Part shown: positions 1 through 64,000 of the stretch, piece by piece
How the letters are laid out: each line of letters starts with the position of its first letter
Numbering within the stretch: the first letter of the stretch is position 1
Source of the DNA: Taxawa tesnikishii (nom. ined.)
Lineage: Eukaryota; Ascomycota; Dothideomycetes; Dothideales
Reading direction: 5' to 3'
Assembly (NCBI GenBank): GCA_030247885.1
Contig: JAPDRO010000004.1
Span: forward strand, 558,001 to 622,000
Length of the DNA stretch: 64,000 nucleotides
Made by a program: the position numbers and the translations under genes
Notes under the pieces: generated by a model
Told to the model about the DNA's origin: nothing
Seen by the model: only the letters and a program-made list of their open reading frames with translations
Databases searched by the model: none

Positions 1-234
1 GAAGTTTCTGATGTTGCGGTGAGTAAACTGGAGAACGCGTCTTGGTATGCAAGGTGCAATCATCTGAGGGGCAAGCGGCTCGGCCCGTGTGTGCGTCCGC
101 GAATCACCATCAACTTTGGGCGCGTGTTTTTGAAAGTAAACATTGGAAGCCAAGGACACCAGCGTATCAGTACACACCGCGACAATACACAAATACATAC
201 AGACAAGGGAGCAGCTCGAGCGCACTGCTCACAA

Positions 235-2229
235 ATGTTGTCCTGGATCACTCGCGCGAAAAGCGCAGACTATATAGACGGTATCTGATCCCACGTGCTC
301 ATTCAGAACCCAGATTGACACAACAGCAGCCGACGCGACACACATTGAGCCTCCAGAAACACCAGCACCAGTATTCGCAGTACGAGCGTTCAAGCACGCC
401 ATTTGGGGCACACCGAAGCCCGAAGATCCCAAGCCAGATGAGCCGCAGCCCAGGCCTGACGTCGATGTGAGAAAGGAGAATGCGAAGCCTGCAGTCAGAG
501 ACCGCGCAAAGTCCTTAGACGAGAGATTCGCAGCATTGAACGGAAAAGATAATGCGCTCTCGTCGAAGAACAACGGACTACTGGCACCTCCGCCGATTGC
601 TTCTCCCAGCAAGCCTAATGGCATTCTCATGACACCTGGCACGCTAAGAAGGACCAAGTCGGTCACCTTCGGAGCGCAAGTAGTCGACAATGAAGGGAAA
701 CGAGCAGGACGGATCAGTAAGAGTGAACTGCCAAACACATGTCCGGGGAAGTTCCCCAGCCCATGGACACCGAAAGTGGGCCTCGATCTTGCAAGCATTA
801 CATCGGACGGCTCCAGGACTAAAACGAAACTCACCGCCAAACTTGAGGAAGTACGCGATTCAGTCACCAAGTCCAAGACTGGGATGGTGGTCAAGGCGAA
901 AGACGATACAGACATTACTCTGGATATGACAGAACCCCGATCACACTCTGGGAAATATTGGAAGGAGAAATACGAATCATATGCAGCCAGGACGGAGAAA
1001 GAGACCAGACAGTTGCTATTCAAGCACAAATCCGCAAAGACTTATGCCAAGGAGAAAGATGACCAAGCCTTGAGGCTTGCGGATCACTTGCGACAGGAGC
1101 AACGCAAAGTACGAAGGCTTGAGGTGAGAGTGGCGGAGCTTGAGACTCAATTGAACGGATACCGGGAGAAGCTCAGGACGCAGGATGCGGTAAAAAGCTT
1201 GGACGAGAAAGGAAACGAAAGTGCGAAAATAACTTCGGGGTTCCTTCCAGACACGTCTCCAACCAGTTCAATACGCAGCAGAAAGTACATCGATGCGAGC
1301 TTTCCCGGGCTCGACAAGGCCTTGCAGGGCGCTCGCGCCAATATCGATGCCGCTTCACAGAGCGTTGGTTTGCAAAGCCAGCAAACAAAGCAGGACCATG
1401 AGCAGTCAGTGGTGAAGATCACGCAACGCAGTCCTACAAAGAAAAGAGCTGCCAGAAATCGTATCGCCGTGGACCCCTGGTTAGACGCAGGTCTGTCCAG
1501 TCCTCTGACAACAGACGCCCCAGAGAAGCCATACAACAAGCCCTCATCATTACAGAACAAACCCACTCCATCACCACTTGAACCGCGCGACATCAACATA
1601 CTACAAACCAGCGCATCATCCCAATTAGCAGCGCCTTTCAGGCCAAATCACGAGTTGAACCGCACGCCACAGACCATAGATCGCAATCGCGGCTCCGGAG
1701 ACACCGCCTCTCAATCCAAAGTAGACGACTCCCTTGACGACATGTTGAACAGTCTCCCCAGCCATCACCCGCAGTCACTGAGCCACAATCCGCGCCGAGG
1801 AGCGCCAGAAGCAGACGCCAGGCCTTCGAATCTCCTACACGCTCCAGCCCGCCACCGAAGTACGATCGCATGGCGCTTCCCGCCGGTACCGCTCCTCCGC
1901 CTGTATTAGGTCAGGCAGGTTTCACTTCGCGTCTGCGTGGAAGTGTTAGGCAGACTATTCGCACGCTCAGTGTCGTAGAGGGTGAAGTTGAGCAGAAGGC
2001 TCAGAGCGGCGACGCTATTGCTAGTGTGGAGGCGGTGAAGGAAAATCTTGCACCGGTGGAGGAGGTGGGAGCCGTGGTACGGGAAGTAGCGGGGAAGGGT
2101 GCGGAAGAGAAGGAGAAGCCATTGGCAGCGACGGAGAAGTTAAAAGGTTTAGATGTGGATAGGCTTGCGCGAGCAAAAGCGAGGGTTAAGGCGAGGCAGG
2201 AGGCGAAGATGGGGGTTGGTGCTGTTTAA
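235..2229 (+). CDS. cut12: Spindle pole body protein Cut12-like
   Basis: Probable spindle pole body component of the Cut12 family, which in fission yeast helps activate mitotic entry and spindle formation at the pole. The ATG at 235 opens with MLSWITRAKSADYID. A 46-nt intron (281-326) joins it to a frame carrying FAVRAFKHAIWGTPKPE, a typical fungal Cut12 N-terminus. The centre (about 925-1180) holds the conserved coiled-coil block beginning SGKYWKEKYESYAARTEKET, rich in charged heptads. Long Ser/Pro-rich disordered stretches flank it, and a basic tail (DRLARAKARVKAR) ends at the TAA at 2227-2229. The frame changes near 1756-1759, in a CCCC run. Either one C is missing from the consensus, giving a smooth NSLPQPSPAVTE reading, or a 41-nt intron (1721-1761) is removed. 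The first fits the pattern seen in other genes here. Family call is fairly sure; the exact 3' structure is not. Confidence 0.82.
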
Positions 2230-3033
2230 GAATGTTATATGGTTGTGTAGTTCTTGGAGGGGTGATTGGTTCTCTATGGGTACGGTTGATACCTCAGAGA
2301 TGACTACATGGATCATGCATGTTGTGTTTGGCCAAATCTGACCTGAAATCGCCGGCGTCCACGGTCTGGACTGGAGCTTTGTAGATGTACTAAGTACTGG
2401 TCTTTGTAGAGCTTGCATGATCCGCATTCGCAGCGCAAAGCCGATCCGACATCCGCCAAGTTTGCCAATATGTGGAGCTTCTACCAGTGTTGCCGCTGCC
2501 GATCTCCACCCGGAATCGGTCGGTACGGGTTTGGGCCACGACACGTTGACCGGCCTGGAGATGGCACAGGCAATAGTCCGGGTGGAGTGCTCACTTGTCC
2601 CCGCTGCTACACTCATGTCTTCCATGTCCTGGAGATATGTTCCGTACTCGAGTTGTCGCAGCTGGTACGGGACAGGGAATAAGGATGACGCCAATCCCGG
2701 TTTCCTTCCCCATGTTTCTGGCACGTTTCCCCGCACGCACGCCCGGTGTCGATGGCACGATGGGTAAGCCATGAGAGGCACCCACGGACCGCAATTCCCA
2801 CTTCTCTCTCGAGTTTCCTCGCTACTGGTTCTTGGGCATACGTAATAGTTCAGCCATTCTCACGGTGACATGCGCGCCCCTCGCTTCACGGATCTCCACC
2901 TTTATCCCTTCGCTTCTGTGGGTTAGCCATGTATTGCTGGATTAATAGAGACCGCCCACTCGGTACTTCGTACTTTCCTTCCCTGCCTCGTTCCCCGAGT
3001 CTGGAGAAAGCTGTCCCTTGCATTCAGGAACAG
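2230..3033. other. Intergenic region, no gene seen
   Basis: This gap lies between the Cut12 stop and the trehalase leader. Short open frames on both strands have no recognisable content and no splice-joined partners. It presumably holds the Cut12 3' end and the trehalase promoter. Confidence 0.6.
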
Positions 3034-3090
3034 CTTGAGCTTGAGCCTGAGCCTGAGCCTGAGCGCGAGCCTGAGCCTGAGCCTGAGCTC
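3034..3090 (+). repeat. GAGCCT hexamer repeat in trehalase leader
   Basis: About nine near-perfect copies of a GAGCCT/GAGCTT hexamer lie 57-113 bp upstream of the acid trehalase ATG, so they are probably in its 5' UTR or core promoter. In one frame the repeat would read as Glu-Pro, but that frame is out of register with the trehalase start and has no family resemblance. Confidence 0.75.
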
Positions 3091-3146
3091 CGATCTTCTA
3101 GAGTCGTTGTGTATCGTCAGTCAACGGAACAGTCTATCCTCCAGCA

Positions 3147-6100
3147 ATGGCACCGCAGTCTCGTAACAGGCTTGCCTTTGCGGCGCTGGCCATCGCTCAC
3201 GTTGGCCTGGCCCAGAATGCCGACTTTTCCATCCCATCAAAGTTCACCAACTGGGACAACGAGAACTGGGTGCTTAGCACAGATCAGCTGATCCAAGCAC
3301 AATACCAGTCGCGTGCTCCTATGGGCAACGGGTGAGTCACTCCATCGCACATCCCATCGAACACCTACGAAAGCGCACAACAGGTAGAGTCTGACTGGAG
3401 CACAGCTACATCGGATGCGGACTGGCTGCTGCAGGGCCTTTCTTCGAGGCCGATATTAACTTTACGGCTCCTAACGGAGGGGCTCTTCCTATCAACGGCT
3501 GGCCACTGGACAACCCGCGACAGACCTTCTGTACCGTGTCCGGATTCTACAACTCGCAGAAAAATACAACCCGCACGAACTTTCCGGAGTTGCTCCTCAA
3601 CGGAGGTGAAAGCGTCATTGCAGGAATCCCAAACTGGCCGAACCTTATCGTGCAGGCTGGAGGCGCAACGCTCGATGCTGCGGTCGACAACTCCACCATT
3701 TCTGATTTCGTGTCTACACGGTCGCTGAAGAACGGCTTGCAGACATGGAACTATACCTGGACACCGTCGGGAGATACAAGCTTCGGCATCGCGTACGAGA
3801 TGTTCATGGACCGCTCGCAGCCCAATGTCGCAGCCATCCGTCTTTCCATTACTCCCTCGGCTTCGACTAATGTCACAATCACTGACCTGCTCGATGGTCG
3901 AGGCGCCGTCCGCTCAGACCCCCACGCAACCGGCGTAAACGGAAGCACCATCTACTCTGCCGTCTCGCCACACTGGCTCGGCAACATCACGGCGTGGATC
4001 TTTTCCACAGTGGAAAGTTCAGCATTCGATGCCTCGTCTGGAAGGAATGCATCAGACGATTTCTACCTTCCATCCAACCAGACTGTCGGTCAGTCGTGGG
4101 ACGCTGCCTTGTCTGCCGGCAACACTGTGACCGTCACCAAGTACGTTGGAATTGCCTCTTCCGATGGGTTCCAAGACCCCGAGACCACTGCACGACAGGC
4201 GTCAGCCAACGCCTCAAGCACTGGATTCGATGCGTTGTTCCAAGGCAGTGCTGCCGCCTGGGCGACACTATTGGACGAGAACCTGGTGGATGACTATACT
4301 CTGCCCAACGGTTCTTTGCCGGAAGATCCGAACATAGTCGATATGCAGATCATCAGCAAGGCCAATGCCCACTATCTGCTCCAGAACCTTCTGCCCGAAG
4401 ACGGTAGTGGTCTGAACCGTTGGTCCGTCAGTGTAGGCGGTCTTGGGTCGGATTCGTATGCCGGGTTGGTCTTCTGGGATGCAGACATATTCATGGCCCC
4501 TGGTGTAGCGGTTGCACACCCCAAGTATGCCACTCAGATTCCGAACTACCGCGTTGCTACCGCACCACAGGCAGCCCGCAACGCTCAGCAATACAACTTC
4601 TCCAGTGAAGCGATCCTCTATCCTTGGACAAGTGGTCGCTTCGGTAACTGCACCGGTACTGGTCCTTGCGTGGACTATCAATACCATATCAACAGCGACA
4701 TCTTCCTCAACAACATCGTATATTGGAGGATCACCGGGGACGATTCTTGGTTCAGGAACAATGCTATCCCTGTCAATGATGGTGTCGTGCAAATGTTCTC
4801 GGAGCTGGTTTACGATAATACGACGGTCGGCGGTTACTCTATCAACAACATGACTGATCCTGATGGTGAGTACCTGCTGCTTGAATCCTAATGAAAACAC
4901 CGTTGATTGAGAACGTACAGAGTACGCGAACATGATTCAGGACGGATCATTCACTCTTGCATCCGTAGCAAAGATCATAGAATGGTCGACTGAATACAGC
5001 GAGCAATTCTCGGTAAACGTGGAGAGCAACTGGTCCTCCATCGCATCAAACATCGCACTTCCCTTTGCGCCCTCTGGCCTCCTGACCGAGTTCCGGGGAG
5101 CAAACAACACTGCGGTCATCAAGCAGGACGACGTCGATCTGATCAACTATCCTCTTGACTACGGCTCCGCGAACTACACGCGGGAAGACAAGCTGGCTTC
5201 CCTCGACTACTACGCCCTCAAGCAGTCGCCTGACGGCCCAGCTATGACATTTAGCTTGTATTCCATCTCCGCTAATGCCTTGTCCCCATCCGGTTGTTCG
5301 GCTTTCACCTACGCTCTGAACGGCTTCAAGCCATACACTCGCGCACCCTGGTATCAGTTTTCCGAGCAGCAGGTCGATAACTTCACTGCCAACGGTGGCA
5401 CCAACCCGGCGTTCCCGTTCATGACTGGGGCTGGAGGCTGGCACCAAGTTGGCCCAATGGGATGGCTCGGTGTCCGCGTTGTCGAGGAACAGTTGATCCT
5501 TTCGCCGTCCTTGCCACCTCAAATCCCTCATGTCAGCTTGCGTACAATCATCTTCGGCGGAGCTGGCATTAAGGCTACCATGAACTACACCCACACGACC
5601 CTTACTCGCGTAGATGTGTCTGGCTACCTGCCGCCAAACTCTACTGATAAGTACGCCGGCCAGTCCATGCCATTCACTGTCGGCTTCTCGCTTGCCAACG
5701 GTCAGAACATGAGCATTGCCGCCAACCAGACCCTGGTCATCGAGAACCGCGTGTACTTCGACAACATCACAACCCCCGGCAACCTCTTGCAGTGTCTGCC
5801 TGTCTCTGCCGAGGGCGCCTACCAGCCCGGTCAGTTCCCTCTCGCCGCGATCGACGGAGCTGCCAGCACCCGTTGGCAACCATCGAGTCGCGAGCCAGCA
5901 AGTCTGACCGTCGACATGAGCGCCGTGCCCTACCAGCCCATCACCGGCATCTCCTTCGATTGGGGTCGTCGTCCCGCCACCAGCGCTCGCGTGACGTTCT
6001 TCAACAGCACAAGCAACAGCAACAGCACAGCCAACGTCGTCAACATCAACAGTATCACCATCGAGTTGCCCTACGACGCCGCCACTAACGATGTCGTGCA

Positions 6101-6500
6101 GGAGTACGTCGGTAACATGACGTTCATCTCACTCTCCTCGCCCGTCTACTCAGGCCAGTTCGTTCAGCTCGAGATCAGCGGCTGCATCCAGACTGGCGAC
6201 GAGTTGGGCGCGACTGTGGCTGAGTTTAACTTGTTCGGCAACAACGGTACCGTTCTCGGTGCCACAAATTCGACGGGTGCTGGTGTCAACGGTACTGCGG
6301 TCACGACTATCAGACCACAGGCCACAAGTGGTAACTTCACCGCCCTGCCAACGGGTGTTGTGACGGCCACTGCTACTGGTCCTACACCGACGAGCTCGCT
6401 GCCGGCGCAGCAAACCACTAATGTTGCTGCTGGCCTCAAGGCGAACGAGGCGTTGATGGGTGCTGCTGTGGCTATCGTTGCTGCTTTGATTGCGCTGTAA
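3147..6500 (+). CDS. Acid trehalase, GH65, GPI-anchored
   Basis: Secreted or cell-wall acid trehalase (ATH1/TreA type) that hydrolyses external trehalose to two glucoses. Three exons: 3147-3331, 3406-4865 and 4921-6500, with introns of 74 and 55 nt, give about 1,074 residues, the usual size for the family. A signal peptide (hydrophobic AFAALAIAHVGLA near residues 9-21) starts the protein. The GH65 N-terminal motif APMGNGYIG spans intron 1. The central barrel includes GLVFWDADIFMAPG and DYQYHINSDIFLNN. A discoidin-like segment with AIDGAASTRWQP lies near 5850-5900. The C-terminus is a Ser/Thr/Asn-rich stalk followed by a hydrophobic tail ending AAVAIVAALIAL, typical of a GPI-attachment signal. 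Many N-x-S/T sites fit secretion. All three exons keep frame without any break. High confidence. Confidence 0.95.
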
Positions 6501-7950
6501 GAGACGGGGTTGGATATGACGGTGGTTGGGTAGATGGATGAGTTTAAGAGAAGAGTGACTTATGACTGTACGGGATTCATGATGTGAGGTACTATGGACT
6601 GTAATACGAACAATGGTAGCGCAGTGTGCCGCGATCTCGCTCTTGCTCCCCGACGTCTATTGGTGCTAGACGTGATGTCGCTAATCAAAAGTTTCCGATC
6701 GCATCCCATTCCAAGATCAGTGCATTGCCGATACTATTGAGGGAGTGATGCCAATCTGCTGCCGTTGATGTGAAGCTTTCCTTCCCTTCTTTCTTTCAGT
6801 CGGCCATTATCAGAAGATGGCAACGAAGGGAAATGAAGAGCATACTCGTATAGACAGCAGGGAGAGGCTAACAACGGCGGTGAGTGCTAGCGTGATCACA
6901 AATCCTTATTATGCTGGTACTTACGTAGCTCAGTATTGGTTGGGTCCATTGCGCGGGAGCCATCCCGGATTCATTCGCCGACCGGACCCCAAACTAGGTA
7001 TGTATCGGAAGGATACCTACGCCTTCGGCTCAGCACAGAACAACAGCTATCAAGCCATCCGCACACCGCTTAGACACCGTCTCAGGGGCCGTAGTCTGAT
7101 GGTAAACACCCCCCCTCCCCCTAAAGTGGACGAGATATCCTTGAAGGAATTCGCGGAAGCAATTAGCCGACAAATCGCTCCCTACACCCGCAAATGCCTT
7201 CAAGAGTATCGAGTTTCCAGGACGACGCAGCGTTCGGATCCTGCCGGCTCCTCTCTTCTTTTTCTTTTTTCCCCTTTATCTCTTTCCACGCTCCTGCTTC
7301 CTTTCGCAATCTCATCTGTCCGGAGGGATTCTGCTTACTATAACAAAAGAAAAAAGCGAGGGGTTAGACGAATGCCACAAAAGGGTTCTGCGTGCGGCTG
7401 GGCTTGAGGTCGTGTTCAGAGGCCGTTTGCTCGCCTCGTGGGAGTTGAATCCAACCGTACCGCCTGCTGTCTGTTGTCTCGGCATTTTCCCTCGTCAGGC
7501 TCACTTTGCAAACCATCACGGGACGAGCAGGAAGTACAGATGGTGGAATCAGTATCGCCTTCCACATAGAGCTAATGAGGGTGGTGAGCGCTAGCGTGCT
7601 GACATGTTTCTGCCATGACAATTTGACAATCCCTCCAACATATGCAGCACATTTTGAATCATCAAGTCTGGAGGTCTAGTTCGGTGTTGCTGGTATGGTA
7701 TTTGAAGAATCGTTTGTTCTTCTCTGGCGTCTGGTCTCTCATACTCGTAGAACAACCCACCGTGTTGTTGAAGCGACAAAGCAACACCGCCTCAGAAGCA
7801 TGCATTGCTCAACAAGAATTCCACTCCATGCGCCCAAGCGCCATGCATGCATCGTTCCTCCTACCCATCACCATTCACGAAAAGCCCATATGGTATGCCA
7901 CCCATCAATACGCCACGCTCCGTATTTTCCAGCCAAAGAAACGCCCTTCT
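6501..7950. other. Intergenic region, no gene seen
   Basis: This 1.4 kb stretch carries only short overlapping frames on both strands, none with a recognisable motif. A 196-codon frame at 6817-7407 starts with ATG, but its composition is irregular and it contains pyrimidine-rich tracts typical of promoters or UTRs. No RNA gene is seen. Confidence 0.5.
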
Positions 7951-8290
7951 CTACGCCTCCTCGTCCGCATTCCTGCTATCAGGGTTGGCGTCTGGCCCAT
8001 AACCGCCGTGGTAAGGACCAGAAGGATCATTCCCCTGCAGTTCTTCCCCTTCCTCGAACTTCTCCTCTCCCATAACAGAATCCCGTCGTTCCGGTCCCTA
8101 TCCATCCCAATCAGATTCTTGTACTTGTTCCTGTGATGGAACTGTGCGTTCTCGCAGACTGCATGCGCGTTCGAGTTCGCGTTCCTGTTGCCGCTCTTGA
8201 TCCCGTTCACGCGCCCGAATCTTGTTGCAATCCTCGGTTGTAGCGTTCCCGCTCCTCACGTGTCATTTTACATGATGCTTGTCCACGCTC
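7951..8290 (-). other. Arg/Glu-rich open segments downstream of BUR1
   Basis: On the minus strand, just past the BUR1 stop, two stretches read like coding low-complexity sequence: one with MTREERERYNRGLQQ (about 8266-8210), then one with RERDQERQQERELERA continuing, after one in-frame TAG, to SGPYHGGYGPDANPDSRNA and a stop at 7951-7953. They may be an unspliced or misassembled C-terminal extension of BUR1, whose own tail is similarly Arg-rich, or a small separate gene. No domain is recognised. Confidence 0.25.
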
Positions 8291-8353
8291 GCCATTACCG
8301 AGTGTTTCTGTTGCTGGTGGTTGGGAGGATTGAGGAGGTTGCCTACATCCGGG

Positions 8354-10421
8354 TTAACGACCCCGATAAAAGTCGCGTTCGCGATCCTGTAACCTCTCAA
8401 CACGCTCTCTCCGATCTCGATCCGGATCCCTCCTATCGCGATTGGGACTTCTGCTTCGGGTCCTCCTGTCCCTGTCCCTTCCATCCCTGCCACCACCAGG
8501 AGCGTCCCGATCACGATATCGATCAGCAAGCGGCAAGTCTCTGCTTCCCCGTCTACCGCCATCGTAAGTACGGGCTCGATCATCACGGTAGGACGGAATA
8601 TACGTGTCCACATTCCCTCCTCCGCCTCCCCTAGGTGGACCTCGACCATCCCGAGCGTCAGACCCGCGCCCATCAGCCGGTGGAGGACGCGGGGCAATCC
8701 ATTAGGACTCCTGGGTCTAGGAGGGAGACCACTCGCGGGCGGGGGCGGGAGACCCGAACCTCCATTAGTATTTGGCCTTGTTGCCCAAGCTGGACGACGT
8801 TGCTCTCTACCGGAACTGTGATTATCGTACGCGGGCGGCGGACCGCGGACGTCGTAGTGGTCTCGCCCCTGTTTCCACCTGGTGGACCACGGTCTCTTCC
8901 ACCTCCAGCGGGGCGGCCGCGAGAGTCGTATCCATTGACGTAATTCCCGTTGTTCCAGGACTCCTCTGGCCCCATGCCGATATCTCCGCCAGCGGGCGCA
9001 GCGGGCGGGGCTGTACGCTTCTCGTGGTGCTTTCTGCGATCCAATTCGTGGCTTGGCTCAAACCTCGGCAGGTTCTCCGGTTGCGCGGGCAAGGGGTTCG
9101 TATCGAAGTATGGGTGTTGCAAAGCGTCGATCGCGTTGATGCGGCGGCGCCAGTCGAGTCTCAACAGTTCCTTGAGGAGGGAAAGGCCCTCGGGTGGCAT
9201 CCTGCGAAACGTTAATTTTTGGGGAAGGAGTAGATTGGAGAGAGTGGATTGGGAAGAGGTGAGTAGGGAAGGGATGAGTAGGGGAAGGGAGGAAGGGGAC
9301 GAACTTGGCGAATCGTTTGGAGATGTTGCCGCGTTGGTTCTCCCATGTATTGACGCCTTCGCAGCCGGGGAGCTCTTGCCACCCGGGCATGCTTTGGTCA
9401 TTGGGAGAACCGACGAGCTCGAAGATTATCTGCGCTTGGCTGAGGTCGGATTTGCCTTCCAGAATTGGTCGGCGTTCATACATTTCCGCGAAGACGCAGC
9501 TATGCGGGGTTAGCTGGATGTTGGGATTCACGGAAGTGGAAGCCCGGGACTCACCCTGCGCCCCACATGTCGATTGCCGGGGTGTAGCGTCGAAGGCTGA
9601 GAAGCAGTTCGGGTGGACGGTACCAGCGTGTCACGACGAGAGCGGTGTAGTCACGGACTGCATCGCCGTTGCCTCGACCCGGTTGTGGGGTCATACCTTC
9701 GTAATGGCGCGCAAGACCGAAGTCGGCGATTTGGAGGATGCCTCTGTTGTTGATGAGGATGTTTGCAGCTGCGCCAACGGTCAGTCTGGCAGGATGCAGC
9801 CGTGGTGAGTTACTAACCTTTCATGTCGCGATGCAAGATATGGCTCTGATGATGCATGTTAGTCCGCGCTGCCCGTACTCGTCGGGCAATGGCCTCACAT
9901 CGTGTAGATATCGTAGTCCTTCCAGAAGCTGAAGCATGTAGCATTTGATCATAGACTCATGGAAGCGAATATCGGGATTCGTGGTCATTCCAGACAAGTC
10001 ATGGTCCATGTACGGCGTAACCATGTACAACGTAGCTCTCTTCTTGCCGTCTCCTGCAACGTTCTTCGTCAGCTCTCCGCGCCTTCTCCCCAAAACATGA
10101 CCAAACCGCGGTACCCTTGTGCCTCTCCACAGCCATCTCGTCCAGCTTCAGTATGTTCACGTGCGAAAGCATCTTGAGCAACTTGATCTCCCGTAACGCT
10201 GTGATGGGGAACCCGTCTTTCTCGTTGTGTATGATAATTTTTTTGAGCGCGACAATTGCGCCCGTTCGCCTGGAGCGGCCCTTTGAGACGACGCCGAATG
10301 TGCCCTCGCCTAGCTTGTCGGTGACTTCGTATTCCTCCAGCTTTGCGCATCCACGGAAGCGACGCTGTGTTGGATCGACGGCCGCTGTGGACGGTGCTGG
10401 CGCTCCTGTCGTGGTCGCCAT
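8354..10421 (-). CDS. bur1: BUR1/CDK9-type cyclin-dependent kinase
   Basis: Catalytic subunit of the fungal P-TEFb/Bur kinase, which phosphorylates the RNA polymerase II tail and Spt5 to promote elongation. The ATG at 10421 starts a protein with the glycine loop LGEGTFGVV, the lysine in VALKKI, and the diagnostic CDK9 helix PITALRE. The catalytic loop ILHRDMK is encoded by a 28-nt exon (9845-9818). DFGLA, a [11 protein letters not shown] activation segment and DMWGAGC follow. Introns include 10054-10114, 9846-9898, 9769-9817, 9500-9554 and 9202-9304. After the kinase domain comes a Gly/Arg/Pro-rich disordered tail ending ERDFYRGR. In that tail the frame changes twice, at the runs 8876-8879 and 8691-8694; each is explained by one missing base. 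Kinase identity is secure; the exact tail is not. Confidence 0.92.
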
Positions 10422-11026
10422 GGTCGCATAAGACGCCCGTACGCGTCGAGGTTATGCCGTGGCTGTGCAGGCGTTTGTAGAAGGTATCCTTCGCGAGTTG
10501 GTAGACAGAGTCGAGCCGGGCCTTGGACGTTTGAGCATCGGGATCAAGGTCGCGACGGGGCCTAATACAGGCGCATGGAATACGGAATACGGAATGCGGA
10601 ATCCGGTCGTTGACTCTTTGTTAATGGAGACTTGGTCTGCTCTCGTCGTTGAGTTGGAAAGGCGAAGACAGAGGTGGAGCGCCGGGTCGGATTGTGTTGT
10701 TCGTTATGGAATTGTTTTGGCGTTGGGCGCGTCACTTTGGTTGGTAATAAAGTATTGACGTTCGCGCCATTGTATATACGGTATTATGATGGGCATGGCC
10801 GACAGCAACGCCAAGCTTTTGCATGCGATGCAACATGCCTTATGCTCGCGATCGGCAGCCTTTCCGCAGAAGCGCGCATTGAGGCTCCGAACCTTGACCT
10901 CACTTCATCTCCATACCACCACCATTACCTGTGAGCGCTCACACAACACCGGTACTTGCATCCTTACCCCATATCTACACCCCGAACAACCCTACTGATC
11001 GCGCCTGGCAGCTCACACAACCAGCA
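10422..11026. other. Divergent promoter region
   Basis: This 0.6 kb lies between the BUR1 start (minus) and the complex I subunit start (plus), so it should hold both promoters. It contains a short GGAATAC-type direct repetition around 10575-10600. No RNA gene or conserved coding segment is seen. Confidence 0.5.
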
Positions 11027-11266
11027 ATGGCAGGACACGGTCCAACCCACGGCGCCCACGGCGGCCACCCAGTCCACATCCACCCCGTCAGGCCATTGTA
11101 CAGGTTCTTCGCTACCGGCCTCGGCGCGAGCATGTGGTTTTTCGTATGCTAGAATTCTACAGAAGAAAGGCGGAGGAATAGTGGCTGACACCAACCGCAG
11201 TTGATGTACCGCGCGAAGAAGGACGGTCCCGCACTCATGGGCTGGAAGCACCCTTGGGACCACTGA
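11027..11266 (+). CDS. Small NADH dehydrogenase (complex I) subunit
   Basis: A 60-residue protein made from two exons, 11027-11143 and 11201-11266, with a 57-nt intron (GTATGC...CGCAG). The N-terminus is His/Gly-rich (MAGHGPTHGAHGGHPVHI). A single membrane helix follows (YRFFATGLGASMWFFLMY), then RAKKDGPALMGWKHPWDH. The shape and the GWKHPWDH ending match the fungal accessory subunit of mitochondrial complex I related to NDUFB2, a small inner-membrane subunit of the proton-pumping arm. It is below the size many gene finders accept and depends on correct intron removal. Family assignment comes from recall of the motif and was not searched. Confidence 0.78.
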
Positions 11267-12258
11267 GCGACTGTGTCCAAGAAGACAACGGGGAAGGGAA
11301 GGACGCGGAGACCCGAGTACAGTTCATCCAATGTGGTCGAGGGGGATGTTCTCGACGACGGAACAGTCAGGCGTTATGGAAGGGAACTGCAACCGAACGT
11401 CAAAACGACGAACATGGGCGCTTGTACATATATCCTGCGGTACCGTCCACTGCACGCCCACCAATGCACACACAAACCCACAGTTTCATACCACCCTCGA
11501 CACGTTGAGGCACAAAATGACCTTCACCATCGGAAAGACTGGAGTGCTTGTATCGCGTAGCGGCAGCGACGCTATCACGCGTGCGTATATCCGGCACGCT
11601 CGAGAATGGATGATCTTATGCCTACCACCATCCCTGCGTGATCTCGAAATGTATCAGTGGAACGGCTATTACGACTTCTCTAGGCACTTTCGTATTCATC
11701 ATCTTGTAACATGTGCGTGTAGGATATGGACAATGGACTATTTCCAGTTGGGTAGACTACCGCTCACCGCCTCTATTAGCGTGTTCTCGCCTGCTAAATA
11801 GGAATGCTCCTCACTTCTTGCTTGACACCATCACAGCTGCGTCTTGAGCCAGATCTACGCGCTACTCAAGTGCCGGCGGACGTTCCGCGTTTTGTTTTAT
11901 GGTGCACCCACCCACCCAGTTGATCTGACTGTTGAAAGCACGAAAAACTGCACTTCTCACAAACCAACCAACCAACAAATGTGTCTCTCCAAGCTCATCG
12001 TTCTTTATCAACTTATAACACATGCAGTGCTATGGCGATCATGAGCGGGCAGCGCTTCCATGTCGCAACGGATGCCCGTATGTCCGTCATTGTTCAGGAT
12101 TCGAGCATATTGGAATGACCTGGAGAAGGCGCACGCGCCATACGCAAGTATGAATCTCGTTGACAGATGAGCCGATGAAGAGGAACGATTTCACTAGGAA
12201 ACAATAGTAAGATCCATACGTGTAGGGTATCTCAGAAAAGACCAAAGCCCCTGCGGCG
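11267..12258. other. Intergenic region, no gene seen
   Basis: This 1 kb lies between the ends of the complex I subunit (plus) and PIG-P (minus), which converge. It would hold two 3' UTRs. The frames present are short and unrecognisable. No RNA gene or repeat is evident. Confidence 0.5.
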
Positions 12259-13364
12259 TCAAGAGACGAATCCGTTCCTCCCGAGCTCCTCTTCATTGCC
12301 CAATCCATACAGCACCTCGCAGACGCCGCCAATTGGCACATCCATGACCGCATCTGTCCCTTCGTTCCACAAACTCTTCCAATCCAGGTCCTGAGCGGTG
12401 ACCATACCGTGTTTCGGCCCGCTGCTTCTCCTGCCATGTACACCTCCTTTACGACTCCCGTGCCCATGACCGTGTGCAGCAGAACCTTTCCGACTGTGCC
12501 TGTCTTTCCTGACGATCTTCCCCTTCTCATCCACAATCGCAATATGCGCCGCCTCATCGACAAGGCATTCGACGTTCTCCATCTTCAGCGTCAAGTACCC
12601 CGTATTGTAGCTCGCCAGCGCAACGTAGATCCAGATGACCAGCATAACCAACCACGCCGGGATTGCCAGACTCCACCACCGGTTCGGGTAGTAGTAGATT
12701 CCCAACTGGTGCAGGAATGGACTCGGCAGGAACGACCAGAGGAGGTACATGAGAAAGGCGAGCGAGGAGATCAAGTAGAGGGTGAAGCCATAGTACTCGT
12801 ACGTCGGCACCTTGGGCGAGGCGCGCGGAATGGGTTGGGCGGCGCGGAAGGAGGTGGTGAGGGCGGCGCTGGCGGGGTTTTGGTCCCGGAGCCGGGGTGC
12901 GTGCCCTCATCGGACGAGGGATCCGGTGTCGTCGGCCGTGAAGTCGTGGCACTGAAGTTGGGGCGGAGGAGCGACGTGAGCGAGGGTGAAGGGGGCAGGG
13001 GTGTTGGTGGACGGTTGTAGAAAGGCGGGGCGAAGGTCGCGGAGCCTAGGTAGGTGTGCGAGCGCGAGGCGTGGTTGTAGAGGGGCCGTTGGGGGAGGTT
13101 GCTTATGGGCCCGTTGTCGGATTCCTCCTCCTCTGAGGAAGAGCCGGACTCGATGTCTGGTGGATTGGCATCTAGAGAGAAGTCTTCTATGCTCGCTGGT
13201 TCCGAGGGCGAGGTCAGGATGGTGGGGGAGATGGCTTGGTCTGGTTCGATGGCTGTCGGACCATTTACTGATGTCGTGTCCAATGAGCGCAGTGTGGGCA
13301 GATTGGGAGTCGACTTGGAGTGGTAGCCCGTCGACATGGGGTTGCCCCTGCTTTGCGGCGGCAT
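12259..13364 (-). CDS. gpi19: GPI-GlcNAc transferase subunit PIG-P (GPI19) with long N-terminal extension
   Basis: Subunit P of the ER complex that adds GlcNAc to phosphatidylinositol, the first step of GPI-anchor synthesis. The PIG-P domain begins at VPTYEYYGFTLYLISSLAF, and its second membrane helix contains SLAIPAWLVMLVIWIYVAL. Ahead of it lies an extension of about 190 residues rich in Ser, Pro and acidic runs (GSSSEEEESD), probably disordered and cytosolic. After it comes a His/Gly/Lys-rich linker (HGHGHGSRKGG) and a conserved C-terminal part. The first true ATG is at 13364 (MPPQSRGNPMSTGY); an earlier TTG-led frame has no ATG. The extension and the domain lie in different frames that meet at the GGG run 12885-12887. 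One missing G gives a smooth NPASAALTTSFRAAQPIP junction. The GPI-anchored trehalase at 3.1 kb would be a client of this pathway. Confidence 0.88.
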
Positions 13365-13945
13365 GGCAGACGACACTGCACTGCTGCTCGAAGCATTTCC
13401 TGGTTCCCGGGTGGCAGCCAATTGTTTCGGTGCTCTGTCACACGAAGTACCTGGACCCTTTCCCCTCGGCCAAAGGGTCCGTGCGAACTGCTGTATAGAC
13501 TTTCGAGCCTCAAGCCAAGTGACTTATCACATTTATCATCCAATAATACTGGAATTGAGTACAGTAACCCTGCATCATACGGCGTTGCGGAAGCGGCAGA
13601 GCTTGGCGCACGACGATGCGGGTTGTACAAACGCCCGGTAGCCGTACATGTCGGTGATTGGCATTACCACGAAACAGTCGGGGCGTGCATGCATGCATGC
13701 ATGCAGTAGTCGCTGCATTATTCAAGCTGCAGCTTCCGTTTTGAAGCGTCGCTATCTTCGGAAACACGGCGTCTCAGAGCGTATCATCTTCAGCCCCACT
13801 GACAGTCTGGCTTCTGTTGTGGGGAGCGGGAACCGCCAAATGCATACATCAGGCAGCACAGAACTAAGCGCAGAAGACCTGGCCTGGTGAATCTCGCTGT
13901 AGAGTACAACTAAACTTGATAGCCCCGCAACGCCGGTAGTCCGAT
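13365..13945. other. Divergent promoter region with GCAT repeat
   Basis: This 0.58 kb separates the PIG-P and GNAT starts, which diverge. It contains a palindromic GCAT tandem run of five units at about 13,686-13,704, flanked by ordinary sequence. Nothing coding is recognised. Confidence 0.6.
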
Positions 13946-15067
13946 ATGGGCCACTTTGCTACGGCAGAAGAGCAATATCTGATCCGGCACGGCACGAGTG
14001 TTGATGAAGTGAAGAAGATATGGTGGCCATTCATGCTAAATCTCGGCTGGGTATTCATTCTACCACATCAACCGTTCTCATGTCCTTCATCCGCTGATAC
14101 GTTTCGCCAGAATCGCTCATCATATGATCTGGCTACCTACATGGACGCTTCGAAGTCAAAGATGCTTGTCGTTCTGCCCAGATCCACGAATGAACCAGTC
14201 GGCCATATACAAGCGACCATCTACGACAACAAGACCGGCTGGGTAGCCATGTTCATCGTTGAACAGGCTTGCCGCGGCCTTGGCTATGGTAGAGCGCTGT
14301 TCGAGACCGCCATGGACGAATTCACTCGCAATGGCACGAAGTATGTCGGGTTGGACGGTGTCGCCGAGCAGAAGAAGACCTATGAGCGCCGAGGCTTCGT
14401 CGAGAGTCAACTCGGCCTCGTGAAGTGCATGTACCGCAACCTTACATCGCACGCTCCTCTTGTTGCCGCTGGTCGATCCCTCGGCCTTCCGAAGGACACG
14501 GAGCTTTGCGCTCTCTCAATGGTACCGAACCGGCTGCTTGTGCAGAGTGATCTCGCTCACACTGGCTTTGAGCGGAACGGACTTTGGACGGAAGAATTCT
14601 TCAACCGCCCTGACGTTTTCGGATCGGCCCTTATGAGGGAGAGATGCACGAGGTCACGTAGAAGTACTGTGGGCAAGCTGGACGACGTGCTGGCGTGGGT
14701 GGTGGTCCGCCGCAGTGTGCAGGGCTATCGTATCGGGCCTCTTTACGCGAAGGATACGGAATCTGCTCGGATTGTCCTGACTTCTGCGATGGAAGATGCC
14801 GGTCCTGGTCGCATGAACTCAACGCCGCTAGATAACGAAACGCCCTACGACAAGGACGTAGAAGAGATTTCAGAGAAGGCGCAGCTGGCAGTTGAGATAT
14901 GGAGTGGTAACCCGGCTGCTGAAGCGCTTTTCACAGAGCTGGGATGGCAATTTCTCGGAGTAGACTACCATCGCATGTGGCTCGGAGGAGAAGCGACGCC
15001 TGAACAGAGCGAAGGAGGATTGGCTCACAAGGGCATGTTCGCCGTCTTTGATGCGGCGATAGGCTGA
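13946..15067 (+). CDS. GNAT-family N-acetyltransferase, two-domain
   Basis: Probable acetyl-CoA-dependent acetyltransferase. The N-terminal GNAT domain shows the acetyl-CoA loop CRGLGYGRALF, preceded by WVAMFIVE and followed by YVGLDGVAEQKKTYERRGF. A second, C-terminal domain (ISEKAQLAVEIWSGNPAAEA ... MWLGG) resembles the extra domain of YitH-like two-domain GNATs. The substrate cannot be read from sequence. The frame is open throughout, but 14051-14110 looks like a 60-nt intron (GTATTC...CTGATAC...CGCCAG) of length divisible by three and without a stop. Removing it joins LNLGW to NRSSYDLATYMDAS, the expected family reading. The mature protein is then 353 residues rather than 373. Confidence 0.85.
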   Translation: MGHFATAEEQYLIRHGTSVDEVKKIWWPFMLNLGWVFILPHQPFSCPSSADTFRQNRSSYDLATYMDASKSKMLVVLPRSTNEPVGHIQATIYDNKTGWVAMFIVEQACRGLGYGRALFETAMDEFTRNGTKYVGLDGVAEQKKTYERRGFVESQLGLVKCMYRNLTSHAPLVAAGRSLGLPKDTELCALSMVPNRLLVQSDLAHTGFERNGLWTEEFFNRPDVFGSALMRERCTRSRRSTVGKLDDVLAWVVVRRSVQGYRIGPLYAKDTESARIVLTSAMEDAGPGRMNSTPLDNETPYDKDVEEISEKAQLAVEIWSGNPAAEALFTELGWQFLGVDYHRMWLGGEATPEQSEGGLAHKGMFAVFDAAIG

Positions 15068-15994
15068 GTGAGGTTCCCAAGTAACATGGAGACTATCAGA
15101 GCGATGATGTTGCCTCGAGAGATTCTGGGGAGGCATGCCGAACGACACCAAAGCGTGATGGTGCGTGAGACAGAAAGAAAACCCCGTTTTGGGTGGTGGT
15201 ACGAATCCATGTGGCTTGTGTTAAGCTGTTTCGGACCAAGCGCTCCTAGGCACGAGCGTGTATACCTGTCTCTGGGGCCAGATCACAAATGCACTGCGTA
15301 ACGCTACGTAAAACACTTTGGAGTTCTGGAATGTCGCATCCGTGGCCTTCCCAAGTTCCGGGGTTTCCCTTGAGGGTTGATACGCACTTGGAAAACGACA
15401 TGCCATAGCAACCCGAGCATCAAGCATTGCTACGCGTGGGAAGTATTTCCGAAAAGTATGATGAGCGGCGCTACGTCCCGTGTACGGAGGCGTCTGAGTG
15501 GTCTGTCGCTGCTGCACGGCGCTGTTGTGTCATGCATGGCTTGGGTCCAGAGATGGATGGAAGCCCAACGGGGTTGTACAGGACCAGCAATGCTTCTGAA
15601 GTTGTGGTAGAGCGGTGAGGTTATGCCACTGCACAGCTTGTCGCCAGTGTGCACGATGCATTCGAGATAACGTACATGAACTCTCTTCTTGCTCGGGTGC
15701 AAGTTGGGCAGGAATAGGTCTGGACTGGAAGGAGGGCAGCGGTGCGGCGTGGCTTCCTCATTCGGATGCTTTGCCTCATAATCTACAGCGCAACGCAGCG
15801 CAGGTGTCAAACCATCTCTTCTTGCCTAATCCTCAACAAAGCTCTGTGTTGCATATATCATCCCAGCCGCCCGCATTGTGGTCTCATATCGCTCTTACTT
15901 CCACCGACTGCTCTTTTCTGATGCCGCGCTCCTCTTCCACCTGACCTCCCTATGTCTTCGGCGCTTCCCCTACCATTATTGCATCTTCCCTCTC
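15068..15994. other. Intergenic region, no gene seen
   Basis: This 0.93 kb runs between the GNAT stop and the start of the membrane-protein gene. The last 150 bp are pyrimidine-rich, as expected for a fungal core promoter. No RNA gene or recognisable coding segment is seen. Confidence 0.5.
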
Positions 15995-17425
15995 ATGCCG
16001 GCACTCTCATGCGTCGTTTTTGGCGCCTTCTCCATCCTCTGTCTAAGCTCCAGCACTTATGCTCTGGCCACGGTCCACGAAAGAAGAGCTGTGCCAACGA
16101 CCGACAATCCTCTTACCTCAATCAACCATACCACACACGACGACGTCGCTGTGCCCGATGCGATGCGTTCCGTATACACGGCCGTCGCTTTGTTCAACTT
16201 GGTGATAATCGCGACCATGTTAGGTGAGCAGTCCGCTTCCCTGTCCCGAAGTGGCGCATCGACCTCACCCTCATCCTCACCCTCGTCCTCATCCTGACTT
16301 GAAGGTTCGCCGCTTCCTGATCTGATCCATGCTCACGCGTTTGAAGGGACAAGGATCAGAAACCTCGGCCTCAAGTCACTGACAGAGCTTAATTTCATCC
16401 GGATGCTGGTGTTCGCGCTCTACTTCCTCGCTATAGGCATGGTGATGAGCACCACGGTCCTGGAATCCGACCTTGACCTCTTCTCCCGCAGCTCATGTTC
16501 GGCAGCGATATACGTCTGCCTGAGTTTTTACTTAGGTTCCAAGGTTGTCATGCAGGTGTTCCTAGTCGAACGCGCCCATGCTGTCCGGGTCCACCACGTC
16601 AAGCGCTGCGATAGCTGGATCTGGCTCATCTCCATGCTTGCCGTCGGCATCGGTTTTGGCAGCATCGGAATCATTGCGTTCATCTACCCTCTAGCTGAAA
16701 TCAGTGTCGAAGACGGTAAATGCCGCATTGGCCTTCCAATCAAGGTCACCGCACCCTTGCTTACGTTCGACATCCTCATCAACGTGGCCCTGACTGTAGT
16801 CTTCATCTGCCTCCTCCAGCCATTGCTGCGATTCAACCCGGAGCCGACCAGCGCAAGCCGGCCAACAAAATACTTCCGCCGCCTCTCAAGTCGCCTCTCG
16901 ATCAAGAGCGGCCTTACCGAGGATCAGTCGTCCGCAATCATCGACTTAGCGCCCGCACCAAGGGAAATCCCCTTCCGCCAAGGGACGTCGTCGTGTCGAA
17001 CCGGATGCACGTGATACATCGGCTCGTCAAGAGATCTCTGATCGGCGGCGTGCTTGTCCTCTTGCCCACGGTAGTGAACATAGGGGTGCTGTACCATGTG
17101 CGCGGAAGAGAACAAGGATGGATTTGCTTTACCATGTGCAGTCTGGATGGTAAGTTGTAACCCTTCGCGTCTGTTCTCAACAGGCGGTGGAATTGCCTGG
17201 CGGACTGCTATAGCAATACGGCTCCGTAACTATGCATGCGCTGTCTGCCTTGGGATGGCAGCCGGCCGGTCAATCAGTTTAGCTGGCTGTTGAGAAATCT
17301 ACCCTTTACGTTAGTGGAGACGACTAGAATGCTAACGTGTTACGACAGTGACATGGGCGGTCTGCGTCGTACATGCGTTGACGGTAGATCCGCTGGAGGA
17401 GGAGAGAGTGCAGACGATGGCGTAG
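15995..17425 (+). CDS. Fungal multi-pass membrane protein, about seven TM helices
   Basis: Three exons: 15995-16223, 16305-17149 and 17349-17425 (introns 81 and 199 nt). A signal-like start (MPALSCVVFGAFSILCLSSS) precedes a short lumenal loop, then about seven hydrophobic helices. These include LVFALYFLAIGMVMSTTV, WIWLISMLAVGIGFGSIGII, FDILINVALTVVFICLLQPL and LIGGVLVLLPTVVNIGVLYH. The last exon supplies VTWAVCVVHALTVDP and the stop. The layout resembles uncharacterised receptor-like membrane proteins of ascomycetes. No ligand or enzymatic motif is seen. The frame changes at the CCCC run 16969-16972, after SAIIDLAPAPREIP; one missing base gives a continuous reading into DVVVSNRMHVIHRLVK. The family has no settled function that I can state. 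Confidence 0.72.
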
Positions 17426-17961
17426 GAAACATTTACAAAACGGCGAAGCGTCGCTAATAGAGTGGATGGGAAGCGCTTCTAGCATTTTTAGGACCGCCGT
17501 GTGGATTATGTACAAGAAGGCATTGAGCTACGAATAACGAATACTCTTCATTCCTCGCGAGAGGATGTTTCCCGACTCTACATTCGCTCGTGCATTGCCG
17601 TGCTGCAGTCGCTCAGCGAGTAGTCTTCCATGAAACTCGGTCTCGTGTTGCTCTTTCTCATCGAGCTGTTCTGCTTTGTCGGTCTGAGGTGATTGTTGAG
17701 TGAGCACTTCTAAGAATGAGGCAGGGAAAGCGCGTCAGGCGTAGCTGGCAAATCAAGTTAGCAATCCGGCAGCACCAGAAGCCGAGACGCATACCACTCG
17801 TCCAGCTGAAGCAAGCACGAGCATCGTGAAATGGTGAAATCGTAAAACCGATGTTGTCTTGGCGCCAACGCGGTCATGAGTATAAGCAGTACACCGTATC
17901 CGTGAAGCAGCGGCGGTTTCGCGCTCTGCCGTCAAGCCGTCTCACATTGCAACATGTTTTC
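17426..17961. other. Intergenic region, no gene seen
   Basis: This 0.54 kb lies between convergent ends of the membrane-protein gene and Swi5. Only short random frames are present; it should contain both 3' UTRs. Confidence 0.5.
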
Positions 17962-18381
17962 TCAATCCTTGGCATCCATGCCGAAATCCTCCAGCACATG
18001 GGCGATCCTCACGCCTCTCTGCTCGGCGGTTATCCCCATCAAGCCCATGGCGACATCCTTGATCTCGTTGTAATCGTGCAACAGCTTGATATGCCTCTTG
18101 ACTACCGCGTTCGCGTGGTCAAGAGCCCGCTTTGTACGAGCTTCGCCGGTGAGGTCCGAGCAAGGACCAGGAGGATGATGCTCGGAGGTCGGCAGGGCTG
18201 ATGGGGCGGGATGGACGAGGGTGGCACGTTGGGTGAGCAGGTCAGCAACGGTTCGTTCGAGGGCGGCCTGACGCGCCTGGAGGGCCTCGAGCTTCTTGTT
18301 CGGAGTAGGCTGCGGCTTGTCGGGGAGTTTTCTGTTTGAGGCTGGTGCTGGTGCTGGTGCTGGTGCTGGCGACGAGGACAT
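17962..18381 (-). CDS. swi5: DNA repair protein Swi5/Sae3 family
   Basis: Small recombination mediator that, with Sfr1 (or Mei5), stabilises Rad51/Dmc1 filaments. The conserved C-terminal block reads LLHDYNEIKDVAMGLMGITA, then EQRGVRIAHVLEDFGMD, which is the hallmark of the family. A coiled coil lies ahead of it (KLEALQARQAALERTVADLL). The N-terminus after the ATG at 18381 is an Ala-Pro run (SSPAPAPAPAPAS) encoded by a hexanucleotide microsatellite (18343-18369), so its length may vary between strains. The frame extends upstream to a GTG at 18477, but there is no ATG there and a GTACGT donor-like site interrupts it. I therefore take 18381 as the start, giving about 139 residues. Confidence 0.85.
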   Translation of the reverse strand: MSSSPAPAPAPAPASNRKLPDKPQPTPNKKLEALQARQAALERTVADLLTQRATLVHPAPSALPTSEHHPPGPCSDLTGEARTKRALDHANAVVKRHIKLLHDYNEIKDVAMGLMGITAEQRGVRIAHVLEDFGMDAKD

Positions 18382-18858
18382 GTCTTCCTTCGTCTGGGTC
18401 TGGCGCGCTGTTCTTCGCCAATGCTCGCGCTCTCGCGGCCGGGCCTTGTACCCAACGTACCTGACGAACCGAGGCACGTCTCTCCGATATGGCGTTATAG
18501 AGTTAGCAACGGGATGAGGATGAGCATGAGCGTGAGCATGAGCATGACCCCCGGCTCAGGGCTTTGTCCGTTTCCGGGCGTGGGATCGGCTTCCAAACGT
18601 CAGCTCTCAGGAGTCAGCCAATCGGCAATCAGCCAGAGACATGACTGTACCGTACCCTGCCCTACCCTACCCTACCGGCTGCACTTCAATCCCCACTCCG
18701 AATAAGCTGCGAACCGCGAAACTTCCAGACCACGCTAAACGTGAAAGCATTACACCACCGTTTCCATCCATCTTCACTCCAACTCCTTCCTCCCACTTCC
18801 ACTCTACATTTCCGCTACCACACTTCCTGCCCCTCGATACCAATTCACTCCGACCAAC
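18382..18858. other. Divergent promoter region of swi5 and HEM1
   Basis: Short intergenic region between divergent starts. It contains a run of GAGCAT/GAGCGT hexamers (about 18,519-18,547), a CCCTAC tandem (about 18,655-18,675), and a pyrimidine-rich leader before the HEM1 ATG. No gene is seen. Confidence 0.55.
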
Positions 18859-20789
18859 ATGGAGGTCCTGCTCCGCCAATCCCGCGCCATGTGCCCGTTC
18901 TTGCACAAGACCTCGCCTGCCACACTCCGCTCCCTGTCCACCAGCACCGCCGTTCAGCAATGCTCTCCCGGTGGCGGTGCCATGTCGAACCTTCAGATCG
19001 TCGCCCGCCGTTGTCCCATCATGGGAAGGCGCTCGCTGTGCAAAGCTCTCGTGCCGCAAACGCTGCGCTCGCGGGCGCATTCGGTGGCAGCCGTGCTTAC
19101 CACGCCAAGGTTCCGAGGGCCAACCTGCACACTACTAGGCCCGAGAAGGCTCAGGCTGTGGACGTGAACCCAACACGTAGCCATCAGGGTATGTACACTT
19201 CCCGCGTGGATATGGAGAGAGATGGGCTTTAGTTGGTCGCGGGGCTCACGCCGCATCTCTTAGATCGCTACCCTCCACAAGTCAAGCCTGCAGCGCCACG
19301 TGTTGAGGGACAGTTCGCCAGCCCACCCGAACCTCCAAACGTCCCAAAATTCGACTATGATGCTTTCTACCAGAACGAGCTGGAGAAGAAACACAAGGAC
19401 AAGTCCTACCGCTACTTCAACAATATCAATCGTCTGGCTCAGGAGTTCCCTCGTGCCCACATGGCGACCCCAGAGGACAAAGTCACCGTCTGGTGCTCGA
19501 ACGACTACCTCGGAATGGGTCGCAATCCCCAGGTGATCAAGAAGATGCACGAGACTCTGGATACCTACGGAGCCGGCGCTGGAGGAACCAGGAACATCTC
19601 TGGCCACAACCAGCACGCTATGGGGCTTGAGAGCACCATCGCCAAGCTACACGCCAAGGAGGCAGCATTGGTGTTCTCTTCATGCTACGTCGCAAACGAC
19701 GCGACTCTGGCTACCCTGGGCTCCAAATTCCCCGGCTGCGTCATTCTTTCCGACAGCTCAAACCACGCTTCTATGATTCAGGGTATCCGTCACTCTGGCG
19801 CCAAGAAGATGGTGTTCAAGCACAACGACGTGGCCGATCTGGAGGCCAAGCTGGCTTCTTTGCCTCCTGACGTGCCCAAGATCATTGCTTTCGAGAGCGT
19901 ATACAGCATGTGCGGATCCATCGGCCCGATCGAGGAAATCTGCGACCTTGCGGACAAGTACGGCGCCATTACCTTTTTGGATGAGGTCCATGCCGTGGGT
20001 ATGTACGGTCCTCACGGGGCTGGTGTCGCAGAACATCTCGACTACGAGGCCCACGTCAACGGCAAGCCGCTCGGAACCATTATGGACAGAATCGACATCA
20101 TCACTGGTACTCTTGGTAAGGCCTACGGTTGCGTGGGTGGCTACATTGCCGGTTCCGCGAAGATGGTCGACACCATCCGTTCCCTCGCTCCCGGTTTCAT
20201 CTTCACCACCTCGCTGCCTCCGGCGACAATGGCAGGCGCCAAGGCCGCCATCGAGTACCAGATGGCGTACCGAGGCGACCGCCGCCTGCAGCAGCTCCAC
20301 ACCCGCGCGGTCAAGGAGCAGCTGAAGGAGAAGGACATCCCTGTGATCCCGAACCCCAGCCACATCATTCCCGTGCTGGTCGGCAACGCCGAAGTAGCCA
20401 AGAAGGCCTCTGACTTGCTTCTCGAGAACTGGGGCATCTATGTCCAAGCCATCAACTACCCCACCGTACCCGTCGGCCAGGAGCGTCTCCGTATCACCCC
20501 GACTCCGGGCCACGTGCGCGAATTCCGCGACCACTTGGTCACTGCGCTCGACAGCGTGTGGAACGAGTTGGGGTGCAAGAGGACCAGTGACTGGGCTGCG
20601 CAGGGCGGTTTCATTGGTGTTGGAGAGGAGGGAAGGGAGGAGACTGAGCCGCTCTGGACAGATGAGCAGCTTGGCTTGAAGGAGGTCAAGAGCCAGATGA
20701 AGAGCGGGATCGGTGCGCTTAACGTGCTCGAGGGCATTTTGGATCATGAGAGGAAAGAGGTTGCGCAGGCTGTTACTGCTGCCGCTTGA
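18859..20789 (+). CDS. HEM1: 5-aminolevulinate synthase, mitochondrial (HEM1)
   Basis: PLP-dependent enzyme that condenses glycine with succinyl-CoA, the first committed step of haem synthesis, in the mitochondrial matrix. The presequence carries two Cys-Pro haem-regulatory motifs ([10 protein letters not shown] and RRCPIMG), which in this family let haem restrain import or activity. Exon 2 (19264-20789, after a 75-nt intron 19189-19263) encodes the fold-type I core: [34 protein letters not shown], and the PLP lysine in [17 protein letters not shown]. About 618 residues are expected. In the presequence the frame changes at GGGAAGG (19023-19029), where one missing base restores [14 protein letters not shown]. 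Since HEM1 is normally essential for growth, this break is best read as a sequence error. Confidence 0.96.
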
Positions 20790-21330
20790 TCCACTCACGT
20801 AGTTGATGGATTGATGTTTGTGGAGTGAAAGGAAAAGAGATTTGCCGGATGCAATATAGTCTGAATATCGAGACTTGGTTAAGAGTGGGTTGCCTCCCTG
20901 CAGCCTTGAGCCCACGACTTTTCTCCTCTTTCTCCCCTTTTGTCCCTACGGCGAAGTTCCAGTGTGCGGCCCCCTCAGGACTAGGTGAACGGACTCTCCC
21001 CTGCCTTCGACTGGCTGCAAGCATTCCTGATAGAAGTTCACACACATGGAACAAGGTTGTTCGAAGTCGCATCACGTGCAAGTCCAGCACCTAGCGTACA
21101 TGCCGTCCGCTCTAGATCTACCCACCCACTCCTTTTGCCGTAGGTTTTTTGGCATGAGACTTGTCACGCTGTCGTGCACCGACCTTGTTGGAGTCGTTTC
21201 TCTGAAGATATATACTCATAGAGCCTCGTCTGCCCAACGACTCACCTTGCCGGGAACAAACAGGACCGCTATCGGCAGGATACCGCGGGCCGACGTACAT
21301 GTTTTTCTCCGAAGATAGCCTTCCATAACG
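20790..21330. other. Intergenic region before the tRNA
   Basis: This 0.54 kb stretch holds the HEM1 3' end and the upstream flank of the initiator tRNA gene. No recognisable gene. Confidence 0.5.
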
Positions 21331-21461
21331 AGCTGAGTGGCGCAGGGGAAGCGTATGTTCAACCCACCACTCCAAACTCACCAACGAATTCATTCACTAA
21401 CAGTCGAGCAGGCGCCGGGCTCATAACCCGGAGGACAATGGATCGAAACCATTCTCAGCTA
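21331..21461 (+). tRNA. Initiator tRNA-Met (CAT) with a spliceosomal-type intron in the D-stem
   Basis: Exon 1 is 21331-21352 (22 nt) and exon 2 is 21412-21461 (50 nt). Joined, they make a perfect 72-nt cloverleaf. The acceptor stem AGCTGAG/CTCAGCT has a discriminator A. The D-stem is GCGC/GCGC with loop AGGGGAA. The anticodon stem CCGGG/CCCGG carries loop CTCATAA (anticodon 21422-21424). The T-stem AATGG/CCATT has the initiator-type loop ATCGAAA. The three G:C pairs and the AxCGAAA loop mark it as initiator, not elongator. A 59-nt insert (21353-21411) splits the 3' strand of the D-stem. It begins GTATGT, contains CTAAC at 21397-21401 and ends GAGCAG. It is not at the canonical 37/38 site. 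The A box (21338-21348) and B box (21440-21450) remain intact on either side. Confidence 0.93.
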
Positions 21462-21475
21462 TGGAGATGGAAGTC

Positions 21476-21481
21476 TTTTTT
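21476..21481 (+). terminator. RNA polymerase III T-run terminator
   Basis: Six consecutive T residues lie 15 nt past the discriminator base of the initiator tRNA. This is the expected Pol III terminator and supports the gene being transcribed through its insert. Confidence 0.85.
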
Positions 21482-21923
21482 GCCTTTTGCGCAGCGAGAA
21501 ATTTTTTCTCGTGTTGAACGGAGATTCCACCGGTCAAACTAAGTGAAATGGAGCCGAGAACGGAAACAAGCTTCGTAGGGTTGTATAGCGGTCTGCCGAA
21601 AAAATCGCTTCAAACAGAAAGACTGGCTCTATCCAATCACAAGCTGTATCGCGGGAGATGATGATCTTGTCATGGACATGTATTGTGCCTACCGGTCTCA
21701 AGATATGTAAAACATACAAATTGCATAACACAAAGCTGACCTGTGCAGCCGCTGCCCCCAAGTTTCATGCATGACGGTTAGTTCTTTGAACCAAACGGTC
21801 CTGCTCTTCGTGTGTGCATACATGTCCTCGTAGCCGCCTGTGCACACGTTGACACTACACATGATATACGTTTACACATTGGTGCTCTCTTTCTCTCTTT
21901 CACGCATGATCCCCCTCTCCTCC
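21482..21923. other. Intergenic region, no gene seen
   Basis: Flank between the tRNA and the 3' end of the P5-type ATPase gene. No recognisable coding or RNA feature. Confidence 0.5.
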
Positions 21924-24900
21924 TCAAATCCGCATCCCCTCCATGATAATTTTATACTCCTTCCTCTTCTTCCCTTTCCCACCCCTCTTCTCATCGACCC
22001 TCTTCTTCGCCTCTCCAATCCACTTGGCCAGTCTGGGAAACAGCAGCCTCTCAGCCGCATAACTGCATGCGAAACCTCCGATCGCCAGTACGAAGATGAA
22101 GATCTTGAAACTCCAGGAGAGGTATGTGAGCTCCATGAGGGAGTAAAGCCATTCGGCGGGGTCGAATAGCATGTATGAAGAGATGGAGAGGGCGACCATC
22201 ATCGTGATTACGAAGGGGACTAATCAGTCTTGTTAGCCGCGTGCCGCCTCGTCTTCATTGGGGTGACTGGAGTGGGGGGGGGGGGGGGCGGGAAGGGCGA
22301 AGGCATGAGTGCCTGAATACACGGCATCGGGAAAAAGGTAACCGCAAGGATAGGAGGCCTGCAACTCACGGTTATGACTCATGCTCTGCCGGAACGGTTT
22401 CCCAACACTGAGCACAATAGCACTTAATATATACTGATAACAGCTGACCAGGAACAGCGTCGTGTTCTCCGAGTTTTCCGAGTTCGAGTGTTCCTTGTCC
22501 AGAACCGGTGGCTGGAACCTGCGGCAAGCATCCGTTGTCAGCAACGCTTTTCTCAACGTCCGTTCACCCATCCCAATGTAGTGTTGAAGCAGAGCTTACC
22601 AAGGTTGATACTGCACGACCTTGAACCCGACCGCCTGCACGAGCACACAGATCACAATCTGTCCCAGCAGTGGAGTGAGGACCTTGCGCGACACCAAGCT
22701 CGCTGTCGGCCTCTTGCGGCTCAGCACGGGATACGCGCCCGTCCAGCCCATAAAGATGGCAATCGGCAGAATCAGCGCCAGATCAATATACAAGAATTGA
22801 AAGTCCCCCAGATTGCTTGCACTCGCATACAAAAAGCTGACACTCGTAAACTGAATCGCAGAATACAAGCTCATGTACTTGAAGCAGGAGAAGGAGGTGA
22901 CGAGGGCGGCGCGACCCTCGCGGATGACCTCGGGCACACACGAGATGTCGAAGACGCGGCTGGTGAACGGGGCCGCGACGCTGGCTTCGGCTTCGGAGAG
23001 TGAGATGCCGACGTCCGCGGCTTTGAGGGCGCCGCAGTCGTTTGCGCCGTCGCCACAGAAACCAGCGCAGTAGTCTATGCTCTGCAGCTTTTCGATGAGC
23101 TCGCTTTTTCGTCGGGGGACATGCGCGCGAAGACTTGCCCGCACACGAGCATTTCGCGGAGCACTTTGGGGTTGGCGAAGTCGACGATCCAGCGGAATAC
23201 GTCGCCGCTGACTGCGACGGAGTAGTTGCGCAGATTGGAGACGTCGTAGGGGAGCGAGGAGTCGTGCTCGGCGGGTGGAGGGAGCGGTTTCAGTGTGTTC
23301 TCGTCGAGTTGGTAGATCGGATTGTCCACGCTCTCCCAACTCAGGCGAGAAAGCGGTGTCCGCGCATCACCTTCGAGGAAGTGCGGGACGAAGCAATGCG
23401 CGGATTTGTCGATCAAGCCGCACTCCCTGGCGACGCTGATAGCGGTGAGGATGTTGTCACCCGTGCACATCACAGTGCGGATGTTGGCCTCGTGTAGCTC
23501 GTCTATGATGCCAGCCGTAGTCGGCTTGAGCTTGTTCTCAAAGATGATGAATCCGACGAATTCCAGATCCGACTCTGCTTCTTCGCGCTTCATCTTCTGA
23601 ACCTTTAGCCAATTCAATTTGAAGATGTGCTTCGTGGCGCATCCGATGACACGGAATCCACGGTGTGTGTAGAAGCTCAGCAGTTCTTCGTAATCGGCGG
23701 GGAAGCTGTCCGGACGGCAGATCTCTTTCATGACCTCGGGAGCACCTTTGACGTAGATGTCTCCGCTGGGATCTCCGAACTGGCGAACGATGACGCTAGC
23801 ACGGCGCAGATGAGAGACGAATTCGAAAGACTTGAGCACACCAAGCTCGATCGGACGCTTGCTGTTGGGCGAGCTCTGCTCTTCATCGAGATCGAATTCC
23901 ATACCAGGGGCGGACGCGCAACCGAAGGGGAGAGGGAGTTTTGTTCGTCTTCGTCTGTGGCACCAGTCCTTTCCGAACCTTCTTCGAACTGCCAGCCAGT
24001 GAATTGAAACATCTTCAGATCCAGTGGGTCTCCAATGAATTCATCATCCACAATTCGCAGGGAGTGGCAAGTGGCCATCGTGTACATAATGGCCTTGTTC
24101 GCATTGTAGTCAACGGTCGGGTCACGTTCATAGGTGGCTCCCGGTAACAACGTGGACGATTCGTTGAGAATCTCGCTGAACCGATTCGCGGGCCGTTGGA
24201 CAACACGTACGCCTAGGACATCCAACCCATCCTCCGTCAGTGTCCCTGTCTTATCAAAAGTAATGACATCCAGTTTGCCTCCCACGTTGACTCTCTGAGG
24301 GCTAATGCAGAAAATGAGTTTCTGCTTCAACCGGGAAAGCGCAAAGTTGGTGCCGATTGTTAGAGTCGCTGGAAGTGCAGGCGGTACCACGATGGTGATC
24401 AGATCCAGTGCACGAACGATGATGAGATGCCAGGCAAGGCCGAGACGGACGAAGTTGATGAAAGAAGCGATGAACCCGATCCCTGCAATTCCGGCCATGA
24501 CGGAGATATACCTGAACGAATCGCGGTAGAACTTGAAGCCCGATGGCTTGGGGAAAAGCATGGACCTAACCAACGCGCCCTTGGTTGTGTTAAAACCAGT
24601 GCGGACAACGAGCGCCAATGCCGCTGCTTCGTCGCTCTTGTCGTCTTGCGGCTTGCGTGCTCGGATGATCTTGGTACCGCTGAACAAGAAATGCCTCGCG
24701 ACTTCCGGATGCATGGATGAAGCGCTAAGGTTGAGCAGTTCCAGGGACTCGTCGGTGGCAGGTGTCTTCGAAACAGGAACCGATTCTCCAGTAAGCATAC
24801 TCTCGTTGACAATGCAATCACCCGAGAGAAGAAAGCTGTCGCATGGGAATTGCGTGAGGCTCGGATCAGTGACCTCGTAGACGTCTCCAGGCACAAGGTC

Positions 24901-26341
24901 GCCGGACTCCACATACCGCCAAAATCCATTGCGCAGGACTCGGATGTCGCATTCGAAGCGGGAAATCTCTCGTAGACGTTTCATCGTCGCCTTGGTCTCG
25001 ATGAGTGTCGACGCAATACTGGCCACGGAGATGATGAAAATGCAGGCCGCGTAGTAGTAGTACTCATCCACAGACCACAGGAACAAACTGGCTATCTGGA
25101 ATATGTAGAATGGATGCAGCGCTTCATCAACAAGGAGTTGCCCAGTGCTCTTCTGTTCGATGTCGATAACATTTTTGCCGAAGATGCGCTCACGCTTCTC
25201 TTGCTCCTCGCCATCGAGGCCAGCACGAACCGAAACCACGTCGGTCCATGCGGGATCTTTCCAGGTATTCCCGAGCACAAACTTGTCCTTCAGAGGATGG
25301 AAGCAGAAGCGGATATACCTGTAATCCAGTATCCGGAGCTCATCCATGATGGGGTCATCATACTCGTCATACTCGCGAAGCTTTCGCCTGTTCTGATTAC
25401 CAAAGACAGATGACAATGGTTCACCGAATTCTTGCTTGTTCAGGTTTTGGACGACCATCTCGTTCCACTGGTTCTCGATGACGACCCAGTCGCAGATGCT
25501 GAGCGGTGTCGCCTTGCCGATCAGTTTTACATGCCAACGGGGAAGCCATCTGAACAGTAAGTATCCGATACCCAAGGTCAGGATGCAGATCGTGACATAA
25601 ACTGCGAATCCGACCATCGAGTTCTTGAATCCAGCGACCACAATCGTCATATCCTCCGTCTGGATGTAAATCTTCTGGCTCATGCGGGTACCATGCATGT
25701 AGCCGCTACGGTCTGTATCTGTGGAGGCCTGACGACGGAGCAGTGGGCTTTCTGCAGAGGTCCTTGAGCTCCTCGAGCCCCTAGAGTAGCCAGAGGATTT
25801 GCGACTCTTAATTGAAGGCCGAACGGAAGGACGGCGCTCATTGCTTTCCAGATCAGCATCGGGCTCTGCATATCCATTCATGTCCTCTCCATCTGCCAAT
25901 CCGTCACCAAGATCCATCTCGTCTTCTTCATCAATCAGAGCTTCTTCATCATTGTACTCCTCCGAGTCAGCATCCCGGTCCTCCTCGTAGTATGTAAAAC
26001 TCGTGGTGGAACCCGCGCGCGATCTGCGATGCCCAAAGGTGCTGGTAGCAGTGGGAACGCTCTCTGCCATAGGTCCTGAGAACATCTGCACACGCGTTTT
26101 AGCTTCTGACCCTTGTAATTGAGGACGTTCCAGCAGACCTCATCTTGTGCCATCTCCACGTCGGTGATGAAGCTAGCCCTACACGACGTGAGCGAAGACT
26201 CATGGCAACATCAGGCCCAGCCTACTGGCTCATGTTCGACTCCCGCCGATACATGGCGGCGCGCCGTCGTCGGGGAGAGGCTCCTCCATCCATGAAGGAT
26301 GACCTTCGGCTGTCCATTGGAGATCGCGAGTCGTCCGCCAT
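21924..26341 (-). CDS. P5-type cation-transporting ATPase (YPK9/ATP13A2-like)
   Basis: Large P-type ATPase of the P5B class; relatives (yeast Ypk9, human ATP13A2) sit in vacuole or lysosome membranes and export polyamines or handle metals. A first exon from the ATG at 26341 ([20 protein letters not shown]) is joined by an intron to a small exon reading [13 protein letters not shown], then by another to [20 protein letters not shown]. The core shows TGES, the class signature [20 protein letters not shown], the phosphorylation site DKTGTLT, and [20 protein letters not shown]. The C-terminal membrane helices lie in two further exons. The frame changes twice: in the run at 23907-23910 (before MEFDLDEEQ) and at the T5 run 23105-23109 (A5 in the m[16 protein letters not shown]). 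Each is explained by one missing base. Confidence 0.93.
22274..22288 (+). repeat. G15 mononucleotide tract
   Basis: Fifteen consecutive G residues on the plus strand, C15 in the transcript, inside a 3' intron of the P5-type ATPase gene. It is by far the longest homopolymer in the gene-rich part of the window and a likely polymorphic or sequencing-error site. Confidence 0.9.
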
Positions 26342-27382
26342 TGTTGCGCGCCGGCAGTGAGCAGTTAGTCGTGTTTCAGATGGTCACCATCCTAAGCAGG
26401 AAAAAGGTCACGCTGCTGGGAAAACGCGAGAAGTCGAAACACGATGGGTCAAGTTGAGTTTGCGAGGCTTGAACGACATCAAAGTTCAAATGCGCACAAG
26501 CCCACCAATGACGATGCTCAGCAGATTGTCCCGCAGAGGCAAACGTTTATCTTCATTCTGGAGAAACAGCCGTATGATACCACACATCAGCAACCACCTT
26601 CATTCACACAAGAGACAGAAGAGACAACGTCAGAGCCTGAAGGGCGCTCAACCCCGCGAGTAAACAACGACCGCTGGTTGTGGGTTACAATCCACTTCCC
26701 TTTCGAGCTTCCTCACAGCGTATAGCATCTTAAGATCTTTTCCTGTACCTTGGGAGGTAGACCGTCCGCTCTACTAGAACCGAGAGTTCAACCGATGATT
26801 AACGGTTCCGCGCCCAGTTGTATGCGAAGCGACAATAATTGAAAGACACACAAGTGGATGCGAGCGCGGTGCGGGCGACGCACAACTGAAACCGTGAAGC
26901 GGTGCCGAGTGCAGTGCCAGCATTCCTCAGGAAGAGGTTAGAATTGCGTACATTGCACATGGCGCCTGGCTGTGTCTGTTGGAAGCGAGAGTGAGAGGCA
27001 TTTCTGATCACTTACAAGTCGTTTACTGCAAGGGTCAGAAGTGTTCTGTACGTGCCGCATCGAGCGAAAGATAGAATGACATAATGCAGCATTGCAGAAT
27101 TCACACGTACTGCAAGGATTGCACTACACAGGAGTGGACCGGCACATGTTGTTTTTGACACACTGAAATTGTTTCGTTGATAGAGGGCAAAGCTATAACA
27201 TGCTCCCGCACCTCCCTTCCCGGATTTTTGAAACGCCTCCCCAAGTACGCTCATGCAGGAACAACCGGTGCAACGATCGCAATGATACCGCAGCCGGATG
27301 AAGAGTGACAACCTCAATTCCCGAAGCACCTTCCCGTCTGTCAACGTTGCATCGTCATCCACCCACTTGGATATCAGGGCAT
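26342..27382. other. Intergenic region, no gene seen
   Basis: This 1 kb runs between the ATPase start and the end of the eL33 gene. A 93-codon ATG-led frame at 26444 has no recognisable content and ends in random sequence. Nothing else is seen. Confidence 0.5.
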
Positions 27383-28218
27383 TTAGATGGAAGATGGGTA
27401 CAACATGATGCGGACGGTCGCGCCGAAAGACTTTGGCGGGAGGTTGTTGCGGAACTGTGCCCTCACGACGCCGGAGTTGCCTGTATTAAGCCATCAGCAT
27501 CGCGCCTGTGTAGCCCTTTCGAGCGATTTATGTATCTGTGTATCGTACCGTGTGGACGAGTGACCTTGCCCCACATGACCCGGATCTTGGAACCCCGGAC
27601 CTCAGACTTTGCGCGGTAGACGAATGCGACTCTCTTGCCAAGGTAGAAGTTGGCGGCCTTCTGGTCGTCGACACCCTCAATCTTGATCAGGCTGGTGTTG
27701 GGGTTGGTGTTCCTCTTGCCACGCTGGTAGGACAGGTGCTTGCCCTGCAGAAAGATGTACCGTTAGTCTCGTGTGCCTTTGCGTGTGCGCTGCCAGCTTC
27801 GTCATTCCACCTCCTGCGACGCAGTCGAAAAGCTCCGTGATGTTACGGATCGAGATTCCTGTAAAAGGTGGATTGGTTCATTCCGTGGCGCTTTGGATAT
27901 TCGAAGAGAACAATGCAGCCGTCCGTGGTACCGTGTATTCCAACTTTGACGGCCGTATCAAGTCTTTGTCGTCCTCCTCAAGGGTGCCTTCCAGTCCTTC
28001 TGTCCTTCGTTCAGATCCCCTCAAACGTGTTCCTTGTCATGACGTAGGCAGTGTGTCGTCTCGTGCGTTTCATCCAGTCCGCTGCGTCCATGTTTCCACC
28101 AGATTGCCGGCTACCAGAGGAAATTTACGTACCTTGACGTCTATCGCAGTGTTAGCGGTGTTCCGTATTGCGACTATGCGTTTTACTCACAGAGACGGTG
28201 ACCTTGCTCGGACGGCAT
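27383..28218 (-). CDS. RPL33: 60S ribosomal protein eL33 (RPL33/L35a)
   Basis: Large-subunit ribosomal protein eL33, 109 residues. Four exons: 28218-28191 (28 nt), 28140-28133 (8 nt), 27744-27549 and 27480-27383. Introns are 50, 388 and 68 nt. Spliced, the start reads [20 protein letters not shown], the standard fungal eL33 N-terminus. The body has [20 protein letters not shown] and the end is [14 protein letters not shown]. The eight-base second exon (ACGTCAAG) encodes only the last two bases of a Tyr codon plus Val-Lys. It is flanked by a TAG acceptor and a GTACGT donor and is required to keep frame. The long second intron and a very short exon near the start are in keeping with intron-rich 5' ends of ribosomal protein genes. 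No frame break is present. Confidence 0.95.
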
Positions 28219-29719
28219 TTTTGCAACTGGGTGGTTGGGCGTGGAAAGAAACGGGGGTCGTCGTCGTAAAAGTTGTCGTTGGTCGCTATCAAATCTCGAA
28301 GTTCTTCGAGCGCACAAAGCTGAATTCGAGGTCTTGGCAAGAGTGTGCAGGGACGGCGAATCCCGAAGCCGGGGTTCGGCCGTGGGTGGCTAAGGTAACA
28401 GATTCAGATGGGACGGACGATGGAGACACAGTTGAACTCGCACGCTTTGCGATGTTATAGATCTGCAAAGCCTTGACTCTAGACCTTCCAGCTTGAAGGA
28501 ATCTCACGTTTACTTGGATGTTCACACTGAGCACGACGCCACTTGGTGCACGTCGGTACGAAGATCGCGAGGGCACGGCATGGATAGTACGAGCAGGACT
28601 CGACATCTCTTGGGATCACAGGAAACATATCGTTGCGTGTTCTCTCATGTCAAGCAAGCTACGCAATTGAATGTCATATTTTGTTGTTGACAGATCCGAC
28701 TTCAAGAAGAGATGCTCTGCGGACGCACTTTACCCGCCCTTAGCGTCGCCTCAAAAATCTCCGAAAGCCTTTCTCCGACGGACGCGTGCCATGCTTCAGT
28801 CTGCCGCAAGCTTCCGCTTGCCAGGTTCATGTAATTACTGACCTCTCTTCTCTGGTTTACCGTGAAGGCAGTTCCAGGTGCAAGTGTTCATGATGGCTTG
28901 GCTTCACTTATGTGGGAGACGGCAGTGCAAACGATTCATGCATCAATGAGCACTACATGTGGTAGCGTTCGGCTTCTGCTTTCTGCACGGTCCATAGTGT
29001 AAACACACCGAGTACATCCCATCCCGCCTCCGCCTCGTGTGCGGCCGCTCGTGCAGGTGGTGCCTGGGACGACAGCTGAGCGGTGTCGCGGTTTTTATGT
29101 ACGCAGAACTCCGTCTGGTCACCCGGAGTGTCTCGGCGTCAATTCTTCCACCGGCGGCTAAGTTGTCTAACTAAGCATCCCAGCGGAAATACAAAACAGT
29201 GAGGACAGATAAGCTCCTCGCTCCTCGCTCCTCGCTCCTCGCTGCATCGGACTTAACTATCGGCGAGCGTGTCAGTGGGACTTCCCCGGCTTTGGCTTTT
29301 GAGAGCTGTCGTGTCCGGGTTAGTCAAGCCAGTAATCGCTGACTGATTGCGCGTGCACACGTCGAGGTGTTCGGTAGTATAACAGAACGATGTACATATA
29401 CCGTCGCGCTGCTCGATTTATCCAGACGCCTGTTGTCCCGCTGCGTGCAAGGTTGCGCCGTTTCGACCTCTTTCTGACAGTCTGTGACGTGATAGCAGAA
29501 GCCGCCGCAGAAAGCCCCGCCAAAGTCGTGAAGGAGAGCACATCCCACCCGCTAGCCTCTTACAGCCCGCTACGGCCTCCGGACATTCACCTCAACCATT
29601 ATATTTGGCGTTTCGTCGCAGCAACCCCCCGACCCACTGCCCTTTCAGTATCAATTGACTTCTTTGACGTGATACCCTCGAATACTCCCCACGTCAGTTC
29701 CTCCCAAACTACACACACA
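28219..29719. other. Divergent promoter region of eL33 and G6PD
   Basis: This 1.5 kb separates two strongly expressed housekeeping genes transcribed away from each other. It holds pyrimidine-rich tracts and a GCTCCTC repeat (29213-29240). Short frames show no family resemblance. Confidence 0.55.
29213..29240 (+). repeat. Four-copy GCTCCTC tandem repeat
   Basis: Four exact 7-bp units in tandem, about 480 bp upstream of the G6PD ATG. The unit length is unusual for a simple repeat. It is likely polymorphic. Confidence 0.85.
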
Positions 29720-31762
<2,043 letters not shown>

Positions 31763-32621
31763 CTTCGGGGCAAGCTCTAAAGAATCGTGTGATTTGAAAA
31801 GCGCAAAGGACCAAGTTTTGGCGTCTGGGATAATAGAAAGCAGTTGGGGGCATGTCACAACCTAGCGCTTTTATCAAGTGTCCTGCACGGAAGTGGGATA
31901 AGGGACGCAATGGGCGATGTCATGTGAACATAGATGGATGAGACGAAATTCGAACCTACATGACCATGACCTGCTGATCTGAGGCGCGGGATTGGACTTT
32001 GTGTGCTGCTATATGCGTACTCGACTTGTTTCTTGGTAGTTTTCTATTCTTGGACACGGCCATAGCGAGTTTCCGGGGTGTCCATCGACGGCCGCAATCG
32101 AGTCGCAGCAACGCAACGCAACGCAACGCAACGCAACGCGCGTCATTCGGTGAATGTCAAGTCGCGTGTCTTCATACATGCTATCGAGAGTCCCTTCTCC
32201 AATCGATCCGCCCTTCGTGTTTGGACAACTGTAAACAAGAGACAATCGATACGAGACGCGTACGGATCTGCAGGGTAGCCCGTGCTGCCATGCTGCATCG
32301 CGCTCGCACCTTACTTGACCTCTCCCTCCCCCTCCACACGACGTTCTGGACTCCATCTGTACTGGCGAGGTTCCTTACGTTGCAAGATTCTCCGTACCTA
32401 CCCAGGATCATAAGAGCTAGAGAGCTCTGTGTAGGAGTGCCTTTGGTCAAAAGGATCAGCATAACGAGCGCAGACTTGAGACAACTGACGCAGGGGTTAC
32501 TCGAGCCAGCAGGAGCAGGAGTAGGACCGGATACAACCAGCCCGCCGTCAGGAAGGCAACCGGCATTGGGTGCAACACTACTGGCGCGGGTCGACAAAAC
32601 TGAAGGGTTGGCGGAAGCATC
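31763..32621. other. Intergenic region with GCAAC repeat
   Basis: This 0.86 kb runs between the G6PD stop and the transporter start. It carries a tandem GCAAC pentamer (about six copies, 32108-32138). No coding segment or RNA gene is recognised. Confidence 0.6.
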
Positions 32622-35146
32622 ATGGCGTCCCAATCGGCGCAATGGGTCGGACTCCCACACATCAAAGGCTCGACAGAGTCCTTACGCATGGCCCTGCTCA
32701 CTTGCAGTTTGATCGGTTTACAGTACGTGCCTCCCTTCTTCACCCGTTCCATTCTCTCCCCACCCGGTCTGTGCGAGCGTAGCTCCACGCTCGCATACCT
32801 CTACCCAGTAATTCAGCTGAGTGCGAGCGCGATACCACCTGGCGTCCTGTCCGGATACAAGGGTTAGAGCTGGCCCGTGTGCTAGGGATGGTCTAAGATG
32901 CCTCTACTGTGCATACCGATGGCTCCTGAGCGCCATGCGACCATCCTCGTCCTGTGTTGAATACAACTGGGCCCCGCCCGCTCTCTGTGTGCTATGCGAT
33001 TGCTTACCGCACTCACCACTGTTCCCAACACACCCACTACACTCACTTGTTCATACGCCGCTTACGCCTCGCTAACGCTCACGCGAACAGATTCACCTGG
33101 GGCACCGAGATGACCTACTGCACCCCCTACCTCCTGCAACTCGGCCTTTCCAAAGCCAAACTCAGCCTCGTCTGGATCGCCGGCCCACTCTCCGGGCTAG
33201 TCATGCAGCCCATCGTCGGTGTGCTCGCGGACAAGAGCAAGAGTAAATGGGGTAGAAGACGACCGGTGATGATTGGTGGGACGGCGATCGTGAGTGTGTG
33301 TTTGTTGGTGCTCGGGTGGACGGGCGAGATTGTGGGGGCGTTCGTGACGGATGTAGAAGTGGTGAGTGCGATCTTCGTAACTCCAAACGTTGTCTTGGGG
33401 GAAGAGGGGAAAGGAGATAGGAGAGCCAGCAAGGTTGGAAGGGTTAGGACTGATCTGGCACGGAATGTTGAAAACGGAAAGAAAGCTGGCGCGGAGATAC
33501 AACCGGGCTCGGCGATACAAGTGGCGCTGGGCCAGAGGAGTTGAAGGTGAAGGATCAGAAGCTGATGGCAAGTCACACAGAAACGAGAAGCCACAATTGT
33601 GCTTGCCGTGCTGAGCATCTACGCGCTCGATTTCGCCATCAACGCCGTGCAGGCAAGTTGCCGCAGTCTCATCGTCGACACGCTTCCGATTCCGAAACAG
33701 CAGCTGGGCAGCGCTTGGGGTGAGTAAATTGCGATTCAAAGGCGTGCAGGAGAGGGGTTCTGAGTTGATGAAGCCAGTAGGATGGTCAGCATCGGCCATT
33801 TGATCTCGTATGGCGCCGGCGCACTGGATTTGGGTCTCATCTTCGGCACTCTAATCGGGAACACGCAGTTCAAACAGCTCGTGGTCATTGCTGCGTTCGC
33901 GCTGATCGTTGCGGTCGGAGTCACCTCGTGGGCGACCGAGGAGCGCGTGCTAATTTCTGACGGGTGGGTGGCAGTTTGGCTTGCTTGCGTGCTGAAAGAC
34001 TGACAGCTTTCTGCAGCAAGGAAGGGCAAGGCAACGATGGCGTTCTCGCCATGCTATTGCAGATCTTCAAAACCACTCGCCATCTCCCCAATCGCATCCA
34101 AGCGATTTGCTGGATCAATTCTGGTCGTGGATCGGTACCTTCTCCCACTCCCTCCCCTTTCCTTGTGCTTTGCGCTCAGTTACGGACTAATCAAACCCCC
34201 GTAGGCTGGTTCCCCTTCCTTTTCTACAGCACCACCTGGATTGGCGAAACTTACCTCCGCTACGACGCTCCAGCCGAAGTACGAGATTCGAAGGATGCTC
34301 TCGCCTCCATCGGCCGCGTCGGCTCCCTCTCCCTTATCGTCTTCTCCATTGTTACAGCCGTCGGCTCTTTCGGCCTCCCTGGCTCGTCCGCTCCGCTGAA
34401 GACGATGAAAAGCGTAACCGCTTCACCCCGCGCCCGCCCCCGGGCTAGGCCCGATGGCCAAGCTAATGCAGAAGGGAAAGCCGAGCTTGTTGACGGCGTG
34501 GATTGTCAGTCATTTCATGTTCGCGGGCGCCATGGTCTTCGCGCCGTTTGCGAGAAGTGTTAGATTTGCTACGTTTTTAGTCGCGATTTGTGGAATGTGA
34601 GTTGTGTTGCTGGGGTTTACCTTTCCCCCACTGAGACAGGAACGCGTGGGGCGGCTGACGCATTGTAGACCGTGGGCACTAGCCTGCTGGGCCCCCATGG
34701 CCTTCATGGGCGTCGAAATCAATCGTCTAGGCGGCGGCAACGCGTCCCTCCCCACCTCTGTACGCAACAGCAATCAATACCAGCGCGTTCCCGACACGGC
34801 CATTGAACTTGAGATGGAGCCCGCTGTGCTGCACCTCCACCACGACGTCGGCACCGACCCCTCCGACGCCTCCTCTACAGGTGAATTGGCGGGCACGTAT
34901 CTGGGGATTCTAAATTTGTACACCACGCTCCCGCAGTTCGTGGCCACAGGCATCAGTGCGGTGGTGTTTGCGATATTGGAGCCTGGGAAGAGCCCGGAGC
35001 TGGCGAAGGATGCGCATCCGGATGAACATCACGGCACCGATGGGCCGAATGCTATTGCGGTGTGTTTGTTCATTGGGGCGTTGAGCAGTGTTGGAGCGGC
35101 GTACGCGACGAGGAGGCTACAAGACATGTATAGGAGGGACGGATAA
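32622..35146 (+). CDS. Sucrose-transporter-like MFS/GPH sugar:proton symporter
   Basis: Twelve-helix sugar carrier of the SUT/SLC45-like glycoside-pentoside-hexuronide group, probably in the plasma membrane. The start reads SLRMALLTCSLIGLQ, joined by a 368-nt intron (32723-33090) to FTWGTEMTYCTPYLLQLGLS. The signature GVLADKSKSKWGRRRPVMIG follows, then SLIVDTLPIPKQQLGSAW and, late in the gene, PWALACWAPMAFMGVEINRL. A long hydrophilic loop is near 34740-34900. Several short introns divide it. Near 34393 and 34442 the frame changes twice: an acidic segment EDDEKRNRFTPRPPP and then PMAKLMQKGKPSLLTAW can both be read if one base is missing at each place. The specific sugar cannot be told from sequence. 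Confidence 0.87.
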
Positions 35147-35635
35147 TGGAATGGTGGGACGATGGGGCTGTACGAGGCACGATGTACGATGTGAATCAAA
35201 TGAGAAAGCGAGAATGAGAGCCCTTTTTGGAGACCGATGCATTGTTTGGCACAGCTGATGCGGCCAGTATTGCAACATGAAGCTCCAGACTCATAGCAGG
35301 CTCGGGGTATGCAGAGAGTTGGAACAACTTGTATAAGGAAGGAGAGGATGCAGGTAGGAAGCCAGCTCGCAGTTGTCCTTGCAGAACCAGGCTACTGGGA
35401 GCGGCGAAATGTAGCAAGACTCAGAATCGCAAATGTGATGACAGCTACACTACAGAGATCAAGAGATCGCTTGGCGTTGAACGGTTTCCAACACACGCCA
35501 GTAGAGCTCAAATTCGAGGCAATATTCTGGCAGCAAGCACGTCACTCTCTTCCTCAGCACATACTCTACTCCGCGCTACGTCAGCAGAACAGCCAAGGAG
35601 GTATCTGTCCACCGGCGGTCAACCCTTCAAGCGCG
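35147..35635. other. Intergenic region between convergent genes
   Basis: Short 3'-to-3' gap between the transporter and a P450 gene. No recognisable feature. Confidence 0.5.
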
Positions 35636-37841
35636 CTAAACACCCGTTCTGAACACCCTCATCGGCATCCCCTCCCTCGGTTTCGCTGTCGCAATCAGTA
35701 CCTGATACGCCTCCTCACCATCATCATCCTGCTTCGCCTCCCTGAAAGAGCTATCAAGGGTACTCCAACTGGTACCGTCATTGGCGATCTCCCCAAGGCG
35801 GTCATACGCCGTCACCGTGTCGAAAGTCCTTATCGTCAGCGCGAGGATGATTTTCGTCTCGAGCAAGGCGAGATCCTGCCCGATGCAGTTTCGCGGTCCT
35901 TTTTCGAAAGGTCGCCACGCATGAGGCGGCAGTTTGCTGGCGTTGGTGGGGAGGAAGCGGTCCGGATCGAACAGGGAGGCGGTGGGACCCCAGACGCTTT
36001 CGGAGTGGTGCAGCATGTAAATTGCGTCCCATAGGAGGAAGTTGGCGGTTGGATAGAGGGTGCCCGTTTCGGGGTCGCGGAGGTAGAGGCTAGGAGGATG
36101 TCAGTGGCTGCTTGTGAGGAGAGGTGGGAGATTGAAGCAGTGAGGGGTATGAGATATGCGGGAGATGAAAGGAAAGGAGATGCGGCTGCTTGGGGAATGC
36201 TAGTTTTCGGGCTGCTGCTGTTTGATGGATGACTGGGTAACAGATGTACCGCTTGGAAAGCAGTGGGTGTAAATGTTGAACATACTGGGTATGGAGACCG
36301 CTTACTTTTCGTTTCCAACACGAACACCGCTCGCAGGCGGCCAAAGCCTGAGTACTTCCTTAGTGACAGCAAGCGTATAGTCGAGCTGATTCAAAATGTA
36401 AGGGTCCCTCTTTATCCTCTCCGGCGTCTCAACAACACCACCGAGGACCCTATCATGCTCCTCACGAATCTTCTGGAGGCACGCGGGATGCTTTGAGAGC
36501 AAATGGTATGCGTAACAGATGGTCGAGCTAGTCGTGTCGTGGCCAGCGAAAAGGAACGTCTTCATCTGGCTGACGGCGTACTTTTTAAATGTCGCGTCCA
36601 TGGCGTCGCTTATGTCGGCGTTGCCTTTCTGCTCTCTTGCGTAGCTCTCTAGGGCCAGGTCGATGATGGCGCGCTTGCGCTGTTTGCGCCCGCCTGTAGG
36701 TAGGATTTCCGAAGGGCCCTTCTTGGAGAACCGCTCGTCTAGGATTCGACCTAAGTAGTTGTCCATGGTGCATGAATTCACCCAGCGACGGTAGTGCATA
36801 TACGGATTCGGTAGGATGGCTGATAGATCGTAGCCTTGTGGTGGCATACGTTTTACTTGGTCGCGGAATGCGTCCACCAGGATGTTGTCGCCATGTTGTG
36901 TGTCCAGATGGAGGTCTAACACCACCTTGCCAATGATGTCTACCTGAGATTCAGATGAGATGGATATCGTTCAAGGGTATCGAGAAGCGAGGACGTACCG
37001 TCAGTCTAGTCGCAATCTCCTCCATGCGAAATACATCTCCTCTCTCCGCATGACCATCCAATATCTTGCAAAAGACCAAACAATCATCAACAATACCACT
37101 AGCCAGTGTCATAAGATGCGCAGGGTGAAACCCCGGGTTCATGATGCTACGCCACGTCTTCCATATCGCACCATTGGACGAGACCAAGTTTCCCTCGCCA
37201 GCAAGCGGGATCATGAACTTGGCTTCTTCAACATGCTTGTCGGTGTTGTAGTCGACAGTGAATTGTTGAGCCACGTTCGGATCCAGCGGGAGACACATGT
37301 CAACCGCGAAAGGCCAGAGATCGAGGTACATCACCGAGCTTCGGATGTTGTATTTCCGGATTATGTGGCCGGGGTATGCTTTTGCGTGTCAGAGGAGGTT
37401 GGATGTACGTGGAATAGGCATACCGTGCGGATGAATCCGCCGAGGCAGGGAGAATTGCATCTCTCCCATCACCTTGAGGTGACCCCAGAACCAGTGGTGA
37501 GGCGGACCTGGCTTTGATAGGATTTAGCATTGCGAAAGCGTTTGTCAACCGGTGTTCCCGATATACCCTCAGCAGCAGAAACCGCTGTTTGTCGTGCCGC
37601 CTGTTCAGAAGTAACTTGTAGGCTCTGAGCAGCGGAATGCATGACACTTCACCACTTCACAAGCACAACCCGTCCGCCGGGCGGGGCTGCTAAGCAGATG
37701 GAGTGATACAAAACTGTGCTAACATACCAGATTCCTGAACTTCCTCCGTTGCTGGACCGCCTTCGTCAAAAACGCCATCACAAGAGACACAACAACCAGA
37801 ATGGTAGCATAGCCGTACAGGCCTGCTGGTAAAACTGCCAT
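35636..37841 (-). CDS. Cytochrome P450 monooxygenase (STCS/CYP59-like)
   Basis: ER-anchored P450. Exon 1 (37841-37728) encodes a membrane anchor (ATILVVVSLVMAF) and a basic stop. After a 216-nt intron the protein continues PGPPHHWFWGHLKVMGEMQF. Later features are the C-helix WKTWRSIMNPGF, the oxygen-binding helix FLFAGHDTTSSTICYAYHLL, the ExxR motif KEVLRLWPP, and the haem loop PFEKGPRNCIG with its cysteine. The protein ends REGMPMRVFRTGV. The sequence resembles P450s of the sterigmatocystin StcS/CYP59 type, which are also widespread outside gene clusters. No polyketide or other biosynthetic partner is adjacent, so a cluster role is not indicated. No frame break was found. Confidence 0.9.
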
Positions 37842-39034
37842 GATGGTCAAGTTTTACGGCAGCGGTGGGCTTTTGAAGGAAATTCTTGGGACGAGAAAAG
37901 CAGATTGTAGCGTGCCTGTACAGAAAACCCAGGAGCTATCGAAAGAGAATCAAGGAACGTAAAAGTCAGCCAGCTGGTGCTACATCAATGCTGACATGGG
38001 CGGCTAATTCCTAGTCGAAGGAGGATGGATTCGAACCCCGGGAGGGTCCGCTAGCGCTTCCTTCGTGAATGCGAGTAGACCCATATGGCGCAGCCAAAGC
38101 GCTATCATCTTCTACCACAGCTCGAAAGAGTATGTATGAGATTGGAAAGAAGAGGCACGGCTGCCACAGATATCAAAACAGACAGGGCAAAAGCTCGAGG
38201 TGCTGAAGTCGCCCGCCTCAATCGGGTTACAGCCTGTTCATTAACAGGGATCGACACCAAAGTTGGGGTGTTACTAGATTGGGCAAACGTTAAACCGAGA
38301 CAGCTTCCTTGGTAAAATCCGAACTCATCCCATCCAATACATATCCATCTTATTCGTTGCCATTCTACAACAACATGATCTAGCAAGGCTGAAGCCCTCG
38401 TGTCGAGATCCAGCGGTTGAATCGCGCGAAGAGTAAGCGGGGAGTCGGTCAATCATGCGCCTGTGTGGCTTGTAGCCATGATCACGAACAGGACGCCTTA
38501 CATTAGTATACTTTCACCATTTGTCTCGAATTGTTGGAAAAGAAAGACAAGAAAAAGAAGGTCTGTATATTCGAACCATCCAATAGAAAGACACGACATG
38601 AAATAATCGCGAAAAGATGCCTCATACCCGCATGCTGTTCTCAACTTTGTACCATGGAGGCAGAACAGCAGAAGAGGTTGTCCGTCGGCAGTGACGGTTT
38701 GGATGGACGCATCGATGTGGACTTTGGCAACTTGGACACGCCCCTTGTCTTTGGCTCTCTTACTAGAACGTGGCTGTGATATACATGTACATATTCACCG
38801 GGCATGTATGGGGTCTTGTAGGTGGAAGGTGGAAGTGTGAGGCGAGGGGCACGGTCAAGCTTCCCCGACGGGTATGCACTGTCTACATCAGATAACCAAT
38901 TCTGCACGGTCACAATCTGCTAGAAAAGGACCTATTCTGTCGGGCAGACTGGCATGCTCGGGGTTTTTGAGCGAACATACGATGCTGAAGTGCTAGGTGA
39001 TGCAAGGGGAAGAGGTGTTGGCTTGCATGGCAAG
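37842..39034. other. Intergenic region with a B-box hairpin
   Basis: This 1.2 kb runs upstream of the P450 start. It contains the hairpin listed at 38016-38065. The frames present are short and unrecognised. Confidence 0.5.
38016..38065 (-). other. tRNA-relic-like hairpin with Pol III B box
   Basis: A 7-bp terminal stem (CGAAGGA/TCCTTCG) encloses a perfect minus-strand B box, GGTTCGAATCC. At about 50 nt it is too short for a tRNA, and neither an anticodon arm nor a matching T-stem can be drawn. It could be a collapsed tRNA or SINE relic, or chance. Confidence 0.3.
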
Positions 39035-39398
39035 TTAGCGATCTAACAATGTCAGAGCACCGGGGATACCCGTGCCGCCTACCGCACACATCGCCGAGCG
39101 GTATGTCATGGAGGGGAAATGCGGAGTTGCATAGGGACCTTCCACGCGGAGTCGTCCTGGAACTTGCCCGGACGTGATCGCCATGGTTAGGATGGCCAGA
39201 CTTGGTCTGACGCTGTGAAGTCTGCCGGTGACTTCGGTATCCATAGCGGACGCAGAAGCATTTGAGCCGAACAACTGGAACAACTTCACCGTCCATTCCT
39301 TCCGCAGCTCCTTTTCTGATTTGGCTGTGTTGGGTACCCGCCACAAGAACAGAACATCGTACGGGTTCTCTACCTACACAGAGGACAACACATTGATG
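39035..39398 (-). pseudogene. Ferric-reductase-like fragment
   Basis: An open minus-strand stretch reads VENPYDVLFLWRVPN, followed by a variable part and then GRLRVEGPYATPHFPSMTYR and AMCAVGGTGIPGALTLLD. The last two resemble the NAD(P)-binding entry of ferric reductase and NOX-type flavoproteins (EGPYG...GGTGI). The order of motifs is not the normal one: the WRV-type strand usually comes after GGTGI. No transmembrane haem domain lies nearby. It may be a rearranged gene remnant or an unrelated frame that happens to look similar. Confidence 0.3.
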
Positions 39399-39488
39399 GT
39401 TGTGAAGGGATAGAGTAGACGTGTGAGCGTTAGGCTGCGTGAGCATGGTAAAGTTTCCTACATTGTGATGCGGTCTTGGGGTGCCAAA

Positions 39489-40508
39489 CTACTCAATGCT
39501 TTTTGCGGTAGTAGAACTGTGCAGGTTACTCATGCCAATGCCTGTGGCAGCCGTCGCACCTGCATCCACGGGGAGAACAACTCCAGTCATCCATCGGGCT
39601 TCATCTCCAGCCAGGAATCTGATCGCCGCCCCAACGTCCCAGCCATTGCCCTCTGTTCCCAGAAGACTACGCGCTTTGCGGGCGTCGCGCTCGGATTGGT
39701 CCATGCCTCCCTTGGCGGCGTACATCATAGGCGTGTATACCATGCCTGGCAGTGAGTCAGCATGTTACGGTCGCGAAGCACAGGCGTTGCCATCTACCTG
39801 GACACACGCAATTGACGCGAATGCGTTGTGCGGCGTGATTTGCGGCCATGCCGCGCGTAAGGTTGACGACCGCACCTTTGCTGGTCGGATACAGGATGTT
39901 CGGCGTGCCCCTTTGAGTCCTGCAACACTGCCCATGTTGACAATACTGCCGGCCCACTGGCCCTCATTCTTGACCATCTCCGGTATGGCGAATTTGGCCA
40001 TCTGTACCATGGACGCGACATTGATCTCCAAGCCCTTCATAAAAGCTGCCATATCGACCTCGATCGCGCTGCCTTGCGGGCCCATAACCCCGACATTGTT
40101 GACGAGGATGTCCAATCGACCGAACCGCTCGACGGCCGCGGACACGATGCGCGCGCAGTCGTCAGCGCGAGTGACGTCGCCGGACACGGCGATCGCGGCG
40201 CCCTGGTTTTCCTGCTCGATCATGTCGACGGTATGCTGGGCTAGATCTTGTTTCAAGTCCACGCAGACGACCGAGGCGCCGACTTCAGCTAGCATTACGG
40301 CCGCCGCACGACCATTGCCGACACCGCCCTGGAGAGCTCCGGCGCCGGTGACGATGGCGACGCGGCCATGCAATGAACGCGACGGGCGTGTGAGGTCACT
40401 GGGAATCTGCGTGCTGCGACAGGGTTGTCTTGTATGATAGAACCCTGGCTCTGCTTTTAGACATAGTTTGGGGGCGAGGGATGACGGTGTTGGCCGGAGC
40501 AAGCTCAT
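39489..40508 (-). CDS. Short-chain dehydrogenase/reductase
   Basis: Classical SDR of about 322 residues, NAD(P)-dependent oxidoreductase of unknown substrate. Two exons, 40508-39798 and 39745-39489, are separated by a 52-nt intron. The start at 40508 gives a basic leader ([20 protein letters not shown]) that could be a mitochondrial presequence. The fold is clear: [13 protein letters not shown] (dinucleotide loop), [11 protein letters not shown], a serine-containing [10 protein letters not shown] strand, and the catalytic YPTSK. It ends with [20 protein letters not shown]. Between the Ser strand and YPTSK the frame changes at the run 39908-39911: GLKG must continue [11 protein letters not shown], explained by one missing base. 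Neighbours give no pathway hint. Confidence 0.9.
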
Positions 40509-41677
40509 GTGATGGTTGGGGGTAAGCCGTGTCGACCACCTGGGCAGGAGACGGTTGGACATTTCTCTTGAAGATTTGGCCAAGGGTTTGATGTTCCTCC
40601 CTTGGTTTCGACGCACACTGGTGGCTGCATGTTTTTGTTGTGGTGTCTCTGCAAGTCACCGCGGGGCATGTAGGTCGGTGGGGTAAGAGCTGAACGCCGA
40701 GGTGAAATCTGAAAGTGGATGCGGCCTCGGTGCTCCTGTCCTGTCCCTATTCTGTACAAAGCGGTTGATTGCGAACTGTGGAAGCTGGCGTATGTCACAG
40801 CGTTCACATATACTAAAGGCTCAGCGAACCCTTGATCTTTCCGGGGACGGTGGAGACTTTGCTTGGCGTATGTCTGACCTCAAGAGGCGACCACAGTGCC
40901 TTGCCCATTAGTTGTGTTCAAATCATCGCGAGGCAGCGAGTCAACGGGGCTCGTGGCACGAGGCCAGGAGGCAGCTGTCACATGAAGAAAAGGAGTAGGA
41001 AACGAGATGTACTTGAACCAGCTATTGAGGAGAGATAAGACGAACGAGTGGCGGATAGCGACACATCAGAGCCGCATGCTATCCTCCATGACCTGCTTCT
41101 TGGCGATGACCAGATGCTCTGTCAACGTTTGTTTAGCTGGCTAGAAGGACGTGGCTATGCCAGTAGATGATGGGCTGATGTGTGTTGTTCATGGAAGGTG
41201 GGAGTCGTAGTCCCTGACGGGGAACAGGATAGGATAGGATAGGATAGGATAGGAGACGGGAGGCTTTGGTACGCCAGCGCTTTGTTCCGGATTCCCATCC
41301 GACGAGTATAGTTTGCACTGTTTGTACAACTCACCAAAACCCGAATCCCAAAACCCAAAACCCCGCGTTCTACGATGCTACTGTACAGGTGGGTAAGAAC
41401 TAGCCTGATATGGTCGTAGTCGTTGTTCTTGCTACCCAGCGCCACTCATGCCGTCTTCTATCCGCACTGCTTGGGGAGGCAGGACTCGGCGAGAGGGAAG
41501 GGCAAGCCGGACGCGGCATGTTTAGTCGGCAGTCCACACTGAGATCCCATGATGAGCATCCTTTAAGAAGACCGCGCCGCGTCGCCTCCCGTCTCCCTCA
41601 ACTCGACTCGGTACTACGGCGGCAATCACCATCAATTTGTTCAGACAAGGCGCATTGCAAGCTCGACAGGTCTTGAA
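40509..41677. other. Intergenic region with GGATA repeat
   Basis: This 1.2 kb separates divergent SDR and SnoaL-like genes. It contains an AGGAT pentamer repeated about five to six times (41225-41254). No gene or RNA is recognised. Confidence 0.55.
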
Positions 41678-42454
41678 ATGCCGGACCTCCATAGTCTTCC
41701 AGCAGGGTCACGACCCGACAATGCAATACGCAACAACGGACCTAATGATCTTGCTCTTGAACGGTACAAGCTTCGAGAGCTTGCTGAGGGCTGGCCTATG
41801 TACCGGTGCGTATCTTGTCTTGACCTTCGCCCTTCGCGGCTTCTGTTGACAAACTACAGAGACGCCTGCGAGTGGGAGAACCTGGCGTCCATATTCCACC
41901 AGGATGCCTACATCTACACGACCTGGACCGGCCGAACACATCACAAAGACTTCATCAAGGTCTCCCAGGCCGGCATGGACAAAGGCGCTTTTATTATGCA
42001 CCGTGTCCACGGTTCGAGTACTGACATCAACACGGACGGAACGCTCGCCGTGACCAAGATGAAGGCGACCATCACTCAACGCTTCACAGTTGACGGGTGC
42101 GAAGTGGACGCGGAGAGCGATTGCCGGTTCTGCTTCTTCTGGAAGAAAGAAGAGCCGGCGAAAGCTGGCGAGCCCGGGAAATGGCTGGCTCGGTTCGCGC
42201 GTCACTGGTACGAGAAGGACAAGCTGATTCCAGTTGATCCTCGGAAAGTGCCCAAGCTGGACGATGAGAAGCTTGCTACCTTTCCCGTCGGATACAGATA
42301 CCTGGCGTACTGTCAAGAGGAGACAATGAACGTCACCGTCATGAAGGATATGCCGGGTCATCGTCGCGAGGGCGATAGTCCATGTGGGAAGAAGCACGAT
42401 CTTCTCTACTGGCAGTGCAAGGATTGGGTGGAGGGGAGGGAAGTTGACGTCTGA
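41678..42454 (+). CDS. SnoaL-like (NTF2 fold) protein
   Basis: Protein of the NTF2/SnoaL-like fold (the fold shared by scytalone dehydratase and polyketide cyclases), common as a single-domain protein in ascomycetes. It shows [16 protein letters not shown], then [39 protein letters not shown], and [16 protein letters not shown]. The catalytic role is unknown. The frame is continuous, but 41806-41859 is a probable 54-nt intron (GTGCGT...TTGAC...CTACAG), divisible by three and free of stops. Removing it joins MYR directly to DACEW as expected. The mature product is about 240 residues. No frame break is present. Confidence 0.82.
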
Positions 42455-42767
42455 TCGTGTTCCTGAATCGAAGTGTTCTTGTAGTCTCGGTAGGAGGTAT
42501 AGGAGGTATAGGAGGTAGAAGCGACAGTGCATTCATTGCAATAGTTCTTCCAGTGTGGGGGACCCTGCACCCTGCACCCCGGCACCCGGCACCCGGCACC
42601 CTGCGCCCTGCATCGACGTCAGCCTTGGCGTCGAGGGGCAGAATCTCGCATCAGCCAAATGACTCGAAATGGTGCCTGAACGCTTCTCTTGAACTCTTCC
42701 CGTGCAAACCGGCAATCCTTGCAATCACAACACGCGACTCGCACTCACTCCAACGCAACCCTTCAAA
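42455..42767. repeat. Intergenic tandem repeats before aspartokinase
   Basis: Two adjacent simple repeats fill most of this 0.3 kb promoter gap: three copies of a 9-bp GGAGGTATA unit (about 42,489-42,520) and about seven copies of a CACCCTG/CACCCGG heptamer (about 42,566-42,613). The second is strongly C-rich on the plus strand. No gene is present. Confidence 0.75.
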
Positions 42768-44612
42768 ATGTCTTCCCACATCACAACCAATGGCTTCGAC
42801 CAATCGATACCTCACCAGCAGGAAAAAATCTCCCGGGCGGCGGCAACTGGGTCGTGCAAAATTCGGTGGGACCAGCGTCGGAAAGTTCGCGGTCCAGATA
42901 GCGGAGGATATTGTGCTGTAAGCCAGTCACTTGGACAAGAGACGGGAGAGAGGAGAGAGAGGGGAGAGAAGGGAGAGGAAGCAGGGGAGAGAGGTACAAG
43001 GGCTGGGTGTATGGGTTTGTGCTGAATACAACAGAGCAGGTCTCAAGGAACGGCGCATCGCGGTCGTCTGCTCGGCGCGCAGCACTTATACTAAGAGCGA
43101 GGGAACTACGAATCGGTGAGCCGCTCGAGCCGGTACACTTTCTCTGCAGCGTTGTTATACTGACATTGGTGATTTGCAAAGGCTCCTCCGCGCCGCGCGT
43201 GAGGCCGAAAAGGCCACCTCCCGCAAGTATGTCGATATCGTGGAAGTCATTCGTCTGGACCACATCGCCTGCGCCAGGGACACTATCCGCTCCGCAGACA
43301 TCCTCGACCGTTACACGCTCAGCGTCAACGAGGAATGCGCGACCCTGGTCAAGATTCTGGAGTCCGCACAACACCTTGCTGAAGTCAGCTTGCGGACCGA
43401 GGACAAGATTGTTGCCAAGGGCGAGAAGCTCTCCTGTTTGTACATGACAGCGCTGCTGGAAGATCGCGGCGCGAAGGCCGCATACGTCGATCTCAGCGAC
43501 ATCATAAACTTCGACGTCTCAAGGGGCGTAGACGACGAATTCTACAAACATCTCGCCCTTCGCCTAGCGGAAGTCGTTCTGGCTTGCGAAGATGCCGTGC
43601 CCGTCATTACCGGCTACTTCGGCAATGTTCCAGGAGGTCTCCTCACGCAAATCGGCCGTGGCTACACAGACCTCTGCGCTGCCCTCGTAGCCGTCGGTCT
43701 CCGCGCCTCCGAACTCCAAATCTGGAAAGAAGTCAACGGCATCTTCACCGCCGACCCACGCAAAGTGCCTACGGCACGCCTGCTCGAATCCGTAACCCCT
43801 TCCGAAGCCGCCGAACTGACCTTCTACGGCTCCGAGGTCATCCACCCTTTCACTATGGACCAAGTGATCCGGGCCAGCATCCCGATCCGGATCAAGAACG
43901 TCAAGAACCCACGCGGCCAGGGCACAGTCGTGCTCCCCGACGCTCTGGACGCCGCCATCGGCAAGAAACCCGCCCTGTTCCGTAATCGTAGCGTCAGTAA
44001 TCTGAGTACGAATGGTGCGAGGCCCAGACGTCCCACAGCCGTGACCGTGAAGCGCGGTATCACGGTCCTGAACGTGCACTCGAAAAACGCACGCGCGCGC
44101 ACGGCTTCCTCATGTCCATCTTCTCCATCTTAGACAAGTGGTCCCTCTCCGTGGACCTCATCTCCTCATCCGAAGTGCACGTGTCCATGGCGCTGCACTC
44201 CGAGGTAGCGCTGCTCTCGGGTAGCGGACCGGAGGAGATGAAGATTGAGAGCGAAGCACTGAAGGGCGCGGTTGAAGATCTGAACCGGTTGGGCGATATT
44301 GATTTGGTGCCGAATATGGCGGTCATCAGCCTCATCGGAAGTCAGCTTAAGAGTATGATTGGTGTGGCGGGCAAGTTTTTTCGACGCTGGGGGAGGCGGA
44401 GATCAATATTCAGTTGATCAGGTACGTAGTCCTCCCTGCGTCGGTCGGTCCAAGTCGCTTTGCAGCAGTCGTTCACTTGTGTTGGGGACTGACTTCTTCC
44501 TTACAGCCAAGGCGCTTCCGAGATCAATATCTCCTGCGTCATCGAGGCCTCCGAGGCCAACAGGGCGCTGAACGTTGTACACACGAATCTGTTTACATTC
44601 CTGGAAGAGTAA
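42768..44612 (+). CDS. HOM3: Aspartokinase (HOM3)
   Basis: Phosphorylates aspartate, the entry to threonine, methionine and homoserine synthesis; fungal forms are feedback-inhibited by threonine. The start MSSHITTNGFDQSIP leads to the kinase signature VVQKFGGTSVGKFAVQIAED. After an intron come RIAVVCSARS, GYFGNVPGGLLTQIGRGYTD, KEVNGIFTADPRKVPTARLL and FYGSEVIHPFTMDQVI. Two ACT-type regulatory domains follow (ITVLNVHSKK..., then EINISCVIEASEANRALNVV), ending FTFLEE. Four frame changes lie at A- or T-runs: 42833-42838, 42858-42861, 44083-44087 and 44376-44381. Each is explained by one missing base. The clustering of four such breaks in one intact-looking enzyme is strong evidence for consensus errors. 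Confidence 0.93.
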
Positions 44613-45220
44613 TCAGAAGCCGGCATAGCATTGGCGTTCGACGAGCTGGAAAAGCCATTTCTTGCATATACGAACCGCCTCAGGCCCCCAAATATATAGA
44701 TGGATTGATAGAATCGAGACTTCTCGTCGGAACAAAGAAGTTCAGAGTCCATATCGACTCTAAGTCCGTGAAAACGTCATGTTACGCCTTGTGTGCTTCC
44801 TTACTTCGAGCGATAAAGAGTTGAGAGTCCGCAACAATGGCTTCGGTATAGACTTTCGGGAACCCGCCCAATACGCCCGTATATCAATACTGTCCTGAAG
44901 TCTGGGAAGGGTAGTGCACAGAGACGAAGATGTATAGAGACACTTTGCAGGTAATTCTGTCTTCTTTTTCCTGCCATGTACAGTACAATAACATCAAGCA
45001 GGCTACTCTCGTGATCATGTTGTGGTACTAGTATATAATGCGAGCTTCTCTGCCCTTGTCACATGCAAGATCCGGATGTTGCCGTGTGCTACCCTTCAAA
45101 CTCCGACCGCATTTTCAGACAAGCCAAAAACTTTCAACATAGCAAAAAGTCCCACTCTGCATCAGCACTTCTGGTGACAGGTTGTTATACCACGCCCTCA
45201 TCACCCATAGAAAAGCAATC
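44613..45220. other. Intergenic region, no gene seen
   Basis: This 0.6 kb separates aspartokinase from FAP7; both are on the plus strand. Nothing recognisable is found. Confidence 0.5.
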
Positions 45221-45928
45221 ATGCGCACTTCTCCCAACATCATCATAACTGGCACTCCCGGCGTCGGCAAATCCACCCACTGCGAACAACTGGCGCAAGC
45301 GGTCGAGGGCATGAAGCATCTAGACGTGAACAAGGTTGTCAAGGAACGGCAGTGTGAGGATGGCTACGACGAAGATTTGAAGAGTGTTATCGTAGACGAG
45401 GATAAGGTATGTGGTTCCTAGGATGCAACTGGCGCGGATTGAATGGCGGCGGAAGGTATAGATGGAGGAGAGGCGGGTAGGGTGGTGGTGAGATACTGGT
45501 GCGGGTTCAGAAGGTTGTGGACGCGAGGGTGAGAAGAGTCAACGCAACTAGTGTAGCTGACGTTCGTTCTCTATTCAGTTGTTAGATGCGATCGAACCGG
45601 ACCTCGAAGCCGGCGGCCAAATCATCGACTGGCACGCTTGCGACCTCTTCCCCCTTCCCTCATCGATTTGGTCGTTGTGATCCGCTGCGATAGCACCACG
45701 CTTTATGATCGGTTGAAAGCAAGAGGCTACGGCGAGGCGAAGCTGCAGGAAAACCTGGACGTGGAGATAATGGAGGTCCTGCTCCAGGAGGCGAGGGACG
45801 CGTACGAGGAGGAGATTGTGGTCGAGCTGAGGAGCGACGAGGCGGATCAGATTGAGGAGAACGTTGAGAGGGTTTCTACATGGGTCAAACATTGGAAGAG
45901 GGATCATGCGGATGGCGAGGGCGCGTGA
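45221..45928 (+). CDS. FAP7: Adenylate kinase-like FAP7/AK6
   Basis: Small nuclear NTPase (Fap7, human AK6/hCINAP) needed for late 18S rRNA maturation, acting with uS11. Two exons, 45221-45406 and 45579-45928, flank a 172-nt intron. The P-loop ITGTPGVGKSTHCEQLAQ starts the protein. The NMP-binding part includes HLDVNKVVKER and YDEDLKSVIVDED, and exon 2 has GGQIIDWHACDLFP and VVVIRCDSTTLYDRLKARGY. The C-terminus is acidic. At the CCC run 45657-45659 the frame changes: DLFPLP must continue LIDLVVVIRC, explained by one missing C. The expected length of about 178 residues is typical of the family. Confidence 0.92.
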
Positions 45929-46131
45929 GAGGTAGAGATGGAAATCAGAGAAAGAGATGAGTGATGGGTTCCCATGATCTATGGTACCATGACAAACGCT
46001 ACAAGGCGCGCCGTTCGGAAATTTTCGGGATTTCGGGGGCGATCGAATAGGTCGGTCATCAATTCTGCGCCGTCTATGCTACAAGAGGCTTGCGGAAGAC
46101 AAGGGAGGATGGGAAGGAGGAAAGAGCGAAG

Positions 46132-46942
46132 TCAGACCTCGCTCTTCAGCCACTCCGTCAGCTTCGCCAACGCCTTCCCCGGTGCGAGATCTTGTTCTTC
46201 TCTGCTTTGGGCATTTCCGCGTAAGTCTGTCCTTCGTACTCGAAACATGCGTCCCACCCTGTCACGACAAAGATCAGCACATCGATCCACAAATCACAAA
46301 AGGCAAGGGAGAGAGAGACTAACCGAAATCAGTAGGGCCCCTTGCCTCCACGATCTTGCCGTTCGTGCGTCCCTGAAAGACGATGGGTTCATGGCCTGGA
46401 CCCTCCGAGTACGCGAACGTGCAAATAGCTTGGGCGCCCTTGTCCTCGAAACCGGCAAGCAGCTTGTGGAAGTTTTGTACGCCGAGGGCTTTGAGGAACC
46501 ATTTGCTGTGCATGAGTCAGTATGCAACCGCAGTGTCACTGGTGCACTCTACGCGGGGAACTGGGAAGGAGATGCAACTGGCGTAGCGAGAGAAGACTCA
46601 CACGTATGGACCAGGCAGCTCGTCAAAAGCATCGAAGCAGAGGCATGTATCTTCCACCAGGACTGGACCGCCGATCTGCCACCAACATTAGCTCAGGTTG
46701 TCAGTAAACACAACTTTCAATCACGATGTCAACAGACTCGCGGAAGAGAGCGATGGTCATGCACATACAGCTTCTGCTGCCCGTTTTGCTTTGTCTGTAG
46801 AGATGTCCTCGATAGTGCCTTGGATCTCAACGAGGTCCAACGATTGGCTTCGGAGCTCTACGCCTGTGGTGGAGAGAATGGCTTGCACTTCGGCTAGCTT
46901 GTTTTTGTTACCCGTGATGAAGTTGAGATGTTTTGGTGCCAT
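46132..46942 (-). CDS. HAM1: Inosine triphosphate pyrophosphatase (HAM1)
   Basis: House-cleaning enzyme that hydrolyses ITP, dITP and XTP to monophosphates. The start at 46942 reads [20 protein letters not shown], including the substrate motif [27 protein letters not shown] follows, then an intron, then [20 protein letters not shown], with [20 protein letters not shown] and [15 protein letters not shown]. The last exon ends [14 protein letters not shown] with the stop at 46134-46132. There the frame changes at the run 46177-46180: SHRG must continue KALAKLTEW, explained by one missing base. FAP7 converges on it with only about 200 bp between the stops. Confidence 0.93.
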
Positions 46943-47774
46943 GATGATTGTTGCTGTAAACCAGTGAGGGCTTCCTCTATATCGGAGATTGTGGTATGTA
47001 GTGTTTGGAATTCAGACGTGGGCGGCCAAGTTGGGTTCGGCGTTTGCAGCTGATTGATGCTCGGGGTGTTTGTCTAATTGGTGAGGATATGCCGAAGAGT
47101 CTTGGTTGTTGTGTGGTATGGTGTGCTAGCGCAATATATAGGAATAGAGATTTCGATGCGAGTATGCAAACACCGCGATGCAACTTGAGCGTGCACGCCA
47201 AGGAGTAAATCCGGGTCACCGTACCGTGTACGGGGTACCACCGTACCGTATATGATGTACCGTACCGTGTATAGTGTACCGTACCGTACCGGCAGCAGGT
47301 AACTAACGGCCAGCTTCATCAACCTCACCGTCTCGTTCATCGCACGACTACAGGATGCCTTATGGTTCTTTCTGCTACCGTAATAACTGGCAGCGATCCA
47401 ACCAAGTCCCACTCAGCCAGTGCATGCGTATCGTCTATTGCAGTGAGAGCGCGAGCGGTTAAGCGAGTCAGGCGTGCCGTATGGCTTGGCTTATGCATAG
47501 CTTGGTGGTTATCGATCCTTGACCGTAACACCACATATGCACAAGCACATCGTCAATCCTTCGCCCCCGTCCCGTCTCCTTGAGCCCGTCTCGTCTCGTA
47601 CCATGCAGGACACGTCCATGCCGACACTCAGTTGAGAGGGAATTACCACATACCACGTATACTGCTGTCTGCTTGCCGGTCTGCACACCGCCGGCAGCTC
47701 TCCCTGGATAGCAAGAAGCGCGACCGCGGCCACCGGACTGCTCGCTGACGCTACAACCATCCGACTGCTTCGTC
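46943..47774. other. Divergent promoter region of HAM1 and a P450
   Basis: This 0.83 kb lies between divergent starts. It contains the GTACCGTACC repeat described separately. No coding segment or RNA gene is recognised. Confidence 0.55.
47217..47292. repeat. Imperfect GTACCGTACC repeat array
   Basis: About 75 bp built from overlapping copies of CCGTACCGT/GTACCGTACC, separated by near-palindromic linkers such as GTATATGATGTACC and GTGTATAGTGTACC. The unit contains the self-complementary GTAC, so the array can pair within itself. It lies about 480 bp upstream of the P450 start and 275 bp upstream of the HAM1 start. Confidence 0.8.
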
Positions 47775-49680
47775 ATGAGCCACAATTCGACCGACTACTT
47801 CGAGGACCTGCCTCTCTCAGGCCAAGCTCTACCACAACCCCAGTGGAAATGGATGTTCCGACCCAGCTACTTACCCGCCGTTTCCATCACCATTCTGCTC
47901 GTCGCCCTCTCCACACGCTTCCTGAGCTCCATCTTCGGCGCATCCAAACCCGCTCAAAATGGCGCCAAAACCATCCCCTTCGTCCCCTACTGGTTTCCTA
48001 TCATTGGGCACCTTCCCCAGATGGGCCTGTCCGCCGACACGTTCCTCGACCGCGCCAGACGCACGTATAAGAATGGCGCCTTCACCCTCAACCTCGGCGG
48101 CACAACCCACAGTATCATCTTCCATCCCGCGCTCGCGGGCCCGTTCATGAACCAGAAGTCGTCCGTGGCGGACGCCGAGCACGTGTCTAAAAGCCTGATG
48201 TTCTCGAATTTCGGGTTTCCGAAGGATCATAGCGAGAAGTACGATCTGGCACTGCATGACGTTCTGGCGTGCTACAAGAACTTACTCTCCGAACCTTCGC
48301 TGGGCATCATGGTGGGCGCAACCGTCGACGCGCTGAGGGATAACATCGCAAACTTAGTCGGATTCGTCCAAAGTCCCGTCGACATGGCGAATTGGGAGCG
48401 CACCGCGGATGTCGAGCTCAAACAACTATCGAATGGCGAACAAGTCGCGGAGGCAAGCCTGCTCCCCTGATCCGCGACTTTGTCGCCGCAACCGCGAATC
48501 CATCACTCATGGGCACCGACTTCGTAGCCAACAACCCAACCTACTTCCAAGACCTCTGGACCATGGACCGAGGCTTCCTTCTCCTCGCCACCGGCCTCCC
48601 GCGCTGGGCTCCCATCCCCACGCTCACACGCGCCCACATCGCGCGCCGCAGAATGATCCAGGCCTGCAGCGTCTTCCACGAAGCCATGGAGAAGAAATAC
48701 AACGGCCAGGACCCCGGCCCCGAATGGTCCTCCCTCGACAACGTCTCCAATCTCATCAAAGCCCGCATGCTCGTGTACCGCAAACACAACTGGAGCATCG
48801 AAGCTCGCGCCGCCTGCGAAGTCGCCCTCCTCTGGGCCATGAACGCAAATGCAAATCCCCTGATCTTCTGGATGCTGAACCACATCTACTCCGACGCCGC
48901 TTTACTGGCCATGTTGCGCGAGGAAATAGCGCCCTACGTCCGCGTCAAGCAACCCGGGCAGGATCTCCCCATCCCGGAGGCCCCAAGGATCGAGGCTATC
49001 GACCAAGAGGGTCTGGTGAACAATTGCCCGTTGTTGAAAAGCGCGTATATCGAAACGCTAAGGGTTGATACCGCGGTCTGGAGTTTCAAGATCATTAGAC
49101 AGGATTTCGTGTTGCAGGCGAGGGAGAAGGAATACAAAGACGTGGAGAAGTTCTTGCTGAAAAAGGGACGTATGCGCACGTGGCGCATGATCTACACCAC
49201 AAAGACGCACGCTGGTTCGACGAACCAGAAGAGTGGCGCGCAGACCGACACGTCAAACACGAAGAAATCGAGACAGATGGCGAGAAGAAGGCGATAGCGG
49301 AGATGGGTACGGTCAGACCGTTTGGTAAGTTCTTGACCCTTCTATCCCCGACAACCCTCCCCGCCATTATAATCCTCCTCCCCTTTTCCATCGCATCCCT
49401 CCTTCATCCTTCGCCTCGGGTTGATACTCTCATGCACACCAACTCCACACGACCCGTGCTAACCTCCGCAGGTGGTGGACAGAGCATGTGTAAAGGCCGT
49501 GCCTTTGCGCAAAAGGAAGCCCTCATCTACACCGCCGCCGTCATTTCCATGTGGGACATGGAACCTGCAGGCGGCCATGGGATGTGGAAGATGCCTAGAC
49601 ATAAGAAAGCCACAGGGACGTATACTACACGTGATGATGTTAGGGTCTGGATTCGGCGGAGGAACACGCCAAACGAGTAG
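47775..49680 (+). CDS. Cytochrome P450, CYP7/CYP8-like
   Basis: P450 of the CYP7/CYP8-like kind. A membrane anchor (SYLPAVSITILLVALSTRFL) is followed by IPFVPYWFPIIGHLPQMGLS. The I-helix reads LLWAMNANANPLIFWMLNHI and lacks the usual acid-threonine pair, as in prostacyclin-synthase-like P450s, where an Asn replaces it. ExxR is YIETLRVDT. The haem loop GGGQSMCKGRAFAQKE is split after its Phe-Gly by an intron. It ends DVRVWIRRRNTPNE. Frame changes lie at the CCCC run 48464-48467 (SLLP to LIRDFVAAT) and the GGG run 49165-49167 (LLKKG to TYAHVAHDLHHKD); each is explained by one missing base. The atypical I-helix suggests an isomerase- or hydratase-like rather than classical monooxygenase activity, but this is inference. 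Confidence 0.88.
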
Positions 49681-49979
49681 GCCACGGCAACCGCTTGTTC
49701 ATGAGGTGGAGGGAGCGGGGTCAACAAAGGAGCGACATGTTTCGAGAGAAAGACAGTTCAAGTGGAAAGGGGGATTTTGCAGTTTGGCTTGTCAAATGAC
49801 ACTAGGTTCCTCATACGTTCTCTTCCCACAGCCCCCACATCTTGTCTACGGGGCAAAGATTCACAGCCATGAACCCATCCAGACCAACGGCCGTCCGAGC
49901 TCATGCACAGGCAGTGAGCTTTCTGACATTGTTGTGAACGGCTGAACCTCGTGCTAGGTTATCAGCTAGTGCAACCTTG

Positions 49980-50824
49980 TCAGTCCGAACCGTAGATACC
50001 GTCGGCGTAGTGTGCTCGACTCCCGAGGCACCGAGAGCCATACGTGATATGCGAGTAGAGGTTTCCCTGTGCATCAATGCCCATGCCATCGAATGTGAAT
50101 ACCTCCCCACCGGACATCAGGACGGACGTCTTCAGTTGATCGCACAAGGCGTTCTCCACGTCCGCTGTCTCGAGTATTTCGGTGTTGGTGCAGGTCATGG
50201 CTGCAGTTTCCGTTTTGTCCTTGATGTCGCCCGGGCTGAAGATGTGCGCTGAGTTGAACTCATGGCTCTCGATTCAGCAGCCATGTTCTGTGGTGACTGG
50301 AGCGGACCTGTCGCCGATGTCCTTGATGCCCTGGTTGATGGGTATGCCGGCTGGAGGGATCACAGAAGGGAAAGGCAGGTATGACTCTGCCAAACTCCGT
50401 CGAGGACGACTAGTGTACCTGTCTGACATGCGTCGCCCCTTCAGGTTCTGGTCAAATTCGCCGGTCTGGTCGAGGCTGACTTTATCATCGATAAACTCAG
50501 CAAGCTGGGCGGCAAGTCCAATCAAAGCCAAGCGAACGCAAACCTGAATGGCGTTACCATGACCGCCCAAGTTCCACACATGATCGCAAGCGTAATGGTC
50601 CTTGCCGGCCGCATCGAGCAATACGGCTATCTGGCAGACCGCCATGCAGACGTCGCCTCGACTCAATGCAAAATGGGAGAAGGACGAAGCTCGGGTGGGT
50701 CTGTCGTCTATCCACATGAAGCTTACGAGCTGATCATCGATGTAGACTCCAGGATACGGACTACCCGTCTCGTTCGCCCTGATGGGTACCTGCCTCGCTG
50801 CGGCCAACATGCGCTATCGAGCCA
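49980..50824 (-). CDS. Hypothetical protein, gene structure unresolved
   Basis: Minus-strand segments look coding. One (ORF spanning 50810 to 50274) contains DHVWNLGGHGNAIQVCVRLA followed by LIGLAAQLAEFIDDKVSLDQ and, after variable sequence, GIPINQGIKDIGDRSAPVTT. A second (about 50240-49980) contains TADVENALCDQLKTSVLMSG and GEVFTFDGMGIDAQGNLYSH, ending YADGIYGSD. The two are separated by a stop or small intron. I do not recognise the family. The plus strand is also open over part of this span, so the strand is not certain. It could be a decaying secreted-protein gene next to the AT-rich block. Confidence 0.3.
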
Positions 50825-52239
50825 AGCAAAACGATGCGATCGTGTCCATCATGTTCCAATTAGGGGTATTCCCTTTCAGATCTGCGAGAAGATCACCATT
50901 CGCGATAGGAATGACTGGCAGTGGGTGTCGCTACTGCTAGCATGAGACTAGCATCGGACACGTCTACGATTGTATCGAAGGTCGCTAGCTTCATCGACCA
51001 TCCTATGGCGAGATTAGTGGAAGCAATCTTCGCAGGAGAAGCTAAAATCTTGTCGGGTGCGGCCTTGGCTATGGGTAAATGTTCGTCTGATTCCGAAGCA
51101 CTGGCGTCGCTGATTTGTGGCGTGTACAGATAACCGAGACATCATTGTCGAGGTTGGTGAGAAGGCTGTGTCGTTGATCAGAAAGATCTAGCAGTTGCGC
51201 ACGTTCGGCGCCAGTGGATTGAGAAGTGTATAAAGGGGCAAAACCATAAGAAAACTCGAGAGTATGATGTAGGTGTACCGAGCAAGATGTAGAACATACT
51301 GGGCAGAATTGAGAGGAACAAGATCCGTTTATCCTAGGGTGTACCTTGAGACCTTGTGGTCAGTGCAGCATGGCACTCTTGAATGAAAAGCCTTGTGTGT
51401 TAGGATGCAAGGATCGCGTGCATGTGATTTTTTCGGTAAGATATACTATGGAATCCCCTAGTCCCACGAAGGATAGCAGAGCGGCTCAACGCTTAGACGC
51501 AATTTCACGTGGTCAATCATGTGCTGCGCGGCGTACTCATCACTTTACTTTCCGTGTCGACATCGATTGTTTACCCCTGATTGATCGTGACAATCCCATA
51601 CCAAGACGTCTGCTTCTCTCTGAAGGTTCTCAGCCGCTATTTGGGACGCCTTTGGCAGCGTTGTATCGAATTTCGGGTCTGGCTAAGAATTGTGCCGACA
51701 ACAAAATGTCAAAAACAAAGATGGATTTGGAAGAGCAGATGCGACGCGGGTTGAGGCGCGCATGAACTGACGCGTACGGAAGAGCGTTTTAGTCAGCGGT
51801 AATCTACATCTTTCCTAACGCCGCCGAAGCACGTCTTAACGGATGAACTCAGTCGACTGCATCGGACTGCTACAGGCGATGCAATGATGTAGATGCCCAC
51901 ATAGCTTCAGAAGTACACAGCCTGCAGATAGCTCCACAACGGCTGCCGTCGCCAACAAAAACCCCCACGCTCAAAATAGCCCATGAGGCATCGCACTGCC
52001 ACTTCGGTCCGGTTAAGAGTTACAACATTCCACATTTCCTTCTCAAACGCCTTTTGATCTTTGGCAACCATGAATCTCAGATTCAGGCTTCTCATGCAGG
52101 GCGAGTCGCTGAGCTGCCTGTTTGGCGTCGTCCCACGCATGGCTATGTAAGACCTCCCATGCACGGCTCGGGCTATACAAAGACACGGCAAGCACGCCAC
52201 CAATTTTGACATTACATCTAGTGCCGAATTGATGGGTTA
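50825..52239. other. Gene-poor border region before the AT-rich block
   Basis: Normal base composition but no recognisable gene. Frames at 50921-51133 (plus), 51346-51765 (plus, no ATG at its start) and 51907-52212 (minus, ATG-led, Cys-rich start MSKLVACLPCLCIARAVHGR) have no family resemblance that I can see. The last one abuts the composition boundary and could be a truncated gene. Confidence 0.4.
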
Positions 52240-55200
52240 CTAATACCGTCCCTGCTTACGAAGGGTAAGTAAGAGGTCTAGTGAAGCTTAGCTAGTCGCT
52301 ACTAGGGCATACTTTGCTTACAAGCTAATAATAAGATGTATATATACGCTTGGTTTTAGTAAACTACTCCTTGAATGTTATAATAGTTAGTAATACTACT
52401 AATATAAGTAACTTACGCGGGCTCTAATAATAGTCTATTTCTCTTTAACTATAATATATTTAAAGTATAATAAAACTATATAGTATTAAAGTAAATATTA
52501 TTATAATTATCTCAAGTATTTTAGTTACCTATATATTACGTAATTATAATATAATTTAATATACTAAAGAACTTATAAGTATAAGTTAAAGTTATATAGT
52601 TTTTTATAATTAATCTTAAGCTTTATATAGTTTAAATAAAGACTTATTAAAAGATTTATTATTATTATTATATATAATAATAAGGTTAATTAATAAAGGT
52701 ATATAAACTAATAAATTAAAAGTATAATTATAATTAATAAGATACTCTTAAATCCTTCTATTTTATATAAAAGTCTTCTTTATATTTGTTATTTATTTAT
52801 TTATTTTATTAACTTTTATATTTACTTAAAATTACTTTAAAACTAACGTGTTTTATTACTAAGTAGTTTACTATTACTAAGTAGTTTACCCTTATTAATA
52901 TTGCGACTATTATAAACTATTACTTTTATATTATAATACTATATAAAAATATACTTTAGTTTATAGTACTATTTAAAAGTATTACTATTATTTAGATCTA
53001 CTATTTTTATAATATAAGTACGCGTATTATAGTTAGTTTTACTTTAATATTTATAATACTTTTATATATATACTCTCTTCGTAAGCTATTTAGTACCCTC
53101 GTTATTACTATTATCTTTATTAGTTATTAAATCCTATATATTACTTACTATAAGACTTTCTTTTATTTAAATATACTTTCTTTTATAATTATATTACATT
53201 ATTAACGCCTTAATTAACTTTTAAAGACTTATAATTTCTCTTATTTATAACTTTAATTTATAACTTATAATAGCTATACCTTTAGTAAGTAAATTTATAA
53301 CTTATAAAAGAGGCGAAATAAGTAAATTTCTATATAGTTATATACGCTTATAAACTAGCGTTATTTACGCCTTTATTTCCTTAGGATTAGCTAGTATTTT
53401 AGACTCCTATAAGGTAACTTTTAATAGTATAAGTATAAGCGTATAAAGTACTATATTAAGCTTTAATAGTATTATAGTAGAAAGAACCTTATATTAAGTT
53501 AAGTTAAGACTATAAAAGGAAGCTACGTAAGTAGTAATAGAGATAGTAGTAAATAATAAGATAATAGTAAAACCTAAAGTAAAGTAGTTATTAATTAAAT
53601 AAGTAACTATCTTATATATAAATTAAATAAGTAGAAATTAAAGGTAACTTCTACGTAACTAATAACTTATAACTATCTAGTAGTTACCTTACTATATACT
53701 TCCCTTTCCTCTTAAGTACTTATCTCTTAAGTACTATATAAACTATACTTATTATATATCTTTAGAAGTTATATAATCTACCTATTTATTAAGGAAAGAT
53801 AAGAGTAAAAACTAGCGAGGGTAATATAAATAACTACTTTAGTTAAGATAAGTAACTAAGATAAGACTCCTAGTTAGTATCTATATTAAAAGCTCTATTA
53901 TAAGAGCTTTCGCTAAAATTATTCTTATTAGAAATATTTGTCGCTAATTCTTTTCCTTTACCTTTACTATTAGTATCCTTTTCGAAACTTTCTTTTAAAC
54001 TAATAAACTCTATTAACTTATTATTTAAAGAGACTTTATTATATCCTTACTTATAGTAATTATAAGACTTTATTAAATAGTACTAAGCCTTAGTATTTAT
54101 CGTTATATAGAAGTAAATATAGAACTTATATATAGCGTTAGTATAATACTTATTAATAAACTTCTTACGCTTTTTATTATTAGTATTAAAAAGGATAGTA
54201 TACTTAGTTATAGTATAAGAGTTTACTTATATAATACGTCCTATAATTACTTAAGATACTACGCTATTTATAATATAGGGGACGACTATTAAAAAAGCAT
54301 ACGTAATCGTACTATATATCTAAGGATATTTAAAAAGCGTAAATAAAAGTAAAGTAAGCTTTAAGTAACTAAGAGTAAGAGTAGTTTAATTATTAGCTCT
54401 AATATTAATTTCTAAAGTACTAAGGTCCTCTTTAATAGTTATATACTATAAGAATACTATTACTCTCTTCTTAACTAGTCCTCTATTAGAACTATAAAGG
54501 AAGTATAGTAGGGTAATACGTACCTCCTTAACTTTATAAGAAACTTCCTCTTATTATAAGCTATACTTTTCTTTATCTTCCTTACTTTAGATCTTATTAT
54601 TAATACGAATAATAACTCTACTAAAGGTCTTATTACTATTACGCTCCTATACGTTATACTACTATTCTTTAAAATACTAGTAAATACCTTTAATTAAGAC
54701 TATATAATTATTCTTTATCTTATCTATTAGGGACATAGTTCCTTAGATTATATTAGTACTATTACTAACTAAAAGATAGTTTAAATAGTTATTTAAGTAA
54801 TAGAATTTAGTCTTACTAGCTCTAGTTACGTACTTATAGTAATATAAGTAGGAAACTAACTATTAATTATAATTAGGCTATAAGTATATATAAGCTAAAT
54901 AGTATAGTATATCTTAATAGATAACTTACTAAGTATAGTTATAATAGGTATTATATAACTAGCTTTAATCGAATTAACTAGTAAGAAAACGAAGATAATA
55001 CTTATATATAGTAAACTCTTTTAGTATATCCTTTATAAGGTCCTCTTTAAATAACTAGTCGAATATATTAATATTAATAGTACTATCCTTTTAAAACTAG
55101 TTATAAGTACTTAGAAAAATAGACTTTATAACGGCTTTATAATCGTATTTTTTAGCTAGAGGAATATAATATTAATATCTATAGAGACTATAAGTATTAA

Positions 55201-57219
55201 AAGTATAAGCTAACTTACGAAACTTATAAAATTAATTTATAGTCTTAGAGTTAGTTCTAAGCTTAAAAGCTTTACTAAATAAAAACTCTCTTATATATAT
55301 AATTAGCTACTTCCTACTAAGGGCTTTAATATAGTATTTAGCTTTTTAATAAAGTCGAAAAAGTATACTTTATAGAATACTTTATTATCCTTATTAATAG
55401 TATAAAGTACCTTCTTTATTAAGTTAGTAATATTAGGATCTAATATCTTACTTAGGAGTTAATTAATCTCCTTTTAAAGAGCTTTATATTCCCTATTAAT
55501 TTAGTAACTATAGCTACTTTTCTTCTTTAAAGTTATTTCCTTTATATTTTCCTTATATTACTCTTTCTCCTCCTTTAAATTAAATAAGATAGAATCCTTA
55601 AGTATCTTATTATCGTTTATATTCTTATAGAGATTATTACCGAGGTTACGAGTATTTTATTTACTAAGATTATTATATAAATTAGTAAGAGTATTTAGAT
55701 CCTAGTTAAGAAGTATATTAACTATTATCTTATACTTACGTTCCTCTACTTCCTCTTCTTTAATCTTACGTCTTACTCCTTTTAAAAGTAATAAAAGGGA
55801 GAGCTTTCTAGTATAAGTATATTCGTATTATTAATATTTATAAGTAAGATATAAGCGTAGCTACTATATAATAGTTTAATATTAGTAACTTTATAAACTT
55901 TTCCTTACTTATTAATAGTATATCTTAGTATAATTAGGTACTTATATTCTCCTTAATTAAGCGGTAGATATTTCTTAAAGTACTCTTTAATGTTTTTTAA
56001 GTCCTTAAGTTAAAATAGTTAACTCTTTTTAAAACCTTTACTTTTAGTATAATTATAATATATATACTTATAAAGGAATACGTAAACTACTTACTTTATA
56101 GTAAACTCCTTTTAACTAACTATCTTATCTTAAAGAAGATTATACTATTAAAGTTAAACTAAAATATATTTATATTTTTCGTAATTTACTATAAGTTATA
56201 AAGAGTTTTCTTAGCTTTTACTTACTTACTTCTTCTATTAAGAAGAAGTCTTTTAATTAGATAGTATCCTTAAAGTCTTCTTAACAGTTTAGTTTAAAGG
56301 TTATTTTTCTCTTATAGTAGTCCTATAGTAGTAGGGACTAGTATTTACTTAGTCTTTCTTCTTCTTAGGAGATTTTATTACTTAAGTTAAAGACTACGTA
56401 GTAGTATTTATTGTTATTACTAATCCTCTTTACTTCTTTAAATACTTAGTAAAATAACTTAGAAATTAAAACGATAAGGTTATTAACTTTAGTAGTATTA
56501 ATAACTTAACTACTAAGTAAGTTAAGTTATAATATAATAAGTCGTAAGTATAATTAGACTTTAATAAGTATATAGTAAGGAAATATTATCTTTTAGTAAG
56601 TTTTTAAGGTATTTATAACTACTATACTTACGAATCGTAGTAGCGTTATTAGTTATAGCTTTAAGGCATAGTTTCTAAAGGATTTATAGTTTAGTATATA
56701 AATTTAGATATTTATTACGTATTTTACTTCCTTAAAGGGAAATATAACTAATATTCGAAGATTTTAGTTTTAAAAGTATCTTTCCTTTTACTTCTTTCTT
56801 ATTACTCCTTATTACTACTATTACTTAATCCTTTTAACTTATAGTATAAAAGGAATATCTTTTATATAAATATAAACTTCTTATTCTATAAGCTTTACGC
56901 TTTTATTTAGTAATAAAGTAAAACTATTATCTTAAGTAAATAAATAAAGGCCTTATTACGAAAGGGGAATATAAAAATAGTAGAGAAATAAATAATAAAA
57001 GAGATTATTAAGAGAGTTAATAAAGGAAATTATCTAAAGAAATAAATAAAAAAATTATTAAAATAATATAGAAATATACTTCCCTTTCTTTATAACGTAA
57101 ACTAGAAAGTAATAAAATAGGTAAAGTAATAGAATACTTAAACGCAACTCTTTTAGCTTTAACTACTATTTATATACTATAATAATAATATAATTAAAGT
57201 CTAAGTTACTTACTATAAC

Positions 57220-58860
57220 TTCTACTTCTTCTTCTTTATTACTCTTAAGCGTCTCCTTAATTAAGCGCTTACGTAGTTATTTACGTAGCTTTTTAGTTAA
57301 TAATTTTACTTTTATTACTTTAACTATTTTAAGTACTTCTTTTATACTAAATATAAACTTCCCTTTTAATACGACTTACTTACCCTTCTTTCGAGTCTTT
57401 TATATATTAAGAAGCTTTTCTTATTCTTTTACTTACTTACGTAAAGTAATAAGCTTACTATATATTACTTTAAAAGCGTAAGTTATTTACTTTATATACT
57501 ACTTCGCTAAGGATAGAGCCTCTTAAATCGCCTTAATTATAAAGTTAAATAGCGCGTTTACTTTACGTAGCTTAGTACTATTTAGTAGTAAGCTATAAAG
57601 TAGTAATAAGTCTAGATCGAGTTATTATAGTAGTATATAAGGCTATAAATTTACTATAGTTAACTTTATAAGTAACTTATTAAGTACTATTATAAAGCTT
57701 AGAAGTATAAGTTTAGCTCCTCTTTATTTACTAAGGATATTATAAGTAGTAAGAACTCTAGTTCTTACGCTAATATATATCTCCGTCTATTTTACGCGTA
57801 ATATATAGCTAAAGTCGACTTATAAAGTTACGTTAGTTTTTAAAGTTAACGCGCGCTTTAGTAAAGTAAATATGCTAATACTAAGTAGCTAGAGTATATA
57901 CGAGTAATAAGGTAGTAAGATAAGTAAGTTAATTATATTTTATATATAGAAAGTAATTACCTTTATAATTATATAGTTATTATAGCTATCTATAATTAGT
58001 AGTTACTATATTATAGGGTCCTTTAGTTATATTAAAGGCTTAAAAATAGTAGTAAGTTACTTATAACTATAATTATTAAACGTCTAGTTACTACTACTAG
58101 TTAAAAACCTCTAGTTTAAAGGTATATATACGAGTACTTACGCTATATTAATATATTTAGTCTTAAAGATAATTAAGGGTAGTATAGCTTCCTTAGTAGT
58201 ATTTATATACTTAATTACTATTATTTACTCCCCTTAGCTTTCGACTTACTTTTAATTAAATACCTTACGTATATTAACTAATACTCTTAATAACTAACTT
58301 ACTTTAACTATAAAGTTAAACTCGTCTATATTATAAACGCGCTTTAAAGGATAATTATATTTTATAAATAACTTTATTATTACGTTAAACTACCTCTTTA
58401 TAGCGTTATAACTTATCGCGTTAAAGTATATACTCTTAATTTAACGAGTCTATATACTAGCGATCTTAAGATAGTAAGTCTTAAAGTAGTCGAGCTACTT
58501 CTTACTAATTAGTTAAGAAGGAAGTTATAAAGTCCTTAATAGTTATATATATTTATAATAAATTTCTTCGACTATTTATAATATTAACGTAAGCGAAGTA
58601 GGAAAGCTAGTACGTATAAGATATATAACTTATTTAACTAATATCTTCTCTTTTATATTCGAGAGGATTTACTTTATTTTATACGTTATAGAGCGCGAAG
58701 TATATTTAGTTATATAATTTTAAAGCGTAGTACTCGGAATATTAAACGCTTTACTAGCTTTATAAACTAATATATATTCCTTTCTATTTAAGGTAGAGAT
58801 AGTATTTTAAATATTAGCTTTAATATAAATAGGTTTATTAAGTATAGAAGTACTTATAGT
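57220..58860 (-). mobile_element. Pogo/Fot-like (Tc1-mariner) DNA transposon fossil
   Basis: Despite RIP, the minus strand keeps the order of a fungal pogo-like transposase. A CENP-B-type helix-turn-helix region lies at about 58.85-58.45 kb. The first acidic motif follows near 58,320 (YNIDEF-like, where intact relatives have YNMDESGF). An IIDSYNNYI-like strand, the second catalytic aspartate region, lies near 58.0 kb, and a LLKRAL-like stretch near 57.85 kb matches the VFxPLKRAL segment of the family. A lysine-rich tail follows. Many stops from RIP break every frame. Terminal inverted repeats and the TA target duplication could not be identified because the flanks are themselves TA-rich. Confidence 0.6.
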
Positions 58861-59299
58861 AAGTAGTAACTACGTTATAAAGTAAAGAAGTTATATTTAA
58901 GTATTTTATTACTTTACTTATTTTATTACCCCGCGGTTTACATTAAGTTTATCCTTAGACTTAAGTTTTTATATAACTCTTAAAGCTATATAAAACCTAG
59001 CCTATTAGCTAGCTAACTACTTTATATAATCCTCGTATTATAATAAATCGAATCCTTATAGTATACTAATAATTACTTTTAAACTTATATCTCTAATATT
59101 TATAGGTAATTTATCTTTTAATTTCTCGTCTTATAAATTAATTTTTAATTCTTTATTCTTAGGTAAAAGTATACTACCTTTAGTAGCTACTAACCGATCT
59201 TATAGCTATTTAAGTATAGTTAGGAAGATAGGCCGAATTTATAGTTTTAGTTAATTTCGAGTATAAGTCCCCTTTATTTTAATACTATCTAAGGTTTCT

Positions 59300-62200
59300 A
59301 ATACGTAAGTACTTATAAGGGTAATACTTTCAATTTTAAAAGGACTATACTATCGAAATAGTAGCTTATCTCTTTAGATTTTCTTACGTTTTATATTATA
59401 AATAAGGACTTCTTATTTAACGTTTAACTATTTAAACGTAGTATTTTTTTAATTATTAAATTCCTTTACGTTTTACTTTCGTATTTACTATTAATATAGT
59501 AGTATATCTTCTAGAACTTTATCTTAGTATATTAACTATTATACGCTTATAACTACTAGATTTATAGTAGTTTTAATAGTACTTTAGTTTAGTACTTATT
59601 ATAATAGGAATTTTAGTTTAATTAAAAGAACGATATTTCTTTTATATAGGATTTATATTAGAGATATATTAATAGATCGCCTTAGCGTAATTTAGTCTAC
59701 TTATAAAGTTTCTAGTAATTATATATCTTAAGGCTTACTAAACTTAAAAGTAAGCTTTAATAAGTAATTAATAAGGTTCAAATATTTGCGTTTTATTAAT
59801 CTATTACCTTTAAGATAATAAGTAAAAGTAATAATCTTTTAAATTTTATATTATATAGCTAATATAAATATATAGTTAAAGTTCTTAAGTCCTTCGTTAT
59901 TAATTAGTTTAGTAAAGTACTTATATTTATAAATAATATCCTTATAAAGGAATCTTATAATAGTCTAGCTATTAGGCTTACGTAATACTCTAGCCTCTAG
60001 CTACTTTAATACTAATTTTCTAATAATAACGAGGTATTCTTTACTATTAAATATAAGTATAAAAATAATATTTACTAACTATACTTCTCTAAGGACTTAC
60101 TAATAAACCGAATATAATTCTTTTATATTCTTATAGTTAGTACGTATCTAGTACTCTAAGTAGCCTACGTAGTATTTAGAAATATCTTTAAAGGTATTAT
60201 TTTACTAGTAATAGTTAGTAACCTTTTTATAAGTAGCCTCTTATTCTTAGTAGCTACTTCTATTATATAGACTTTAAATAATCTTTTGCCTTTAATCTTT
60301 ATTATTAATTACTTATTATAGTAGTATATTCCTAGTATTTCTCCGAAATAAATACTAACTATAAACTAGATAGTTAAGCGCTTCTTTCTTAAATAGGTAA
60401 AATTCCTTAAGATTTATAGTTATAAGCTTTTTAAAGTCGTAAGGTATTTTACTATTCTCTAAGATTTCTCTAAGTAACCTTTTACTAACGATATTTTAAT
60501 AGTAGCCGCTATAGTTATAAAGTATATTTTAATACTCTCGTTAACTATAATAGTATATATAAAAGTAGTAAATAAATTTACGTTAATAACTACGTTAATA
60601 TCTTACTTATTTAATATATTATTATTATTTAAAGAATAGTAAGGTCTTTAAGATAATATATTTATAGTAGTATATTTAATACTAAGTATATATCGAACTT
60701 TAAATATAAATAGTCGTATCTAAGCTACCTATTAAGCTATAATAAAACTAGGAAGATCCGAGGATAATTTATTAAGTTACGCTACTAGTATTTTAGTATT
60801 AATTTCTAAGATAAAGAATACGTTATATAAATATAAGCGTACTTTCTTTAGGGCTTTAAGTACTCCTCTATATTCGCGTTTTTTAGTATTATAGCTAGAT
60901 TTTATAGTCGTTTAAAAGTCGCTTTTATATTATATTAAATATTATTTCTTTTTATTATTTCTAGCTAACTATATTAAGATAGCTCCCTATTTATAAAGGT
61001 TAGAATCTACGGCTAAAATAATAGATCCTACTCCTTTAGTATAATTAATAGACTTTAGTACTAGAGTATTAGTAAGCTTCGCCTTTAGTAGCTTAACGAC
61101 TTATTTAACTAGTTTTTTAAAGGAAAATACTACGTCTTTTTATATAAGTTTATATAGTAGTACTACTATATATATAAAGTTTTTACTTAGAGATAATAGT
61201 ATAAGCTTAAGTTAAGAAATACTCGAATATCTATAATATTCTTAAATTTATCTTATTTTAAGATCTTAATAACCTTAGTAGTATTTAAATATTTACCTTC
61301 TAAGTTATAAATATAGTTAATAATCTTAATTCTAAATATATAAAATTAGGATTTTCCTTTAGTAATAGTATAGCTAGTACGTTTTAAATTTATAAGAATA
61401 CTATTTAACTAATAAATATACTTTAAAACGTATTTCCGAATACTAAGTACTACTTCTATATTTCCTTCTTTATTAACCGAGCCTTTAATATTAATATTAT
61501 TTAGAAATAGTAATACTACGTATAAAATATACGCTTCTAAGATTTTAGTAATAATTCTTACGAACTACGCTACTAAGTTAATAGCTCCTTAAAGTAGCGT
61601 CGTTTATCTTAATAGTCTTAAAGGAGTTATAAATCCTATTATATCTCTATATTTTATAGTAAGTTCTATCTAATTATATTTAAAGAAGAAGTCGATAAGG
61701 AACGTTATTATAAGTCCTATAAACTACTCGCTAAATTCATTTAAATTTAAGGGTAGATTTCTATTATAAATAGTAATATAGTTAATATTTATAACTATAT
61801 TAATAATATAGAACTTATTCTACTCCTTCTTAGTAATAAGAAACTATAGATTCTAATATAGGCTATAATAGTATTTTAGTAATCTTACCTTTAGTCGTTC
61901 TTATAATATTTTTATAATCTTCGGAATTATTACTTTAAGTACTAAGAACCCTAGGACTTACTATACTTTATAAGGTATTATTTTAATCTCTTAGAGTAGT
62001 ACTATATTTAGTTTAACCTTACCGATTTCTAAAAAGTCTTATATTAGTATTACTTCCTTATTATATAGTATTTTAAAGAGTAAATCCTTTTCCTTTAGCT
62101 ATAGTTATTCTCTAACTTATAGTTTTATAATATACTCTTAATTAAGGTAAGTACTACGTCGTATCTTAGAGAATTTTAAAATAAGCTATTATTCGTACTA

Positions 62201-62300
62201 TCCTTATAGTTATAAGAGTAGTTTCTCCTTAGTTAATACTCTTTCCTTCTAGTTAATAAGTCCTCTTAAAGTTAAATTATTAAATAAGGATAAATTAACT
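59300..62300 (-). mobile_element. Ty3/Gypsy LTR retrotransposon pol fossil
   Basis: A heavily RIP-broken pol region on the minus strand. Reverse transcriptase lies around 61.4-62.1 kb (the segment near 61,700 still resembles the EFSEEF...SLIDFFSGYDQ region of fungal Gypsy elements). RNase H is probable near 60.5-61.3 kb and integrase near 59.5-60.3 kb. The domain order RT-RH-IN is that of Metaviridae. The element is old and non-functional, with many breaks throughout. Its LTRs could not be found. The TRIM at 62.67 kb lies just upstream, possibly inside the same fossil. Confidence 0.6.
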
Positions 62301-62672
62301 AAATTAATCTTATTTACTTTACGCTTATATAGTATCCTTATATATATTATATTATCTTTTCCCTAGCTTTTTAGAAAAGAGCGTCCTCGCCCTTAAGTTA
62401 AATTAATAATATAGTCTAAATCGAATCTCTTAGTTATTTAAAACTTAGAAGTACGTAAGTCTTTACGCTAATTAAGAAGGAAGACTATAAGTAAGCTTTC
62501 TTAATAGTAAAAGTCTTTTATATTATTACGCGCTTATACGCTTTTAATTAGTATCTTTAGTCTATTGTTACTCGATTATTTTAATAGTATTAAAGTAAAT
62601 ACGAAATAGAAATTTAACGTAGAAAATCTAGACCTTAAATTTATAGAAATCTTAGACCTTAAATTTAGTAGG

Positions 62673-62748
62673 TTTTAACTTGTGACAAAAGTGATGTCAC
62701 GTGAGCATCTACTCTTGTATACCTTAGGTAGGGTTATACATGTTAACA
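62673..62748 (-). repeat. 3' terminal repeat of the TRIM
   Basis: 76 bp, identical to 62971-63046, next to the left copy of the GTAGG target duplication. Confidence 0.85.
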
Positions 62749-62970
62749 CTCCCCTAACCCTAGTAAGGGGTACAAGCGTGCAACGTCGCTAATGGATTCG
62801 AGGCTCGCAACCTTCCGGGCTTATTGGCCGACTCCGCGGCTTGCCGAGGCTCTACTCCCGTTTGGGATTTTACGCGCTTCTGCCACAACTCAGGTGGGAA
62901 TCGAACTCGTGACCTTCTGTCGTACATCGAGATCACGATTTAACCAACGCGCTAACCCGGGCTCATAACC

Positions 62971-63046
62971 TTTTAACTTGTGACAAAAGTGATGTCACGT
63001 GAGCATCTACTCTTGTATACCTTAGGTAGGGTTATACATGTTAACA
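62971..63046 (-). repeat. 5' terminal repeat of the TRIM
   Basis: 76 bp, identical to 62673-62748. It starts TGTTAACA on the minus strand and abuts the primer-binding site without a gap. The non-canonical other end (GTTAAAA rather than ...CA) is set by the position of the GTAGG duplication. Confidence 0.85.
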
Positions 63047-64000
63047 GTAGGAAAATTTCGAACTTTAAATTACTTTACTTTCTTAGTAGTAACTACTAGC
63101 TAATTATATTTATATAGCTCTTAAAGCTATATAAAGTCCTACTAACTTTCTCGCTAAGTACTTTACTAATATATAATATTACGCTTATATTTATATATGT
63201 TATTATTTTCCTTTCTTTTACTAGTTTAGTTAACGAGGTAAAAGCCTTACTAATAGAGGAGTTACTTATACTTTTCTCTATGTTATAAATATAAGTACTA
63301 AAGAATAGTTTAGTATTTCCTTAGCTATACGATTTTAATTTATATAAGGGAGTATGCCGACGAAAGAAGTAGTAATATTACTAATTAAGTCCTATATACT
63401 ACCTTCCTAAGTACTATTATTATAATTAATAGCCTTTAGTTTAAATATTCGTTCCTACGGTTATCTTAAAATAATTTTACTAAGTAGCTAGTTTATAATT
63501 AAGAAACTATATAGAATCTTAATACCTCTTATATTAACTATAACGTCTTAAGTAATTCCTTTAAACGTTCCCTCTTTAGTAGTTTCTTTTAATATAAGAC
63601 TTAGTTTATTATTAATAAGGATCCTTAACTACTTTATAGTAGTAATACTTATTAAGTTACATTTTATATTAGAGTTAATAAGAGCTTAGAAAATACTAGT
63701 ATAATTATTTAATGCGATATTAATATATAGACTACTAGTATAAATAAGGGATTATTTAATAGCTATAAACTCGCTAGTTTTTATATTATTAGAGGCTTAT
63801 ATTACTAAAGGGTCGGCCTATAGTAATTAAATATATACTTCCTCTTATTCTTTATTATATAAAGTAATAGTTTATCTTTATAATTAGCCTTTTAACTTAA
63901 ACTTACCTTTCTACGTAAGGCTAGTATTACTTACTAATACGTAGCGTACTATTAGTTTTACTTTATTTTTATCTTCCTAGTTAGTATCTCTAACGTAAGT

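Follow-up and report, generated by a model that had tools for sequence, protein, structure and literature searches.

The window, a 64,000-nucleotide stretch of the genome of Taxawa tesnikishii JES_119, a black yeast of desert soil crust in the Dothideales (PMC11195213), carries on contig C29 a gene for initiator tRNA-Met whose D-stem is interrupted by a 59-nt insert (Table 1). The gene lies between ALAS (plus strand, about 18859-20786), to which a T. tesnikishii ALAS protein is 100% identical over 98%, and an ATP13A-type P-type ATPase (minus strand, about 26088-21927). A preliminary description of this DNA had proposed that a perfect initiator cloverleaf appears once the insert is removed, that the insert begins with GTATGT, finishes with CAG and holds CTAAC, whose A lies 11 nt before the end, that it interrupts the D-stem in its 3' strand, away from the 37/38 site, and that an A box precedes it, a B box follows it and a T6 terminator lies downstream. 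All of these features were found in the window, the position off 37/38 following directly from the coordinates.

Table 1. The interrupted initiator tRNA-Met gene of the window, with the D-arm inserts of six elongator tRNA genes elsewhere in the genome (nt, position in the spliced tRNA).
Feature	Position or contig	Strand	Description
Initiator tRNA-Met exon 1	21331..21352	+	22 nt, nt 1-22: acceptor 5' strand, D-arm up to GC
mRNA-type (GT-AG) intron	21353..21411	+	59 nt, in D-stem 3' strand; passes intron test
5' splice site GTATGT	21353..21358	+	same hexamer opens ALAS intron at 19189
Branch-point motif CTAAC	21397..21401	+	putative branch A = 21400, 11 nt from intron end
3' splice site CAG	21409..21411	+	read from sequence
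Initiator tRNA-Met exon 2	21412..21461	+	50 nt, nt 23-72: D-stem remainder, anticodon CAT, T-arm, acceptor 3' strand
A box TGGCGCAGGGG	21338..21348	+	uninterrupted in C29 copy; read from sequence, by the box consensus
B box GGATCGAAACC	21440..21450	+	B-box search
T6 run	21476..21481	+	probable Pol III terminator; read from sequence
Leu-TAA insert	C8		57 nt, GTAAGT..CTAAC..AAG, after nt 12
Leu-CAA insert	C31		53 nt, GCAAGA..CTGAC..CAG, after nt 15
Leu-CAG insert	C29 near 198778		53 nt, GTAAGC..TTAAC..CAG, after nt 15
Ala-TGC insert	C3		54 nt, GTACGT..CTAAC..TAG, after nt 18
Ile-AAT insert	C33		54 nt, GTGCGT..CTAAT..CAG, after nt 18
His-GTG insert	C33		49 nt, GTTAGT..CTAAC..CAG, after nt 9

Joining the two exons gives a 72-mer that forms 21 of 21 cloverleaf pairs and has this cloverleaf as its minimum-energy structure (-27.0 kcal/mol). 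Only two registers of excision, GT..AG and TA..GG, yield this product, and CTAAC is the sole YTRAY motif in the insert. Eukaryotic initiator tRNA-Met is distinguished by an A1:U72 pair, G:C pairs at 29-31:39-41, A54, A60 and the anticodon CAU, and all of these hallmarks are present in the spliced 72-mers of this gene and of a second copy on contig C1. The use of A54 as such a hallmark is also documented (PMC3978253).

The gene exposes a blind spot of tRNA gene finders, since ARAGORN with default settings called no tRNA in the window and, once introns were allowed, called this gene a tRNA-Gly. The Rfam tRNA model gave a single match in the window (32.5 bits, 21402-21461), the first ten bases of which fall inside the insert. 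The description of tRNAscan-SE 2.0, in its accessible part, presents the handling of noncanonical introns for archaea (PMC8450103).

The published JES_119 genome comprises 38 scaffolds and 29,383,553 bp, the longest scaffold measuring 2,828,030 (PMC11195213), and the assembly that we searched holds 34 contigs and 29,367,862 bases. Four kinds of whole-genome search identified three initiator loci, on contigs C29, C1 and C11, all of them interrupted in the D-stem. When the spliced 72-mer was used as query it matched three places, every one interrupted, and a pattern of the initiator 3' half allowing up to 3 mismatches recovered those three places without any mismatch plus two others with 3, the reversed control matching 3 places. 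The uninterrupted D-arm core had no exact match in the genome; with up to 2 mismatches it occurred at 199 places versus 182 for the control, that is, at control level, and the gene of the window is itself one of the six places with 1 mismatch. The initiator B box was found at 17 places, 3 of which are the known initiator genes, and at the other 14 neither ARAGORN nor the covariance model called a tRNA. A scan of viral contigs for the initiator 3' end gave 0 matches. We therefore reject an uninterrupted initiator gene in the assembly, the very finding that the preliminary description had named as speaking against it, and its question whether every initiator gene carries the insert is answered positively for the three loci found; unassembled sequence could hold an uninterrupted copy. 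The earlier observation thus stands, and its scope proved too small, given that the other two copies are interrupted as well, the one on C1 twice, and that six elongator genes are too.

The C1 gene reads AGCTGAGTGGC, a 53-nt insert (GTATGT..CTGAC..TAG), GCAGCGGAAGC, a 54-nt insert (GTAAGC..TTAAC..TAG) and a 50-nt exon, and the C11 gene has a single 54-nt insert after nt 11 (GTATGT..CTAAC..CAG). In the D-stem the two positions at which initiator genes are interrupted, following nt 11 and nt 22, lie opposite one another, and both read GC|GC. After splicing, 21/21 cloverleaf pairs form in the C1 copy as in the C29 copy and 18/21 in the C11 copy, so that the latter is perhaps decaying. Between C29 and C1, 71 of the 72 exon positions are identical (50/50 in exon 2), with nt 16 being G in C29 and C in C1, and the alignment of their inserts at the nt 22 site matches at 37 of 62 columns; blastn between the flanks of the three loci found no match at E<=1. 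The initiator product is conserved amid changing inserts and surroundings.

Six elongator tRNA genes carry D-arm inserts of the same kind (Table 1). Uninterrupted paralogs exist for five of them (all but Ala), and 5/5 are identical to the spliced form over the first 30 nt, which lets the ends of these inserts be read directly. Gene lengths and paralogs indicate that five of the six genes have an anticodon-region intron as well, the Ile gene being the exception. Across the nine interrupted genes the inserts, ten in total, lie after nt 9, 11, 12, 15, 18 or 22, that is, in the A box and D arm; this suggests a 5' bias that is unproven because the methods of finding would miss T-arm inserts.

The nine genes are part of 68 nuclear tRNA genes parsed, the other 59 being called by ARAGORN as free of a D-arm insert, so that the survey is partial with respect to the 197 tRNA genes given for the genome (PMC11195213). 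It included 75 of the first 100 listed GGTTCGANNCC places (270 in total), taken from contigs C1-C11 with typical T-loops first; among these are 18 tRNA genes, 17 of which ARAGORN called, the remaining one being L086, and inserts occur in 2 of the 18. Matches to the 3' exon were also followed, with 40 of 66 candidates scored, and a first survey with RF00005 scored mostly organellar tRNAs; outside the B-box sample the survey is biased towards genes recognised by standard models. Among the 59 genes lacking a D-arm insert, 52 have an anticodon-region intron according to ARAGORN, which makes such introns very common in this genome. Several candidates were not retained: L048, which a loose acceptor/T-arm parser picked out over 248 nt but neither ARAGORN nor the covariance model did; L089/L153, a tRNA 3' fragment whose 5' half is absent nearby; and the Lys-like L151. 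Two of the 59 genes, L133 and L163, contain an intron-like stretch of at least 35 nt by a loose pattern, and were discarded as excision would leave too little for a tRNA.

The ten inserts measure 49-59 nt, nine with GT-AG and one with GC-AG ends, and each has one YTRAY motif within 40 nt of its 3' end, the A of which lies 10-12 nt from that end (10/10). In a strict donor/branch/acceptor test, which was devised after the inserts were known and which the GC-AG insert would fail, 4/4 initiator inserts pass and 73 of 2,000,000 random length-matched segments do so, and we reject a chance GT-AG match on these numbers. The preliminary description had likened the signals to those of the organism's mRNA introns, and this is borne out by the window: besides the hexamer shared with ALAS, the six accepted mRNA introns begin with GTATGT, GTAAGC (2), GTGAGT, GTGAGC and GTACGT, and four of the six pass the whole test, the other two failing on the branch motif. 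These six were kept from spliced alignments, other GT-AG gaps being dropped as likely frameshift artefacts or as unsupported, and one of the six (44422-44506) was placed by eye. The inserts accordingly show the features of U2-type introns, namely an extended 5' splice site and GT-AG or GC-AG termini, branch spacing and mRNA-like signals. The genome sequence is strong evidence that tRNA genes hold U2-type introns, and from it we infer their splicing.

Introns of the mRNA type are also known from the U6 genes of other fungi. We found three U6 genes in this genome (L012, L013 and L014, on C19, C23 and C33), each interrupted at the common site CCCCTGCACT|AAGGATG by an intron that reads GTAAGC..CAG (51, 55 and 56 nt long). 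All three pass the intron test, and their branch A lies 11-12 nt from the end, the same spacing as in the tRNA inserts. The SRP RNA match spans the full model in 260 nt, and the 5S matches, 47 of them scored among 1720 candidates, span it in 99-122 nt; at those lengths the SRP RNA and the scored 5S matches hold no insert.

We consider it very likely that the C29 locus functions as a Pol III gene, encodes cytosolic initiator tRNA-Met and contains a U2-type spliceosomal intron, that the supply of initiator depends on the spliceosome and that some elongators are spliced by two systems. Under this model, Pol III would transcribe the gene from its A and B boxes to the T-run, the D-stem could not form in the precursor until the major spliceosome had excised the 59 nt through GTATGT, CTAAC and CAG, and the tRNA would then fold and have its ends trimmed. 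The other two initiator loci share this architecture, so the supply of start-codon tRNA would depend on the spliceosome. In interrupted elongators with an anticodon-region intron, Sen splicing would complete maturation besides the spliceosome, and five elongators hold both kinds of intron, which implies two splicing systems acting on one pre-tRNA. The predicted folds agree with this order of events for C29, where the mean pair probability of the D-stem is 0.92 in the spliced and 0.01 in the unspliced form; the argument is good for C29 only, because the predicted values are low even after splicing in C1 (0.09 spliced, 0.01 unspliced) and C11 (0.00 in both).

The best-placed alternative accepts spliceosomal introns and derives the precursors from Pol II or from read-through of neighbouring units rather than from Pol III. 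It gains from the A box, which is split by the first insert in the C1 and C11 copies, though TGGCGTA is left there by the donor, and from the motif CACGTG, found within 120 nt upstream in three of six tested insert-bearing genes versus one of 18 others (the control Gly L041 being anchored wrongly). We nevertheless regard it as improbable, given that the B boxes are kept, that T6, T7 and T5 runs follow the C29, C1 and C11 genes respectively, that the A box of the window copy is intact and that fission yeast splices the Pol III RNA U6 (PMC10484740).

Another possibility is that the insert-bearing genes are dead and that an uninterrupted initiator gene lies outside the assembly. Individual interrupted copies may indeed be dead, as the 3 broken pairs of the C11 gene and a changed T-loop in the interrupted His copy indicate. 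As an account of the whole set this is quite implausible. Cytosolic initiator tRNA is essential for any eukaryote and the three loci found are all interrupted, so at least one must be matured. Furthermore, C29 and C1 retain all their pairs and their near-identical exons amid unrelated flanks, donor, branch and acceptor are intact in 10/10 inserts, which would be unexpected for dead copies, and the assembly has 55 telomeres and a BUSCO score of 97.4% with Illumina (92.9% with Nanopore; PMC11195213).

A third alternative makes the inserts ectopic tRNA introns that depend on the Sen endonuclease for cleavage and on tRNA ligase for rejoining. It has a precedent in the ectopic D-arm introns of Cyanidioschyzon and nucleomorphs (PMC4090602), and we reject it on position and signals as the least credible reading: every insert lies in the D arm, off 37/38, the site to which cleavage by the yeast enzyme is said to be limited (PMC4033280), donor, branch and acceptor stand at fixed spacing in 10/10 inserts versus 0/52 anticodon-region introns (by a looser test at the ARAGORN placement +/- 4 nt, some of these placements being wrong), and the inserts span 49-59 nt versus up to 40 nt for anticodon-region introns as ARAGORN reckons them. 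No insert has four central pairs of a BHB at the splice register (1-2 of 4 in the initiator inserts), a score that does not itself speak against Sen cleavage because it fails to separate inserts from ordinary anticodon introns, only 3 of 26 of which reach 3 or more.

Spliceosomal removal of U2-type introns, the reading we favour, has its nearest relative in the U6 snRNA intron of fission yeast, likewise a U2-type intron in a short structured RNA gene transcribed by Pol III (PMC10484740). U6, however, belongs itself to the spliceosomal RNAs, and its intron is put down to nearness to the catalytic site, whereas the hosts in Taxawa are several tRNAs interrupted at several sites. Spliceosomal introns also occur in other fungal non-coding structural RNA genes, namely ascomycete rDNA and the U2 gene of Rhodotorula (PMC2586383), the host RNAs being different. 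Canonical Sen introns at 37/38 share the nuclear tRNA gene as host, and the Taxawa inserts differ from them in their D-arm location, greater length and donor, branch and acceptor signals. The ectopic introns of Cyanidioschyzon merolae and of cryptophyte nucleomorphs resemble the Taxawa inserts in lying in the D arm and in sometimes occurring several to a gene; they differ in being 3-24 nt long in Guillardia and BHB-dependent in Cyanidioschyzon, and no spliceosomal signals are described for them in the accessible part of that source (PMC4090602). A 2026 review, as far as its available text goes, attributes tRNA splicing to protein enzymes, with the spliceosome not involved (PMC13149111). Our literature search, with subscription journals mostly outside its coverage so that a prior report may exist, found no earlier report of spliceosomal introns in tRNA genes, and likewise none in a fungal initiator tRNA, in keeping with what the preliminary description had said. 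What we describe is a known type of intron, in a host class from which we found none reported earlier.

More broadly, judging from the genome sequence, it is probable that spliceosomal introns have colonised the D arm and A-box region of several tRNA genes, that no intron-free initiator is left, that initiation is tied to the capacity of the spliceosome and that some pre-tRNAs are spliced twice, by the spliceosome and by Sen with ligase. The taught division assigns tRNA introns to protein enzymes and mRNA introns to the spliceosome, and a tRNA that could not mature without the spliceosome would break it. If true, the start-codon tRNA would be a direct read-out of splicing capacity, offering a testable link between splicing and initiation. 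Moreover, the same tRNA with and without an intron in one genome provides natural empty sites for the study of intron gain and loss. An origin by reverse splicing is possible, the sole hint being that the C29 initiator insert weakly resembles that of Leu-CAG (0/300 shuffles, 1/3000 dinucleotide shuffles; one pair flagged among 45). When searched genome-wide, the four initiator inserts matched only their own three loci, and we reject an introner-like family for them since there are no further genomic copies.

Some further observations concern these loci and their surroundings. The CACGTG motif at L010, L131 and L132 lies 16-26 nt upstream of the tRNA. Within the window, GC content drops from about 54% to 23-25% over 52001-64000, an AT-rich block that is perhaps RIP-affected or centromeric, and frame shifts that no convincing intron accounts for, perhaps assembly indels, occur in ATP13A near 23908 and in an aspartokinase gene at 44015-44052. 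Elsewhere in the genome, a tRNA-Gly gene starts 5-8 nt downstream of a 5S rRNA gene, on the same strand, at C16:450266-450392, C12:67435-67563 (where the 5S match is slightly below the Rfam cut-off) and C14:74165-74290, an arrangement that resembles a dicistronic Pol III unit.
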